Positions 1-64,000 of a stretch of DNA of 64,000 bases are shown one piece after another (the stretch's first letter is position 1; each line of letters starts with the position of its first letter). Source of the DNA: Bacillota bacterium (lineage in GTDB: Bacteria > Bacteroidota > Bacteroidia > Bacteroidales > Bacteroidaceae); NCBI GenBank assembly GCA_023664625.1, contig JAMPFD010000008.1, positions 80,914-144,913 on the forward strand, given 5' to 3'. The notes under the pieces are model-generated. The model was not told where the DNA came from. It did not search any database and saw nothing but the letters and a program-made list of their open reading frames with translations. The position numbers and the translations under genes are program-made.

Positions 1-610
1 AGTCCGGTGCGAAGACGAATTCATTTTTCTTTGACAATTGCATGTTGAGTTCAGGATATCCTGCATACAAAGATGTCTTTATTCCATTCTCTATATCCTG
101 ATACTCTCGTGACGCAACACCATTCTCATGACAAAGGTCATTCACACTACGGAATGCCAAGAAAGGACGCAATCGAATCTTTGTCACAGAAGGTCCGTCA
201 ACAAGTGTGTAACGGATAAGGATACGGTTCTCGTAGTGCTGGAAGATTTTTTCTCTTTTCAACACAACACTTCCAACACGATACATCGTTGTCGGAATAT
301 GGTCACAATCAAACTCCCGGATATACTTATGTCCCTTAGGAGCATAGTTATTTCCCTGATACTTGTGAAGACCGAGATTAAACTCAACATCGTGTTGTAC
401 GACACTGCAATCCAGAGAAGACAGCAACACATGATTGGCATCGTCAATCTCAGGTACCGGTATCACAAGTAAACCATGATACTTTCTCGTGTTGCAGTCT
501 ACGAGGGTTGAATAGCTGTAAGCCCCAGAGCGGTTCGTGCGCAACAGCTCCTTGCTCAAAACGGCTTCCAGGTTAGTCATCGTAGCCTTTTCAAATTTAA
601 GATAACTCAT
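1..610 (-). CDS. Glycogen debranching enzyme, N-terminal part (runs off window)
   Basis: The minus strand is open from an ATG at 608-610 to the window edge, about 203 residues without a stop. The product begins MSYLKFEKATMTNLEAVLSK and contains NRSGAYSYSTL, CNTRKYHGLLV and HQYENR-like (QHYENRILIRYTL) blocks. These are typical of the N-terminal beta-sandwich domain of bacterial amylo-alpha-1,6-glucosidases (GDE family). The enzyme would debranch glycogen or storage glucan in the cytoplasm. The catalytic (alpha/alpha)6 barrel lies outside the window, so completeness cannot be judged. A promoter-like TATCTTTG lies about 75 bases upstream on the minus strand. Confidence 0.85.
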   Translation of the reverse strand, partial: MSYLKFEKATMTNLEAVLSKELLRTNRSGAYSYSTLVDCNTRKYHGLLVIPVPEIDDANHVLLSSLDCSVVQHDVEFNLGLHKYQGNNYAPKGHKYIREFDCDHIPTTMYRVGSVVLKREKIFQHYENRILIRYTLVDGPSVTKIRLRPFLAFRSVNDLCHENGVASREYQDIENGIKTSLYAGYPELNMQLSKKNEFVFAPD

Positions 611-788
611 AGTTATATTTTAAGGTTAATAATATTTTGTCATAGATTTTCAAAGTCTACATGCCAGATACATGTAACACTATCGCAAAGATAACAAAAA
701 AGTTGCTTGATTAATATCAAACAACTTCTTTTTTAACATTATTTACAAGTGATTGTCCCAGTTTTGGCAGAACTATAGCTTTAGAATG

Positions 789-1811
789 CTATTCGTTTCT
801 CTTGTCTTTTCTGCTGGCTGACTCATATATCTTCCTGATTTGGGTTACCTTTTCCTCCATAGGAAGAAGAGCGGAGACCCAATTGATCTTAATGCCTCTA
901 CGCTCCATTCCGCGGAACCAAGTCATCTGACGTTTTGCAAACTGATGGATATGTATTTCCAACTGCTCAAGCATGTCTTCGTACGAACGACGGCCAATAA
1001 CATATTCTGTAACATATTTATACTCCAAACCGTAATATATCAAGTCATCAGGAGAGACACCACTGTCAAGGATACCTTTTATTTCATCAACCATTCCTTC
1101 GTCCACTCTTGCCTTCAAGCGTGAGCTTATCTTACGTCTACGCTCATCCCGCGGAATGTCAACTCCAACAACAACAGTGTCTATAGGCGGAAAGAACCTG
1201 TCTTCTGTTTTACGCTCAAGATTATATGTCTCTATTTCTATCGCCCTTATGGCACGCTGTGGAGAATCTACATCAGTTTTATTATGCATATCGGAGTTAT
1301 TTCTCTCTTTCAAGTCCATAAGAATAGCTGTAAGTTCTTCCATGGACTTCTTGGCCATCTGTTCCCTCAGAACCTCATTCTTTGGCACAGGGGAAAGATT
1401 ATACTCACGTATTACCGACTCTACATAAAGGCCTGAGCCTCCACACAGTATTGGCAGTACATCGCGCTGCCGACAATCTGAATAAGCTTGTAAAAAATCT
1501 TGCTGATACTGAAAAATATTATACTTCTCTCCCGGATTACAGATGTCTATAAGATGATACGGGACATTAATAATATCAGGAATCTGAGGGACAGCACTCT
1601 CGTCATATTTCTTATCCTCAGACAACCTTACAGAATAATCACACAGGTCTTTTCCTGTACCAATATCCATATAACGATATACCTGCCTTGAGTCTCCTGA
1701 GATAATCTCCGCAGACTGTCCGTCTATGATATAACTTGCTGCAAGATGAGCCGCCAGCGCAGTCTTACCTGACGCTGTCGGCCCAATAATTGTTATCATC
1801 GTTCTGCTCAT
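789..1811 (-). CDS. miaA: tRNA dimethylallyltransferase
   Basis: 340 residues, slightly longer than the usual about 300. MiaA transfers a dimethylallyl group to N6 of A37 in tRNAs that read UNN codons. The P-loop GPTASGKT is at residues 10-17, followed by ISGDSRQVYRYMDIGTGK, the tRNA-contacting and catalytic region. GGSGLY lies near residue 124, and a C-terminal FAKRQMTWFR is typical of the family. The start ATG at 1809-1811 places the P-loop at the normal distance from the N-terminus. The gene lies 81 bases after the PL11 lyase gene on the same strand. Bacteroidales often carry two miaA paralogues; which one this is cannot be told from the window. Confidence 0.95.
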   Translation of the reverse strand: MSRTMITIIGPTASGKTALAAHLAASYIIDGQSAEIISGDSRQVYRYMDIGTGKDLCDYSVRLSEDKKYDESAVPQIPDIINVPYHLIDICNPGEKYNIFQYQQDFLQAYSDCRQRDVLPILCGGSGLYVESVIREYNLSPVPKNEVLREQMAKKSMEELTAILMDLKERNNSDMHNKTDVDSPQRAIRAIEIETYNLERKTEDRFFPPIDTVVVGVDIPRDERRRKISSRLKARVDEGMVDEIKGILDSGVSPDDLIYYGLEYKYVTEYVIGRRSYEDMLEQLEIHIHQFAKRQMTWFRGMERRGIKINWVSALLPMEEKVTQIRKIYESASRKDKRNE

Positions 1812-1892
1812 CTACAACTGAACAAAATTTTCTTTTATCTATATTCATAATGCAAACAGTGAGGACATGCACCACTGCCTGCATTACAGAAA

Positions 1893-4490
1893 TCACTTCA
1901 CAAAAATTTTCTTTCCGTTCTTTATCACAATTCCCTTTGTGTTCTCTGATACACGCTGACCTGCAAGATTATAAACAGCATCAACGGAAACAGTTTCCGA
2001 TACGACCTCGCTTATGCCTGTCTGGACCTGCTCATAGGTGAAAGTTATCTTTACCATTATCTGCTTGTTCTTGCCCTTTGAGTCAATATCAGACGTTGTA
2101 ATATTTGAGTTGTCGAAGTTCAGCACAACATTCTGCTTTGATCCCATATTGCTGTATGTGCGGCTAACAGGTGTCTGTCCTGCCGTTCCTCCAGGGAACA
2201 CAAGGGAGCTTTCTGCAATATCCGTACCGTCAACGGTAATACTGGTCATAGTTATTGAGCGGTCTGCCGTTGTGGACGTATTGTTTGAGTAGCCCTCTAT
2301 ATACATCTTTGTGATGACATATCCCGGATTAACATTGAATGTGATAGTATTATTGGCATTGCCTGTGCGCACCTTCAGATAGCCGTTAGATAAGGCATTT
2401 GTAAGTTCACCTTCCATGCCTGCTGTATAGCATGTACCAACGGTAGTGCCCTTGTCCTCTGCCGGTTCTTTCAAAGCCTCGGAGCCGTCAGTCGCAGGCA
2501 GAACCTCCGGAGCATGGTTGGTTACATTTGTCTGGTATGTCGTACCATCAATACCAAGATTGTCAGGAAGATAATATCCGAGATGAGGAGGCTGGTTATA
2601 GGAAGAGTTCTGCCATACGATTCCCATACGGTATATATGGTCTTCCATGAGACAAGGAATCTTGAACTTCGTCGGCTCCGGAGTAGAATATATGAGCAGG
2701 TCACATGTAGGTGCACTCCAGTCAGCCTCATACCCCGTCATGATTATCTCCTCACGCCAGTCGCCAAGGATGTCAGCCTGAAGGCAAGGATTAGCCTTTG
2801 TCGTATTCACAGTTTGCGGTTTCCCATAAGCAGCGAACTCCATACATGTAGTTATTCCCTTTGAAGCGGTATTGTATGCACGGATACGCGGAGAGCAAAC
2901 ACCTGTACCGGAATCATATCGTCCGTCAAATGTCTGATCATACGGATCTCCTGTCCAGTATATACGGAAGGAAGTATCTGCTTTCTTTGTTAAAACAACC
3001 TTGTTTGTCGCACAATCATATGTATTGTTATCCTGTGATGACCAAAACTCAAAACCGCGGTTAGCAGGGATAAAGTCTGCCGCAAGACCGCGGCCGTTAT
3101 CTCCTGTACCGGTAGCACTGGCAAGAAGTTCTCCTGTTGTTGCATCATGGACATCATATCCGTATGGAGAGTCCTCGTGAGGCATCATAACCTCCAGTCC
3201 CGGACGGTCAGGGCACAAATCTGTAAGATGAATGGCATCACCATGGCCTTTACCTGTAGAACACAGCAACTGGCCATCGTGGCCAATTGTTGCACCACCA
3301 GTCACGATATCATCATATCCATCAATATTAACATCACCTATTGAGATACCATGAACACCCTGTCCATAACTTGACTTACCTGAACCGGAGAAAAGAGTCT
3401 TGCCTGTTGCGTCAACAACACTCCAAGATGTTTTTGAACTGCCCTTATGCAGCCATCTCGTTTTCAGCTCACTGCCATTCCAGTCTACAGCCCATATATA
3501 ACATGCCGTATAGTATCCACGCTGCAAAATAGCTGTCGGCAAAGAGTTCTGACCGTCAAGATATGCTACTGCCGCATTATATCTCTCACCGCGATTATAT
3601 GTCCCGTCTCCCCAAGAAGAACTGTAAGCACCGTCAGCAGAAGGGAAATCAACCATGGCACGGTTAGGAGAATACCATATAGTGTGCATTGCCGCGCCCG
3701 TTTCACCATTGAATACAGTCAGCAACTCCGCACCTGCGGTGACACGTCCTTTGGAATTGACAGTCACACTATTAGGGTCAATACCTTTTATAGCATTGTC
3801 CGTAGCCGCCTGAGTAGCATAGACGCCCTTGCCGTCCTTTGTGTCCGGGCCGGTCTTTGTTATCAGTTCCGCCTTTCCGTCTCCATCCATGTCATAGACT
3901 ATGAATGGAGAAGTATGCTGACCGGAACGGATACAATGTCCGATATCTATACGCCACTTTTGTGTACCGTCAAACTCATAGCAGTCAAGATAGGCAGGAG
4001 AAGCGTATCCGTCCTTACCACTGTCCCTGCTGTTGTCCGGCAACCACTTCACTATAAGTTCATAGTCGCCATCGCCATCAACATCCGCCACGGAGCAACC
4101 ATCAGGACGATAGCGTCCCGTTGTAGAGCCGTTCTTATCCTTACGGGCAGCAGGACGTGTAATGGAGATTTTCTTAAAGATACTCTCCCATGCCTCGCAA
4201 GAAGCCTCATCGCCCTTGCTTGAGACTACTTTGTATATATCACCACTATTACCGTCCGCATCAAGATAATTCGTCACATCAGAGATATCGTCCGCAACCT
4301 TTTCACCATTACGGTACACAGTAAACATTACGTCACCATCCGCCGCAAGATAGCGCCATGACACAAGAATTCCTTGTGATGTCTTCACCGCCACAGGAGC
4401 ACGGTTAAGCGTTTCTTTCACCTGAACACCTGCCGACATATTAGTGGCAGTCAGTGCAAAAAAGCACGCTGAAATAAAAAACTTTTTCAT
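1893..4490 (-). CDS. Rhamnogalacturonan lyase, polysaccharide lyase family 11, secreted
   Basis: 865 residues. A signal peptide (MKKFFISACFFALTATNMSAG) is followed by a fibronectin-like start and then the eight-bladed propeller typical of PL11 (YesW/YesX-type), with calcium-binding D-x-D-x-D-G loops such as DVDGDGD near residue 138 and YDMDGDGKAE near residue 198. The family cleaves the rhamnose-galacturonate backbone of rhamnogalacturonan I by beta-elimination. The propeller ends near residue 650 (VWQNSSYNQPPHLGYYLPD). About 200 further residues form a probable beta-sandwich, then a basic tail ending IVIKNGKKIFVK, like the tails of the two secreted proteins at 18.7 and 60.6 kb. A TAATTTTG promoter element (4526-4533) lies upstream. 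Confidence 0.93.
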   Translation of the reverse strand: MKKFFISACFFALTATNMSAGVQVKETLNRAPVAVKTSQGILVSWRYLAADGDVMFTVYRNGEKVADDISDVTNYLDADGNSGDIYKVVSSKGDEASCEAWESIFKKISITRPAARKDKNGSTTGRYRPDGCSVADVDGDGDYELIVKWLPDNSRDSGKDGYASPAYLDCYEFDGTQKWRIDIGHCIRSGQHTSPFIVYDMDGDGKAELITKTGPDTKDGKGVYATQAATDNAIKGIDPNSVTVNSKGRVTAGAELLTVFNGETGAAMHTIWYSPNRAMVDFPSADGAYSSSWGDGTYNRGERYNAAVAYLDGQNSLPTAILQRGYYTACYIWAVDWNGSELKTRWLHKGSSKTSWSVVDATGKTLFSGSGKSSYGQGVHGISIGDVNIDGYDDIVTGGATIGHDGQLLCSTGKGHGDAIHLTDLCPDRPGLEVMMPHEDSPYGYDVHDATTGELLASATGTGDNGRGLAADFIPANRGFEFWSSQDNNTYDCATNKVVLTKKADTSFRIYWTGDPYDQTFDGRYDSGTGVCSPRIRAYNTASKGITTCMEFAAYGKPQTVNTTKANPCLQADILGDWREEIIMTGYEADWSAPTCDLLIYSTPEPTKFKIPCLMEDHIYRMGIVWQNSSYNQPPHLGYYLPDNLGIDGTTYQTNVTNHAPEVLPATDGSEALKEPAEDKGTTVGTCYTAGMEGELTNALSNGYLKVRTGNANNTITFNVNPGYVITKMYIEGYSNNTSTTADRSITMTSITVDGTDIAESSLVFPGGTAGQTPVSRTYSNMGSKQNVVLNFDNSNITTSDIDSKGKNKQIMVKITFTYEQVQTGISEVVSETVSVDAVYNLAGQRVSENTKGIVIKNGKKIFVK

Positions 4491-4525
4491 TTGTCAGTAT
4501 ATTGTTTTAGTAGGATAATCTGTGG

Positions 4526-4533
4526 CAAAATTA
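4526..4533 (-). promoter_or_regulatory. Bacteroidetes -7 element for the PL11 lyase
   Basis: On the minus strand this reads TAATTTTG, matching the TAnnTTTG consensus of Bacteroidetes housekeeping promoters. It lies about 36 bases upstream of the lyase ATG. Confidence 0.6.
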
Positions 4534-4681
4534 GTCAAAAAAAACGAAATAACAAAAAAAACAGAAATGAAAAAACAATTTTTATGCTCCATTGTGCACA
4601 GAATCACCCATCACGCTGCGGACTTTCCGCTGTATGCCAATGCACAAAAGTGCAGACCGCACCATACCATATATACAGAAT

Positions 4682-4713
4682 AAAGCCACCTGACCAAACG
4701 GTCAGACGGCTTT
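4682..4713 (-). terminator. Probable gapA terminator hairpin
   Basis: AAAGCC-CTGACC pairs with GGTCAG-GGCTTT around an AAAC loop, with one two-base internal mismatch. It lies about 75 bases after the gapA stop on the minus strand. A second small stem (GCGGG/CCCGC, 4748-4766) lies even closer to the stop. The rest of the 4491-4784 interval shows no gene. Confidence 0.55.
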
Positions 4714-4784
4714 ATATATACTACGGGAACCGTATTGTCATGTGTCTGCGGGAACATGAAGCCCGCATCTCATGAGCGGTCAAA

Positions 4785-5831
<1,047 letters not shown>

Positions 5832-5846
5832 TCATTTTTGACACTG

Positions 5847-5854
5847 CAAATTTA
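5847..5854 (-). promoter_or_regulatory. -7 element for gapA
   Basis: Reads TAAATTTG on the minus strand, about 52 bases before the gapA start. Confidence 0.55.
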
Positions 5855-5897
5855 CAACTTTTCTCGGAAACAATTGCCACTTTATCAAAAAATGTAG

Positions 5898-5905
5898 TAC
5901 TTTTG
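5898..5905 (+). promoter_or_regulatory. -7 element for mscL
   Basis: TACTTTTG, with TTG at 5874-5876, 21 bases upstream. The mscL ATG is about 42 bases downstream. Confidence 0.6.
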
Positions 5906-5946
5906 CAATACAAATCAAACTTTTAAATAATATAAATCAATTTTTT

Positions 5947-6339
5947 ATGAGCAAATTTGTTGATGAATTCAAAGAATTCGCCATGCGCGGTAATGTCATG
6001 GACATGGCTGTCGGTGTAATCATCGGCGGTGCTTTCGGCAAAATCGTTTCAAGCCTGGTAAACGACATCATCATGCCTCTCATCGGCCTTGTAACCGGCG
6101 GCGTGGACTTCAGCGACCTTTCATTCAAAGTGGCTGACGCTGAGGTCAAGTACGGACAATTCGTACAGAATGTTGTTGATTTCCTAATCGTTGCATTCTG
6201 TATCTTCATGATGATAAAAGGCATCAACTCCCTGAAAAAGAAACAGAAAGAGACTCCGGCAGAGCCTGCCGTCCCTGCAGAGCCTTCCAATGAGGAAAAG
6301 TTACTGACAGAAATCAGAGACTTGCTGAAAAACAAATAA
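5947..6339 (+). CDS. mscL: Large-conductance mechanosensitive channel
   Basis: 130 residues, normal for MscL. The channel opens under membrane tension and releases solutes during hypo-osmotic shock. Visible are the N-terminal amphipathic helix ([18 protein letters not shown]), the glycine-rich first membrane helix ([18 protein letters not shown]), the periplasmic loop, a second membrane helix (near residues 75-95) and a charged cytoplasmic helix with [12 protein letters not shown] at the end. It has its own promoter. The downstream SulP gene starts 165 bases later and could be co-transcribed. Confidence 0.97.
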
Positions 6340-6504
6340 ATACGGCATTCCGGCAAAGTCTTACCATTATAAAATTCGTATATACATTTCTTGTCTTGCA
6401 CGGCATTCTTTCACAAGACAAATGCCGTGCGGGTATTTATGTGTGCCATAATATACTGCAACAAGAAATCAAACCTGCAAAAAGGATTTTTCAGAATAAC
6501 ATTT

Positions 6505-8169
6505 ATGTACAAACCAAAACTCATTTCTTGCCTTAAAAACTACGACAAGAAAACATGTGCAGCAGACATAATGGCCGGCATGATTGTCGGAATTGTCGCG
6601 TTGCCATTAGCCATTGCGTTCGGCATTGCCTCAGGAGTCTCCCCTGAGAAAGGCATAATCACTGCCATCGTTGCCGGTTTCATGATTTCCGTATTCGGAG
6701 GAAGCAAAGTGCAGATCGGCGGTCCCACCGGAGCTTTCATCGTCATCATATATGGCATTATCGAACAATACGGCATGTCAGGACTCACCATTGCCACACT
6801 TATGGCAGGCGTATTCCTCGTTTTGTTCGGATTACTGCATCTCGGCACCATAATCAAATACATCCCCTATCCTATCGTCGTAGGATTCACCTCCGGTATT
6901 GCCGTGACAATTTTCTCAACCCAGATGAAAGACTTCCTTGGTCTGACGATAGACAAAATTCCCTCTGATTTCATAGAGAAATGGATTTGCTATTTCCAGA
7001 ATTTCGACACCATTGACCCGTGGTCACTTGGAATTGGTGTACTCTCCGTACTCATTATCGTACTCCTCCCTAAAATATCAAAGAAAATCCCCGGCTCACT
7101 CATCGCTATAATTGTCACAACCCTTGTTGCCCTCGTACTTAAGCAATATGCCGGTGTGGAAAGCATAGAAACCATTGGCGACAGATTTGCAATCTCTTCC
7201 GTCCTTCCCGGCGCGGAAGTTCCCGAGCTGTCATGGCAGACAATCAAGGGGCTCGTCTCCCCGGCACTGACCATAGCCATTCTCGGAGCCATAGAATCAC
7301 TGCTCTCGGCAACAGTAGCCGACGGTGTAATCGGCGACCGCCACAACTCCAACAACGAACTTATAGGCCAGGGAATCGCAAACCTCATATGCCCTCTCTT
7401 CGGAGGAATCCCGGCAACAGGTGCCATTGCGCGCACCATGACAAATATAAACAATGGCGGAAAGACCCCTGTTGCCGGCATAATACATGCCGTTGTGCTT
7501 CTCCTCATATTCCTGTTCCTCATGCCTCTGGCACAGTATATCCCGATGGCATGTCTCGCCGGAGTCCTTGTTGTAGTATCATACAACATGTGCGGAATAC
7601 CGTCTTTCCTCGGAATCCTGCGCAACCCGAAGTCAGACATCACTGTGCTCCTCGTGACATTCTTCCTCACTATCATTTTCGACCTTACCATTGCCATCGA
7701 AGTAGGCATTGTCATAGCATGCCTGCTCTTCATGAGACGTATGGCAGAAACCAGTGACGTCCATCTCGTACGTGACATCGACATAGAGGCAGAATCCGAC
7801 CTTTCAGCACACAATGACGAACATCTCGAAATTCCAAATAACGTAGAAATGTACGAGATTGACGGTCCTTACTTCTTTGGTGCCGGCAATAAGGCTGAAG
7901 AACTGATGTCGCGCTTCAACGAGAAGCCCGCAGTCCGCATCATACGCATGCGCCGCGTACCATTCATTGACTCTACCGGCATCCACAATCTCACCAATAT
8001 CATTATCTCGTCCAAGCAACAAGGCATTGACGTTGTACTGTCAGGTGTAAACCCTAAGGTTCACAACGTGTTGGAAAAGGCTCATTTCTATGATCTCATA
8101 GGAAAAGACCATATCTGTCCGCACATTGACATCGCATTAGAAAAAGCAAAGGAACTAGCTTCGGACTAA
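6505..8169 (+). CDS. SulP family anion transporter with STAS domain
   Basis: 554 residues from the ATG at 6505; an open frame extends upstream to 6391, but that segment does not resemble the family. The family exchanges or symports sulfate, bicarbonate or dicarboxylates. The first membrane segment carries the sulfate-transporter signature PLAIAFGIASGVSPEKG; about a dozen hydrophobic segments follow to roughly residue 420. A cytoplasmic STAS domain at the C-terminus includes RVPFIDSTGIHNL. The substrate cannot be assigned from sequence alone. A strong hairpin follows the stop. Confidence 0.92.
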   Translation: MYKPKLISCLKNYDKKTCAADIMAGMIVGIVALPLAIAFGIASGVSPEKGIITAIVAGFMISVFGGSKVQIGGPTGAFIVIIYGIIEQYGMSGLTIATLMAGVFLVLFGLLHLGTIIKYIPYPIVVGFTSGIAVTIFSTQMKDFLGLTIDKIPSDFIEKWICYFQNFDTIDPWSLGIGVLSVLIIVLLPKISKKIPGSLIAIIVTTLVALVLKQYAGVESIETIGDRFAISSVLPGAEVPELSWQTIKGLVSPALTIAILGAIESLLSATVADGVIGDRHNSNNELIGQGIANLICPLFGGIPATGAIARTMTNINNGGKTPVAGIIHAVVLLLIFLFLMPLAQYIPMACLAGVLVVVSYNMCGIPSFLGILRNPKSDITVLLVTFFLTIIFDLTIAIEVGIVIACLLFMRRMAETSDVHLVRDIDIEAESDLSAHNDEHLEIPNNVEMYEIDGPYFFGAGNKAEELMSRFNEKPAVRIIRMRRVPFIDSTGIHNLTNIIISSKQQGIDVVLSGVNPKVHNVLEKAHFYDLIGKDHICPHIDIALEKAKELASD

Positions 8170-8232
8170 TCTCCAAAAAGACGACTGAGACCGGCATTCC
8201 CGGTTCTCAGCCGCCAATACGCAAAATAAAAA

Positions 8233-8279
8233 TTCGGGCTCTAAAGAATCTCACGGTAAAGATTTCTTTAGAGCCCGAA
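8233..8279. terminator. Bidirectional terminator hairpin between convergent genes
   Basis: Sixteen bases (8233-8248, TTCGGGCTCTAAAGAA) pair perfectly with 8264-8279 around a 15-base loop. It lies between the SulP gene (+) and the Bax-inhibitor-like gene (-), both of which end here. Confidence 0.8.
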
Positions 8280-8366
8280 CTGTATAAACGCCATTGATTC
8301 CAGAACTTTGCAACAGTCACCCTCAACATGTAATCCTGAGGACTTCCGCCACCGTTATCCTCGGAA

Positions 8367-9101
8367 TCAGTTCCTTCTGCTTCCGAGGATACGGAGAAGG
8401 TAAAGGAACAGGTTGATAAAGTCCAGATACAGTGTCAGCGCACCGAGCAATGCGAGTTTCTGTGCACCCTCGTCGTCAGCGTCCTGCTCAATGAGCATGT
8501 GCTTTATCTTCTGAGAATCGTATGCCGTCAGCCCCACGAAGACAAGCACGCCGACATAACTGATAACAGACTGAAGACCTGTTGAGCCGACGAACATGTT
8601 CACCAAAGTCGCTATCACTATGCCGACAAGTGCCATAAAGAGCAACTTTCCCATGGAAGTCAGGTCTGTCTTTGTGGTATAGCCTATCAGAGACATGACA
8701 CCGAACGTGCCGGCAGTAATGAAAAACACCTGTCCGATGCTCTCCATTGTGTAAAGCAAGAAGATACTTGACAACACTGCGCCGTTGATCACACTGTAGA
8801 GAATGAACATCATTGTGGCCGTGACGGCACTGATTTTGTTAATCATGCCTGATATGCCGAAGACAAGGCCGAACTCTGCAATAATCAGTCCCCAGAAGAC
8901 AAGGCGGTTACCAAATATCATTTCAAGGACTTCCGGTGAGTTCGCAACGCCATAGGACGTCATGCCGGTGATGATCATTGCCAACGTCATCCATGTGTAA
9001 ACCTTACGCATCAGAGCAGGAAAACTCACTGAAGGTACATAAGAGCGGCGTGAGCCTCCCTCCATTTCATTGACCATACGGTCGAAATCTTTATATTCCA
9101 T
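8367..9101 (-). CDS. Bax inhibitor-1/YccA family membrane protein
   Basis: 244 residues with seven predicted membrane segments and the family pattern. A soluble N-terminus (residues 1-25) is followed by VYTWMTLAMIITGMTSYGVA, then repeated hydrophobic helices including GLTAYDSQKIKHML near residue 190, and a last segment ending YLDFINLFLYLLRILGSRRN. Bacterial members (YccA, YbhL, YetJ) are linked to protease control or calcium leak; the precise role here is unknown. A TAnnTTTG element on the minus strand near 9257-9264 suggests a leader of about 155 bases. Confidence 0.93.
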   Translation of the reverse strand: MEYKDFDRMVNEMEGGSRRSYVPSVSFPALMRKVYTWMTLAMIITGMTSYGVANSPEVLEMIFGNRLVFWGLIIAEFGLVFGISGMINKISAVTATMMFILYSVINGAVLSSIFLLYTMESIGQVFFITAGTFGVMSLIGYTTKTDLTSMGKLLFMALVGIVIATLVNMFVGSTGLQSVISYVGVLVFVGLTAYDSQKIKHMLIEQDADDEGAQKLALLGALTLYLDFINLFLYLLRILGSRRN

Positions 9102-9596
9102 AATTTTGTTATTGTTTTGTTTTTATTCGTTTTACCAGCACTTCAATGCCGCACGGAAGAACATCATGCACATCAGACAGCCAACAGCGGCCAACGGATA
9201 CATTGGCATGTCATGATGTGCTGTCACCATACCATGACAGCATTGTTTCTACATGCAAAGTTATTATTTTTTCCATGAACGGCAACAAAAATAGCCGGAA
9301 GGACTGAAATATTATGTTATTTTATAAGTTTGTCAATAAATTTATCTGATACGTGGACAGAAACGGGCACACCGGTTCCTATGCAGATTACGGCACAGTC
9401 CATCTTACGTGAGCCTGCAACCGTTCTCCGACAGAGCACATTTCCAAAAAAAAGAACTGTATTCTCGGATTTTATTTGTAACTTTGTGGCATGATTGCAC
9501 TTGCAGGCTGCCATTCGGCAAGCTCACCGGACATAATCAGGAGCAGGCACAGATATATACAGAATAGGACAACTATCATTACAATACAGAATATTT
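9102..9596. other. Divergent intergenic region
   Basis: No gene seen. It holds the long leader of the Bax-inhibitor-like gene, with a small stem (TGTCATG 9209-9215 / CATGACA 9233-9239), and the WbsX promoter (TAACTTTG at 9479-9486) with a leader of about 105 bases. Confidence 0.5.
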
Positions 9597-10688
9597 ATGG
9601 ACAAAAGAATCATAGCCATCAACCTGCCGCAGTTCCATCCTTTCAAGGAGAACAACGAATGGTGGGGAACGGGGTTCACGGAATGGACCAATGTCACAAA
9701 GGCAAAGCCAAGGTACATCGGCCACTATCAGCCACATCTTCCTTCCGATACCGGTTTCTACGACCTGAGGCTGCCGGAGGCAAGACAGTTGCAGGCAGAC
9801 TTAGCCCGTGAGCACGGAATATACGGCTTCTGCTATTACCATTACTGGTTTAACGGCAAACGGCTCATGGAACGTCCTGTTGACGAAATTCTTGCCTCAG
9901 GCGAACCGGACTTTCCGTTTATGCTGTGCTGGGCAAACGAGAACTGGGCACGCAACTGGGACGGCGGATTCAAAGACATACTCATTTCCCAAAACCATTC
10001 CGACGAGGACGATGCTGAGCATATCCGATGGCTATGCAGGAATGTCTTCAGTGACAGGAGGTACATCCGCATCTCCGGCAAGCCCGTATTTGCCGTCTAC
10101 CGCACCAGCCTGTTTCCCGATTTCAGGAATACCGTTGATATATGGCGGAGAATTGCCAAAGAGGAATTCAATACAGAACTGTACATAATTGAGACTCTGG
10201 TCTCCGGTGCCCATAACCATAATAGCATGACCGGAGGCATCGATGCCGCAATGGACTTCCAGCCTGTCGGTGCCCTGTCATCCGGTCTTGAACAGGTCCG
10301 AACCATACCACTGGATAAAAAAGAAAGCGGAAAAAACAGGCCTACGGTCTACAACTATTCCGACTATGTCGATTTCTGCTGTGGCAGCGAACTGCCGAAG
10401 AGATGCTTTCCGTGCGTGTCCCCCGGATTTGACAACTCTCCGAGGCGTATCGGACGGACATTCCTCTCTTTCACTGAACAGTCTCCCGCGAACTATGGCA
10501 GATGGCTCTTTGATGCCTTATGCAGGAAAACGTCATTTACCGAAGAAGACGAGAACCTTGTTTTTATCAACGCATGGAACGAATGGGCAGAAGGAAACCA
10601 TCTGGAACCTGACCGGAAATGGGGCCGGGCGTACCTTGAAGAGACAAAAAACATCGTCAGAAAATATGACATTAAGGGGGGGGGGTAA
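9597..10688 (+). CDS. WbsX-like glycan protein (GH99-like), ends at a ten-G tract
   Basis: 363 residues. The product resembles WbsX-type proteins found in polysaccharide biosynthesis loci (glycosyltransferase WbsX, related to the GH99 fold). Visible blocks are IAINLPQFHPFKENNEWWG, GFTEWTNVTKAKP, GIYGFCYYHYWF, MLCWANENWARNWDG and INAWNEWAEGNHLEPD. The gene stands alone rather than in a capsule locus. Its 3' end is unusual: a run of ten G (10676-10685) is followed at once by TAA. With one G fewer (or two more) the frame continues for 78 coding-like, basic residues to 10923. This could be slip-strand variation of the C-terminus, or a read error in the homopolymer. Confidence 0.85.
   Translation: MDKRIIAINLPQFHPFKENNEWWGTGFTEWTNVTKAKPRYIGHYQPHLPSDTGFYDLRLPEARQLQADLAREHGIYGFCYYHYWFNGKRLMERPVDEILASGEPDFPFMLCWANENWARNWDGGFKDILISQNHSDEDDAEHIRWLCRNVFSDRRYIRISGKPVFAVYRTSLFPDFRNTVDIWRRIAKEEFNTELYIIETLVSGAHNHNSMTGGIDAAMDFQPVGALSSGLEQVRTIPLDKKESGKNRPTVYNYSDYVDFCCGSELPKRCFPCVSPGFDNSPRRIGRTFLSFTEQSPANYGRWLFDALCRKTSFTEEDENLVFINAWNEWAEGNHLEPDRKWGRAYLEETKNIVRKYDIKGGG
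10676..10685 (+). repeat. Homopolymer tract of ten G, candidate phase-variable site
   Basis: Ten consecutive G in the last codons of the WbsX-like gene. The count decides between a stop directly after the tract and a 78-residue C-terminal extension in frame 1 (to the TAG at 10921-10923). Confidence 0.7.
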
Positions 10689-10923
10689 ACCTGACAACTA
10701 CGATTCCGACGTACAAAAGCGCTTCAGGCTTCTGAAACTCCGGACTCCTTCGGAAAAAGAGATTGAAGCAAAAAACATATATAATAACTGCAAAGAATCC
10801 ATCAAGAACAAGTCCATAGCCTTCCGGCAGGCATACAATGTAGTAAAGGAGTCGAAAGGCAAACTGCCAAAGACGAAATACATGAAGTTGCTTGTAAAAT
10901 TAATTTTCTACAGATTACGATAG

Positions 10924-11402
10924 CAAAGAACCGGCCCGCATCTGCACGATTATGCCTGGGAACAGCCGGGCTGCCATACAGGCACACTCCTCATTATATG
11001 GCATGAGTTTTCCAATGTGCTATTTATCATAATCCGAAAAATCAGACTTCAAATTACCGTTTCCACCCGGTTGTAATGACGAAAACAATGGTTTTCAGGG
11101 TAAAAAGACAAGAAAACGCCTGCAAACCGTAACCATTTATTGAACAAACCATAACGAATTGCAGGACAAAAGGTTACCTTTTATACAACAAAAGGTTATC
11201 TTTTGCCCCGCTTTCTTACACCGCAAGCATCTGCTTTCAATGCGAACAGACTGCTAACCAGTGACATATATAAATATGCGAAATAATTGAATATTCAGCT
11301 ATCCGTATCATCTTTTTCGTTTTTACGCAATTCTCAGAGGGTAAAAACGCCCCGGGTTTTCAATTACTCTCCAAGGGCAGACGGTGTTGACAGCTTCCAT
11401 TT
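10924..11402. other. Convergent intergenic region with AAAAGGT repeat cluster
   Basis: No gene seen between the WbsX-like gene and the MenC-like gene. The only recognisable structure is the repeat cluster at 11166-11205. Confidence 0.5.
11166..11205. repeat. AAAAGGTAAC-type repeat cluster A
   Basis: Two tandem near-palindromic units, AAAAGGTTACCTTTT and AAAAGGTTATCTTTT, about 20 bases apart. Related clusters lie at 34587, 43917 and 49797. Confidence 0.6.
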
Positions 11403-12092
11403 TCACTCGTTAACATCACAACGCCACAGCTTGCCGCCACGGAGTTCAATATCCATCTCTATATTTTCCTTGTAGGAATACTCCGGAATGTATATCATAA
11501 ACGGTGCCACACGACCTGCAAGTAGTGCAATGTTCCGCAATCCCACATTACTCTCGCAGGTTGCACCGAGAACAACCTGCCGCCCTTCCTTTCTGGCATC
11601 GCGTATCCGCCCGATTGCTCCCGTCATGCCGCCGTCAAGCATCGGACGGACGAGAAGACATCCCTCCGGCACTTCCGAGACAACAGGTATGCCCATCTCG
11701 CTATGAGCGAAAGGTGTATCATAAAGCAGCGGATTCTTCTGATAGTCATACATTGCCGACTCCAAAGCAAAAAGCAATGCCGGATAAGGACGAAGGTATT
11801 CTGCATAATCATCACTGCGCAACGCCTTATCCACCAGGTCGGCAATAACCTGCATCATGCCTTCCGCATCTATTTTTCCGCCCGGCATGTCAAAAGTCTC
11901 AGGCGTTACGAGACATTCTCCGAGACCGATTCTGTCGCTGTTCTCGTCAACGATTGAAATAACCGCGAACAGTTTCTCCCTGCTCTCATTATCCTGAACC
12001 GCACATGAGTCGCAAAGGACAAATGTCTTAGGTCTGATATTTATCTGCACAATATTCCCTCCCGTTAAAATCTGACATAAGCTTCCAGCCAT
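11403..12092 (-). CDS. Short MenC-like protein of the enolase superfamily
   Basis: 229 residues against about 340 for o-succinylbenzoate synthase (MenC). An N-terminal capping-like part (LGECLVTPETFDMPGG, ALLFALESAMYDYQ) and the last barrel strands (VRPMLDGGMTGAIGRIRDA, then ATCESNVGLRNIALLAG) match MenC. The middle of the barrel, with the K-x-K pair and acidic metal ligands, appears missing. It may therefore be inactive, or a family-specific short form. The ATG at 12092 overlaps the end of the porin gene by 28 bases; a GTG about 14 codons later is an alternative start. The overlap suggests co-transcription with the porin gene. Confidence 0.65.
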   Translation of the reverse strand: MAGSLCQILTGGNIVQINIRPKTFVLCDSCAVQDNESREKLFAVISIVDENSDRIGLGECLVTPETFDMPGGKIDAEGMMQVIADLVDKALRSDDYAEYLRPYPALLFALESAMYDYQKNPLLYDTPFAHSEMGIPVVSEVPEGCLLVRPMLDGGMTGAIGRIRDARKEGRQVVLGATCESNVGLRNIALLAGRVAPFMIYIPEYSYKENIEMDIELRGGKLWRCDVNE

Positions 12093-13303
12093 AACTCACA
12101 ATAGTCAGCCTTGTCAAGATTGCGGTCATGGACATAATTGAACTGCGGCTGAAACATGAGATTCTTATGAAGCCTGATGTTTGGAGCGACACTGTATATG
12201 GATTTTGAGGAACTCCATGTCGCCTGATTACGATAAACATCATATTTCACGTAAGTCTTCAGCCATGAAGTACATGGCACACCGACCGTGGCATACCATG
12301 CATCGGCACGGCCTGTACCGCCTGAAACATACATATCACCATTCTCGTCTGTAGAGAAATCAGCAAGCCTGTATCCCGTGGAATGGGCGTACTCCGTCCT
12401 GAAAGTCCAGTCGGCGAAATCGTATTTTGCAGATATGGCGTAACGCTCACGGTCTGCCGTCACATCACCTATTGTATAACTTCCGGTCCAACCGAAGAAT
12501 CCAAATACAAGTCCTCTGACAGGCTGAACCTGCAGAGTTCCGAGCACATCCTTGCGTTTGTTGGCATCTGAACTGTTTAGTCCCTGACCATTGGCAACCA
12601 TCAGCTGATAGTGGATGAGACTGTGCTTGTCCTTGCCTATCGGCAAGAGGTCACCCTGCACCTGCATTCCCTGGTCACGCCCGCTGCTTGCCTCGCCTGG
12701 GAAATCTCCCGTACCAGCCAGTTTCAGGACAAGCTGAGAATAGTTTCCCGCACCGACATCCCAAGGGTTCATCGGATTCTCAAAAGAGAAGGCACGCTTG
12801 AATTGACCAAGCTTCACACGGAACTCCTTAAACTTTTGCCATTCAATGAAATAGTCCTTTACATGAAACTTGTCATTCATCGTCTGAAACTGTATGCGAT
12901 AGGCAAAAACCTTCAGTATCGTGCCATCGACATAAAGACGAATGTAACGCTGTGAGAAGCCATCCCCTTTCTCTTTTCCGTCCTCACTTGAATAACTGTA
13001 CTTACATATAAAATATCCTCCGAACTTCGGCGGACTTACATAGTCCGACAGATTAACTGCAGAGGATTTGTCCTGTTTACCCATTTCTCTTGCAACAGCC
13101 TCATTTACATAATGTGTAAGAAAACCTTCCTCGAGTTTCTCGTCCGGAACGAAACCGTCATTATCATCTGCAAAAGTTGCAGGAGGCAGAAAGAACACAG
13201 CAAGTGCCAAAACATATTTTCCTAACCTTGACGCCATACTTACACTGTATTCACGATTGTCGTATCGGGAAAAGACCTGACATGTTCCTGTCTTTTTCAT
13301 CAT
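12065..13303 (-). CDS. Porin O/P family outer-membrane protein
   Basis: 412 residues from the first ATG. The inner ATG at 13237 gives a cleaner signal peptide (MASRLGKYVLALAVFFLPPATFA), but the promoter position (TAACTTTG at 13333-13340, minus) allows either. The body resembles phosphate-selective porin O/P proteins: FGGYFICKYSY, a LGQFKRAFSFENP loop, SGRDQGMQVQGDL, then alternating beta-strands to a C-terminus ending in a strand with terminal phenylalanine (LEAYVRF), typical of outer-membrane barrels. It probably forms an outer-membrane channel; the ligand is unknown. It overlaps the downstream MenC-like gene. Confidence 0.85.
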   Translation of the reverse strand: MMKKTGTCQVFSRYDNREYSVSMASRLGKYVLALAVFFLPPATFADDNDGFVPDEKLEEGFLTHYVNEAVAREMGKQDKSSAVNLSDYVSPPKFGGYFICKYSYSSEDGKEKGDGFSQRYIRLYVDGTILKVFAYRIQFQTMNDKFHVKDYFIEWQKFKEFRVKLGQFKRAFSFENPMNPWDVGAGNYSQLVLKLAGTGDFPGEASSGRDQGMQVQGDLLPIGKDKHSLIHYQLMVANGQGLNSSDANKRKDVLGTLQVQPVRGLVFGFFGWTGSYTIGDVTADRERYAISAKYDFADWTFRTEYAHSTGYRLADFSTDENGDMYVSGGTGRADAWYATVGVPCTSWLKTYVKYDVYRNQATWSSSKSIYSVAPNIRLHKNLMFQPQFNYVHDRNLDKADYCELWLEAYVRF

Positions 13304-13332
13304 AATAAAAGTTATTTTTGCTATTTCAAGTG

Positions 13333-13340
13333 CAAAGTTA
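13333..13340 (-). promoter_or_regulatory. -7 element for the porin gene
   Basis: Reads TAACTTTG on the minus strand, 30 bases before the first ATG. It is back to back with the promoter of the flippase-like gene. Confidence 0.55.
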
Positions 13341-13353
13341 CAAATTTATTTTA

Positions 13354-13361
13354 TAATTTTG
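13354..13361 (+). promoter_or_regulatory. -7 element for the flippase-like gene
   Basis: TAATTTTG only 8 bases before the ATG at 13370. The transcript would have almost no leader. Confidence 0.55.
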
Positions 13362-13369
13362 CAGATATT

Positions 13370-14362
13370 ATGGAAAGAATCATCCGCAAGACAATCAAAA
13401 TCCTGCTGCCATTTATTCTTGGCAGTGCGATACTCTATTGGATGTACCGCGATTTTGACTTTCAGGGGATGTGGCACTTTATGGAGCAGGAAATGGACTG
13501 GACATGGATGTGGCTGTCCTTCCCTTTCGGCATACTTGCACAGATGTTCCGCGGCTGGAGATGGAAATTGACCTTGGAACCTATCAGGGAGAAGCCCCGT
13601 ACATCGACAAGCGTCAATTCCATATTTCTCTCTTACGCCGTAAGCCTTTTGGTACCGCGCATAGGTGAGTTCATGCGATGCGGAGTGCTTAATAAGAAAG
13701 ACGGCATATCATTTCCGAAAGCACTCGGCACCGTTGTGGTGGAAAGGATGGTCGATTCCTTCCTCATTCTTATAATAACAGCAGTCACCCTTATGCTGGA
13801 AATGCGTGTGTTCGACATCTTTTTCAGAAAGACAGGTGTTGACATCGGCACCTTTCTCGCCAGGTTCACGGCGACGGGATATATAGTAACACTGATTTGC
13901 GGTATTGCCACGCTCGTTTCCCTCTACTTCGTAAGAAAGAAACTGTCTTTCTACGACAAAGTAAAGACTACGACACATGGAGTCATAGAAGGCCTTACGG
14001 CTCTGAGGCAGCTGAAGAACATTCCGTTGTTCCTGTTCTACAGCATAGCTATATGGGCAAGTTATTTTCTTCATTACTACCTGACCTTCTTCTGTTTCGG
14101 CTTCACGGAAAACCTCGGTGTCATGTGTGCCCTCGTCACTTTCATAGTAGGCTCCATCGCCGTCATAGTCCCGACCCCGAACGGTGCCGGCCCATGGCAC
14201 TTCGCAGTAAAGACAATGCTGATACTTTATGGTGTGACAGACATAAACGCCCTATATTTTGTACTTATTGTACATACCGTGCAGACGTTGCTCGTTGTAG
14301 CACTCGGAATGTACAGTTGGATAGCATTATCATTGACAGACTCTAAAAAACAAATACCATGA
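13370..14362 (+). CDS. Lysylphosphatidylglycerol synthase transmembrane-region-like protein (UPF0104)
   Basis: 330 residues with about eight membrane segments. It matches the YbhN/MprF N-terminal flippase family: LAQMFRGWRWKLTLEP, then SYAVSLLVPRIGEFMRCGVLNKK, VVVERMVDSFLIL, and the conserved PTPNGAGPWHFAVKTML near residue 265. Such proteins move lipids or lipid-linked molecules across the inner membrane; the substrate is unknown. Its stop overlaps the pepD start by four bases (ATGA), so the two are co-transcribed. Confidence 0.85.
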   Translation: MERIIRKTIKILLPFILGSAILYWMYRDFDFQGMWHFMEQEMDWTWMWLSFPFGILAQMFRGWRWKLTLEPIREKPRTSTSVNSIFLSYAVSLLVPRIGEFMRCGVLNKKDGISFPKALGTVVVERMVDSFLILIITAVTLMLEMRVFDIFFRKTGVDIGTFLARFTATGYIVTLICGIATLVSLYFVRKKLSFYDKVKTTTHGVIEGLTALRQLKNIPLFLFYSIAIWASYFLHYYLTFFCFGFTENLGVMCALVTFIVGSIAVIVPTPNGAGPWHFAVKTMLILYGVTDINALYFVLIVHTVQTLLVVALGMYSWIALSLTDSKKQIP

Positions 14363-15816
14363 GCGAGATTAAAAACCTCAAGCCGGAATGTATCTGGCGC
14401 AATTTTGACCTGCTGACACAGGTTCCGCGTCCTTCGGGACATCTTGAAAAAATACAGAAATTCCTTCTCAACTTTGCCGAGAAGGCCGGAGTGGAGGCAT
14501 TCAAAGACCCTGCCGGGAACATCGTGATGAAAAAGCCGGCATCTCCCGGAATGGAGAACCGGAAGGGCATCATCCTTCAGGCACACATGGACATGGTGCC
14601 ACAGAAGGCTCCTGCATCTGACCACAACTTCGAGACTGACCCTATCGAGACACGTATTGAAGGTGACTGGGTATATGCAAACAACACAACCCTCGGTTCT
14701 GACGACGGTATGGGTGTGGCAGCAATAATGGCCATCATGGAGGACAAAACCCTTAAACACGGGCCGCTGAATGCCCTCATCACAGCCGACGAAGAAACCT
14801 CCATGGTCGGTGCAAACGCACTTCCTGCCGGAGAACTTGAAGGAGAGATACTTCTCAACCTCGATACTGAAACTGAGGGGGAGATGATTATCGGTTCTGC
14901 AGGAGGCGTTGACGTCACAGCAGAGATTGAATATAAAGAGATTGCCACGGATACCGCAGACAAGGCCGTCAAGATTGTCATTGACGGGCTGCATGGCGGC
15001 CACTCGGGACTGGAGATTGGTCTCGGACTTGCCAATGCGAATAAACTCATGGCACGCATTGCAGTTGATATAATTGCAAATCTTGATGCAAGACTTGCAA
15101 CATGGAACGGCGGAAACATGCGCAACGCCATCCCACGCACCTGTGAGGCTGTCTTTACCGTACCGGCAGAGAACGTTGACGAACTGAAGGATATAGCAGC
15201 GGAATACAAAGATACTTTCTGTAACGAATATAAGGGTATCGAGACAGGAATCACCGTGACAACCGAAGACGCAGAACTGCCAGAGACACAGATTCCTGAG
15301 GAGATTGCCGACAATGTCATAAATGCAATCAATGCCTGCCATAACGGTGTACTGCGCTATATACCGTCCATCCCTGAAATCGTAGAGACATCAAGTAACC
15401 TTGCAATCGTCAACATCGGTGACGGAAAAGCATCTGTAAAGATTCTTGCACGCTCCGCCTCCGAGTCGCAAAAGGAATATATCGCATCCATTCTCGAAAG
15501 CGCATTCTGCATGGCCGGAATGAAAGTTGTGCTCTCAGGAAGCTATGGCGGTTGGGATCCGAATCCTGATTCCGAGATGATAAAGGTGATGTCAGCCATC
15601 TACGAACGTGAATTCGGCAACAAGCCGGTTGTCAATGTCGTTCACGCAGGTTTGGAATGTTCCGTTATCCTAAGCAAATATCCGGGACTTGACATTGTAA
15701 GCACAGGACCGACACTCGAACATCCTCATACGCCGCAGGAACGTTGCCAAATATCCACGATGTGGAAATTCTGGCACCTTATCAGATGTACTCTTGAAGA
15801 AGTTCCTGAGAAATAA
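14359..15816 (+). CDS. pepD: Aminoacyl-histidine dipeptidase (Xaa-His dipeptidase, M20)
   Basis: 485 residues, normal for PepD. This cytoplasmic zinc dipeptidase cleaves dipeptides such as carnosine. Zinc ligand motifs are HMDMVPQK near residue 78 and SDDGMGVA near 115, then ADEETSMVGA with the catalytic glutamate near 145, and GLHGGHSGLE near 210. The C-terminus contains VVNVVHAGLECS and PHTPQERC. The start overlaps the preceding gene by four bases, indicating translational coupling. Confidence 0.95.
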   Translation: MSEIKNLKPECIWRNFDLLTQVPRPSGHLEKIQKFLLNFAEKAGVEAFKDPAGNIVMKKPASPGMENRKGIILQAHMDMVPQKAPASDHNFETDPIETRIEGDWVYANNTTLGSDDGMGVAAIMAIMEDKTLKHGPLNALITADEETSMVGANALPAGELEGEILLNLDTETEGEMIIGSAGGVDVTAEIEYKEIATDTADKAVKIVIDGLHGGHSGLEIGLGLANANKLMARIAVDIIANLDARLATWNGGNMRNAIPRTCEAVFTVPAENVDELKDIAAEYKDTFCNEYKGIETGITVTTEDAELPETQIPEEIADNVINAINACHNGVLRYIPSIPEIVETSSNLAIVNIGDGKASVKILARSASESQKEYIASILESAFCMAGMKVVLSGSYGGWDPNPDSEMIKVMSAIYEREFGNKPVVNVVHAGLECSVILSKYPGLDIVSTGPTLEHPHTPQERCQISTMWKFWHLIRCTLEEVPEK

Positions 15817-15916
15817 AATTATCAGGATATCTGTTTTCTAAAAAAATGAAAGCCGAAAGTTATTAAAAAAAGTATAAAACAGCGGCTTATTCCATTGAGT
15901 TTAGGAATATATTTAC

Positions 15917-15924
15917 TACCTTTG
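15917..15924 (+). promoter_or_regulatory. -7 element for the corA transcript
   Basis: TACCTTTG, with TTG at 15895-15897 spaced by exactly 19 bases. The predicted transcript begins near 15931 and carries a leader of about 165 bases before corA. Confidence 0.7.
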
Positions 15925-15936
15925 CACTGAATTAAC

Positions 15937-16093
15937 GGCGTAAAGGTAGTTTTCTTTATGCCTATGTTTAACCAATAATAAGAAGAAATGGACGATTATC
16001 ATCCGGAAAACGACATTATGTAGTTCTGGGGATACGACCTTTAGGATTGTAGGCCTCAGATAAATATTCTTGTGTAAAAAAGGCTTACAAGTT
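15937..16093 (+). promoter_or_regulatory. Structured corA leader with competing pairings
   Basis: Hairpin 1 pairs GGCGTAAAG (15937-15945) with CTTTATGCC (15954-15962). Hairpin 2 pairs TCTGGGG (16025-16031) with CCTCAGA (16054-16060), directly after the short ORF at 15988-16023. TAAAGGT (15941-15947), in the 5' arm of hairpin 1, is also perfectly complementary to ACCTTTA (16037-16043) in the loop of hairpin 2, so a mutually exclusive long-range pairing is possible. A further small stem (CTTG..TAA / TTACAAG) lies just before the corA ATG. It does not match the M-box magnesium riboswitch as far as can be seen by eye. Confidence 0.45.
15988..16023 (+). CDS. Putative leader peptide of corA (11 residues)
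   Basis: ATG to TAG encodes MDDYHPENDIM, preceded by an A/G-rich stretch. It lies between the two leader hairpins and ends one base before hairpin 2. The peptide is rich in acidic residues and contains a proline, reminiscent of the acidic/proline leader peptides known from enterobacterial magnesium-transporter genes (mgtL). Translation is unproven. Confidence 0.35.
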   Translation: MDDYHPENDIM

Positions 16094-17017
16094 ATGAAGA
16101 ATTATTGGAACACCGAACATCAGTTGAAACAGATTGATGAGTGGCAGCCAAACTGCTGGATACAGGTGACATGCCCTACAGACGAGGACCGGCGTCACTT
16201 GGAAGAGACATATAATATTCCTGATTATTTTCTTTCAGACATCTCTGATAATGACGAGAGGGCACGCTATGAATATGATGACGGATGGATGCTTATCATT
16301 CTACGTATACCTTATGTAAAAGAGATAAGGTCGCGCACACCGTACACCACAGTGCCGCTGGGTATAATACATAAGCGTGACGTGACTATTACGGTATGTA
16401 ATTTTGAGACAAACATGATGATTGATTTCATCAGTTTTCACAAACGCAGAGGTGAAGGATTTACAGATTACGTGGATATGATTTTCAGGCTTTTCCTAAG
16501 TAGTGCCGTCTGGTATCTGAAGCGTCTGAAACAGATCTCACAACGCATAGACCAAGCGAAGAAAGACATGTCGAAAGTGGACAATGAGGCTCTCATCGGT
16601 CTTTCCCGCCTGCAAGACTCACTGACATATTTCCAGACTTCCATCCGTGGCAATGAGAATCTCCTTGCCAAGTTGAAGTTCAAGTTGCAGGTGGACGAAC
16701 TGGATGCCGACCTTATAGAAGATGTAAGCATTGAGATGTCACAGGCGCGGGAGACAACAAATATATACTCGAACATTCTTGAGTCGACAATGGAGACTTA
16801 CCGTGGCATCATCAACAACAATATGAACACCACGATGCGTACACTCACTTCTGTAACAATCATAATGATGTTCCCTACTCTCATAGCGTCACTCTTCGGA
16901 ATGAACCTTATCAATGGCATGGAGAACAATCCGCTTGGCTTTGCCATCGCCCTGTTTATCTCCATCTTCGTCAGCATTGCCAGCTGGGCGGCGCTGAGAT
17001 GGAAGCAGCTGATATAA
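16094..17017 (+). CDS. corA: CorA family magnesium/divalent-cation channel
   Basis: 307 residues from the ATG at 16094; an in-frame start at 16070 lies inside the leader structure and is less likely. A soluble N-terminal domain is followed by a long helix (about residues 150-240) and two C-terminal membrane helices. The signature GMN motif appears in SLFGMNLINGMENN, near residue 272. CorA pentamers admit Mg2+ (sometimes Co2+ or Ni2+) across the inner membrane. The long structured leader suggests control after transcription starts. Confidence 0.93.
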   Translation: MKNYWNTEHQLKQIDEWQPNCWIQVTCPTDEDRRHLEETYNIPDYFLSDISDNDERARYEYDDGWMLIILRIPYVKEIRSRTPYTTVPLGIIHKRDVTITVCNFETNMMIDFISFHKRRGEGFTDYVDMIFRLFLSSAVWYLKRLKQISQRIDQAKKDMSKVDNEALIGLSRLQDSLTYFQTSIRGNENLLAKLKFKLQVDELDADLIEDVSIEMSQARETTNIYSNILESTMETYRGIINNNMNTTMRTLTSVTIIMMFPTLIASLFGMNLINGMENNPLGFAIALFISIFVSIASWAALRWKQLI

Positions 17018-17358
17018 TAACACAACCTGTCAACACACGAGCACATAAGCCAACAAATATTGTAATGAAAACAGAAATGCTACTTGATGGCCCGGTCCTG
17101 ATGACATGATAAATAATCGGGAAAAGCATATTCCATAGTAACATGAATATTCATTTCTTTTATGAGACCATGATATAAACATCAGACACTCATCTGTCAA
17201 GAAACATAATGTCAAGGCAAAGTGCAATGACGTTATATTCCAACCTGAACACAGAGAAATCCCATCTCATAAACAATAACAACATTCCTTTACAATTGAA
17301 ATAATAGCCAGCTGTCATTTGATAATTGCCGGCTATTTATCTATCCAAACTTCTTCAA
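17018..17358. other. Intergenic region after corA
   Basis: No gene seen. A stem AATAGCC (17303-17309) / GGCTATT (17331-17337) lies just before the esterase gene. It could end the corA transcript or lie in the esterase leader. Confidence 0.4.
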
Positions 17359-18276
17359 ATGATGAAAACATTCCTATTATCATTGATAGCTATATGTTTC
17401 AGCATACTTGAGACTTCCGGACAGGAGTTCATACCGTTATGGCATGAAGAAAATAGTCAGTACAATACATGTGTAAGCACAAAAGACAGCATGAATAATG
17501 AGATTATTTATAAGGTAAGGACTCCGGGAATATATGTTTTTCATCCGTCTGAATTTACAAGAAACGGAAGTGCTGTGCTGATTATCCCCGGAGGAGGATA
17601 TGCTCATCAGGCATACCGCCTAAGCGGTTTCGAGATTGCCAAGTGGTTCAACACTATTGGTGTAACAGCTTTCGTATTAAAATACAGGTTGCCTATGGCC
17701 GGAGAATCAGCACCGTCCAATAACATACCTTTAGAAGACGCACAGAGAGCCATGAAAATAATAAGGGGCAATCATACTGCTTATAAGATAAATAAGGACA
17801 AAATCGGAACATGGGGTTGTTCTGCCGGAGGCCATCTCGCCGCATGCCTTTCAACAATGAATGATATATGTGGATATACTGGCGATTCCATTGACACCAT
17901 TGCAACAAGACCTAACTTTACCATGCTAATATCACCGGTAATATCCATGGAAACGCATGCGCATAAAAGCAGTAGGGATAATCTGTTAGGGAAACTAAAC
18001 AACGACACCCTCAAAACAATGTTTTCATGTGAGAACCGAGTTCAGGAAACCACCCCACCTGCATTTATCGTACACGCAGCTGACGACCGTACTGTATCTT
18101 GTTTCAACAGCATACTTTACTTTAAGGCTCTAAAAGAACATCATGTGGAGAACTCTTCGCTTCATATTTATCCGAAAGGCGGACATGGCATAAACCTGAC
18201 AAACAACCCTGACATGACCGGCACATGGACCGAACTTGCCATAAAATGGTTAAAGAGTATCGGATTATTACAATAA
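17359..18276 (+). CDS. Secreted alpha/beta hydrolase, acetylesterase-like
   Basis: 305 residues from the ATG at 17359, which gives a signal peptide (MMKTFLLSLIAICFSILETSG). The fold is alpha/beta hydrolase of the BD-FAE/acetylxylan-esterase-like type: oxyanion loop IIPGGGYAHQAY, nucleophile elbow WGCSAGGHLA (GxSxG, near residue 160), acid in HAADDRTV, and histidine in YPKGGHGINL. Such proteins remove acetyl or feruloyl groups from plant polysaccharides or act as general esterases. A pectin or xylan role is an inference from the other pectin enzymes in the window. Confidence 0.82.
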   Translation: MMKTFLLSLIAICFSILETSGQEFIPLWHEENSQYNTCVSTKDSMNNEIIYKVRTPGIYVFHPSEFTRNGSAVLIIPGGGYAHQAYRLSGFEIAKWFNTIGVTAFVLKYRLPMAGESAPSNNIPLEDAQRAMKIIRGNHTAYKINKDKIGTWGCSAGGHLAACLSTMNDICGYTGDSIDTIATRPNFTMLISPVISMETHAHKSSRDNLLGKLNNDTLKTMFSCENRVQETTPPAFIVHAADDRTVSCFNSILYFKALKEHHVENSSLHIYPKGGHGINLTNNPDMTGTWTELAIKWLKSIGLLQ

Positions 18277-18696
18277 AACACTACTGACAAATCATTTTAT
18301 CATGAAATAGTCCGGCACTCCATCACAATACCAGCATTGCTACTTCTATTCCATACACTACTCGCCTAAAAAGCAACGATGATGTGCCATAAACTAATTT
18401 CCAATAATCACTTTACACAATTCCATGCTGTCAGTTACGCCCATCACTTGCCGTATATCAACATTTTTTTATAGGAATCTCTTTTTTTATGAAACAGAGC
18501 AAAGAACAGCGAAATATTTATTAACTTTGCCACGAAGTCTATTAATGAGATTTCTATTAGGGAATGGATACAAACAGATATTCTGTCCATCTATTCCGGC
18601 AACAGTTTATTTATTTCAACCAAATTTCATTCACATAAAAACTTGCAGCTTTTTCCTGTCTTTTCATGACAGCATCAGCAGTCTGAAAGCAAAAAA
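18277..18696. other. Intergenic region before the BspA-like gene
   Basis: No gene seen. A TAACTTTG promoter element is at 18522-18529, giving the BspA-like transcript a leader of about 160 bases. Confidence 0.45.
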
Positions 18697-19994
18697 ATGG
18701 GGGGGGGTAAAACCCTGAAGTTCTTAATTATCACAGTATTGCTGTGTGTGTGTCCGGCTCTATCAAAACAAGTGCACAAGAAGCCTACGCCGTACTTAAA
18801 GACGGTACTCTGACATTCTACTACGACACCGGGAAAACAAATAAAGAAGGAACAGTGTTCAACATGCCTGACGAAAATACGGCTCCGGAATGGACTGATA
18901 ATACGTATAGAGAAAGCATTACAGAAGCTGTCTTCGATGCTTCTTTCTCCCAGGCAAGGCTTACATCGTTATTTAAATTTTTCGCTTATTGCCCTTCTCT
19001 TGCCACAATATCCGCCCTGGAAAATCTCAACACAAGCAATGTGACGGATATGAGTGCGTTATTCTCTGGATGCATTTCTATCACATCGCTTGATTTGAGC
19101 AATTTTGACACAAGTAACGTGAAGACAATGCGAAATATGTTCAATAACTGCCAGGCTCTCACCCGACTTAACATAAGTAACTTAAACACACGTAATGTGA
19201 CAGACATGGCATACATGTTTTCGCATTGCCAATCTCTCACATCTCTTGACATCAGCAGGTTCAATACAAGTAACGTAACAACGATGAGAACTATGTTCCA
19301 AGATTGCCAAAGTCTTACATCACTTGATGTAAGTGGCTTTAATACAGAACTGGTGACAGACATGGGATACATGTTCTCCAGATGTCAGAACATCACAAAA
19401 CTTGATATAGGTAATTTCAACACAAGTCATGTAACAAATATGAGTTATATGTTCCAATCGTGCAGAAAACTTATATCTATAGACCTCAGTAGTTTAGATA
19501 CAAATGCTGTAACATCTATGATTGGAATGTTTAATAATTGTATGGGGCTTTTGTCACTTGATTTGAGCAACTTCAGGACAAAGAATGTGCAAGACATGAT
19601 GATGATGTTTCTAAATTGCCGCAATCTTACTGACATCACTTTTGGCAAAAATTTTACAGCTTTGAATCACTCAAATATCAATACATGCGAAAACCTTAAA
19701 ACCGTGAATGCACAGATGGCTACTCCATTTACTATTTCTTCTGAGTGCTTTGCATCTACTGTAACAAGCAATGCAACACTAAAAGTGCCAGCCGGAACAA
19801 AGACTCTATACCAAACCGCCGAAGGCTGGAAAGAGTTCTGGAACATTGTGGAATATGACGCAACAACAATAAAGAGCACCAACACTGACTGTATGGAAAA
19901 TAAGCCTGCCATCTATGACCTCAACGGGCATCGCATGAGAAGCACACACAGAAAAGGACTTTATATAATCGGTGGAAAGAAAATAGCAATGTAG
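18697..19994 (+). CDS. BspA-like surface protein (DUF285 repeats), signal peptide out of frame
   Basis: An ATG at 18697 inside a nine-G run opens a frame encoding a typical signal peptide (GGGKTLKFLIITVLLCV), but this frame stops at 18811. The mature protein continues in another frame (open to 19994), starting in the TG repeat at 18743-18753. Removing one TG unit joins them into a signal peptide followed by TSAQEAYAVLKDG. The body has about nine copies of the BspA/DUF285 unit (NTSNVTDMSxMFxxCxxLTSLDLSxF), a GTKTLYQ..GWKEFWNI block, and a basic tail ending LYIIGGKKIAM. BspA-like proteins mediate adhesion. The gene is either in an OFF state, a pseudogene, or affected by a sequencing error. Confidence 0.75.
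18699..18753 (+). repeat. Two simple-sequence tracts in the BspA-like gene start
   Basis: Nine G (18699-18707), the first being the G of the ATG, and five TG units (18743-18752) inside the signal-peptide region. Changing the G count creates early stops (TAA or TGA). Losing one TG or gaining two restores the full reading frame. Confidence 0.7.
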
Positions 19995-20370
19995 AATAAG
20001 TTCTGCTCCACAATATACATAGCACATGAGTATTAAGCTAAGATCTGCAGAATAGTACTCCTGTGCTATTTTTCGTTTTTGATTCTGTAGACATTTATAT
20101 GGATCTTCATCAAGAAACAAAATGTTTCGGGAGGATTCTAAGCACATACTACAGAATAAATTGACATATACTGACAATAACTGCCAAGCAGTAACTCTGC
20201 TTCCTGACAGACTTACAATTAGGATACAGAATAAACTGATTCACAATATTTTCAAAAATATTAAAAGAAATATTTTCGAGCAATTATTTTTTTATCATAC
20301 TTCATGCTGAAAAATAGATTGTACCCACAATTGCATCCACATATTATTTGATTTAATATGTCATTTGTTG

Positions 20371-20378
20371 TATCTTTG
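20371..20378 (+). promoter_or_regulatory. Orphan promoter with no gene downstream
   Basis: TATCTTTG with TTG at 20348-20350 (20-base spacing) is one of the best promoter matches in the window. It points towards the 3' end of alaS, and no plus-strand ORF follows. Confidence 0.55.
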
Positions 20379-20384
20379 CACCGC

Positions 20385-20550
20385 ATAACGAAACTAAAAG
20401 TTTCCAATGCAAAGAGCGGTCTTTGACATTATTACATTATAATACCATATTTTTAAAGAGAGAACAGTATCCATTTGAAGACATACAGAAAGCGTGCCGG
20501 AAGATAATTAAAGAAACGGGAATCCCATAATGAGAATCCCGTTTCCTACA
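20385..20550 (+). ncRNA. Candidate small RNA or rRNA-leader remnant
   Basis: The span starts at the predicted start of the orphan promoter. It has a small stem (GAAAC..GTTTC), a boxA-like GGTCTTTGACAT at 20418-20429 resembling Bacteroidetes rRNA antitermination sites, and ends in a 9-bp hairpin (GAAACGGGA 20513-20521 / TCCCGTTTC 20537-20545). No rRNA follows. The hairpin also serves as a likely alaS terminator on the other strand. The remainder of 19995-20578 shows nothing else. Confidence 0.35.
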
Positions 20551-20578
20551 TAATTTTCCTAATATATCAGACGTATAA

Positions 20579-23218
20579 TCACTGCACCTCCTTTATCAAT
20601 TCAAGAACCTTATTGCAAGCTTCATGCAAGCCATCGGCATTCTTTCCGCCTGCCTGGGCGAAATGTGGCTGACCACCGCCACCGCCCTGAATGAGCTTTG
20701 CTGCCTCACGTACAAGTTTGCCTGCATTCAGACCTGCTGCAACCATATCGTCAGAAAGCATGATGTTAAGCGATGGCTTACCATGCGCCTCTGCACCGAT
20801 AACACATATAAGTTTCTCAGGAACAGCCTCACGGATTTTGAAAACAAGATCCTTTGCTGCTGCTGCATCCATACTGATTACGGTATTGATGACTGTTGTG
20901 CCGTCATTGGTGTGCTCAGCCTTGTCAACAAGGGAGGTCTTTATGCGTTCAACCTGCTGAGCCTTGAGAGACTCAACCTGTTTTTTCAAGTCGGCATTCT
21001 CGGAGATAAATTTCTCAATGACAGTATGCAGATCCTTGGCGTTATTGAACAGAGCCTTGATATCCTTGATAGTATCTTCCATGGCATAGCAACGCTCTTC
21101 CCAATTTTTGCCTGTTGATGCCTCAATACGGCGAATGCCTGCAGCAACGGATGCTTCAGAAAGAATCTTGAACATTCCGATACGTCCTGTGGATGTGGTG
21201 TGCATACCGCCACAGAACTCTACAGAAGGGCCAAACCGTATGACACGTACCTTATCGCCATATTTCTCCCCGAAAAGAGCTATTGCACCAAGCTGCTTAG
21301 CCTCTTCTATAGGCGTATCTCGATGCTCCTCACGGTGAATATCCTCACGGATCATGGCATTGACAAGACGTTCAACCTCACGGAGCTGCTCATCGCTGAC
21401 TTTCTCAAAGTGAGAGAAATCGAAACGCAGCGTGTCAGGAGATACATAGGAGCCCTTTTGCTCTACATGGTCTCCGAGAACTTGCTTCAATGCATAGTCC
21501 AGAAGATGGGTCGCAGTATGGTTGGCGGCGGACGCATCACGTTTTTCCATGTCTACACAAGCCATAAACTCTGCTTCCATATTCTTCGGAAGTTCTTTCA
21601 CGATATGAACAGTCTGGCCATTCTCACGCTTAGAGTCTATGATTGTTACTGTCTCATTCTCACTGACAAGCACGCCTTGCTCACCAACCTGGCCGCCCAT
21701 CTCACCATAGAAAGGAGTCTGGTCAAGGACAAGTTCGTAGAAAATGTTCTTTTTCTGCTTCACCATACGGTAACGTGTGATATGACAATTATACTCAGAG
21801 AAATCATATCCCACGAATTTCTGCTCTTCATTAATATCAAAATCTCCCACCGTTTTCCAGTCACCATTCTCCACTTGCGCAGCATTACGGGCACGGGCCT
21901 TCTGGGCTTCCATTTCTATATTGAACTGGTTCTCATCGACTTCTATGCCAGCCTCACGGCAGATAAGCTCTGTAAGGTCAAGCGGAAAACCGTAAGTATC
22001 AAACAGACGGAACGCTTTTGAACCGTCAAGGATTGTCTTGCCTTCAGCCTTCAAGGCCTCAACTGCCTCAGACAGCATGGATATACCCTTGTCAAGAGTA
22101 CGCAGGAAAGAATCTTCCTCCTCCTTTATCACACGGCCGATAAGTTCACGTTGTCCTGGGAGTTCTGGATATGAAGCACCCATTTCCCGGATAAGTACCG
22201 GAAGTAACTTGAACATGAATGCCTCTTTCTGATCAAGGAAGGTATATGCGTAGCGCACGGCACGGCGAAGGATACGGCGAATGACATAACCAGCCTTAGC
22301 ATTGGACGGCAGCTGTCCGTCGGCAATGGAGAATGCTACGGCACGCAGATGGTCGGCAATGACACGCATTGCCACATCTATTTCCTCATCCCTACCATAT
22401 TCTTTGCCTGACAGACGGCATATTTCCTTGATGATAGGCTGGAAAATGTCTGTGTCATAATTCGAATGCTTGCCCTGAATAGCGCGCACAAGGCGTTCAA
22501 AGCCCATACCGGTGTCAATGACGTTCATTGATAGAGGTTCGAGATGTCCGTCTGCTTTACGCTCATATTGCATGAAAACAATATTCCATATCTCAATCAC
22601 CTGAGGATCATCTTTATTCACCAGCTCACGGCCGGGCACCTTGGCTTTCTCCTCCGGAGTACGTGAATCCAAGTGAATCTCCGAGCAAGGACCACAAGGA
22701 CCTGTATCGCCCATCTCCCAGAAATTGTCATGCTTATTACCATTGATAATATGGTCGGCAGGCACATGTTTCAGCCAATAGCCCGCAGCTTCATCATCAC
22801 GTACAAGACCTTCTTTTTCATCACCTTCAAAAACTGTGACATAAAGATCCTCGGGATTAAGTTTCAATACATCAACAAGATATTCCCATGCCATATCTAT
22901 GGCACCCTCCTTAAAGTAATCTCCGAAAGACCAGTTACCGAGCATTTCAAACATAGTATGATGATAAGTATCATGCCCGACTTCCTCAAGGTCATTATGC
23001 TTACCTGATACTCGCAGACATTTCTGGGAGTCTGCACGGCGGCGTGGCTCCGGGTCACGTGTCCCGAGGATTATATCCTTCCACTGGTTCATACCGGCAT
23101 TGGTGAACATCAACGTAGGATCATCTTTCACAACCATTGGTGCACTCGGCACTATGGTATGCCCCTTTGACTCAAAATACTTCTTATATGAGTCACGGAT
23201 TTCATTCGCTGTCATCAT
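20579..23218 (-). CDS. alaS: Alanyl-tRNA synthetase
   Basis: 879 residues, normal length. The N-terminal catalytic start ([22 protein letters not shown], then [10 protein letters not shown]) is followed by the editing-domain motif HTATHLL near residue 563 and zinc-type C-GG-H in [19 protein letters not shown]. The C-terminal C-Ala domain contains [15 protein letters not shown]. It charges tRNA-Ala and edits mischarged Ser/Gly. It is the last gene of a minus-strand run; the gap to the MerR-type gene is 64 bases. Confidence 0.97.
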
Positions 23219-23282
23219 ATATCTATTCTTTTTTATACTTTACATTTTACTATTGTTTATATTTTTACTTCAATACTTGATT

Positions 23283-23630
23283 CTATTGCAAGGCATCAAG
23301 TTGCTTCCGTATATCCTTAAGCTCATCACGGACGGACACAAGGGTATTAAGAATCTCTGTGCTCTTATCCACGACAGTAGGATTCTTAAGAATCATCTTG
23401 CGTGCAGCCGCAATCTTAAATCCTCGTACTTTGACAAGGTTATGTATATTGCGTATCTGCTTTATGTCCGCTTCCGTATACTGGCGCACATTATTCGATG
23501 TCGTCTTTGGGTGAAGTGTAGGAAATTCTGTCTCCCAATAACGGAGAAGACTTTCTGACACATCAAACATCTTGGCAACTTCCTTTATGGAATAATAAAG
23601 CCTCAGGTTTTTATTTTTATTTAATGCCAT
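23283..23630 (-). CDS. MerR family transcriptional regulator
   Basis: 115 residues from the ATG at 23630; the frame is open further upstream but that part overlaps the MFS gene and is not family-like. The winged-helix N-terminus contains YYSIKEVAKMFDVSESLLRYWE and RQYTEADIKQIRNI, both typical of MerR proteins, followed by a coiled-coil-like C-terminus. There is no cysteine-rich effector domain, so no metal role is indicated. It starts 13 bases after the MFS gene ends. Confidence 0.88.
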   Translation of the reverse strand: MALNKNKNLRLYYSIKEVAKMFDVSESLLRYWETEFPTLHPKTTSNNVRQYTEADIKQIRNIHNLVKVRGFKIAAARKMILKNPTVVDKSTEILNTLVSVRDELKDIRKQLDALQ

Positions 23631-23643
23631 ATATAATAATGGT

Positions 23644-24822
23644 TTAGCGTAATCTATTCCGTTCAAAACTCTTGCTGACGTATGTGAAGAAAAACAGCAC
23701 ACCAAATAAGTTCACTATCGCTCCCAGCCAAAAAGCAGAGCCATAGCCAAGTATCTCTGACAACAGGCCTCCAAAGATGACTCCAAGTCCGACACCGGCA
23801 TCCCAGGATGTGTATAATGTGGAATTTGCCGTACCTCGAAGACTATTCGGGGCAAGGTTTACAAACATTGTCTGAATAGCCGGGAACATGTGTCCATTGC
23901 CAAGACCTATTATTAATGCCGAGGCATAGTAAGCCCACAGGTCAGGAACAGCAGCGAACAATATATATCCGAAAACTGAAATACTAACTCCGACAGCAGC
24001 ATTATGAGTTATATTACCGTCACGCAACGCTTTTGCTCCTTGTACTCGTGAAAGCATCAGTCCGATACTCAATATCAGGAAATACATTCCTGTACCACTT
24101 GTTATGCCTAAACGTTCGCGCCCATATATGGCAAGATAAGTCGAAAGAACTCCATAGCTGAGACCGAAGCAGCATGTTATTAACGCCTGACTCCATCCTT
24201 TTGTAAGGAAGAACCTGTCCAACTTCATTTTTGGCAATTCTACTTTCTGTAAGCATTCCCGTGGTTTTAGCTGTATTGTCGAGGCAATGAATACCCCGAT
24301 GCCACAGACCATCATGGATATGGCAAACAGAATACGGAAGTCATGAGTAATGTCATAGATAAGAATACCTACCGAAGGGCTCAATGCTGTTGCCAGATTA
24401 TTGGACAAACCATAATATCCAATACCTTCTGCACGCCGTGACGAAGGAAGGACATCTATCGCTACCGTACTGTTAGCAATTGTGGTAGCACCGTATGGAG
24501 CACCATGAAGAGTTCTGACTAATGTAAACAACAACAATGAGCCTCCTACAAGATAGCCTCCAAATAAGATAAACATCATGCCATAGCAGATAACAAGAAC
24601 AACTTTCCTGTTAAAACTGTCAACAATATATCCGCTGAAAGGGCGTATCAGCATCACGGTTACGGTATATCCTGACAATGCAAGACCTATCGTATGCTTC
24701 CCTGCTCCATAAGTATCGGCAAGATACAATGGCAGAATCGGCACTATCAGCATGAAGGAAAAGTAAAGCATGAAATTTGCCATCAATGCCTTCACATAAT
24801 TACTATTCCATAAAGTATCCAT
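23644..24822 (-). CDS. MFS transporter
   Basis: 392 residues from the ATG at 24822 (MDTLWNSNYVKALMANF). Twelve hydrophobic segments are visible, with the MFS loop 2-3 motif in RPFSGYIVDSFNRKVV and a proline/glycine-rich helix in LVRTLHGAPYGATTIANS. It resembles arabinose-efflux-like (YwoG/YfcJ) permeases. The substrate cannot be inferred. It lies between a secreted pectinesterase and a MerR regulator on the same strand. Confidence 0.88.
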   Translation of the reverse strand: MDTLWNSNYVKALMANFMLYFSFMLIVPILPLYLADTYGAGKHTIGLALSGYTVTVMLIRPFSGYIVDSFNRKVVLVICYGMMFILFGGYLVGGSLLLFTLVRTLHGAPYGATTIANSTVAIDVLPSSRRAEGIGYYGLSNNLATALSPSVGILIYDITHDFRILFAISMMVCGIGVFIASTIQLKPRECLQKVELPKMKLDRFFLTKGWSQALITCCFGLSYGVLSTYLAIYGRERLGITSGTGMYFLILSIGLMLSRVQGAKALRDGNITHNAAVGVSISVFGYILFAAVPDLWAYYASALIIGLGNGHMFPAIQTMFVNLAPNSLRGTANSTLYTSWDAGVGLGVIFGGLLSEILGYGSAFWLGAIVNLFGVLFFFTYVSKSFERNRLR

Positions 24823-24883
24823 AACTGTCACGATATTCCTATCACCAACTGACAGCATCAGTCGGATTATATTCGGGCAATAT

Positions 24884-25900
24884 TCATCTCAGCCACTCTG
24901 TATCACCACCAAACACTTCTGACGTAGTAACCTTCGCAGCCTCTTTCTTTGTCAACTGTCTTGTCCATGCGGCACGGCCATCTGTCTTGGCACCTTCTCC
25001 ACGATTATTGTATTCCAAATAGCGGGCTGTCTTTTCGTTTTCCTTATTTCCCCAATTGTTCCAACCTAAAGGAAGAATGTGTGCTCCCAACTCACAGTTC
25101 ATAAACAGAGTATAAGCATACGGTCTCCACGGACGGCCGAGATAGCACTTCGCAATATCATGCCCGCCGCGGTTGCTTTTCTTTGCTTCTTCGCCCGTAA
25201 GACATGTTATTTTACAGTTATTGAAAACATATCCGTACTTCTGCTCCTTTGGTGTTGATGCCGCAGTAATATAAGAATCTGATTTATTCACTATTTCACA
25301 GTTCTCAAACCATACAGTTGACGGACCAAAAATAAAGTCAGTCGTTCCTTCTATATAACAATCTCTGAAATATTGGCGTGCACCTCCACGACCGGTGTAT
25401 ATCGTATCCTGATGGCCAAGGAAGCGACAGTTTATGAAAACACACTTATCACCTTCAACATGAAGTGCCACAGCCTGTCCCAATCTTGCAGAGTTATTCT
25501 CTATGGTAATATTCTTAAATGTTATATCAGAGCCTGTTATCTTAACGGTAAATGTACGGAAAGTTCCCATGCTCTTACCGGTCTCCGGTAACTTGATATT
25601 GGCATGATCATCCCATGTAATTATTGTATTGTCACGGTCCTCGCCACAGATTTCAATATTGGTCAGCCATGTCGGGACCTCTATCTTCTCCTTGTATATA
25701 CCCTTCTTTACAAAAATCACTTTATGATAATCCATGAAAGCACGACAAACTTCTATTGCCTCTGCTATATTTCTGAACTCTGCAGTACCGTCACGAGCAA
25801 CAAACAGCGTATCAGGATTATCATACTTGTTGGCAGCCTGAAGCGTAACAACACCTGCCATGGCAACCAATGTCATCAATACCTTTTTAAAGTAATTCAT
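24884..25900 (-). CDS. Secreted pectinesterase (pectin methylesterase, CE8)
   Basis: 338 residues from the ATG at 25900, which places a signal peptide (MNYFKKVLMTLVAMAGVVTLQA) at the N-terminus. The right-handed beta-helix family motifs are all visible: GQAVALHVEGDK, the GHQDTIYTG block with catalytic Asp, GTTDFIFGPST with the second Asp, and YLGRPWRPYAYTLFMN with the active-site Arg. The enzyme removes methyl esters from homogalacturonan, making it accessible to lyases such as the PL1 enzyme at 60.6 kb. It follows relA/spoT by 59 bases, an unusual neighbour. Confidence 0.95.
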   Translation of the reverse strand: MNYFKKVLMTLVAMAGVVTLQAANKYDNPDTLFVARDGTAEFRNIAEAIEVCRAFMDYHKVIFVKKGIYKEKIEVPTWLTNIEICGEDRDNTIITWDDHANIKLPETGKSMGTFRTFTVKITGSDITFKNITIENNSARLGQAVALHVEGDKCVFINCRFLGHQDTIYTGRGGARQYFRDCYIEGTTDFIFGPSTVWFENCEIVNKSDSYITAASTPKEQKYGYVFNNCKITCLTGEEAKKSNRGGHDIAKCYLGRPWRPYAYTLFMNCELGAHILPLGWNNWGNKENEKTARYLEYNNRGEGAKTDGRAAWTRQLTKKEAAKVTTSEVFGGDTEWLR

Positions 25901-25959
25901 AATTTTATCGGGTTTTATACTATATTTCTTTTCGCCACAGTACATTTCAATCCACTATA

Positions 25960-28218
25960 TTACTCCATCGAAATTTCTTCTATTCCCTGCACACTACGCA
26001 ATTTCTTTATTATTGCCTGTACCTCTGCGCGACTATGGATACGGATAGCAAAATGTGCCTCAAATAGTTCATTTTCACAATTGATATTTACACTCTTTAT
26101 GTTAAGTTTCAATTCATCAGATAAAATCTGCGTCACATCCTTGAGAAGCCCAATCCTGTCTATGCCCTTAGCTAAAATTCCAGCATCAAAAAGCATCTGG
26201 TTGTGCATTCGCCATTTAGCATCGACAATACGGTTTCCGTAACTTGACTTCAGGCGTATTGCAACAGGACAGTCACGACGATGAATCCTTATCCTGTTCT
26301 TCCCGTCAATATATCCTAAGATATCATCCCCGGGAATGGCATGACAACAGTCAGGGAATATATATTTTCCTATCGTCTCTTCCGATATATATACAGGTTT
26401 TTTCTTGTCAAACTTATCTGTAACAATAAATTTCTCTTCTGTCTCAACATTTTTATTCTTATCAGCCTTAATGAACGGGACAAACTTACGCCATCCGGCA
26501 ATGTCAACAGACTTCCGTTTCTTTCCTGTCAGTTTCTTATACAATTCGTCATCAAGTGCGAATGATTTCCTACCTATGCCAAGATATAGTTGTTCATGCT
26601 TATGTACCTCCAGGAGGTCACAAAGCTTATCCACCAGCGATATTGTCATATCAGTATCATGTTCCTTGAACCACTGACGTAACATGTTCTCACCTTCTGT
26701 GCGTATAACTTTCTCGTCACGGCGCAGTTGAGCCTGTATCTTGCCTTTTGCCTTAGCTGTGAATACAAAATTTATCCACTCCGGCTGTACATGCTGAGCC
26801 TTGGATGTCAGAATTTCCACCTGGTCTCCTGACTGCAATTTATGGCTCAACGGTACAAGTTTATGATTCACCTTCGCACCAATACAATGACTGCCAAGGA
26901 AAGTATGGATATTATATGCAAAATCCAAAGCAGTACAATCAGCTGGCATGGTTACAATCTCACCTTTGGGAGTGAAGACAAATATCTCACTTGCAAATAG
27001 ATTGAGCTTTATTGTATCCAGGAAATCCATGGCATCCGGCTGCGGATCATCAAGAATTTCCTTTATGGTACGAAGCCAGTCGTTCAACTCCTTATCACGG
27101 TCATCATCCGGAGTATTATCACCTGTCTTGTATTTCCAATGCGCAGCAAATCCCTGTTCGGCGACTTCATCCATGTGCTTTGAGCGTATCTGCACTTCAA
27201 TCCACCTTCCAAGCAATGACATCAAAGTTACATGAAGAGCCTGATATCCATTTGCCTTCGGATGATTCAGCCAGTCCCTCAATCTGTCAGGGTGGGCTTT
27301 GTAAAGTTTGCTGACAGCAACATATATCTGAAAGCACTCACTTATTTCATCTTCCCCCTCACGCGGGGTACAGATTATACGCACAGCAAGTATATCATAT
27401 ATTTCATCAAACGTGACATGCTTGTTGCGCATCTTGTTCCATATGGAATAAGGACTCTTGACTCTCGCCTTGACTTCGTACTGCATCCCCATTTTGTCCA
27501 GTGCTGTGCGTATCGGAGATGTGAACTCATCAAACAGCATATCACGCTGTTCCTGGGTTGATTTCAGTTTCTGGCAAATATTATCATACTCCTCCGGATG
27601 CTCATAACGGAAGCTCAGATCTTCAAGCTCCGTTTTTATCTTATTCAATCCCAAGCGATTAGCCAACGGTGCGTAGATATACAAAGTTTCACCAGCAATC
27701 TTATATTGCTTATTTGCCGGCTGCGATGCCAGTGTCCTCATATTATGAAGACGGTCACATATTTTAATGAGGATAACACGTATGTCATCACTCATTGTCA
27801 GCAAAAGCTTCTTGAAATTCTCCGCCTGAGCCGATGCCTTGTCTCCGAATATTCCACCGGAGATTTTTGTAAGACCGTTGACTATAGCGGCTATCTTTTC
27901 TCCAAAGATACTCTCAATATCATCAATGGTATAGTCCGTATCCTCAACAACATCATGCAATAATGCCGCACAAATACTTGTAGAGCCAAGTCCCATTTCC
28001 TTACAGGCTATATAAGCCACAGCAAGCGGGTGCATGATGTATGGTTCACCAGAAAGCCTACGCACACCACGATGTGCCTGGCGCGCAAAATTGAACGCCT
28101 TGGTTATAATGTCCACTTTCTGACGATGAGACGAGTTTATATAGCAGTCCAGCAATTCCTGAAATGCATCATCCACCATTTTCTCGTCATCTCTTGTCTT
28201 GAGAATATCTTCTGCCAT
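25960..28218 (-). CDS. Bifunctional (p)ppGpp synthetase/hydrolase (RelA/SpoT family)
   Basis: 752 residues. The N-terminal HD hydrolase domain is intact (ALLHDVVEDTDY, residues about 85-96). The synthetase domain has RVKSPYSIWNKM and EVQIRSKHMDEVAEQGFAAHW. A TGS domain (IFVFTPKGEIVTMPADCTALDFAY) follows near residue 415, and an ACT domain ends the protein. Presence of both HD and synthetase signatures supports a bifunctional enzyme controlling the stringent response. It is downstream of the MltD-like gene by 58 bases. Confidence 0.95.
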   Translation of the reverse strand: MAEDILKTRDDEKMVDDAFQELLDCYINSSHRQKVDIITKAFNFARQAHRGVRRLSGEPYIMHPLAVAYIACKEMGLGSTSICAALLHDVVEDTDYTIDDIESIFGEKIAAIVNGLTKISGGIFGDKASAQAENFKKLLLTMSDDIRVILIKICDRLHNMRTLASQPANKQYKIAGETLYIYAPLANRLGLNKIKTELEDLSFRYEHPEEYDNICQKLKSTQEQRDMLFDEFTSPIRTALDKMGMQYEVKARVKSPYSIWNKMRNKHVTFDEIYDILAVRIICTPREGEDEISECFQIYVAVSKLYKAHPDRLRDWLNHPKANGYQALHVTLMSLLGRWIEVQIRSKHMDEVAEQGFAAHWKYKTGDNTPDDDRDKELNDWLRTIKEILDDPQPDAMDFLDTIKLNLFASEIFVFTPKGEIVTMPADCTALDFAYNIHTFLGSHCIGAKVNHKLVPLSHKLQSGDQVEILTSKAQHVQPEWINFVFTAKAKGKIQAQLRRDEKVIRTEGENMLRQWFKEHDTDMTISLVDKLCDLLEVHKHEQLYLGIGRKSFALDDELYKKLTGKKRKSVDIAGWRKFVPFIKADKNKNVETEEKFIVTDKFDKKKPVYISEETIGKYIFPDCCHAIPGDDILGYIDGKNRIRIHRRDCPVAIRLKSSYGNRIVDAKWRMHNQMLFDAGILAKGIDRIGLLKDVTQILSDELKLNIKSVNINCENELFEAHFAIRIHSRAEVQAIIKKLRSVQGIEEISME

Positions 28219-28276
28219 GTACCTTTGTTGCTATATATAAATTTCAGATTTACCAAAGACAACTCTCAGTCCTGCA

Positions 28277-29620
28277 TCACTTTACCCTCAACTTCTTTCC
28301 CGCACGGATATTACTGCCGGAGATACCATTCAGTTTTTTAAGCTTGGCTACAGTTGTGTTATTCCTGCGTGCTATTTCCGAGAGAGTCTGGCCACTCTTC
28401 ACCGTAACGCTCTTTGTGCCTCGGCTGCTGCGCCTCCGCTTGGCAGTTCTGCTCTTTGAACGTTTATAAGAAACAGACTCGCGGCGTGTGGACATAACAA
28501 CATCAGAGACATCTACATCCGTACGCTTCTGAAGCAGTTCATCTGCACGATAAGCATATATTGAATCTTCTCTGTCGATGAACATATTTACATAAGCCTG
28601 TGGCAAACGTATCGGAGAAGGCTCAGCGGAACCAGGCACTATATTATGTCTATACTGAGGATTGATGGCGCAAAGTTCGTCCATGTCAAGTTCCAAGACT
28701 TTGGCTACCTGCTCCAGATGTACATCACGGGTGACCATAACAGTATCTGTCTTAACAGGCAATGTCGTCACCATCGGACATATATTATGTTCACAATAAT
28801 AATTCATTATATAATTTGCCGCAATGAATGCCGGAACATAACCTCGCGTCTCTGCAGGCAAATAAGGATATATCTTCCAATAATCCTTCACTCCTCCTGC
28901 ACGGTGGATAGCCCTATTGATAGACTCCGGACCGGCATTATATGCCGCAATGACAAGATTCCAGTCACCAAAGATACGGTAAAGGTCACGCAAATAATGA
29001 GCAGCAGCAAACGAAGCCTTTTCCGGATCACGGCGTTCATCTACCAAAGTATTAACTTTCAATCCATACTGTTTTCCTGTCGCAAGCATAAACTGCCATA
29101 ATCCGGTAGCTCCGACACGTGAGACGGCTTTAGGATTCAGCGCGGACTCTATCACCGGCAGATACCTTAATTCAAGCGGCATCCCATAGGTTTCCAGTGC
29201 CTGTTCAAATATCGGCATATAGAAATTGCTTGCACCAAGCATCAGGCTTACTGAGCGGCGCAGCTTTGTGGCATAACGCTCAATAAATTTCTGCACCACT
29301 TCGTTATAAGGCATTTCTATAAGAGTCGGCAGACGGCGCAGGCGGTCACGGTAAACATCCGTCTCAAAATACGGATTAACATCACGCATATTGCAATCCT
29401 CGTCACGCTTTAGATAAGTCTGAACATGGTATGAATTCAGAAGCGAGTCAAGATCCTGCATCATCGCCTCTGGAACTTCAATCGTTTCCTCATCACCATT
29501 ATCATCCGTGACCACAACATCCTTGTCTTCATCCTCAACATAAACAACCTGTGCCGTGGCTGTCCCCAAGACTCCACAAGCAAAAACGGCTGCTACTGTA
29601 ATGTATTTCTTTATATTCAT
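28277..29620 (-). CDS. Membrane-bound lytic transglycosylase, MltD-like, with LysM
   Basis: 447 residues from the ATG at 29620, with a signal peptide (MNIKKYITVAAVFACGVLGTATAQ). The SLT catalytic domain shows the family glutamate in PVIESALNPKAVSRVGATGLWQF and the DWNLVIAAYNAGPESINRAI block. A region rich in Arg/Ser/Lys precedes a C-terminal LysM (VKSGQTLSEIARRNNTTVAKLKKLN). It cleaves peptidoglycan glycan strands. It starts 8 bases after the DUF5683 gene, so these are one transcription unit. Confidence 0.93.
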   Translation of the reverse strand: MNIKKYITVAAVFACGVLGTATAQVVYVEDEDKDVVVTDDNGDEETIEVPEAMMQDLDSLLNSYHVQTYLKRDEDCNMRDVNPYFETDVYRDRLRRLPTLIEMPYNEVVQKFIERYATKLRRSVSLMLGASNFYMPIFEQALETYGMPLELRYLPVIESALNPKAVSRVGATGLWQFMLATGKQYGLKVNTLVDERRDPEKASFAAAHYLRDLYRIFGDWNLVIAAYNAGPESINRAIHRAGGVKDYWKIYPYLPAETRGYVPAFIAANYIMNYYCEHNICPMVTTLPVKTDTVMVTRDVHLEQVAKVLELDMDELCAINPQYRHNIVPGSAEPSPIRLPQAYVNMFIDREDSIYAYRADELLQKRTDVDVSDVVMSTRRESVSYKRSKSRTAKRRRSSRGTKSVTVKSGQTLSEIARRNNTTVAKLKKLNGISGSNIRAGKKLRVK

Positions 29621-29628
29621 AATCAAAA

Positions 29629-30414
29629 TTAAAAGTTCAGTTTACAACGCACTCCAAGTCCATTGTTCTGTAGCGCATTGCGTGAAGCCATCATTTTCTG
29701 TCCCCTGCCGTCGATGAACGCGGGAGACACTTTCATTGTCAAGTCCTCGCTTATATCAAATTCCGACAGTGATGCATCAACATAAGCATCAACGATGGAC
29801 AGGGCATAAACTCCTATCATGCAGAAAATGCTCAGGTCCCGCCATCTGCGGAACTTATCCCTTCTGGACTTAAATATTGGCTTATACTTCGCAACAATCT
29901 CTTCCTGAGTCATGGTCGTATTGCCGAGATGTATGAATTTCATGTAGCTGTCCGTAGACTCGTCTCCGTCAATCATATCACGATAAGCACGATCGTAATC
30001 AGAATACATCTGCCCGTTCCATCTCAAGGCATAGGCACAGCCCACAAAGCCTCCATAAACAATTGGAAGCTTCCAATACTTTCGGTTATATATCTGTCCG
30101 CCGCCTGGAATAATGATTGCCATCCACATTGCCTTTTTCACATTCGGACGCCAGCCGTTCCAGTCCTTCACCTGCTTTCCGGCCCTGTCATTTTCCTTAT
30201 TTATATTTTCAGGGGACGGAGGAAGTAACTTCTCAGGGGCTCCGGCAATAACGGAATCCTCCACTATAACAATATCACGGAAAGTGGTATCAACGACCTC
30301 CTGTGCTGTCACATCCGGCGTGGCAACAAGCAGCAGAAACAATATGTTTACTATATGTTTAATCGTTTTTCCCGAATTTATCCGCAAACGGCATTTCACT
30401 CTACACATAAACAT
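29629..30414 (-). CDS. DUF5683 membrane protein
   Basis: 261 residues. A basic N-terminus and hydrophobic stretch (IVNILFLLLVATPDVTAQ) look like a signal peptide, followed by a polar linker. The conserved core has WRPNVKKAMWMAIIIPGGGQIYNRKYWKLPIVYGGF, with membrane-helix character and the PGGGQIYN motif of DUF5683. Function unknown. In Bacteroidales this gene often sits between parB and the lytic transglycosylase gene, as here, which hints at a role in envelope growth or division. Confidence 0.8.
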   Translation of the reverse strand: MFMCRVKCRLRINSGKTIKHIVNILFLLLVATPDVTAQEVVDTTFRDIVIVEDSVIAGAPEKLLPPSPENINKENDRAGKQVKDWNGWRPNVKKAMWMAIIIPGGGQIYNRKYWKLPIVYGGFVGCAYALRWNGQMYSDYDRAYRDMIDGDESTDSYMKFIHLGNTTMTQEEIVAKYKPIFKSRRDKFRRWRDLSIFCMIGVYALSIVDAYVDASLSEFDISEDLTMKVSPAFIDGRGQKMMASRNALQNNGLGVRCKLNF

Positions 30415-30469
30415 TATAGAGCCTTTATTCTATCAGTTTACAATCAGCAGAGCAACATTCTCTGTCCTG

Positions 30470-31378
30470 TCAGTTGAATGTTTCAAGTATCTTCAGCAGT
30501 TCCTCTTCGTTAGCAAAAGGAATAGTAATCTTCCCCTTTCCGTTATTCCCGCAAGTAAGCTGAACTTTCTGACCTGTCATTTCCGCAAGATGCTTACGCA
30601 CAGACTCAAGAGGCGGCGGCAATACAGACGTTCCTTTGACTTTCTTCTTACCAAGTTCCACGGTCTCGCCATTTTTCAACTGTTGGACAAGTTCCTCAAC
30701 CTTACGTACTGAGAATCCGTTTTTTATAATATCCTTAAAAAGCTTGATCTGCATCTTAGGATCATCAAGAGAAAGTAACGCCCGCGCGTGTCCCATATCA
30801 ATATCCTTCTTCTGCAATGCCATCTGCACCTGAGCAGGAAGCTTCAGCAACCGGAGAAAGTTTGCCACGGTGGTGCGCTTCTTTCCTACGCGTTCAGCAA
30901 GCTTTTCCTGCGTCATTCCGGTATTGTCTATAAGATGCTGATAGCCCAATGCTATCTCTATTGCATTAAGGTCCTCTCGCTGAATGTTCTCAACAAGAGC
31001 CATCTCCATTACATTCTCGTCATTGATTGTACGGATATATGCCGGTAAAGATGTCAGACCGGCAAGCTGAGAGGCACGCCAGCGGCGCTCGCCGGCGATA
31101 AGCTGGTAACGGTTCTCCGCAAGCTGACGGAGAGTGATCGGCTGGACTATGCCTATTTCCCTTATGCTGTTGGCAAGTTCCTGCAGAGCCTCCGAATCAA
31201 AATCACGGCGTGGCTGATCAGGATTTCTCTCTATCTGCGCGATTGGAATCTCATTAATCATAGACGAGCCGCCGGTCTGCACATTATCCGTTGAAATCAA
31301 CGCTCCGAGGCCACGTCCCGGAACGGATATATCATCAAGTCCACGTCCCAGCGTGGTAAATTTCTTTTTTACAGCCAT
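30470..31378 (-). CDS. parB: Chromosome-partitioning protein ParB
   Basis: 302 residues. The N-terminal GRGLGALIS is followed by the ParB/Srx CTP-binding domain (IERNPDQPRRDFD, then GERRWRASQLAG with GERR box), a helix-turn-helix (MTQEKLAERVGKKRTTVANFLRLLKLP), and a C-terminal dimerisation part. It loads at parS sites and works with ParA in origin segregation. It starts three bases after parA ends. Confidence 0.96.
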   Translation of the reverse strand: MAVKKKFTTLGRGLDDISVPGRGLGALISTDNVQTGGSSMINEIPIAQIERNPDQPRRDFDSEALQELANSIREIGIVQPITLRQLAENRYQLIAGERRWRASQLAGLTSLPAYIRTINDENVMEMALVENIQREDLNAIEIALGYQHLIDNTGMTQEKLAERVGKKRTTVANFLRLLKLPAQVQMALQKKDIDMGHARALLSLDDPKMQIKLFKDIIKNGFSVRKVEELVQQLKNGETVELGKKKVKGTSVLPPPLESVRKHLAEMTGQKVQLTCGNNGKGKITIPFANEEELLKILETFN

Positions 31379-31381
31379 TTG

Positions 31382-32143
31382 TTATTTCTTGTTGATAATC
31401 TCCTTAGCAAGGGCGATATGATTCTTGGCACCATTGGAGTCCGCGTCATAAAGAATTACCGGAATACCATGACTCGGAGCCTCGGAAAGCTTCACATTAC
31501 GCTGAATTACAGTTTTGAACACAAGTTCCTGGAAGTGGCGCTTCACCTCATCATAAATCTGATTAGCCAGTCTCAGACGGCTGTCATACATAGTCAACAG
31601 AAAGCCTTCTATCTCCAACGTCGGATTCAGCTTCGTCTTGATAATCTTTATGGTGTTCAGCAACTTCGTAATACCCTCCAGCGCGAAATACTCACACTGA
31701 ACGGGAATGACAACGGAGTTGGCAGCCGTAAGACAGTTTACGGTTATCAGGCCGAGTGAAGGAGAGCAGTCAATCAGGATATAGTCGTATTCGCCGACAA
31801 CAGGCGCAAGCATATTCTTGATTATATTCTCGCGCTTGTCAACATTAAGCATCTCAACCTCTGCTCCTACGAGATTGATATGACTCGGAACGATGTCCAG
31901 TCCCTCAATGTCTGTTGTATAGATTGCTTCACGAATATCCGCATGATTGATTATGCATTCGTATATGGAGCACTCCACATCCTGTATATCCACGCCAAGA
32001 CCGCTGGAAGCATTAGCCTGCGGGTCAGCATCAATTACAAGCACCGATTTCTCCAATGTCGCCAATGAGGCGGCAAGGTTAATTGTCGTAGTGGTCTTAC
32101 CCACACCACCTTTCTGATTCGCGACAGCTATTATCTTTGCCAT
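31382..32143 (-). CDS. parA: Chromosome-partitioning ATPase ParA (Soj)
   Basis: 253 residues from the ATG at 32143; the open frame extends upstream but the family starts at MAKIIAVANQKGG. The deviant Walker A KGGVGKTTTTINLA is at residues 10-23, the Walker B-like region is ILIDCSPSLG near residue 120. No DNA-binding N-terminal extension is present, so it is the small chromosomal Soj type. It heads the parA-parB-DUF5683-MltD-relA unit. Confidence 0.96.
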   Translation of the reverse strand: MAKIIAVANQKGGVGKTTTTINLAASLATLEKSVLVIDADPQANASSGLGVDIQDVECSIYECIINHADIREAIYTTDIEGLDIVPSHINLVGAEVEMLNVDKRENIIKNMLAPVVGEYDYILIDCSPSLGLITVNCLTAANSVVIPVQCEYFALEGITKLLNTIKIIKTKLNPTLEIEGFLLTMYDSRLRLANQIYDEVKRHFQELVFKTVIQRNVKLSEAPSHGIPVILYDADSNGAKNHIALAKEIINKK

Positions 32144-32249
32144 AATATGAAATATTATCTTTTTCACCATTCCGGCGCAAAACACCGGATATTTGGGTAC
32201 AAAGTTAATGATTTTATTTGAGAAATTAGCATATTAGGCCAAAAATTAG

Positions 32250-32257
32250 TAATTTTG
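32250..32257 (+). promoter_or_regulatory. -7 element for surE-lpxB
   Basis: TAATTTTG, divergent from parA, with a leader of about 100 bases before surE. Confidence 0.55.
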
Positions 32258-32361
32258 CACTGTTATTTAAGTTACATTGATAATTCCCGACACAACAGCA
32301 CGCCGGCATCCTTTCTGTTTCAACATCTGAAGGACGGCGTGAGAATAATACAAGCATTACA

Positions 32362-33150
32362 ATGAATGATATGGAAAGACCACTTATTTTAATATCAAAC
32401 GATGACGGCTACCGTGCCAAAGGAATACGCGAGCTTGCAAAAATGGCACTGCAATTCGGCGATGTCATTGTATGTGCCCCTGAAGGTGCCCAGTCAGGAA
32501 AGTCAAGAGCGTTCACCATGGGTGACCTTACTCTCCACAAAGCCAACGCCACGGAATCCGGCTATCCGGAAGAAGTGGAAGTATGGTTCTGCACCGGCAC
32601 TCCCGTAGACTGCGTAAAAATGGCTTATGGGAGTATCTGCCGCCGCAAGCCGGATCTAATCCTTGGAGGTATAAATCACGGCGACAATGCCTCCACGAAC
32701 GCCCATTACAGCGGCACGATAGGTGTTGCATTTGAGGGATGCATGAAAGGGATTCCGTCTGTCGCCCTGTCACTATGCGACTATGACCCTGACGCGGACT
32801 TCGGGCCGATGCGCCCCGTCGTTGAGAGGGTAATAAGGAAAGTTCTCTCAGAAGGCCTGCCACACTTTACCTGTCTGAATGTAAACGTCCCGAAAATCAA
32901 TGCTTTCGACGAACTGAGAGGCATCCGTATATGCCGTATGGCCGACGGATACTGGCGTAACGAAGTATCTCCCCAGGACAGAACTGACAGACAAGGAAAC
33001 AGGGTCTATATGCTTGAGGGGTATTACCAAAGCAACGAACAGGAGGCGGAAGACACAGATGCATGGGCCATCCGCAATGGTTATGCGGCAATAACTCCGT
33101 GCACAATAGACATTACAGACTATGATTTCTTGAAAAGCCTTGAACTCTAA
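32362..33150 (+). CDS. surE: 5'/3'-nucleotidase SurE
   Basis: 262 residues, normal length. The metal-binding ILISNDDGYRAKGI at residues 9-22, NHGDNAS near 110 and YSGTIGVAFEG near 118 are all present. SurE dephosphorylates nucleoside monophosphates and is linked to stationary-phase survival. lpxB starts 21 bases after its stop, so they form an operon. Confidence 0.96.
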   Translation: MNDMERPLILISNDDGYRAKGIRELAKMALQFGDVIVCAPEGAQSGKSRAFTMGDLTLHKANATESGYPEEVEVWFCTGTPVDCVKMAYGSICRRKPDLILGGINHGDNASTNAHYSGTIGVAFEGCMKGIPSVALSLCDYDPDADFGPMRPVVERVIRKVLSEGLPHFTCLNVNVPKINAFDELRGIRICRMADGYWRNEVSPQDRTDRQGNRVYMLEGYYQSNEQEAEDTDAWAIRNGYAAITPCTIDITDYDFLKSLEL

Positions 33151-33171
33151 CAGGTAAAAATCACGCAGAAA

Positions 33172-34299
33172 ATGAAATACTATCTTATCGCCGGAGAGGC
33201 TTCGGGTGACTTGCACGCAGCACATCTCATGACATCACTGAAACACTATGACAAGGAAGCGGAATTCCGTTTCATAGGCGGCGATAACATGCTTGCTGCC
33301 GGCGGTACAATGCTCCGTCATTACAAGGACATTGCGTACATGGGATTTATACCGGTACTTACTCACCTGCGCACGATTTTCAACAGCATGTCACTTTGCA
33401 AGAAGGATATCCTCGAATGGCAACCTGACATTGTCATACCTGTCGATTATGCAGGATTCAATCTCAATATATGTAAATGGCTCCGAGGACTCAAAACGGA
33501 GAAATCCCCGAAAGTATTCTACTACATTGCTCCAAAGATATGGGCATGGAAAGAATATCGAATCAAGAATTTCAAAAGGGATGTTGACGAAATGTTCTGC
33601 ATCCTGCCGTTTGAGGTGGACTTTTTTCATGGAAAGCACAGCTACCCTGTACATTACGTAGGTAATCCCACAGCTGACGAGGTGCGCAAGTTCAAGTCTG
33701 AATATAAAGAGAGTAAGAGTGATTTCTGCATCAAACACGGCCTTGACCCGAAGAAGCCTATTGTAGCCCTTCTCCCTGGCAGCAGGAAACAGGAGATAAG
33801 TGATAACCTGAAGGCCATGCTGAAGGTGGCCAAAGAATTGCCTGAGTACCAGTTCGTTGTTGCCAAAGCTCCTTCCGTAAATATAGGCAGTATCAATGTG
33901 GCAATGGTTCAGAACGCCACATACGAGTTGCTTTCCCACTCTACGGCTGCATTGGTTACAAGCGGTACGGCAACCTTGGAAACAGCCTTGTTCAATGTGC
34001 CGCAAGTTGTATGCTACAAGACTCCCGTACCGAGGATAACCCGATGGGCTTTCGAGCACATAATCAAGTGTAAATTCATATCATTGGTCAACCTCATTGG
34101 TGGCAAGGAAATTGTCCCGGAACTTTTTGCAGACAGATTCTCCGTAAGAAATATCAGCAATCATCTGGCTAAAATCCTTCCAGGCGGCAACGCCCGTGAA
34201 AGAATGCTTGCTGGATATAATGATGTACACGCGCGATTAGGAGACATATCTGCTCCTGACAATGCTGCCAAGATAATGACTTCGCTTACGGGCAGATGA
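33172..34299 (+). CDS. lpxB: Lipid-A-disaccharide synthase
   Basis: 375 residues, normal. LpxB joins two acylated glucosamines in lipid A synthesis at the inner membrane. The start YYLIAGEASGDLHAA, FIGGDNM near residue 40, the PKVFYYIAPKIWAWKEYR block and LLPGSRKQEI near residue 200 match the family. Together with the porin it shows an outer-membrane organism. Confidence 0.96.
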   Translation: MKYYLIAGEASGDLHAAHLMTSLKHYDKEAEFRFIGGDNMLAAGGTMLRHYKDIAYMGFIPVLTHLRTIFNSMSLCKKDILEWQPDIVIPVDYAGFNLNICKWLRGLKTEKSPKVFYYIAPKIWAWKEYRIKNFKRDVDEMFCILPFEVDFFHGKHSYPVHYVGNPTADEVRKFKSEYKESKSDFCIKHGLDPKKPIVALLPGSRKQEISDNLKAMLKVAKELPEYQFVVAKAPSVNIGSINVAMVQNATYELLSHSTAALVTSGTATLETALFNVPQVVCYKTPVPRITRWAFEHIIKCKFISLVNLIGGKEIVPELFADRFSVRNISNHLAKILPGGNARERMLAGYNDVHARLGDISAPDNAAKIMTSLTGR

Positions 34300-34758
34300 A
34301 AATGCACATTCATTCCAGGAAGAAAACCAACAGACTTACCAACACACAGAAATGACATATTGACCAATTGCATACTATGAGGACATGCACAGAATGTGCC
34401 TGCGCATAAATACAGAAAAAAAATCCATTAGAAAACTTATACGTATTTTAACATACGAGAATTGCAAATTTGCAAAAATTCCACAAAAGATTGCAAGAAG
34501 CCCACCTTTTATAAATTACCATCAAGTGTCTGTTTCTCAGAAATTTATATAATTTTTACACTAGTCAGAATAAAGAATTGCAGAACGAACCGTTACCTTT
34601 CGCATAACAAAAGGTAACGGTTCATTTCATATCAGATACCATTTCACGCCTTTTACCGTTACTTTTCACCATAGAAAAGGTAGACTTTTAACACAAAAAC
34701 AGGAAGAAAATCAAGAAAAGGCTGTAATTGCAAAAGGCACAGACCCTGTTTTTCCTAT
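34300..34758. other. Intergenic region with AAAAGGTAAC repeats
   Basis: No gene seen after lpxB. The only structure is the repeat cluster at 34587-34690. Confidence 0.5.
34587..34690. repeat. AAAAGGTAAC repeat cluster B with 14-bp hairpin
   Basis: GAACCGTTACCTTT (34587-34600) pairs perfectly with 34610-34623 around a 9-base loop. Further diverged copies (CCTTTTACCGTTAC and AAAAGGTAGAC) follow to 34690. Confidence 0.65.
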
Positions 34759-35160
34759 TTATGATAAATAGAGCATTGGAAAACTCATGCATAAACTCAA
34801 GGCATACAACTCCCCGCTATATTCACTTATTTCCTGAGAATTATTTTTACTACCGAAGTTATTAATTCTCCCATAAACAGTATATCTGCAAAAACGAATA
34901 TGAGGATACAAAACGACACCTGACAAATATCCAATGACAGGAGCGATATCTGAGAACAGTAAAAACAACAGACAGATAAGACCAAAACCATAATTAAACA
35001 AGATGCCTGTACCGAAACAGCTCGACGGAATACCCACAGTCAATTCCACGCAGTCGGTTCCCCGACAAGCCCGGACAACAGTCAAAAAAGACGGGATAAA
35101 ACACGACAGCGTATGTGCAAACAGCCACAAAGACTCCAATTCTACAGACATTGGCTTCAT
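34759..35160 (-). CDS. Doubtful hydrophobic protein
   Basis: 133 residues, two to three possible membrane segments (for example GFGLICLLFLLFSDIAPVIGYL). I recognise no family. An approximate promoter (TATGCTTTG) lies just upstream, but the base composition is no different from the surrounding non-coding DNA. It may be a remnant or chance open frame. Confidence 0.25.
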   Translation of the reverse strand: MKPMSVELESLWLFAHTLSCFIPSFLTVVRACRGTDCVELTVGIPSSCFGTGILFNYGFGLICLLFLLFSDIAPVIGYLSGVVLYPHIRFCRYTVYGRINNFGSKNNSQEISEYSGELYALSLCMSFPMLYLS

Positions 35161-35346
35161 TCTGTAATAACGGCCATTCTGTCAAAGCATACAATAATAA
35201 CCTCGGCAATTAATATGCAGCTGACATTTATCCTCCATTGACAACACCACTATTGATGATTTATATAAATGGCAAGCAATTACTACGAAACGTTTTGACA
35301 TGACAGACATTTCAGAAAACGGTCTGCCAATATCCTGAGACAAAAA

Positions 35347-35405
35347 TATCATCTCATTTTATTTCTGGCTACTGTATTTACGGCTTAAAACAAAATGAGA
35401 TGATA
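35347..35405. terminator. 14-bp stem downstream of pyk
   Basis: TATCATCTCATTTT (35347-35360) pairs perfectly with 35392-35405, with a 31-base loop. It lies about 80 bases after the pyk stop on the minus strand. Nothing else is seen in 35161-35485. Confidence 0.5.
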
Positions 35406-35485
35406 CAAAGCATGACCGAGGACAGGCGGCGACCGCTTATCTTATAATCTGACACCCCCAGAACCATGGCGTTGTCTTACGGAAA

Positions 35486-36937
35486 TTATCCCACAGTAGC
35501 TGTCGACTTTGGAGGTGTCATTGAATTTCCGTTAAGAATATCCTTCACACGCATGATCTGGAGGATTGAAGCGTATGCACCTTCTGTGAAAGGACCGCTG
35601 ATATAAGCAACACGGTCGTCACGATGGAGACTGTTGTTCTCAAGAAGTGACCTTATCGCTGATACAAAATACTGCTTCGGATCATAATCAGCAGGAACAG
35701 AGACAGCATGAATGCCATAACTGAGAGCGAGGGCACGATGAACCTGAGCATTATAGCAGACGGCTATCACAGGTATTGAGCCACGGTAACTTGAAAGCTT
35801 GCGTGCCGTAGAGCCTCCCTTGCAGTCTGTGATGATGGCGCGGATACCAAGCTTCTCAATAGCGTCAATAGCACAATTCGAAAGGTAATCAGCAGTATCT
35901 ATCATTTCCTGCATCTCAACCTTGCCCACGTCAGAGCTGTGGATGTCATGCTCCACACGGTCGGCAATCTGAGCCATGGTCTTTACTGCCTCCACAGGGT
36001 ATTTGCCACTGGCAGTCTCTCCAGAAAGCATAAGGGCATCAGTACGGTTATAAATCGCAGTTGCAATATCCGTAACCTCAGCACGTGTAGGACGAGGATT
36101 GTTAATCATGGTATGGAGCATCTGCGTGGCGACAATGACAGGAGTCTTTGCCATCACACACTTCTTTATTATCTGACGCTGGATGGAAGGAATCATCTCC
36201 AACGGGACTTCTATGCCAAGGTCACCGCGGGCAATCATGATTCCGTAAGAAGCCTCGATAATCTCGTCTATATTGTCCACACCTTCCTGATTCTCTATCT
36301 TTGAAATAATCTTTATTTCGGAGTCATGGGCATCCAGGATATCCTGTACAGCCTTAACATCCGCCGCACTGCGGACAAAGGAATGTGCTATGAAATCAAT
36401 CTCCTCCTCTATCGCAAGAAGAATGTTGTTCCTGTCTTTCTCCGTCAGAGCCGGAAGATCTATATGCTCACCCGGAACATTAACGCTCTTGTTCGCGCCC
36501 AAAGTACCGTCATTCATGACCCTCACGCGTATTTCATCACCCTCGATGGACAGGACTTTCATATCAAGTTCACCGTCATCAAAGAGAATGTCGTCACCTA
36601 CTTTCACATCCATGGCTATATCGGGATAAGAAAGACATATAGTATCATGGGATGTCTTCTCTTCCGGACAGCCTATGATTGTCACCTCCTCGCCGGTCGT
36701 GTACAATATCGGTTCATCCACTTTCGTAGAACGCACCTCTGGTCCCTTGGTATCTATGAGTATGCCGAGGTCGGGAGAGACAGCTCTCGTATTTCTTATA
36801 ATCTCCCGGAGACCTTCAGGAGTGGCATGGGCAGTATTCATTCTTATCACGTTCACTCCTGCGTCATAAAGGGCACGGATGAACTCCACCGAACAGCGGC
36901 GGTCACTTACCGACGCAACAATCTTTGTCTGTTTCAT
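35486..36937 (-). CDS. pyk: Pyruvate kinase
   Basis: 483 residues. The start KIVASVSDRRCSVEFIRALYDAGVNVIRMNTAHAT is the Bacteroidales form, with MNTAHA in place of the common NFSHG. MIARGDLGIEVPLEMIP (catalytic region), KTPVIVATQMLHTMINNPRPTRAE and DALMLSGETASGKYP are intact. It makes pyruvate and ATP from phosphoenolpyruvate. A TAATTTTG promoter lies upstream on the minus strand, and the gene appears monocistronic. Confidence 0.96.
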   Translation of the reverse strand: MKQTKIVASVSDRRCSVEFIRALYDAGVNVIRMNTAHATPEGLREIIRNTRAVSPDLGILIDTKGPEVRSTKVDEPILYTTGEEVTIIGCPEEKTSHDTICLSYPDIAMDVKVGDDILFDDGELDMKVLSIEGDEIRVRVMNDGTLGANKSVNVPGEHIDLPALTEKDRNNILLAIEEEIDFIAHSFVRSAADVKAVQDILDAHDSEIKIISKIENQEGVDNIDEIIEASYGIMIARGDLGIEVPLEMIPSIQRQIIKKCVMAKTPVIVATQMLHTMINNPRPTRAEVTDIATAIYNRTDALMLSGETASGKYPVEAVKTMAQIADRVEHDIHSSDVGKVEMQEMIDTADYLSNCAIDAIEKLGIRAIITDCKGGSTARKLSSYRGSIPVIAVCYNAQVHRALALSYGIHAVSVPADYDPKQYFVSAIRSLLENNSLHRDDRVAYISGPFTEGAYASILQIMRVKDILNGNSMTPPKSTATVG

Positions 36938-37070
36938 ATAGTAGGATTTATAACGTTTTTCTTTTGTAATATGTACTTATACAAGCACAGGTCTTTTGCA
37001 AAATTACAAATAATATTCCACACGACAAAGAAAAGTTAAAAAACTTAGATTTTATTTCAGAAAAAATTAC

Positions 37071-37078
37071 TAACTTTG
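37071..37078 (+). promoter_or_regulatory. -7 element for the Na/Pi cotransporter-like gene
   Basis: TAACTTTG, 37 bases before the ATG at 37115. Confidence 0.55.
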
Positions 37079-37114
37079 CCTAAAATTTCAATTCTATAAC
37101 ATTAGATTTTTTAT

Positions 37115-38800
37115 ATGTCTATTTGGTTTTTCCTAAAATTAGCCGGCTCGCTTGCCTTACTGATGTACGGTATGAAATCTATGAGCGAGAGCCTTCAGAA
37201 AATGGCCGGCTCACAACTCCGTCACGTATTGCAGGCCATGACCAAAAACAGATTTGCCGGAATGCTTAGCGGTGCGTTCATCACAGCATCCGTACAGTCA
37301 TCAACGGCCACGACGGTAATGACTGTGTCGTTTGTAAATGCCGGACTCCTTACTCTTGCACAGGCAATATCAATAATCATGGGTGCCAACATTGGTACAA
37401 CATTCACAGCATGGATTATGTCTGCAGGCTTTTCTTTTAACATCACAGACTTCGTATGGCCGGCGTTTTTCATGGCAATAATTCTCATTTACAGTAAGAA
37501 ACGGAAATCCATCGGAGACTTTCTTTTCGGCATAAGTTTCCTGCTTCTCGGACTCGGAACACTGAAAGAAACCGGTGCGGAAATGCACTTGGAAAGCATA
37601 CCGGCTGTCATGCACTTCTTCGAATCCTTTGAAGACAACTACCTGTCTTATTTCATATTTCTACTGATAGGCGGCATACTGACTGTCTGCGTGCAGTCAT
37701 CAGCCGCAGTAATGGCAATAACAATGACATTATGCTCTGCCGGAGTACTGCCTATATATCTTGGCATCGCACTTGTTATGGGTGAGAACATAGGCACCAC
37801 CGTAACATCCAACATTGCTGCACTGACGGCAAACATCCAGGCACGACGTGCAGCGTTCGCACACATGTTCTTCAATATCTTCGGAGTCATATGGGTTCTC
37901 TGCATATTCAGAATGTTCATAAATGCCATTTGCGCATTTGTAGGATACCCGACAACGGGAGCTACTGTAGCGGACTCCGGCAAACTGCCTTTCGTCCTGG
38001 CAACATTCCATACGACATTCAATGTCATAAACACTCTTGTACTGATATGGTTCATTCCCCAGATCGAAAAACTTGTATGCCGCGTAATCAGCAAATCAAA
38101 AGGTGAGGAAGAAGATGACTTCAAACTCAACTTTATCAGTGCAGGACTTATGCAGACACCAGAACTCTCCGTCCTTGAAGCAGAGAAAGAGATACGCTCC
38201 TTTGCAAGAAGGATTCAGAGGATGTTTTCTTTTGTAAGACAGCTGCTTGATGAGAAGGATGTTACAGAGTTTGCAAAAAGATTCAGCCGCATCGAGAAGT
38301 ACGAGTCTATATCCGACAGAATAGAACTTGAAATCGCAGAATATCTTAACAACGTGTCTTCCGAACGTCTTTCTGATTATACAAAAGCCAAGATAAGGGC
38401 GATGCTGAGGGAAATTTCCGAAATAGAGTCAATTGGCGATTCCTGCTACAATGTTGCAAGGACAATTAACCGTAAGCGACAGTCAAAAGAGAGTTTCACG
38501 GAAGAACAGTACAACCACGTCTGCCAGATGATGGATCTGTCTGAGGAAGCATTGACTGAGATGAATATTATACTGACAGGACATCATGACACAAGGGAAA
38601 TGAGTAAGGTTGATAACATCGAAACTCAAATCAACAACCTGCGTAATCAACTCAAAAACCAGAACATCAATGACATAAACGAGCAGAAGTACGCATATGG
38701 CATAGGTACAATATACATGGATATCATTACAGAATGTGAGAAACTCGGAGACTATGTCGTAAATGTAGCAGAAGCACGAATGGGCATAAGGCTGAAATAG
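37115..38800 (+). CDS. Na/Pi cotransporter family protein with PhoU-like domain
   Basis: 561 residues. Two inverted Na_Pi repeats are visible: QSSTATTVMTVSFVNAGLL with GANIGTTFTAWI, and QSSAAVMAITMTL with GENIGTTVTSNIA. The C-terminal 200 residues are a helical PhoU-like domain (RIEKYESISDRIELEIAEYL). The family imports phosphate with sodium at the inner membrane; PhoU-like tails are typical of bacterial NptA/YjbB forms. Phosphate specificity is inferred from the family. Confidence 0.92.
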   Translation: MSIWFFLKLAGSLALLMYGMKSMSESLQKMAGSQLRHVLQAMTKNRFAGMLSGAFITASVQSSTATTVMTVSFVNAGLLTLAQAISIIMGANIGTTFTAWIMSAGFSFNITDFVWPAFFMAIILIYSKKRKSIGDFLFGISFLLLGLGTLKETGAEMHLESIPAVMHFFESFEDNYLSYFIFLLIGGILTVCVQSSAAVMAITMTLCSAGVLPIYLGIALVMGENIGTTVTSNIAALTANIQARRAAFAHMFFNIFGVIWVLCIFRMFINAICAFVGYPTTGATVADSGKLPFVLATFHTTFNVINTLVLIWFIPQIEKLVCRVISKSKGEEEDDFKLNFISAGLMQTPELSVLEAEKEIRSFARRIQRMFSFVRQLLDEKDVTEFAKRFSRIEKYESISDRIELEIAEYLNNVSSERLSDYTKAKIRAMLREISEIESIGDSCYNVARTINRKRQSKESFTEEQYNHVCQMMDLSEEALTEMNIILTGHHDTREMSKVDNIETQINNLRNQLKNQNINDINEQKYAYGIGTIYMDIITECEKLGDYVVNVAEARMGIRLK

Positions 38801-38918
38801 GGAAATGCAGAGAAGCAACATTGGAATGAAAGATAGGTTAAAATCAACTATTTAGCAAAAAAATCCTAATTTTTGATTATCTTTCAACTGACAAAGCAAA
38901 TCTTTCAACAAATTTTTA

Positions 38919-38926
38919 TAATTTTG
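38919..38926 (+). promoter_or_regulatory. -7 element for the HU gene
   Basis: TAATTTTG, about 40 bases before the HU ATG. Confidence 0.6.
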
Positions 38927-38966
38927 CAGTTCGAAACAACAAATAAATAAACACATATTCATAAAA

Positions 38967-39266
38967 ATGACAAAAGCAGATATAATAAACGAGATTGTCA
39001 ACAGGACTGGCATTGCACGTTGCGACGCTGCAACGGCAATAGAGGCATTTATGGAAGTTGTCAAGGATAATATGGTCAACAACAACGAGAATGTCTACCT
39101 CCGCGGATTCGGTAGCTTTATTGTTAAAAAACGCGCCGAGAAAACCGGCCGCAACATTTCCAAGAATACAACAATCATCATACCTGAACATAACATCCCG
39201 GCATTCAAGCCTGCCAAAAGCTTCTTGCAGATGATGAAAGGTGAAGAAATCACTGCTCAGGACTAA
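38967..39266 (+). CDS. HU family DNA-binding protein
   Basis: 99 residues, normal for HU/IHF. MTKADIINEIVNRTGI at the start, the VYLRGFGSFIVKKRAEKTGRN arm region and the IPAFKPAKSF end are diagnostic. It compacts and bends DNA. It lies upstream of the small basic protein and RNase G genes on the same strand. Confidence 0.95.
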   Translation: MTKADIINEIVNRTGIARCDAATAIEAFMEVVKDNMVNNNENVYLRGFGSFIVKKRAEKTGRNISKNTTIIIPEHNIPAFKPAKSFLQMMKGEEITAQD

Positions 39267-39317
39267 AATAAGAAAAAAAGACACATAAAATATTAACCAT
39301 CTAAAAATTCAATTATT

Positions 39318-39407
39318 ATGCCAAACGGTAAGAAAAAGAAGGGCCACAAGATGGCAACTCACAAGCGTAAGAAGAGACTCCGTAAGAACAGACATAAGAG
39401 CAAGTAA
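39318..39407 (+). CDS. Very small basic protein, possible bS22/mS38-like ribosomal protein
   Basis: 29 residues, beginning MPNGKKKKGHKMATHKRKKR; more than half are Lys, Arg or His. It follows HU by 51 bases with an ATG at 39318 and precedes RNase G by 74. The pattern KM..HKRKKRLRKNRHK resembles the AURKAIP1/COX24 (mS38) domain found in tiny bacterial small-subunit proteins such as mycobacterial bS22. That assignment is from memory of the family, not a search. A short stem follows the gene (AGGGC/GCCCT near 39428-39450). Confidence 0.7.
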   Translation: MPNGKKKKGHKMATHKRKKRLRKNRHKSK

Positions 39408-39481
39408 GTTTTTTACGGCTAATTTTAAGGGCGTGTTTTTCACATGCCCTTTCTCTTTATTTAAAAACAAAGGTAAAAAGT

Positions 39482-41053
39482 ATGACAAGCGAATTAGTAA
39501 TTGATGTAAAAGCAGAGGAGATTTCCATTGCATTGCTGGAAGACAAGAATCTTGTGGAGTACCAGACAGAGCCACGCGCCCAATCATTCTCCGTGGGAAA
39601 CATCTATCTTGCAAAAGTCAAGAAACTGATGCCCGGACTCAACGCCTCATTTATCAACGTGGGGTACGAACGTGAAGCTTTCCTACACTACCTTGACCTC
39701 GGCACGCAATTCGCCAGCTACGAAAAGTATATCAAGCAGGCAAGAAGTGACCGCAGAAAGCTTTATCCATTTGAAAAAGCCATGCGTCTTCCTGACCTGA
39801 AAAAGGATGGCAGCATAGCATCAACACTGACAAAGGACCAAGAGGTGCTTGTGCAGATTGTCAAAGAACCCATATCTACCAAAGGACCGCGTCTGACATG
39901 TGACTTGTCATTTGCAGGACGGTATCTGGTACTCATGCCATTCCATGATAAAGTTTCTGTTTCCTCAAAGATAAAAAGCGGAGAGGAGCGTTCACGTCTG
40001 AAACAAATTATCCACAGTGTAAAGCCGCGCAATTTCGGAGTTATAATCCGTACCGTTGCGGAAGGCTGTGACGGAGCTGACCTGCAAAACGAGCTGCAAC
40101 TCCTCATCAAACGCTGGGAGGATGTCATACAAAAGACACAGACCGCAGCGACACTGCCTCAACTTGTCTATGAAGAAACAAGCCGTGCCATCGCCCTCCT
40201 CCGTGACATGTTCAACCCGACATACTCTGCCATATATGTCAATGACAAGGCTGTATATGACGAAGTGAAAGAATATGTCACTCTCATAGCCCCGGAGAAA
40301 GCCGGCATCGTTAAGTTATATGAAGGAAAAGTCCCTATTTTCGACAATTTCAACATCACGAAACAGTTAAAATCGGGATTTGGCAAAACCGTGAACTACA
40401 AACATGGTGCGTACCTTATCATAGAACATACGGAAGCGATGCATGTAGTTGACGTGAACAGCGGCAACCGCACAAAGGCGGAGAACGGCCAGGAGCAGAA
40501 CGCACTTGATGTAAATCTCGGTGCTGCCGACGAACTTGCAAGACAGTTACGTCTACGCGATATGGGAGGAATCATCATCGTAGACTTTATAGACATGCAC
40601 CTTGCAGAAGACCGTCAACTGCTCTATGAACGGATGTGCAAGAACATGCAGCAGGACCGAGCACGGCACAACATCCTGCCACTGTCAAAGTTCGGACTTA
40701 TGCAGATCACACGCCAGCGTGTCCGCCCTGCCATGGATATACATGTAGAAGAGGTCTGCCCTACTTGCTTCGGCAAAGGCACTATCAAGTCAAGTGTGCT
40801 CTTCACTGACCAACTGGAACGCAAGATAGAATATCTCACACAGAAAGTAGGAGAAAAGCATATCACATTACATGTTCATCCATACGTGGCTGCATATATA
40901 AACAAAGGCTTATGGAGCATAAAACGCCGTTGGCAGTTCCGCTACGGATGGGGTATCAGCGTAATAGCATCACAAAAGCTCGCTTTCCTTCAGTACGAAT
41001 TCTATGACGGTAAGAATCAATTCATAGACATGAAGGAAGAACACGATAACTAA
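39482..41053 (+). CDS. rng: Ribonuclease G (Rne/Rng family)
   Basis: 523 residues. The S1-type RNA-binding region starts near residue 38 (GNIYLAKVKKLMPGLNASFINVGYEREAFLH). The catalytic magnesium-binding block has HVVDVNSGN and GGIIIVDFIDM, and the zinc-link CPTCFGKG lies near residue 425. The length lacks the RNase E scaffold domain, so RNase G is the better name. It processes rRNA and other transcripts. The preceding small basic protein and HU may share the transcript. Confidence 0.94.
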   Translation: MTSELVIDVKAEEISIALLEDKNLVEYQTEPRAQSFSVGNIYLAKVKKLMPGLNASFINVGYEREAFLHYLDLGTQFASYEKYIKQARSDRRKLYPFEKAMRLPDLKKDGSIASTLTKDQEVLVQIVKEPISTKGPRLTCDLSFAGRYLVLMPFHDKVSVSSKIKSGEERSRLKQIIHSVKPRNFGVIIRTVAEGCDGADLQNELQLLIKRWEDVIQKTQTAATLPQLVYEETSRAIALLRDMFNPTYSAIYVNDKAVYDEVKEYVTLIAPEKAGIVKLYEGKVPIFDNFNITKQLKSGFGKTVNYKHGAYLIIEHTEAMHVVDVNSGNRTKAENGQEQNALDVNLGAADELARQLRLRDMGGIIIVDFIDMHLAEDRQLLYERMCKNMQQDRARHNILPLSKFGLMQITRQRVRPAMDIHVEEVCPTCFGKGTIKSSVLFTDQLERKIEYLTQKVGEKHITLHVHPYVAAYINKGLWSIKRRWQFRYGWGISVIASQKLAFLQYEFYDGKNQFIDMKEEHDN

Positions 41054-41212
41054 AAGAGGTTGAGGGAAGAGATGCAACAACGGAATATACCAATCATAAA
41101 TCCAGCAAACACATTATTTTCCACACTACCTCAATGGTTTGCATAGATAAAAGAAATGGAACAGGTTATTCCGCTATTTTCTGACAAAACAAAGTAGGAA
41201 CAAACATCAATC

Positions 41213-41273
41213 ATTTCCATACAAACAGTGGCGGCTTGCTGAATTAGCAAGCCGCCACTGTTTGTATGGAAAT
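41213..41273. terminator. 28-bp perfect stem between convergent genes
   Basis: Bases 41213-41240 pair without a mismatch with 41246-41273 around a GAATT loop. It separates rng (+) and the PpiD-like gene (-), ending 9 bases before the latter's stop. Confidence 0.85.
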
Positions 41274-41281
41274 TTTCTTTA

Positions 41282-43426
41282 TCAGAAGAATAGATAACGG
41301 TTATCCTTAACGTTTGCATTCTGATAGAGTTCCTGCATGAAATTGCCGGCATACTGCATCATCTTCTGCTTCTGTGTCGTCATGACAGCCTTCTCGTCAT
41401 ACTTTACCGGACGGTTGGACTTCTTCACGACCTGGAAGAGATACACACCACCATTTCCCTTCACAGGATTCTTTGAGAATGCACCGGCCTTTGTAGAAGC
41501 AACAGCGCCTGAGAGTGCAGGTTCAGCAGCGCCGGTAGCAGCAACAAACACAGGAGCGGCAAAAGTCACCTGATTTACTGAAGACACCTGCGCACCCTTT
41601 GCCTTAGCGGCAGCAACGGATTTTGCATCCTTAGCCTTGGCCATAAGGAACTCGGCCTGCTTGTCACGGAGAGCCTCTGCCTTGACGAATGACTTAACAC
41701 GCTCATCATCAAGAGTGCGGAAACCTTCCTTATTTACATTAGTAAGCACCATAACGAGAAGTGTGTTGTTGTCACCGCACTCATAAAGAGGAGAGACAGA
41801 ACCCTCTTCTGCGTCAAAGAGCCACTTCATAGCCTCACGTGTAGCACGGATTCCTGCAATATTATGCTGAGCAGTAGTAATGTCAGTCAAATCCATAACC
41901 TGATAGCCGTTCTTCTTGGCATTCTTCTCCAGTTGCTCTGCATTCTGACTCTCACTGACGAACTGGCTAAACTTATTATATGCCTGTGAATATGTATCCT
42001 TAGAGAAATTATTCTCACGCTTTACAACAGCTGCAACATACTTCGTCGTAGGAGCCTTACGGTCAAGAACCTGAACAATAATATTGCCAGATGCCAACTG
42101 TACGTTTGCAGTCTGACCGGCACCAAGATTCATAAGCGTCTGAAGATAAGCTTTTGAGTCTTTGTCAATAGTTGCAGAAGCCTCGTACTGCACACCTGTC
42201 ATCCATGCCTTCTCACCTGTCTGACCATACTTCTTTGCAAGAGCCTCAAAGTCTGCACCGGTATTTACTACTGCATTGTATACAGAGTCAGCCTTTGTAC
42301 GGGCAGCCTCAACAGTCTCTGCACCAACTTGAATGACACGGAACTGTATCGAGTCCGGCAACTCCTGCTTAGAAACAAGCTTAATGACATTATAAGTATT
42401 GTCCATCTTGTTTTCAACCGGGCCATAGACCTGGCCTACAGCCATAGAATCAAGGCGTGCCGCAATATCCTGCGGAAAAGCCCGTCCTGACTGCGGAAGA
42501 CCAAGATATGAGACCTGAGAAGCACTCTTGCGGACGATTTCCGCAGGATCTTCCGTAGCAGCAAGCTGCGAAGCGAACTCCGTCATCTCCTTAAGTGTAG
42601 CCTTACGGTCAGCAGTACTCGGAGCAACCTGCACACTTACATACTTCACGTCACGGCTCTCAACCATCTGACGGAACATATCCTTCATTTCTTCATACTT
42701 TGCCTTAAGGTCTGCATCAGAAACCTTTACGTCTGATTCCTTTACAGATGTATAAGGGAATGCCGCAAGCTGTATATTTGCTTCCTCGTTCTCATCCTTG
42801 AAAGCCATCTTTGCCTCTACCGGATTAGACATAATACAGTTGGCAAGAAGCACCTGATATTTTCCTGCAAGAATCTGCTGACGAAGAGTCTTCTCAATAA
42901 AAGTCCAATACTTATATACAGTGGCATACTGCTCTGCCTGCTGAGGATTAGTTGTCTGCATCTGCTTATAGTCAGCAAGGAATTTCTTCAAGGCATTTGC
43001 ATCAAAACGTCCTGTCTGCTGATTTACAAACGGAGTCTGTGCCAGCATTGGATTAGTGCCCTCTTTCAGAACATTCTGAAGTTCCTGGTCTGTCACAGCA
43101 AGACCAAGCTTCGAAGCTTCATTCTCAACGATACTTGTCTGAACATACGTATTCCAAACCATATCCTTGACCTGATTCAGTTCCTCTTCAGAGAGGTTCT
43201 CACGACCTTGGGTCATCTTTATAACCTCCTGATACTCGTCTACAAGAGCCTGATACTCCTGAACACTGATCTTATTTCCAAGTACCTCACCGACCTGCTG
43301 ACTTGAGTCTTTACGCAGAGCGTCAGCAGAGCGTACAAATTCCTCCGCTATAAAAGCGAAAAGAGCGAGACCAACAATACCGATAAGGATAGGTCCCCAG
43401 CTACGGATTTTACCAATTGCTGCCAT
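41282..43426 (-). CDS. PpiD/SurA-like peptidylprolyl isomerase, membrane anchored
   Basis: 714 residues. A single N-terminal membrane helix (ILIGIVGLALFAFIAEEFV, residues 14-32) is followed by a SurA_N-like helical domain, one clear parvulin domain (QVSYLGLPQSGRAFPQDIAARLDSM, then GQVYGPVE, near 310-350), a second divergent parvulin-like region, and a long C-terminal part. It probably assists folding of exported proteins at the periplasmic face of the inner membrane. The promoter TAATTTTG lies about 80 bases upstream. Confidence 0.9.
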   Translation of the reverse strand: MAAIGKIRSWGPILIGIVGLALFAFIAEEFVRSADALRKDSSQQVGEVLGNKISVQEYQALVDEYQEVIKMTQGRENLSEEELNQVKDMVWNTYVQTSIVENEASKLGLAVTDQELQNVLKEGTNPMLAQTPFVNQQTGRFDANALKKFLADYKQMQTTNPQQAEQYATVYKYWTFIEKTLRQQILAGKYQVLLANCIMSNPVEAKMAFKDENEEANIQLAAFPYTSVKESDVKVSDADLKAKYEEMKDMFRQMVESRDVKYVSVQVAPSTADRKATLKEMTEFASQLAATEDPAEIVRKSASQVSYLGLPQSGRAFPQDIAARLDSMAVGQVYGPVENKMDNTYNVIKLVSKQELPDSIQFRVIQVGAETVEAARTKADSVYNAVVNTGADFEALAKKYGQTGEKAWMTGVQYEASATIDKDSKAYLQTLMNLGAGQTANVQLASGNIIVQVLDRKAPTTKYVAAVVKRENNFSKDTYSQAYNKFSQFVSESQNAEQLEKNAKKNGYQVMDLTDITTAQHNIAGIRATREAMKWLFDAEEGSVSPLYECGDNNTLLVMVLTNVNKEGFRTLDDERVKSFVKAEALRDKQAEFLMAKAKDAKSVAAAKAKGAQVSSVNQVTFAAPVFVAATGAAEPALSGAVASTKAGAFSKNPVKGNGGVYLFQVVKKSNRPVKYDEKAVMTTQKQKMMQYAGNFMQELYQNANVKDNRYLFF

Positions 43427-44250
43427 TTTTCTTTTTAAGTTATTATTTTATTATTGTTTATTTTCTTAGCTACAATATTTATGGCATGACACCACTTTAG
43501 CGCACAAAATTACAAAAAATCTTGTAAATACGCAAATTTTCAGAATAAAACTTGCCTAAAACGCACTATTGTCGGGCAAAAACAACATTGATGCCAAAAA
43601 CATAGAGAAAGACAGGAAAACCGACTGACGGAAGCGGGCAGCAAGCGATTTCCCCAAACGTCTATCCCAAAAAGGTTATGGACATGCCTTGCTAAAATCA
43701 ATTCCTCGGACATTAAACCACAAAAACGAAAGCAAAAACGAGAGACATCTGCCCATTGTAGCATATTCAGCTGTGTTATTTTCTCATAACTCAAGTCAAT
43801 AAATTCCATAAGAAACAATTTGTCCATTCAGTCACTGCACCACCTTGATATACGGAGAACACTCCGAAGTATCAAATCTCTAATAATCAACAATATAGCT
43901 TCCCAGTACACAAAGTCTTACCTTTTGCCTCACAAAAGGTAAGGCTTTACAGTGCAAAAGGTAACGGTTTATATCGTAAAAGGTAACGTTTCGCAAATTC
44001 CCAAGATACTTTTGATTTTTTTATTGAAAGCTTTCCTATTCACCGAACCTACATTATCATAGCAAGCATTATCACTCATTCTGACAGAAGCCGCTGCCAT
44101 ACAGGCTTTCACATGACGAATATCTCAGGGAAGTCGCCAAAATTCATGTCTCTGTTCACCATCCACTCATCCATAATAAATAAAAACAGACAGAAATATC
44201 TTACAAAAGGAGCAAGACATGGCCTTTCCTGTCCGTATAGGTTCTGCAAC
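43427..44250. other. Gene-poor region
   Basis: Contains the promoter of the PpiD-like gene, repeat cluster C (43917-43994) and no gene I can support. A minus-strand open frame at 43540-43827 has no recognisable features. Confidence 0.5.
43917..43994. repeat. AAAAGGTAAC repeat cluster C
   Basis: CTTACCTTTTG (43917-43927) pairs with CAAAAGGTAAG (43933-43943) around a CCTCA loop. Two direct copies of AAAAGGTAACG follow, about 23 bases apart. Confidence 0.7.
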
Positions 44251-44623
44251 TTAGCGACACATGGTTTCATCGAAAAAGAGTTCCATTTGCATGTCAACTC
44301 TGACATAAGCCGGATGGTATTCTGCAAGTTCAAGAAACCCCAAATTTCTATATGTATGGCATGCTTCAACAATGTATTGCTTTCCAGGAACATTCTTTTC
44401 GCTCCAAGCGACTTTGCCTTATCGATCACAGTTTCACACAACAGGCAGCCAATGCCATTACCTCTCACATCCAGACTGACAGCAAGCTTCACTAACTCGC
44501 AATCACACCTTGAGTCATCCATTTTCACATAAGGCACATACGCCTACCGGCTCATTGTGACATAGGGCAACAAATATACGCCCGCCCATCCCATAATACT
44601 TTCCTGCGGATTGGCAAGACACT
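44251..44623 (-). pseudogene. Decayed GNAT acetyltransferase gene
   Basis: Three minus-strand frames together spell a GNAT enzyme. The pieces are AGKYYGMGGRIFVALCHNEPV in one frame, ELVKLAVSLDVRGNGIGCLL (acetyl-CoA binding motif A) and ESNTLLKHAIHI in the next, then YRNLGFLELAEYHP to METMCR-like end and a stop at 44251 in another. Single-base frameshifts lie near 44535 and 44360. The N-terminus is cut by an in-frame TGA near 44625. The gene is therefore inactive. Confidence 0.8.
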
Positions 44624-44712
44624 CAATGGAAAGACACAACTTTATAATAAAATAAAGGGTGACCATCCGTAAGACGAAAGGTCACCGTTGAACATATACT
44701 TTTAGGAGGCTG

Positions 44713-45363
44713 CTACTTGGAGAAACGCACACCGACAAGCATTCCATTGAAGCTTTTCATGAGAGAAGATACGGCAGAAAGTTCCGTTGTTCCGACCGAG
44801 CCTGCTATGTTCTGCAGAAAATCTTTAAGTTTTGTAGCATCACCAACCACCACAAGCGAACCATTCTTCAACTGCGGAGTAAGACTGCAAGGCTTTGTCT
44901 TTCCCTTAAATGTAAGCTGTACATCATTACCGGAAATCTCATACGTTCCCGTTATCTTTTTATTCTTAAAGTTCACACAAAAAGTCTTGTCACTATTAAA
45001 GGTTACTGACATCTTTCCTTTGGTCATTCCTACCTTTGAAAAATAAGTCTGAAGCTTTTCCTCTATCTTTGTGCTCGCCACGGTTCCGCCCAACTTTGCC
45101 ATGGCACTGTTGCTCTGAAAAACCACAGCCGGACTCTGGTAGACCCAAGTACCTTGAATCTGCCTGGAAGTCGGCACAAGCTTACTTGAGACTATGTCCA
45201 CAACTTTCCCGAGTACGGACCCCGACGAGGATGAGCTTCCTGACTTACTACCCACAGCTTCCGTCACTTTATTGAGTAACTCGCTTAATTGCGCATCTGC
45301 GCTTACATTGGCACAAAACAGCATAACAGATACCATAAGTGCCTTCAAAATATTTACTTTCAT
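44713..45363 (-). CDS. DUF4923 family secreted protein
   Basis: 216 residues from the ATG at 45363, which starts a signal peptide (MKVNILKALMVSVMLFCANVSADA). A Ser/Gly-rich linker (about residues 40-55) precedes a lipocalin-like beta-rich domain with TSRQIQGTWVYQSPAVVFQS and KKITGTYEISGNDVQLTFKG. I recognise it as the Bacteroidales DUF4923 group, function unknown. The longer open frame to 45456 is not signal-like. Confidence 0.78.
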   Translation of the reverse strand: MKVNILKALMVSVMLFCANVSADAQLSELLNKVTEAVGSKSGSSSSSGSVLGKVVDIVSSKLVPTSRQIQGTWVYQSPAVVFQSNSAMAKLGGTVASTKIEEKLQTYFSKVGMTKGKMSVTFNSDKTFCVNFKNKKITGTYEISGNDVQLTFKGKTKPCSLTPQLKNGSLVVVGDATKLKDFLQNIAGSVGTTELSAVSSLMKSFNGMLVGVRFSK

Positions 45364-45483
45364 TTTTTCTCGTACGATAAATTCATAATTACAGAAGTAG
45401 CTGTTGGAAACGTTTCTATACCGGCAACAACAAGTTTTATTGACCAACAGCTTCACTATAGAATATTTTTCAACAAATACTCA

Positions 45484-46134
45484 TCATCTCTCATCAGCCA
45501 GAAAAGCCATCAACTTCTCATTCCAGTCCTCACCATTTACGGGACATAATGTCTTAAAACCTAAAGAGGATGCTGCCTGGACATTACCCGGACCATCGTC
45601 CACAAACAGCGATTCGCCGGGAGATAGTCCTTCATGTTCAATGACATACTCGAAATATTTCTCACTCGGTTTCATGAAACCAATTTCATAACTCTTATAA
45701 CAAGAGTCAAAATAATCATCGACAGGCCGCCCGCCCGGACATTCATCATCCAGTCCGCGACTGAACTCACGACTGCACGCCCAAGACATCATGAAAGGAT
45801 TCGTGTTGGAAACCATGATAAGCCGGTACCCCATCTTGCGCAATCTCACAAGAATGTCTATATTACGTTTGGGCAAATCACCTCGATATCCCGTCCACGC
45901 CCATCTGCACTCCTCCCATGAAACATCACGCCCACATATCCCTGACAGTTCCGAGACAAACTCATTGCCAGAAATTCTGCCATTCTCCACATCACCAAAA
46001 ACACCCGCCTGCGTATATGCATCAAGACGCTTCTCTGCATCAGGAACACCCAACGCACCAAAACGGCGTATTGCTTCCTTTTGGTCAAGAGTTATTATCA
46101 CTCCTCCAAAATCAAATAAAATATTCTTTATCAT
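45484..46134 (-). CDS. HAD family hydrolase (YihX-like)
   Basis: 216 residues. Motif I is FDFGGVI (nucleophile Asp, with Gly where many HADs have the second Asp, as in the YihX subgroup), motif II VSNTNP near residue 110, the Lys in GFMKPS near 155, and motif III FVDDGPGNVQAA near 180. Likely a sugar-phosphate or phosphoglycolate-type phosphatase; substrate unknown. A TACCTTTG-type promoter lies upstream near 46158-46165. Confidence 0.88.
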   Translation of the reverse strand: MIKNILFDFGGVIITLDQKEAIRRFGALGVPDAEKRLDAYTQAGVFGDVENGRISGNEFVSELSGICGRDVSWEECRWAWTGYRGDLPKRNIDILVRLRKMGYRLIMVSNTNPFMMSWACSREFSRGLDDECPGGRPVDDYFDSCYKSYEIGFMKPSEKYFEYVIEHEGLSPGESLFVDDGPGNVQAASSLGFKTLCPVNGEDWNEKLMAFLADER

Positions 46135-46289
46135 TCACTTTTTATCCTTTTACGATACAAAGGTACTATATTTTCCTGAAACGACAATAAAAATAAGACA
46201 TTGTTTATGATTACCGAAGATATTTGTTAATATTATTTAAGAAAGCAACTTTAAGCATTTAATTATTTTACTGTTTCATTTTTTCTTCG

Positions 46290-46297
46290 TACCTTTG
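46290..46297 (+). promoter_or_regulatory. -7 element for tRNA-Cys
   Basis: TACCTTTG, 42 bases before the mature tRNA. Confidence 0.6.
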
Positions 46298-46339
46298 CAC
46301 CCGCAAATGACAAATCGCAGGCTGCATGCCATACCAAAC

Positions 46340-46414
46340 GGTGCGTTGGATGAGCGGTTTAGTCTCTGGTCTGCAAAACCAGCTAGGGCGGTTCGACTCC
46401 GCCACGCACCTCCA
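46340..46414 (+). tRNA. tRNA-Cys (GCA)
   Basis: Acceptor GGTGCGT pairs with ACGCACC. The anticodon stem CTGGT/ACCAG encloses the loop CTGCAAA, giving anticodon GCA. The T arm has GTTCGACTC, the discriminator is T, as usual for Cys, and CCA is encoded. Confidence 0.95.
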
Positions 46415-46415
46415 G

Positions 46416-46442
46416 AAACGCAAGTCTTAACGGCTTGCGTTT
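46416..46442 (+). terminator. Terminator after tRNA-Cys
   Basis: AAACGCAAG (46416-46424) pairs with CTTGCGTTT (46434-46442), followed by a T-rich stretch. Confidence 0.8.
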
Positions 46443-46565
46443 TTCTTTTGCATACACATCACACTGTTTCATAAAACATGTAATCCCTCTCTTTCACACC
46501 GGGAACCAAACAGGCATAGCAGCACTCCTCTGCCACTTTTTCCGGAAAGAACTTATTCATCCTCT

Positions 46566-46662
46566 AACAAACAGAGACAGCCAAGTATGTTTCAATACAC
46601 ATTCCGGCAACGGCAACATTGCATTCTGTGTTTTAAAACATACTTGGCTGTCTCTGTTTGTT
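46566..46662. repeat. 97-bp element with 27-bp perfect inverted repeats
   Basis: Bases 46566-46592 and 46636-46662 are exact inverted copies, with 43 bases between them. The rest of 46443-46807 has no gene. The element lies between a tRNA terminator and the 3' end of the SPFH-like gene. It could be a long hairpin terminator or a small non-autonomous element. Confidence 0.75.
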
Positions 46663-46807
46663 ATGCCAAATTACATGTCAAGAACAACTATTTTCAATAA
46701 GAAATTATTTTAAACCGACAGTAATATGACATATCATCCACGTAAAAACCAAAAAGATACAGCGACCGCTATAACCATATTCTTAAAGTTTCTCCCAAGA
46801 TTTCAAA

Positions 46808-47245
46808 TCAGGGCTGTGCTGAAGTGCCTTTTAAGTGATTCATTCTTGTGGATTCAAGAATTGGAAGGTTTGTCTCTGTCGGCACATATATTACAGTCTT
46901 ATTACTCAAGTCTGACTGCTGACGCACCCAAAGATACTGTATGTAAGTCGGAGTAATACTCCCGTTTTCTATACGGATAGCTTCAGCCGCACCTTTTGCA
47001 CGTTCAATCTCTGCCTGAGCATTAAGCTTCTCTGCCTCAAGATTGGCACGTGCTTCCTCTATCTTTATTTTACGGTTTTGTTCAGCTTTGGCAAATTCAG
47101 CCTTTCCTTCCATCTCCTGAGACCATACATTATACCACGGACGGATAAATGCCATACTGACGAAAAAAAACACTATTACAACTATTCCCCATAGGGCATT
47201 CCTAAGAATACCTGGAGTAATGTTGATGTTGTTATTATTGTTCAT
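46808..47245 (-). CDS. Short prohibitin/SPFH-tail-like membrane protein
   Basis: 145 residues. One N-terminal membrane helix (ILRNALWGIVVIVFFFVSMAFI) is followed by an alanine/glutamate-rich coiled coil (about 45-95) and a tail TPTYIQYLWVRQQSDLSNKTVIYVPTETNLPILES. The coiled coil and tail are those at the C-terminus of prohibitin/HflK-type proteins, but the SPFH domain itself is absent. It may form membrane scaffolds or be a truncated relative. Function unknown. Confidence 0.75.
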   Translation of the reverse strand: MNNNNNINITPGILRNALWGIVVIVFFFVSMAFIRPWYNVWSQEMEGKAEFAKAEQNRKIKIEEARANLEAEKLNAQAEIERAKGAAEAIRIENGSITPTYIQYLWVRQQSDLSNKTVIYVPTETNLPILESTRMNHLKGTSAQP

Positions 47246-47388
47246 TTGATTGATTATTATATTATTGTAACCATATTTCTCAAAAAGCGGCCATCAGAGA
47301 ACTACACCTTGATATAGGAGTTGTTTCCAATGACCGTCATAATTTTGTATAAGCAAATGGCATACACAGCCACTGCGGAGGTTTCTGA

Positions 47389-48102
47389 TTAAAAAGCTAT
47401 TGCTGATTCCAGCGCAAGCTTCATCATTTCGCGGAAAGAATTCTGACGGTCCTCGGCAGAGAGGACCTCATTCGTGCAGAACGAATCAGAAATAGTAAGT
47501 ATACAGGCAGCACGCTTATTGAGCATCCTGGCGTTATGGAATAAGGCAAAGCTTTCCATCTCAACACATTCCGTGCCCGTCTTTTCACGGATATCCTGCC
47601 ATCCGCCGACATTCGGAGCCGTATAGAAAGCATCGCTTGAATGCACGACAGCCTCCTTACAGTCAATCCCGAGTTCCTCTGCTTTCTTCATGATAATAGC
47701 GTTAAGTTCCTCGCTCGGATACATTATCTTATCCTCCACCCCACTTGTCTTCAGTGCAAAAGTGGAATCACTGAAAGCCCGCTCCGCAAGAACGACATCA
47801 CGGACATTAAGACGTTCAACATAAGAACCTGCGGAACCGATACGCACAATATTCTCTACACCATAATACTGGTAAAGTTCATAAGAATATATGCCTATCG
47901 AAGGCATTCCCATTCCTGAAGCCATTACAGATACGGGGACTCCCTTATATGTACCTGTATATCCCAGGATACTACGTACTTCATTGACAAGACGGGGGGT
48001 ATCAAGAAATTCCTCCGCAATGAACTTAGACCTAAGTGGATCGCCAGGCATAAGCACTGTCTTGGCGAAATCGCCCATTTGGGCACCGTTGTGAGGTGTC
48101 AT
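47389..48102 (-). CDS. deoD: Purine nucleoside phosphorylase, DeoD type
   Basis: 237 residues, normal length. The phosphate-binding MPGDPLRSKFIAEEF at residues 18-32, ASGMGMPSIGIYSYELY near 60, RIGSAGSY near 87 and CVEMESFALF near 178 are present. The enzyme splits purine (deoxy)nucleosides with phosphate for salvage. Neighbours are the SPFH-like gene and a HAD phosphatase on the same strand. Confidence 0.95.
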   Translation of the reverse strand: MTPHNGAQMGDFAKTVLMPGDPLRSKFIAEEFLDTPRLVNEVRSILGYTGTYKGVPVSVMASGMGMPSIGIYSYELYQYYGVENIVRIGSAGSYVERLNVRDVVLAERAFSDSTFALKTSGVEDKIMYPSEELNAIIMKKAEELGIDCKEAVVHSSDAFYTAPNVGGWQDIREKTGTECVEMESFALFHNARMLNKRAACILTISDSFCTNEVLSAEDRQNSFREMMKLALESAIAF

Positions 48103-48179
48103 AATCTTTCACTCTTTAAGGTTAGACATTATATCTACACGGTTTCACGCCATAATGACATGCTACCGATTCGTCATTC

Positions 48180-48911
48180 TCAAAAGCCGGAGAAAGGAGA
48201 GAGTATATCGTTCAGACTGTCACGAAACTCATCCATGGAATGGAACAACAAATCTGCACCTTCACACAGAAGCATCTCGTCAGGCAACGGGCCGGTATTC
48301 ACTGCAACGGTAAAGGCTCCAGCCGCCACACCCGCCCTTACTCCGAGCGGAGCGTTCTCAACAACGACAGTCTCCCACGGCTTCCTTCCTGCAAGTTCCA
48401 TTCCTTTCAGATACGGATCAGGAGCAGGCTTCCCTTTCTCAATGTTCAGTGCAGTGACAAAAATGTCCGGATTCACCAGTCCTGCATAATCTGACTTTAC
48501 GCGGTCAAGCAAAGACAACTGACCGCTGCCCGTAACCACACCGACTTCCAATCCGCAACGACGCATTTCCTGCTGCAGGGCATATGTCCCGTCCATCATC
48601 TTTGCTGTGGGACATGCGGAATAGCAATCCGACTTCACACGGTACATATCCGCAGACTCATCATCAGAGATTTCCCTACCCCACTGCTTTCCGGCCACAA
48701 TCTTTATAGTCTCAAATCCACGCATGCCTTCAAAAGCATAAGCTTCCTCTTCACTCATGTCAAGACCGTAACTTGCCATGGACTCACGCCACGCTTTAGC
48801 ATGGTTCGGCATTGAATCATAAAGAACGCCGTCCATGTCAAACAGCGCAACTTTCGGGCAAAACTCTTTATACCCGTGTTTTACAAGATATGCTACTTTT
48901 GCTTTCTCCAT
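48180..48911 (-). CDS. HAD family phosphatase/phosphomutase-like
   Basis: 243 residues from the ATG at 48911. The frame is open to 49217, but the promoter at 48922-48929 and the start of homology (MEKAKVAYLVKHGYKEFCPKVALFDMDGVLYDS) fix the start here. Motif I is DMDGVLYDS, motif II VVTGSGQLS, then the Lys in KGKPAPDPYLKG and motif III VVENAPLGVRAG. It is closest to beta-phosphoglucomutase-like or sugar phosphatase HADs; the substrate is unknown. Confidence 0.85.
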   Translation of the reverse strand: MEKAKVAYLVKHGYKEFCPKVALFDMDGVLYDSMPNHAKAWRESMASYGLDMSEEEAYAFEGMRGFETIKIVAGKQWGREISDDESADMYRVKSDCYSACPTAKMMDGTYALQQEMRRCGLEVGVVTGSGQLSLLDRVKSDYAGLVNPDIFVTALNIEKGKPAPDPYLKGMELAGRKPWETVVVENAPLGVRAGVAAGAFTVAVNTGPLPDEMLLCEGADLLFHSMDEFRDSLNDILSPFSGF

Positions 48912-49290
48912 ATTCGGATTGCAAAAGTAGCATATTTTTTTTGAATCTCCAAATTTTGCCACGCAATAATTTGCGGCATTCGGGAATTCATTTGACAAAA
49001 CCGCTTCTTCCGTCTCTACGGACATGCCTTTTGTCTGACAAGAAACACATCTCCCGGAGACCGCACAGAAAGCTTTGCCGACAACTTTACAATCAACATC
49101 AACCAAACCTATGGCTGTCACCGATGCAACGAACACCGATATGCCGTATGCTATTTCACAAGACATCTTGCCGTAATTAAAAGCCTGTAAGATATAAAAA
49201 GTCTTTGCCATCTGCATATATCAAACAGATACATTTTCTGATATGGCATCGGAATTGACAGTCATTAGCACGCCATGGTGACATGAACAA
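48912..49290. other. Intergenic region
   Basis: No gene supported. The open frame here continues upstream of the HAD gene but lies before its promoter and resembles no family. Confidence 0.4.
48922..48929 (-). promoter_or_regulatory. -7 element giving a near-leaderless HAD transcript
   Basis: TACTTTTG on the minus strand, ten bases before the ATG at 48911. Confidence 0.55.
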
Positions 49291-49590
49291 CTATGCCCTG
49301 ACATAAGTCGCCGACACAGCCCCAATACCCCATGAGGCAGTGGCGATGGCGAAAGAACAGACAGTGACATTCATTGCCGAGTGATTCATCTCACTAAGAA
49401 TCATGCCTGCAACTTCATCAGAACCCAAGATCACTGTAAAGACATCTTCATTCTGAACCGTCAACGTCCGTTCCTTCATCGCCGAAAGATAAAAAGTTCC
49501 GTCTGCCACAAACTGCAATTTGCCGGGCAGTTGTGCTGAGACATCAACTGTCGCCACAAGAGCAACGACAAACATTAGAATATTTTTCAT
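49291..49590 (-). CDS. Small secreted protein, function unknown
   Basis: 99 residues from the ATG at 49590, starting with a signal peptide (MKNILMFVVALVATVDVSA). The remainder is a short beta-rich stretch (QFVADGTFYLSAMKERTLTV) with no motif I recognise. A TACCTTTG promoter element lies about 20 bases upstream of the start on the minus strand, which supports expression. It could be a shortened relative of Bacteroidales calycin-like secreted proteins. Confidence 0.5.
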   Translation of the reverse strand: MKNILMFVVALVATVDVSAQLPGKLQFVADGTFYLSAMKERTLTVQNEDVFTVILGSDEVAGMILSEMNHSAMNVTVCSFAIATASWGIGAVSATYVRA

Positions 49591-49653
49591 ACACAAAAAC
49601 ACATTAGCCAGATTTCTGATTGCAAAGGTACATATTTTCAAAAACATACGCAA

Positions 49654-50017
49654 TACCTATATTTCGGTAATATGCCCAATACTTTCTTTTGGTGATACAC
49701 CATAATTATTATTACGGGACTAACCTCAGGAGATCACATAAGACTGTAAACAACAGGACATAATTCTCAAAAATCACATAAAAAATCTTTCTCAGTGCAA
49801 AGTGACACCCTTTACATTGCAAAGTGTTACCTTTTGCATCACAAAAGGTAACACTTTGCTCAGCTACATGGCCGGCATTGACCGCCAGGAGCTGCAACAC
49901 AGGAGATAAATCATCTATATTTCAAGCATCTACGACCACAAGGTCAACAGAATTTTCTTTCATGCTTTCCTTATCAGAACATCCTTATTCCACAAAAGAG
50001 GCCGACAAAAACAGCAA
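49654..50017. other. Intergenic region with repeat cluster D
   Basis: No gene seen; the hairpin repeat at 49797-49859 is the only structure. Confidence 0.5.
49797..49859. repeat. AAAAGGTAAC repeat cluster D with 18-bp perfect hairpin
   Basis: GCAAAGTGTTACCTTTTG (49819-49836) pairs without mismatch with 49842-49859 around a CATCA loop. A diverged copy (GCAAAGTGACACCCTTTA) precedes it. Confidence 0.75.
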
Positions 50018-51055
50018 TCAGATTATAGGCATTCCTGCCGCAGCACACTCCTGCCGCATATTCTCAGGCCATATCGAAGCCTGTATTTCTCCGACATGCG
50101 CCTTATGGAGCAGAAGCATGCACAGACGGCTCTGCCCTATTCCGCCACCGACGGTGAGCGGCAGCTTGCCATCAAGAAGTTGCTTATGAAAATACAACTC
50201 TTTCCTGTCTTCAGCGTCCTCCATAGCCAGCTGACGCAGCAAAGCCTCCCTGTCGACACGGATACCCATTGACGACAGTTCCACAGCCTGCTCAAGTACC
50301 GGATACCAAATAAGTATGTCTCCATTCAGACCAACACTGCCATCTTCAGCAACCGTTGACCAATCATCATAGTCCGGAGCACGTCCATCATGTTTCTCTC
50401 CATTGGAAAGTTTCCCGCCTATACCTATAATAAATACCGCTCCATACTCTTTGGTCACTTTTCCCTCCCGCTCTTTAGGCGAAAGATCAGGGTACATGCG
50501 CAGAAGTTCTTCTGCATGGATAAAACGGATTTTCTCAGGAAGAAAAGGTTTAAGTTGCGGATACCATTCACATGCAAGATATTCCGTACGGCGTATCGCG
50601 CCATATATGCGCTCCACTACCTCGCGGAGAAATTCCTGCGTACGCTGTTTATCGGTAATGACAGCCTCCCAGTCCCACTGATCAACATAGAGAGAATGAA
50701 GGTTATCCAGTTCCTCATCGGCACGTATGGCATTCATGTCGGTATATATGCCATACCCCGGAGCAATCTTGTCCTCCGATAGTTTCATGCGCTTCCACTT
50801 GGCAAGGGAATGAACGACCTCGGCTTCGGCATCGCCAAGTTCCTTCACAGGAAATGTCACAGCACGCTCCACACCGTTCAGATCATCATTGATGCCCAGC
50901 CCCTTCAACACGAAAAGGGGAGCCGTGACACGGCGCAGACGCAGTTCCGTACTGAGATTTTGCTGAAAAAACTCCTTGATAAGTTTTATTCCCTGTTCCG
51001 TCTGGACTGTATCAAGAATAGCTTTGTACCCGGAAGGCTTTATCAATTTACTCAT
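50018..51055 (-). CDS. asnA: Aspartate-ammonia ligase
   Basis: 345 residues, normal for AsnA. The class II synthetase-like fold shows LRLRRVTAPLFVLKGLGINDDLNG, then KLSEDKIAPGYGIYTDMNAIRADEE, LDNLHSLYVDQWDWE, and a C-terminal VGGGIGQSRLCMLLL. It makes asparagine from aspartate, ammonia and ATP. A TAACTTTG element lies about 45 bases upstream (minus strand, near 51100). Confidence 0.96.
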   Translation of the reverse strand: MSKLIKPSGYKAILDTVQTEQGIKLIKEFFQQNLSTELRLRRVTAPLFVLKGLGINDDLNGVERAVTFPVKELGDAEAEVVHSLAKWKRMKLSEDKIAPGYGIYTDMNAIRADEELDNLHSLYVDQWDWEAVITDKQRTQEFLREVVERIYGAIRRTEYLACEWYPQLKPFLPEKIRFIHAEELLRMYPDLSPKEREGKVTKEYGAVFIIGIGGKLSNGEKHDGRAPDYDDWSTVAEDGSVGLNGDILIWYPVLEQAVELSSMGIRVDREALLRQLAMEDAEDRKELYFHKQLLDGKLPLTVGGGIGQSRLCMLLLHKAHVGEIQASIWPENMRQECAAAGMPII

Positions 51056-51281
51056 TTACATATATAATTTTATTTCTGACCATTCGTTTCCTTTTGCGAT
51101 GCAAAGTTACAAACAAACTTTTACATCTACAACTTTTTGTAAAGAATAATCAATATTTTACATCATATTCCACAAATAACGCCAAATTTACTTACATTTT
51201 GTATTCAGCAAAAAGAGGTTAATAAACTATAAAATAACATTCTCGTCAGGAAAGAAGCAACGGAGTTCGGGAAAAAATCAT

Positions 51282-51289
51282 TAATTTTG
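51282..51289 (+). promoter_or_regulatory. -7 element for tRNA-Arg
   Basis: TAATTTTG, 11 bases before the mature tRNA, so the primary transcript would have almost no 5' leader. Confidence 0.6.
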
Positions 51290-51299
51290 CAATATCATT

Positions 51300-51373
51300 G
51301 GCCTGGTAGCTTAGTTGAATAGAGCGCAGGATTCCGGTTCCTGAGGTCCTGGGTTTGAGTCCCAGCCGGGTCA
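51300..51373 (+). tRNA. tRNA-Arg (CCG)
   Basis: Acceptor GGCCTGG pairs with CCGGGTC (two G-U pairs). Anticodon stem CAGGA/TCCTG encloses TTCCGGT, giving anticodon CCG. T arm contains GTTTGAGTC. No CCA is encoded. Confidence 0.93.
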
Positions 51374-51556
51374 CTTTTGGCGTTGAGAATGCTTTGATTA
51401 AACATAACTTCGCAAAACATCAACCATATCAGATATTGATCTTTCTGATAATCCTAACAAAGAAAACACGGCAATCATTTTACTGAACAGCCTATCTCGA
51501 CTGCCATTTTATTTGATTCACACTTCCTGTAATCAGTTTTTACAAGGACACGTTAT

Positions 51557-51605
51557 AAACTTTAAAAAAGAGCAAGGTATGCAACCTTGCTCTTTTTTAA
51601 AGTTT
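51557..51605. terminator. 22-bp terminator overlapping the tdk stop
   Basis: Bases 51557-51578 pair perfectly with 51584-51605 around an ATGCA loop. The stem has A and T runs at its base, so it works in both directions. Its right arm overlaps the tdk stop codon. Confidence 0.8.
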
Positions 51606-52185
51606 ATCTAACATCAAGCTTTGCCTTCTCATAACATTTCCGGCACAATGGTTCATATTCCCCCGTCTCACCGAGCAGCACACGCTTATCACCCTCAACT
51701 ATGCGATGGCTGACATAAGCAAGCGATCCGCAATGTACACAGATGGCATGCACCTTTGTGACATCATCAGCAACGGCCATAAGACCGGGCATCGGTCCGA
51801 AAGGAAGCCCCTTGAAGTCCATATCAAGACCGGCACATATAACTCTCACCCCTCTGTTGGCAAGTTCATTACAAACTTCCACAAGCCCATCGTCAAAGAA
51901 CTGAGCCTCGTCAATACCAACTACATCAATATCACTCGTAAGCAATAGTATCGCACCTGACGACTCTACAGGCGTGGAAGTAATAGTGGTATGGTCATGG
52001 CTGACAACATCAGCATCACTGTACCGTGTGTCTATTGCCGGCTTAAAGATCTCAACTTTCTGTTTAGCAAACTTAGCGCGCTTCATACGACGTATCAGTT
52101 CCTCCGTCTTTCCTGAGAACATTGAACCGCACACGACTTCTATGCGCCCATGACGACGCAACTCACCTTGTATATTATTAGTCAT
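51604..52185 (-). CDS. tdk: Thymidine kinase
   Basis: 193 residues, normal. P-loop [18 protein letters not shown] at residues 21-38, [14 protein letters not shown] near 87 (Walker B and catalytic Glu), and zinc ligands in HCGSLAY and [11 protein letters not shown]. It phosphorylates thymidine for salvage. The promoter TAATTTTG (minus, near 52288) is divergent from rsmI. Confidence 0.96.
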
Positions 52186-52360
52186 TGACCGCTTATATAT
52201 TACATTTATGTATCCGTCAAGCCATACACATCAGAAGAGGCATCCCTTGCTGCTGTCATGGCATAAAAATGGTAAAATAAAATTCAACGCAAAATTACAA
52301 AGAAAATTTAAAAATCCAAAGAAATATACATTTTTTATTGTTTATATCGGAATTTAGGAG

Positions 52361-52368
52361 TATTTTTG
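52361..52368 (+). promoter_or_regulatory. -7 element giving a near-leaderless rsmI transcript
   Basis: TATTTTTG with TTG at 52338-52340 (20-base spacing), ten bases before the rsmI ATG at 52378. Confidence 0.6.
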
Positions 52369-52377
52369 TACACTGTT

Positions 52378-53139
52378 ATGGGAACACTTTATCTCGTACC
52401 CACACCTGTGGGAAATTTGGAGGACATGACATTCCGTGCAGTTCGCATGCTGAAAGAAGCGGACATCATCCTTGCCGAGGACACCCGTACATCGGGTATC
52501 CTCCTGAAACACTACGACATACACAAGCCTCTTATGGCGCACCACAAGTTCAACGAGCACGGCACATCAGCCGGCATTGTGGAACGGCTGAAAGCTGGAC
52601 AGAAGATATGTCTTGTCACTGATGCCGGCACACCTGGCATCTCAGACCCTGGATTCTATCTTGTCCGCGAAGCCGTCGAGGCAGGAATAGAAGTGCAGAC
52701 ACTGCCCGGTGCAACGGCCTTCGTACCGGCATTGGTAAGTTCGGGACTTCCTTGCGACAAATTCTGTTTTGAAGGTTTTCTGCCACAGAAGAAAGGAAGA
52801 CTGACACGCCTGGAACAGCTGGCAAAGGAAGAACGTACAATGATCTTTTATGAATCCCCTTACCGGTTACTGAAGACATTGCAACAGTTTGCGGATTTTT
52901 ACGGAGAGACACGAAAAGTGAGCGTCTGCCGTGAGATAAGCAAGCTCCATGAAGAGTCAGTACGCGGCACGTTAGCGGAAGTCATAGCCCACTTTGCAGG
53001 AACTCCGGCAAAAGGAGAGATTGTCATCATTCTGGAAGGCGCAGAGCCTGTCAAGACAAAGGGCAATAAGGATAACAGAAGAAAAAACAGAAACATAGAC
53101 TATCTTGCCCAAGAGAATACAGACACTATCAAAGACTAA
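52378..53139 (+). CDS. rsmI: 16S rRNA (cytidine-1402 2'-O)-methyltransferase
   Basis: 253 residues from the ATG at 52378; an upstream in-frame start at 52366 lies inside the promoter element. GTLYLVPTPVGNLEDMT at the N-terminus, ILAEDTRTSGILL near 37, TDAGTPGISDPG near 85 and TLPGATAFVPAL near 113 match RsmI. It methylates C1402 in the ribosomal decoding centre. The next gene starts 20 bases after its stop. Confidence 0.95.
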   Translation: MGTLYLVPTPVGNLEDMTFRAVRMLKEADIILAEDTRTSGILLKHYDIHKPLMAHHKFNEHGTSAGIVERLKAGQKICLVTDAGTPGISDPGFYLVREAVEAGIEVQTLPGATAFVPALVSSGLPCDKFCFEGFLPQKKGRLTRLEQLAKEERTMIFYESPYRLLKTLQQFADFYGETRKVSVCREISKLHEESVRGTLAEVIAHFAGTPAKGEIVIILEGAEPVKTKGNKDNRRKNRNIDYLAQENTDTIKD

Positions 53140-53159
53140 CAACAAAAACAAATACAACT

Positions 53160-54008
53160 ATGAAGCGGATAATTTACTTGGCATTATGCCTTATATGCCT
53201 GACGGCATGTGAGAATACTAACAAGCAACAATCTGAAAACACAACAGAATCCAGAGACTCTCTGCAGCGTGTCATAGAGCAGAAGAACAATGAAATAAAC
53301 GATATGCTCAGTACTCTGAACGAGATTCAGGAAGGATTCCGCCAGATAAGCATTGCCGAAGAGCGTGTCACCGTCATCAAGGACGGGGAGGCAACAAGCC
53401 GTAAGGAGCAGATACGCTCCGACATTGAGTTCATAGCCCAACAGATGAAGCACAACCGTGAACTGATTGAGAAACTTCAGAAACAGGCTCGCGAAGGAAG
53501 CATCGCAGCCGAGCAGCTGAAGAAGACTATAGAGAATCTGACAACACAACTGGAAGAGAAGAACAACCAGCTTGAGAATCTACGGGTAGAGCTTAATGCA
53601 AAGGACGTACGCATCCTTGAACTGGATCAGACAGTCACCACTCTCAACAACGATGTCGCGGAGCTGAAGAACGAGTCCGCAAGTAAGTCTGCAACCATTT
53701 CAAACCAGGACAAACAGCTCAACACGGCATGGTATGCTTTCGGTACAAAGAAAGAACTTTCTGACAATCATATTCTTGAGAAAGGCAAGGTGCTACGTGC
53801 CAACTTCAACAAGAATTATTTCACAAAAGTTGATGTCCGTGTGGACAAAGAGATAAAGCTTTATTCCAAATCAGCAAAATTGCTCACATCACATCCTTCT
53901 ACGGCATACACACTCCAGCAGGATGCGTCAAAGCAATATGTGCTGCGCATCACCAATCCAGAACTATTTTGGTCCACAAGCAAGTATCTTGTTATACAGG
54001 TAAAGTAA
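53160..54008 (+). CDS. Coiled-coil lipoprotein, function unknown
   Basis: 282 residues. A lipoprotein signal peptide with lipobox LTAC (Cys near residue 17) is followed by long helices of coiled-coil character (about residues 25-185), rich in Glu, Lys and Gln. The C-terminal region (about 190-282) is compact and mixed. I recognise no named family, although similar Bacteroidales proteins exist. It probably sits in the periplasm or outer membrane. It follows rsmI closely and may share its transcript. Confidence 0.8.
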   Translation: MKRIIYLALCLICLTACENTNKQQSENTTESRDSLQRVIEQKNNEINDMLSTLNEIQEGFRQISIAEERVTVIKDGEATSRKEQIRSDIEFIAQQMKHNRELIEKLQKQAREGSIAAEQLKKTIENLTTQLEEKNNQLENLRVELNAKDVRILELDQTVTTLNNDVAELKNESASKSATISNQDKQLNTAWYAFGTKKELSDNHILEKGKVLRANFNKNYFTKVDVRVDKEIKLYSKSAKLLTSHPSTAYTLQQDASKQYVLRITNPELFWSTSKYLVIQVK

Positions 54009-54115
54009 ATCCACATACTTCCACAGGAGACTCTGAACATATCTTCTGCAAGTATATCCATACACAGTAAATAATAATATTTCATCCCGTTACAGGAGAT
54101 ATTCAAGAAACGGCA

Positions 54116-55246
54116 ATGCTTCAAAATGAAATAACTTTCGACCGCTTTATCCGCTGGGTGATGACGGCATTCCTGATAGCGGCGGTGTTCTTTACCGTAA
54201 ACTATCTCAGCAGCGCACTGCTTCCATTCTTCGTAGCATGGGGTCTGGCATACCTGCTGTTTCCAATTGTCACTTTCGTAGAGCGGGTAATGCGGATACG
54301 CATCCGTGCATTGGCGATAATCGTGACGGTAATCATTGTTGCCGTGGTACTTACGGGAGTGACGCTCGCAATTATTCCACCGATGATTGACCAGTTCCAG
54401 AAACTCGGCGTGATAGCGACAAGCTATATACATCAGCGTGCCCATATCTCCAGCATTCCGCAAGCGTTGAACGAACTGTTCGTAACCTACCGCACGGAGA
54501 TCGACCAGTTCTTCCGCTCAAAAGATTTCAGTGAACTTGTAAAGCATTCTGCTCCCGGAGTCCTGAACGTGGTGACAGAGACCTTTTCTTTCATAAAAAG
54601 TTTTGTCGGCTCATGTATAACCTTGCTCTACATGTTCTTTATTCTTCTTGATTATGAGAAACTTACTGAAGCATGGGTAAAAATGTTTCCTATTCAGAAC
54701 CGGCCCTTCGTACAGGCACTTATGCGCGATGTCTCCGTGGCAATGAACAGTTACATCCGCGGACAGGCCCTTGTCGCATTGACAATGGGCATACTATTCT
54801 GCATAGGATTCACCATAATAGGTTTTCCTATGGCAATTGGTCTCGGCATACTTATAGGTATCCTTGACCTCGTACCATACCTTCACACTTTCGCACTCAT
54901 ACCGACGGCATTTCTCGCACTCATGAAAGCCGCTGACACAGGACAGAACTTTTGGGTAATCTTCGCATCCGCGTTTGCCATCTTTGCCATCGTACAGATA
55001 ATCATTGACATGATTGTCACACCGAAAATCATGGGCAAGGCAATGGGAATGAACCCAGCCATACTCCTGCTGTCACTCTCCGTATGGGGTTCTCTTCTCG
55101 GATTTATCGGACTTATCATAGCCTTGCCGCTTACGACAATCATTCTCGCATACTGGAAACGATATGTTTTGGGCGACACAGAGATACTCTGCAACACAGA
55201 AAGCCTTCCGCCAACGAAAGCAAAAGAGACAGCGGAAAGTATCTGA
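54116..55246 (+). CDS. AI-2E family transporter (PerM-like)
   Basis: 376 residues with about eight membrane segments and the family layout. An N-terminal pair of helices (FFVAWGLAYLLFPIVTFVERVMRIR) is followed by a large central amphipathic region. The C-terminal helices contain GILIGILDLVPYLHTFALIPTAFLA and TPKIMGKAMGMNPAILLLSLSVWGSLLGFIG. Members export autoinducer-2, glycans or ions; the role here is unknown. Confidence 0.9.
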   Translation: MLQNEITFDRFIRWVMTAFLIAAVFFTVNYLSSALLPFFVAWGLAYLLFPIVTFVERVMRIRIRALAIIVTVIIVAVVLTGVTLAIIPPMIDQFQKLGVIATSYIHQRAHISSIPQALNELFVTYRTEIDQFFRSKDFSELVKHSAPGVLNVVTETFSFIKSFVGSCITLLYMFFILLDYEKLTEAWVKMFPIQNRPFVQALMRDVSVAMNSYIRGQALVALTMGILFCIGFTIIGFPMAIGLGILIGILDLVPYLHTFALIPTAFLALMKAADTGQNFWVIFASAFAIFAIVQIIIDMIVTPKIMGKAMGMNPAILLLSLSVWGSLLGFIGLIIALPLTTIILAYWKRYVLGDTEILCNTESLPPTKAKETAESI

Positions 55247-55308
55247 AAGAGAATAAAAAAGGAAAAGATTTCAATCTATAAATAACATCAAACTAACAAA
55301 AAACATTT

Positions 55309-56463
55309 ATGGCACAAAGATTTATTCTTAACGAAGTTTCATACTTCGGCGCGGGATGCCGCAAGGAACTCCCGGAAGTACTCAACCGCATGGGTTTGAA
55401 GAAAGCCCTCGTATGCTCAGACAAGGGTCTGATCAAGGTTGGCACAACATCTAAGGTAACCGAGGTTCTTGACAATGTCAGCTTCCCTTACGAGATTTAC
55501 TCAGAAATCAAGCCTAACCCTACCGTAACCAACGTCAAGCAGGGCGTAGAAGCCTTCAAGGCTTCCGGTGCCGACTGTATCATTGCCATCGGCGGCGGCT
55601 CATCCATGGATACGGCAAAAGGCATAGGCATCGTTGCCAACAACCCGGAATTTTCCGACATCGTAAGCCTTGAAGGCTGCGCTCCGACAAAGAAGAAGAG
55701 CGTGCCAATCATCGCTCTCCCGACTACCGCCGGCACCGGTGCCGAAGTGACAATCAACTATGTCATCATCGACGAGGAGCGTCAGGCTAAAATGGTATGC
55801 GTGGATCCTAACGACATCCCTGCCGTAGCCATCGTAGACCCGGAGCTTATGTACTCCCTTCCGAAAGGACTAACTGCCGCAACGGGCATGGATGCACTCA
55901 CACACGCCATCGAAGGTTATATCACCAAAGGCGCATGGGTAATGTCCGACATGTACGAGCTTCAGGCAATTAAGATGATTGCCGAGAATCTTCCTGTCGC
56001 TGTCGACGAGCCGACGAACCCTGCCGGACGTGAGGGCATGGCACTTGCGCAATACATCGCCGCCCAGGCTTTCTCCAATGTCGGTCTCGGCCTTGTCCAC
56101 GGAATGGCTCACCCGATGGGCTCTCTACACGACATCCCTCACGGTGTTGCCAACGCACTCCTTCTTCCTACAATCATGGAGTTCAACATGCCTGAGTGCA
56201 TAGAGAAATTCGGCATAATAGCGAAAACCATGGGCGTAAACACAGACGGCATGACACAGGAGCAGGCAGCACAGGCTGCCGTAGATGCTGTTAAGGCTCT
56301 ATCCATCCGCGTTGGAATCCCCCAGACTCTCACGGAGCTTGGCATAAAGGAGGAAGATATTCCGGCACTCGCCGCACAGGCCATCGCTGATGTCTGCACA
56401 CCGGGAAATCCGCGTGACGTTACGGAAGCAGAGATCGTGGAGCTCTACAAGAAAGTATTGTAA
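55309..56463 (+). CDS. fucO: Iron-containing alcohol dehydrogenase, lactaldehyde reductase-like
   Basis: 384 residues, normal for group III alcohol dehydrogenases. The nucleotide-binding GGGSSMDTAKGIGI near residue 98, the LPTTAGTGAEVT block, and the metal ligands in TGMDALTHAIEGY (Asp, His) and HGMAHPMGSLHDIPHG (two His) are present. Overall the sequence resembles FucO, which reduces lactaldehyde from fucose or rhamnose breakdown to 1,2-propanediol. That substrate is inferred from similarity; rhamnose from pectin would fit the neighbourhood. Confidence 0.88.
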   Translation: MAQRFILNEVSYFGAGCRKELPEVLNRMGLKKALVCSDKGLIKVGTTSKVTEVLDNVSFPYEIYSEIKPNPTVTNVKQGVEAFKASGADCIIAIGGGSSMDTAKGIGIVANNPEFSDIVSLEGCAPTKKKSVPIIALPTTAGTGAEVTINYVIIDEERQAKMVCVDPNDIPAVAIVDPELMYSLPKGLTAATGMDALTHAIEGYITKGAWVMSDMYELQAIKMIAENLPVAVDEPTNPAGREGMALAQYIAAQAFSNVGLGLVHGMAHPMGSLHDIPHGVANALLLPTIMEFNMPECIEKFGIIAKTMGVNTDGMTQEQAAQAAVDAVKALSIRVGIPQTLTELGIKEEDIPALAAQAIADVCTPGNPRDVTEAEIVELYKKVL

Positions 56464-56501
56464 ATGCATGCACGGCAATGAACAGTTCCGCAAATTAACG
56501 G

Positions 56502-56544
56502 TGTGGGTTCCGAGAACAGCATTTCTGCTGCTACGGAACCCACA
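56502..56544 (+). terminator. fucO terminator
   Basis: TGTGGGTTCCG (56502-56512) pairs with CGGAACCCACA (56534-56544), with a smaller inner stem, followed by a T-rich run. Confidence 0.8.
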
Positions 56545-56761
56545 TTCATTTTTGCCAATATAACAAGAATCCACCCAAACATGAAGTGCACCCAAAAAAA
56601 ATCATGCGTCTAACTTTTTTGGAGGGGAGGGGGCTGTTCAAACAGCACCGTTGCATTTTTCTGTCGCACCCCCACGAAGCAATCCGCAACCATCAAGAAA
56701 CGATTCACGGCACCCAAGACAAGATTCACGACAATTACCGACAAATTCCCACCACAAAAAC

Positions 56762-59700
56762 ATGAAGAGACTATCGGCAGCCGTAACATTCCTGCTCATC
56801 TGCATGTCCACCCGCGCCGCCGGGAACATATCCATCCACACCTTCGGAGACTCCGAAGGGTTTTTCCACAGCAAGGTTACAGGCATCTGCCAGGACCAAA
56901 GAGGTTTCCTATGGATGTCATCATGGAGCGGCCTATACCGCTACGACGGCTCACGGTTTATAACATTCAGCCCGACACAGTGCGAAGGCTCGGCCAACGG
57001 GGACGACCGGCTTGACGAGGCACGCGCCGATGCATACGGAAACATCTGGTGCCGTTCCTACCGCCACCCGTACATGTTCGACGTGCGCCGGGCACTCTTC
57101 CGTGATGTCGGCAAAGAGATAGAGAAACGTCTCGGACGCACCCTCAACGTCAGGCGCATAATCTGCACAGGGCACGATGTATGGCTGCAAAGCGATGACA
57201 GTATCGCCGTCTGCTGCGCGGCAGGTAACGTGCGGACGCCGAAAATTTTCTCCCCCACGACACCTCTGCGCCTGTGCGGAGGCGAAATAACAGGAATAAA
57301 GGAGGACAAATACGGACGTACGTGGATAATCAGCCGGCACGGCATAACCATAACCGACCGCGGGACGCTCTCCGGCAAGAGAAGACTGCTGCATATCCCG
57401 GGCGACTTCCTGGCTATGGAGGAAGCGCGTGAAGGCGAATATTACATCATCGGCAGGAACGGCACCGTACATCTTGTCAGCGGAATAAAGCGCGGCGGCA
57501 CCCTGAACGGCTGCTCTCCGCGGATACGGCCCGTCCCGCTGCCCGCCGGTCTCCGCGACATACAGCGGACGACGGCATGCGACGGAGCCGAAGGCGAGCT
57601 GGCACTTGCCACATCCGCCGGCCTTTTCCTCCGGGCCAAAGGACAATGGCAGCAGATGCGCTATGCCACAAAAGCATCCAAGACCCTGCGCATAAAACGC
57701 GACGACATCGGCAGATACTGGATTCTCACTGACAAACCGGGCGTGACAATCGCCGACCCGAAGAAGGGTACGGTGAGGCAGCTGCCGCCTCCGCGGCAGG
57801 ATTCTTACAGCAACAGGCGCGACAGCTGGTTCTTCCATCCTCTGCCGGGCGGCGACATGCTTCTGATGGCACAGGACGGCGGCCTGTGCCTCTATGACAA
57901 TGCCACGGGACGGCTCATACGCCCAAAAGGAAGCAACGGCCTTCCCTACAAACCGCAGGTCGGACGCTCCTTCACCGATGCAGAAGGCAATCTCTGGCTG
58001 TTCAACGAGCCGAAAGACGTGGTGCGCATCTCGCCAAGCGACACAAAAATCATATTCCGCAACGACGGCAATGCCACAAAAGCACTCTTCCGCGACAGCC
58101 GTGGCAACATCTGGCGCGCCACCGAAAACGGCAGGCTCTCCGTCCACGATCCCCGCGGCGGCTCCGGCTACATGACGGCGGACGGCACCCTCAGCAAATC
58201 GCCCGCGCCCTTCCCCACCGTCTACTCCCTCGCAGAGACCGGGGGCGGAACGATATGGGCGGGAACAAAGGACAGCGGACTGTACCGCCTGCGCCCAAAA
58301 GGGAACAGATATGACGTCACACACTATGCCGCCGACAGCAGCAATCCTTCCGCCTTGCATTCCGGCGACGTCTTCGCCCTCGCCACCGACCGCCACGGCC
58401 GTCTGTGGGCCGGCACCTACAGCTGCGGACTGTTCCTCGCCGAGAACCCTGACGCGCCGGACGTATGCTTCCGCAAAGTCAAGGGCCTGCCCCGAGACTT
58501 CCGCTCCGGCAACATCAGAGCCCTCCTCTGCCTGCACAACGGTGTCATCGCCGCCGGAACAAGCAACGGGCTCCTGACCTTCACGGCCGACAGCAGACAT
58601 CCCGCCGACGTCCGGGCTTTTCATAACAGGCGTGACGCAAGCAATCCCAACAGCCTGTCCAACAACGTCATAATGCAGCTCTTCGAGGACAGCCGCAGGA
58701 ATCTCTACGCAGTCACGCCGACCTCAGGAGTATGTCAGGCACACGCCGACAGCCTGCTGAGCAACGCCATCTCCTTCAAGATAATCTCCACACGCCACGG
58801 CGCGCCTTCCGACATGCCGCTGTCCATCGCCGAAGACAGGCGGCAGCAACTGTGGATGACCCATTCCAACGGCATCGCCTGCCTCCACGCCGACCGCAGT
58901 ACTTTCTCCAACCTCACCGCCGGCGATGACGGAGAAAGACCGCTGCTCTCGCCTTCCGGCATCGTTACTCTCGCTGACGGCAGGCTGCTGACAGGAACAG
59001 ACGGCGGCACCGCTCTCTGGAACCCATGCACACGCAACAGAAACAGTGCACCGAGAATTGCCGTCACATCGCTGGACATCTGCGGGAAACCGAGATTTAC
59101 CGACACAGACTTCACCGACACACTGCTGCTCGGCAGCAACGAACGCGACATAACCGTCACCCTCGCCGCCGTCATCACTTCCGGCAACACAACGGTAAGA
59201 TACGCGTCACAAACGGACACTGCACGCCACTGGAACTTCAACGGCAGCAATGCAAGGCTTGCTCTCCTTAACCTCACACCGGGCTGGCACAGTCTCAGGA
59301 TACGGAGTACGGATGCCGGCGGCGTATGGGCGGACAACATACGCACGCTCCACATCCACGTGGACCCGCTGTTCCATGAAACCCGCCAGGCAACAATGCT
59401 TTACATCCTGTTCCTGCTTATTTTCACCGCCGCGGCGGCCGGCACATGGGCGTACATCTACCGCCTGCGCCTCAGGTTGCGTACGCGGATGGAGAACATC
59501 AAGATGCGGATGGACTTTATCAACAACGTGGCACCGGAACTGAGAAAGACAGAGGACGACATCCTGCGGCGAGTGCGCGAATACATTGACAGCCGCCTCG
59601 GCGACGAGAACCTTTCCGTGCCGGAAATCGCCGCAGAGGCAGGCATGAGCGTCGCAAACTTCAGGGCACGCTTCAAGCAGCTGACCGGCGTAAGTCCCGT

Positions 59701-59902
59701 GGACTACCTGCGCCACTACAGAATAGGACACGCCAAGAGACTGCTGCGCTCCACTGACCTGACAGTCGCCGAAGTGGCATACAGATGCGGCTTCACTGAC
59801 CCGAAATACTTCAGCCGCGTTTTCAAGACCATAGAGGGCCGGTCTCCCTCGGCGTTCAAGGAGGGCGAGGGCCGGCAGAAGCCGGAGGAGGCGCACGTAT
59901 GA
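56762..59902 (+). CDS. Membrane sensor-regulator: propeller, Y_Y_Y-like, TM, AraC HTH, no kinase
   Basis: 1046 residues from the ATG at 56762 (signal peptide MKRLSAAVTFLLICMSTRAAG); an open frame extends to 56651. The periplasmic part is a two-component-regulator propeller (repeats such as DQRGFLWMSSWSGLYRYDG and DRHGRLWAGTYSCGL), then a Y_Y_Y-like domain near residues 790-870. One membrane helix lies at about 880-900 and an AraC-type double helix-turn-helix at about 945-1035 (LSVPEIAAEAGMSVANFRAR, FTDPKYFSRVFKTIEGRSP). Kinase, ATPase and receiver domains of classical hybrid two-component systems are absent. It probably senses a pectin fragment and controls the downstream PL1 lyase gene. Much richer in G+C than flanking genes. 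Confidence 0.85.
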   Translation: MKRLSAAVTFLLICMSTRAAGNISIHTFGDSEGFFHSKVTGICQDQRGFLWMSSWSGLYRYDGSRFITFSPTQCEGSANGDDRLDEARADAYGNIWCRSYRHPYMFDVRRALFRDVGKEIEKRLGRTLNVRRIICTGHDVWLQSDDSIAVCCAAGNVRTPKIFSPTTPLRLCGGEITGIKEDKYGRTWIISRHGITITDRGTLSGKRRLLHIPGDFLAMEEAREGEYYIIGRNGTVHLVSGIKRGGTLNGCSPRIRPVPLPAGLRDIQRTTACDGAEGELALATSAGLFLRAKGQWQQMRYATKASKTLRIKRDDIGRYWILTDKPGVTIADPKKGTVRQLPPPRQDSYSNRRDSWFFHPLPGGDMLLMAQDGGLCLYDNATGRLIRPKGSNGLPYKPQVGRSFTDAEGNLWLFNEPKDVVRISPSDTKIIFRNDGNATKALFRDSRGNIWRATENGRLSVHDPRGGSGYMTADGTLSKSPAPFPTVYSLAETGGGTIWAGTKDSGLYRLRPKGNRYDVTHYAADSSNPSALHSGDVFALATDRHGRLWAGTYSCGLFLAENPDAPDVCFRKVKGLPRDFRSGNIRALLCLHNGVIAAGTSNGLLTFTADSRHPADVRAFHNRRDASNPNSLSNNVIMQLFEDSRRNLYAVTPTSGVCQAHADSLLSNAISFKIISTRHGAPSDMPLSIAEDRRQQLWMTHSNGIACLHADRSTFSNLTAGDDGERPLLSPSGIVTLADGRLLTGTDGGTALWNPCTRNRNSAPRIAVTSLDICGKPRFTDTDFTDTLLLGSNERDITVTLAAVITSGNTTVRYASQTDTARHWNFNGSNARLALLNLTPGWHSLRIRSTDAGGVWADNIRTLHIHVDPLFHETRQATMLYILFLLIFTAAAAGTWAYIYRLRLRLRTRMENIKMRMDFINNVAPELRKTEDDILRRVREYIDSRLGDENLSVPEIAAEAGMSVANFRARFKQLTGVSPVDYLRHYRIGHAKRLLRSTDLTVAEVAYRCGFTDPKYFSRVFKTIEGRSPSAFKEGEGRQKPEEAHV

Positions 59903-59973
59903 CAGCAAGGCACGGGCTGCTGACGGTTTTCCATCGGAAAGGCTCCACAAGGACAGCAGCAAACGATGTGACA

Positions 59974-60017
59974 CCATATATAATATAATGTACGCGCGTA
60001 CATTATATTATATATGG
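59974..60017. repeat. 44-bp perfect palindrome
   Basis: The 44 bases read identically on both strands, with no loop; the centre is GTACGCGCGTAC with AT-rich arms. It lies 72 bases after the regulator stop. Confidence 0.85.
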
Positions 60018-60130
60018 GCTTACAGCAGAATTTTCTTACCATGAGAAAGCATGGCCGCCAACGGCCGGAAACTCGATGCCGGACGATAATGAATGCGAGA
60101 CAACGGTGGCACGATAAAAGCTGCCTATGG

Positions 60131-60424
60131 TTTCAGAAATTTCCAAGGCCTTTTCAAAAAAATTCAAAGGTATTTTCAAAAAATTCTAAGGCCTTTTCAA
60201 AAAATTCCAAGGCATTTTCAAAAAATTCAAAGGTATTTTCAAAAAATTCTAAGGTATTTTCAAAAAATTCTAAGGTATTTTCAAAAAATTCAAAGGTATT
60301 TTCAAAAAATTCTAAGGCCTTTTCAAAAAAATCTAAGGCCTTTTCAAAAAATTCCAAGGCATTTTCAAAAAATTCCAAGGCATTTTCGAAAGAGTCAAAG
60401 GCATTTTCGAAAGAGTCCGCAGGT
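60131..60424 (+). repeat. 21-bp tandem repeat array, 13 units plus one degenerate
   Basis: Consensus unit TTTTCAAAAAATTCTAAGGCA. One degenerate 20-base unit (60131-60150) is followed by a 22-base unit and twelve units of exactly 21 bases, the last two diverged (CGAAAGAGTC). Because 21 is a multiple of three, the array is open in two plus frames and one minus frame. In one plus frame it encodes K-(A/V)-F-S-K-N-S and the most variable base falls at a silent Ser codon position. No other gene is seen in 59903-60591. Confidence 0.9.
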
Positions 60425-60578
60425 TTGGAATATCAAGGAAAAGAGTCCGGAATCCATAAAGTGTGATTCACAGCACCATTCTGTGATTTTTCTGGTATTT
60501 TTCAGGCTTTCAGAGGCTGAAAAGCGAAAAATACACCACGTTTAGCGTTTTTTACACCTTAAAACGCCCTGTATCGCG

Positions 60579-60586
60579 TAATTTTG
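60579..60586 (+). promoter_or_regulatory. -7 element giving a leaderless pectate lyase transcript
   Basis: TAATTTTG ends six bases before the ATG at 60592, so transcription would start at or next to the start codon. Confidence 0.6.
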
Positions 60587-60591
60587 CAACC

Positions 60592-62883
60592 ATGAAAAAC
60601 GAACATAACACTAACAAAAAAGTTTACCTTATGCAGAAAAACAAGAGACAGGCGGCGATTGCCGCACTATTCATGGTTGCCCTGATGCTCAATGCGCAGA
60701 CCATGACCGTCAGCAAGGCCTATGGATGGTTCGAAACCGCCGTGGCGGAATGGAGTGCCGTGGATGGCGCGGCAAGTTATGATGTGACGTATTCCGGCGA
60801 GGGCATAGACAATGCCAGAGCCGACAATCCGCTCATACGCCGGTATGCTGACCATTGGCGCGTGGACATTCCGGGGCTGAAGGCAGGAGAATATACGCTC
60901 ACGGTGAGGGCTGTCGATGAGGACGGCAGCGTGATTGCGCAAGGGTCCACGGGGATAATCGGTGTGAGAGCCCATGTCAGGGAAGGATGGGCCTTTGCCG
61001 GCGGCAACGGTGATGCGCGCACTGCGTATTGTCCCGGAGGCTATAAGGCGGACGGTACTCCGAAGGACGGGGCGAAAGTGCTTTACGTCACGGCAAAGAC
61101 TGCCGACAGCGTGACAACGACCGTAAAGACGGACGCCAAGGGTACGCAGCAAAGTGTCACAGGCATCTGCAACATCCTCACTGCCATAGGCCGGGGATAC
61201 GACCATACTCCGCTGATAGTAAGATGGATAGGACAGGTGAAAGACACGGACATCACCGGGCTGAAGGACGGGAACTTCATCTCCGTTACAGGCTCAGACA
61301 ACTCCGGCCGGCGATTTACGGACATCACAATCGAGGGCATAGGAAACGATGCCTCGTTCTACGGGTACGGCGTGACCATGAAGCGGACAAAAGGCGTGGA
61401 AATCAGGAACCTCGGCATAATGCTCTACGGGGATGACGGGGTGTCGATGGACACCGACAACTCCAATATATGGATTCACAACTGCGACTTCTTCTACGGC
61501 AGACCCGGAGCGGATGCTGACCAGGTGAAGGGCGACGGCTCGATAGACATGAAATACAACTCCACAAACATCACCGTCAGCTACTGCCATTTCTGGGACA
61601 GCGGAAAAGTCATGGGGTGCGGAGGCTCGAAAGAGACTGTGCCGACGTACTACCTGACAGTGGCGCACAACTGGTTTGACCATACGGACTCCAGATGCCC
61701 GCGCCTGCACTACGCCACGGCGCATGTCTACAACAACTATTATGACGGTGTCTCCGTCTACGGACTTGGAAACACGACGGAGACCTCGGCCTTCGTCGAA
61801 GGGAACTATTTCCGCAACTGCCCGCGCCCGATGATGACCTCGGGACAGGGAACGGACAAATGGGACGGTGCGAAAGGTACGTTCTCCGGACAGACCGGCG
61901 GTGTGACAAAGGCCTGTGACAACTACATCACCGGTGCAAGGCGCATCGTATATCAGGATGATTTTCCCGCCGACTACGATGCCTGGCTTGTCAGAGAGCG
62001 CACGGAGAAAGTGCCGGAGAACGAGACTCCGAAGACTGACGCAGCCTACCATTATTCAAACTTCGACACGGCGGAGACAATGTACGGCGTCTCGCCGCTG
62101 TCACCGGAAGAGGCGCGTGACAATGCCGTGGCATACGCCGGAAGATGTGAAGGAGGAGACCTGAGATGGACATTCGACAACACCGCGGACGACACCTCCC
62201 ATGACGTGAACGCCGCCCTGAAAGAAGCAATCCTTAACTATCGGGACGGCCTGCTCGGCATTCTCGGCGAGACTCCCTCCCCTGACGACGGCAACGAGGG
62301 CGGAGACAATCCCGGCGACATGCAGCCGGCAACCAAGGGAGGACCTGTCGACGAGCTCATGGCACAGGGGGCACAGGGCGGATTCGTCATCAACGGCACT
62401 CTCTCTGACAGCAAAGGCTCGGTGACAATCGGCGGAGTGACGTACACAAACGCACTGAAAATGGGGTCCGCCGCCTCAATAGCCTTCTCCATTGACGAAC
62501 CCATGATCCTTACTCTCTACTTCGCCAACTCCGAAGGCAAAAGCCTCTATCTGACACATAGGAACAACAGGACGGCTCTCGCGATCGATGCAACAAACAT
62601 CGTTACTCAAAGGCTCGAAACCACAGGAGAATATACGCTGACAAAGAAGTCCGGCGAATCCTACCTGTACTATCTCGCTCTCTCACCTGTCACTTCCACC
62701 GCAATCGACGGCACCCGCCTCCCAATCCCCGACAACGGCTCCGCAGACAACGCCAGCCACAACGCAATCCGCGGCATCACCGACGGAGTGCCGGCTTTCA
62801 CCCTCGACGGGAAAAAGACCGGTTGCCCTGGAAAAGGCATTGTCGTCATAAACGGAAGAAAAATTCTCCTCAAAAGCAAGTAA
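60592..62883 (+). CDS. Secreted pectate lyase, polysaccharide lyase family 1
   Basis: 763 residues; the ATG at 60592 or the in-frame ATG at 60631 starts the signal peptide (QAAIAALFMVALMLNAQ). A fibronectin-like domain (about 36-125) is followed by a PL1 parallel beta-helix (about 140-450). It includes the GVSMDTDNSNIWIHNCDF stack, NITVSYCHFWDSGKVMGCGG and HNWFDHTDSRCPRLHYATAHVYNNYY, where Arg is catalytic. A linker rich in Asp/Gly leads to a beta-rich domain and a basic tail ending IVVINGRKILLKSK. It cleaves homogalacturonan by beta-elimination. It shares the high G+C of the regulator gene upstream. Confidence 0.93.
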   Translation: MKNEHNTNKKVYLMQKNKRQAAIAALFMVALMLNAQTMTVSKAYGWFETAVAEWSAVDGAASYDVTYSGEGIDNARADNPLIRRYADHWRVDIPGLKAGEYTLTVRAVDEDGSVIAQGSTGIIGVRAHVREGWAFAGGNGDARTAYCPGGYKADGTPKDGAKVLYVTAKTADSVTTTVKTDAKGTQQSVTGICNILTAIGRGYDHTPLIVRWIGQVKDTDITGLKDGNFISVTGSDNSGRRFTDITIEGIGNDASFYGYGVTMKRTKGVEIRNLGIMLYGDDGVSMDTDNSNIWIHNCDFFYGRPGADADQVKGDGSIDMKYNSTNITVSYCHFWDSGKVMGCGGSKETVPTYYLTVAHNWFDHTDSRCPRLHYATAHVYNNYYDGVSVYGLGNTTETSAFVEGNYFRNCPRPMMTSGQGTDKWDGAKGTFSGQTGGVTKACDNYITGARRIVYQDDFPADYDAWLVRERTEKVPENETPKTDAAYHYSNFDTAETMYGVSPLSPEEARDNAVAYAGRCEGGDLRWTFDNTADDTSHDVNAALKEAILNYRDGLLGILGETPSPDDGNEGGDNPGDMQPATKGGPVDELMAQGAQGGFVINGTLSDSKGSVTIGGVTYTNALKMGSAASIAFSIDEPMILTLYFANSEGKSLYLTHRNNRTALAIDATNIVTQRLETTGEYTLTKKSGESYLYYLALSPVTSTAIDGTRLPIPDNGSADNASHNAIRGITDGVPAFTLDGKKTGCPGKGIVVINGRKILLKSK

Positions 62884-63088
62884 ACCGCCTCACAGCCCTT
62901 TGAAGCCCAATATAAAGCCCGCAACGGAAGGGAAAGGTACACGGGGAACAGGTTGTCGGTTGAGACGAAAGGCTTGTCCAAACCTGTGTACCCGGCAGGG
63001 AATGATACACAGAAAACAGGAAATAATTCACCGAAAAATAAAAATTGGTGATTGATCTACAAGCCGCAATGCTTCCAAAGAAACACCA

Positions 63089-63220
63089 GACATTCTCAAG
63101 GATGCTGACAAACGTCCGACAAGCTACGTGAACATTCTCAAGAATGCTGACATACACCATGCAGGCAGCGAGAACATTCCAAAGGAAGCTGACAAATACC
63201 ACGCAGGCAGCGAGAACATC
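63089..63220. repeat. 42-bp tandem repeat, three copies plus a partial
   Basis: Copies begin with GAACATTC-like starts at 63089, 63130, 63172 and 63214, spaced 41, 42 and 42 bases. All contain GCTGACA and two share CACGCAGGCAGC-like ends. The period is a multiple of three, so a minus-strand frame stays open through it. Confidence 0.75.
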
Positions 63221-63362
63221 ATTTGAACAGGAAAAAGATTATCTCTGTAAAAAATATCCTCAAAACCAAAAGTAAACATCGGCATTTATACCATTTTTGT
63301 TAATATTATCTAACAAACAGTCTTTTCCTTGCTGATTATTTCCGTATTTCAGTTTTTCTGAG

Positions 63363-63370
63363 TACCTTTG
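63363..63370 (+). promoter_or_regulatory. -7 element for tRNA-Lys
   Basis: TACCTTTG, 31 bases before the mature tRNA. Confidence 0.6.
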
Positions 63371-63401
63371 CACTCGCTTTTGAAAAAGAAGTAGAAACGG
63401 A

Positions 63402-63474
63402 GATCCGCTAGCTCAGTTGGTAGAGCACAACACTTTTAATGTTGGGGTCTTGGGTTCGAGCCCCAAGCGGATCA
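63402..63474 (+). tRNA. tRNA-Lys (TTT)
   Basis: Acceptor GATCCGC pairs with GCGGATC. Anticodon stem CAACA/TGTTG encloses CTTTTAA, giving anticodon TTT. D arm AGCTCAGTTGGTAGAGC and T arm GGTTCGAGCC are standard. No CCA encoded. Confidence 0.96.
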
Positions 63475-63479
63475 CGAAA

Positions 63480-63499
63480 GGGTCACTTTTAAGTGGCCC
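63480..63499 (+). terminator. Terminator after tRNA-Lys
   Basis: GGGTCAC (63480-63486) pairs with GTGGCCC (63493-63499), one T-G pair, followed by six T. Confidence 0.8.
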
Positions 63500-63640
63500 T
63501 TTTTTCGTGTCCGTAAGTGACTGATGTGCAAGTGTTAGCAATTTTATAAAATCTTGATTTAGAAAGATTTAGCACAAACCGCATTTCCTGCCGATAGCCA
63601 AAGTTAGCATTTGTTAGTTCGGAATTAGCACATTATCTTT

Positions 63641-63911
63641 GGTACAGATTTCGTGAATGTACCACAAAAAAGTACCACAAATGTACCAGTTTTTCCAACA
63701 AATATCAGCCGCAGTCTTCTCCCCCGGTCTTGCCATAGCGACCGGAGCCTGTTCAGAGTGCCAACTCTCTGATATATGCTATTTTGTGCTAAATGTTTCC
63801 AAAAGATTCGGGGCGTGCAACAGCCTCGTTGTTGGATGCGTTGAAATGGTATGTGGTACACGTGTGGTACATTTCCTGGAATTTGTGGTACACGCTTTTT
63901 CGTGTACCACA
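63641..63911. promoter_or_regulatory. Cluster of GTACCAC motifs, candidate integrase arm sites
   Basis: GTACCA(C) or its complement occurs at 63641, 63660, 63673, 63684, 63852, 63863, 63884 and 63904. The last two form an 11-bp inverted repeat (TGTGGTACACG / CGTGTACCACA). The region lies between tRNA-Lys and the start of a probable integrase gene. No gene is supported in 63500-63953. Confidence 0.55.
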
Positions 63912-63953
63912 TCACGAGAAATTTTAATATATCATTCTTAAAATATTTTACTT

Positions 63954-64000
63954 ATGGCAGGAATACCACAGATCAAGATTGTTTTCGACCGCCGCAAGAA
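63954..64000 (+). CDS. Probable tyrosine integrase, first 15 codons only
   Basis: The ATG at 63954 begins MAGIPQIKIVFDRRK and runs off the window. The start resembles the N-terminal Arm-DNA-binding domain of Bacteroidetes tyrosine recombinases (I-K-x-x-F-D-R-R-K). The position just downstream of tRNA-Lys, a common integration target, supports the call. With so few residues this is tentative. Confidence 0.5.
   Translation, partial: MAGIPQIKIVFDRRK

Follow-up and report, generated by a model that had tools for sequence, protein, structure and literature searches.

Organization of the corA locus

The window, by which we mean the whole stretch of 64,000 nucleotides that was analysed, encodes a CorA-family Mg2+ transporter preceded by a leader with a short upstream open reading frame (uORF) and several predicted RNA stems.

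15894..15924, +, putative promoter: ATTG at 15894-15897, a 19-base spacer and TACCTTTG at 15917-15924 (sequence compared with consensus)
15937..15962, +, hairpin 1 (fold -13.2 kcal/mol), seen only in the Palleniella-like clade
15988..16023, +, uORF of 11 codons, MDDYHPENDIM followed by TAG (ATG at 15988, stop at 16021-16023), conserved in genus leaders
15997..16034, +, P:A hairpin, uORF codons 4-7 with 16024-16034 (-10.1 kcal/mol), a fold that may form while the uORF is free of ribosomes
16025..16060, +, hairpin 2, A:B (fold -15.2 kcal/mol)
16025..16039, +, arm A, the 5' arm of hairpin 2, starting directly after the uORF stop (from the fold)
16044..16060, +, arm B, the 3' arm of hairpin 2, partner of A or C (A:B -15.2 kcal/mol)
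16081..16090, +, arm C, in the corA start region, pairing with B at 16047-16056 over 10 bp (B:C -13.0 kcal/mol; covariation)
16094..17017, +, corA, CorA-family Mg2+ transporter of 307 aa (PF01544, E 1.7e-43)

The corA translation contains LFGMNLINGMEN; we take GMN to be the CorA family signature. The element at 15894-15924 is a good match to the Bacteroidota promoter consensus TTTG / TAnnTTTG (excerpt of PMC7366714) and is a putative promoter, from which a transcript start would be expected near 15930. The motif argues against a transcript start downstream of 16023, an eventuality that the initial annotation had kept in view. Of 107 genus leaders, 105 have a TAnnTTTG box in the 130 nt that precede the uORF, as against 6 of 107 reversed control sequences; in 73 of the 107 leaders the box lies 27-31 nt before the uORF ATG. 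In the window this distance is 63 nt, the surplus length being hairpin 1.

A short acidic reading frame precedes corA

Comparison of leaders establishes a conserved uORF. CorA was found in 130 of 150 genomes of the same genus and 110 leaders were read, the other 20 CorA-bearing genomes falling outside the count (contig ends, fragments or unpicked). The regular expression ATG-GAY-GAY-(GAY)-TAY was matched by 107 of the 110 leaders. One further leader carries a MIDDY variant, reading MIDDYPADSNKC, which brings the MDDY, MDDDY and MIDDY types together to 108 of 110; leaders L109 and L110 have no uORF of these types. The acidic 11-codon frame reported in the initial annotation is thus present and occurs far above chance. 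Since the expression itself demands Asp-Asp-Tyr, conservation is gauged by the 107 matches among 110 leaders and not by the composition of the matches. Within the 107, codon 3 is GAT in 80 and GAC in 27, and codon 4 is TAT in 61 and TAC in 44. Codon 5, which the expression leaves free, encodes Pro (52), His (49), Leu (3) or Tyr (3), codon 7 encodes Glu (66), Asp (23), Asn (13), Lys (3) or Ala (2), and the stop is codon 12 in 82. To judge from these codons, the pattern looks like selection on a short peptide. A pattern search of the window's own genome for further genes under such a uORF gave a single match.

Codon 6 (16003-16005 in the window) shows a regularity of its own. It is NCG in 105 of the 107 genus leaders (GCG 94, TCG 6, CCG 5), that is, it ends in CG regardless of the amino acid; the remaining two leaders have the pattern displaced by one codon.

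For the order, 393 genomes were sampled and leaders were chosen regardless of motif by a CorA match with E below 1e-45. This gave 83 leaders, of which 81 were used (G500 and G539 lie near contig starts); the window's own leader is not among them. A uORF was accepted if it had 7-30 codons, started M[DE][DEG] and stopped 30-115 nt before corA. Such a frame is present in 60 of the 81 leaders, compared with a mean of 0.6 after shuffling (maximum 3, 20 rounds) and none in the reversed or reverse-complemented sequences. The peptides include MDDYHSEY, MDDYHPER, MDEGPYHSKNKY, MDDSNPRPYSKSIN, MDEDPYNLENYKFFS and MDDPNSRTYLKV, as well as the divergent forms MDEGPYHS, MDDSNPR, MDEDPYN and MDDPNSR, which keep acid at residues 2-3. 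Proline follows the acid within the next few residues in 39 of the 81 leaders. Related versions of the leader, as recognized by sequence, recur across many families of the order. Outside the order, an M[DE][DEG]-type uORF (e.g. MDDYYSEMLN) was found in 12 of 28 leaders taken from the best 30 CorA matches, all 12 from one genus in another family of the same class; the corA start codons used here and in the Shine-Dalgarno counts below were placed by rule and are uncurated. The rules used found no uORF in 21 of the 81 leaders of the order and in 16 of the 28 from outside it, so the proposed control appears to be dispensable.

The link of the uORF to corA is established by the converse comparison. 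GTDB species genomes scanned by the DNA pattern of the peptide alone yielded at least 119 places. Among the places listed, 97 have a tblastn match to the window's CorA no more than 400 nt downstream and four are similar uORFs cut by a locus edge. In another 15 the uORF and the start of an rsmA-like ORF overlap, and 13 of these have a CorA-like ORF behind the rsmA-like one; three places have no CorA link. A phylum-wide pattern search matched 7 of 296 genomes and, judged by the ORFs listed there, none of these matches besides the window is a corA leader. The phylum pattern demands a fifth codon starting with C, so MDDYYS forms were missed; the protein-led sampling recovered them. As the DNA-pattern scans select for Tyr and NCG (the GTDB scan also for His), codon frequencies are given from the genus set only.

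Hairpin 2 and the covarying alternative B:C

The window leader folds more stably than its dinucleotide shuffles (z -3.73 for 15850-16140, z -2.91 for 15930-16130). Hairpin 2 was described in the initial annotation as following the uORF stop; it is present there, and over 47 divergent leaders the hairpin 2 region folds beyond chance with a mean z of -2.7. The conserved alternative to this A:B hairpin had been missed. It is the pairing of B (16047-16056) with C (16081-16090) just before the corA ATG.

An earlier search for B:C duplexes covered the whole stretch from the uORF to C in 196 leaders (218 minus 22 duplicates) but z averaged only -2.4, and in 129 of the 196 leaders no more than 2 of 50 shuffles did as well. 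Long targets permit spurious bulged duplexes and B was therefore redefined from the A:B fold alone. With B so defined, the duplex of each leader with its own C was compared with duplexes with the C of other leaders, using 47 leaders less than 75% identical; such permutation removes the shared ancestry of leaders only in part. The own pairing averages -14.93 kcal/mol, versus -9.30 kcal/mol for permuted pairs (sd 0.41; the lowest of 5000 permutations was -10.89). In the control, in which the 5' arm was paired with C, own pairs (-4.47) are no better than swapped ones (-5.43) in the same 47 leaders. The order-wide leaders, which were not chosen by motif, gave -13.29 versus -8.37 kcal/mol (sd 0.32; lowest of 5000, -9.63); 55 of 58 leaders entered this test, three being left out because the hairpin was too short or C was a duplicate. 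For the 12 leaders from outside the order the values are -10.81 and -8.25, with one of 5000 permutations as low. In these 12 leaders B pairs with a start region that has no GGAG, e.g. TTTCAAAAT with ATTTTGAAATG. Comparison thus establishes the A:B hairpin and a covarying B:C pairing at the level of sequence and computed energies.

At least 5 nt of B are common to both pairings in 45 of the 47 and 54 of the 58 leaders, and because these nucleotides are shared the two pairings are mutually exclusive. Arm A begins at the uORF stop: searched from -9, its start lies at a median of -2 nt (47 leaders) or +3 nt (58 leaders) counted from the stop codon's first base. Arm A would therefore be covered by a ribosome that has reached the stop.

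The P:A stem is part of the minimum-energy fold of the window leader. It would complete the logic of an attenuator. As a conserved third pairing it is not supported, covariation being absent over the 47 leaders (own -7.13, permuted -6.97, sd 0.25), and we retain it only for the window and some of its relatives.

The initial annotation had placed the switch elsewhere, in a mutually exclusive pairing of hairpin 1 with the loop of hairpin 2. TAAAGGT at 15941-15947 can indeed pair with ACCTTTA at 16037-16043 (duplex -10.0 kcal/mol). A hairpin 1 of the TAAAGGT type together with ACCTTT in loop 2 was found in the window (L001) and in its close relatives L002 and L144 (Palleniella muris), L003, and L244 (P. 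intestinalis). Both motifs are missing from the leaders that come next in similarity (L158, L179, L186 and L228), among which the upstream part was folded for L158. We therefore ruled out this pairing as the switch: it exists in the window, but is confined to the Palleniella clade and is not part of the core. The conservation expected for the leader holds for the uORF and hairpin 2, and largely fails for the hairpin 1 pairing.

That hairpin 1 and its loop 2 pairing are unconserved beyond the close clade is what one would expect of a chance short ORF amid ordinary intergenic structure. For the leader as a whole this explanation is barely credible. The 60 uORFs in 81 order leaders against 0.6 expected, together with the B:C permutation tests, refute chance for the uORF and for B:C, and it could stand only for hairpin 1.

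The start region of corA

Arm C often contains a G-rich block. Among the order leaders (L263-L343), the 20 nt directly preceding corA contain an SD-like (Shine-Dalgarno-like) 4-mer in 53 of the 60 that have a uORF but in 1 of the 21 that lack one; in the window, such a 4-mer precedes 6 of 59 uncurated ORFs of at least 150 aa. The window's own corA is preceded by AAGG only; a GGAG-type block is absent. Ribosomes of Bacteroidia largely ignore Shine-Dalgarno sequences (accessible text of PMC9976891), so concealing the G-rich block could on its own be without effect. In arm C the GGAG-like sequence may either be a simple partner of B or, in those species, be read by SD-competent ribosomes. In a bolder version of the latter, the leader would be a long-established Mg2+ sensor of Bacteroidia, and the GGAG-like block, besides pairing with B, would serve an SD-competent (e.g. 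bS21-lacking) ribosome subpopulation as a real Shine-Dalgarno sequence. We hold this to be doubtful: the window leader has AAGG only and the 12 outside-order leaders bury the start region without GGAG. If true, SD-blind bacteria would have in corA a second case of translation by specialized ribosomes, here tied to abortion on the uORF when Mg2+ is low.

A ribosome-controlled switch is proposed for corA

We consider it fairly probable that the leader is a ribosome-controlled translational switch for corA, likely triggered by low Mg2+. The anatomy of the leader matches the mgtQ switch of Salmonella (see below), and we propose on this ground that an aborted or paused uORF ribosome turns corA on. 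A ribosome that completes the uORF to its stop would cover A, leaving B to pair with C and block corA initiation (OFF). A ribosome that pauses or drops off in the first codons (Asp-Asp-Tyr-His/Pro...) would allow A to pair with B, so that C stays open and corA is translated (ON). The trigger would most likely be low Mg2+, acting through destabilized ribosomes that bear an acidic N-terminal nascent chain. We infer translation of the uORF, the direction of the switch and Mg2+ as the signal; the last is plausible by analogy, given the acidic residues, the CorA target and the mgtQ parallel.

The direction was addressed by masking a ribosome footprint in the partition function and reading out the openness of C. 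For the window, predicted openness is 0.32 without a ribosome, 0.45-0.60 with a ribosome on codons 2-8 and 0.32 with a ribosome at the stop. The corresponding means for no ribosome, early positions and the stop are 0.36, 0.43 and 0.32 over the 47 leaders and 0.34, 0.37 and 0.31 over the 58 order leaders. The difference between early positions (codons 3 and 5) and the stop is +0.10 (n = 47), compared with -0.03 after shuffling of the sequence downstream (n = 94; Mann-Whitney p 1e-7). In 29 of 47 and 30 of 58 leaders C is more open at early positions than at the stop by a margin above 0.02; an early gain of more than 0.2 over the ribosome-free value is reached in only 6 of the 47 and 5 of the 58. 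The simulated effect is modest and supports, without proving, the proposed direction.

The same switch could operate by something other than Mg2+-dependent destabilization: its nascent peptide could be a specific arrest peptide, or could sense a different stress such as an antibiotic, amino acid limitation or a lack of EF-P or of an ABC-F factor. The M-D-D-(D)-Y start in 107 of 110 genus leaders is more specific than charge alone requires and the NCG at codon 6 points the same way. Across the order, however, the peptides diverge and retain acid and often proline instead of one sequence, and the peptides listed show no single starvation codon run. We regard an alternative of this kind as unlikely, if by no means negligible, and continue to favour low Mg2+ sensed through the acidic nascent chain.

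The initial annotation spoke of translation-coupled attenuation. A translation-coupled acidic-peptide leader is strongly supported by its conservation in the genus, the order and one outside genus; the output, on the other hand, points to control of translation initiation, because the conserved exclusive pair A:B versus B:C buries the corA start region. A precedent for output through transcription attenuation or Rho-dependent termination is the enterobacterial corL-corA leader, by which corA of Salmonella and E. coli is known to be controlled (partial text of PMC11552253). Such an output appears improbable here, as the window sequence has no U-run after hairpin 2 and the covarying partner of B lies within the last 17 nt before corA, the stretch that was tested.

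The RNA itself might instead bind Mg2+ or another ligand, with the uORF secondary. Such a riboswitch would suit a metal transporter gene whose start is involved in two mutually exclusive folds. Searches of Rfam with the window leader gave nothing at the gathering threshold, though, and up to E 10 only chance-level matches far below gathering scores. Stem sequences vary widely, no conserved unpaired core is seen in the leaders listed, and the recurring element is a reading frame. The M-box, the Mg2+ riboswitch in Rfam, exerts leader control of Mg2+ transport genes; the corA leader differs from it in giving no Rfam covariance match and in conserving a reading frame and not an aptamer. A riboswitch is in our view quite improbable.

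Comparison with known Mg2+-responsive leaders

The closest parallel is mgtQ of Salmonella, an 8-codon ORF between mgtC and mgtB, whose Asp2 and Glu5 destabilize ribosomes; stem 2:3 is then favoured over 3:4 and the ribosome-binding site of the Mg2+ transporter gene is released (Choi et al., 2021; excerpted text of PMC8092293). The same source describes assays of Ala substitutions of Asp2 and Glu5 and gives the host operon as mgtCBRU. In both leaders the gene for a Mg2+ transporter is preceded by a short uORF whose first codons include acidic residues. Both have alternative stems: 1:2 plus 3:4 versus 2:3 in mgtQ, where 3:4 buries the ribosome-binding site, and here B:C, predicted to bury the start region, exclusive with A:B. 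In mgtQ 2:3 (-16.4) is more stable than 3:4 (-12.26; same excerpt), as A:B (-15.2) is more stable than B:C (-13.0) in the window. Control is at translation in mgtQ (PMC8092293, in the portion available) and, from sequence, is proposed to be so for the corA leader. The mgtQ switch was tested at the bench (same portion), whereas the corA leader is described here from sequence and computed folds. A counterpart of stem 1:2 (P:A) is predicted in the window; over the 47 leaders it shows no covariation.

The two also differ in phylum, in peptide, in transporter (MgtB, a P-type ATPase, versus CorA) and in position, mgtQ being intergenic and the present uORF lying in a 5' leader. The corA leader may thus work like mgtQ, and kinship with it is unsupported because phylum, peptide and transporter differ. 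Homology by descent would lead one to expect an mgtCBRU operon, and the target here is CorA.

The corL-corA leader of Salmonella and E. coli shares with the present one a uORF before corA and two exclusive RNA folds. In the available part of PMC11552253, translation of corL is inversely related to corA expression, the leader responds to intracellular Mg2+, and the output is Rho-dependent termination. As far as that text goes, corL has fewer acidic and proline residues, whereas the peptide here starts MDD and the alternative fold would cover the corA start. The mgtL-mgtA leader likewise encodes, ahead of a Mg2+ transporter gene, a peptide with acidic residues and proline; incomplete translation of this peptide at low Mg2+ turns the transporter on (excerpts of PMC11282234 and PMC11552253). 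The same excerpts give Rho-dependent termination and an EPDP motif for mgtL-mgtA, whereas here the start region would be buried.

If the proposed switch is correct, control of Mg2+ uptake by an acidic, ribosome-destabilizing leader peptide is not an enterobacterial speciality. The same control in an unrelated phylum and with a different transporter would suggest the weakened ribosome as a general readout of Mg2+, and Bacteroidia, in which ribosomes start translation without Shine-Dalgarno pairing, would possess a conserved switch operated through a uORF. The literature searched contained no description of such a leader; most subscription journals were beyond reach, so its absence from print is not established. 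The leader offers compact constructs for tractable hosts.

Other arrangements of the peptide

The rsmA-type layout (e.g. L160, L175 and L189) has the same peptide in a different arrangement, in which a MDDYHAEN-type uORF shares sequence with an rsmA-like gene at the start codon of the latter. L346 (9-1802, genome G394) shows this overlap with an rsmA-like gene (+22), and a CorA of another subfamily lies downstream. The genes were identified as RrnaAD (PF00398) and CorA (PF01544), the latter only distantly similar to the CorA of the window (E 5.5e-8). The CNNM/CorC family is linked to Mg2+, and in a single case, L347 (585-1992, genome G223), a 41-codon ORF starting MDDYHAER abuts a gene of this family (PF01595, PF03471).
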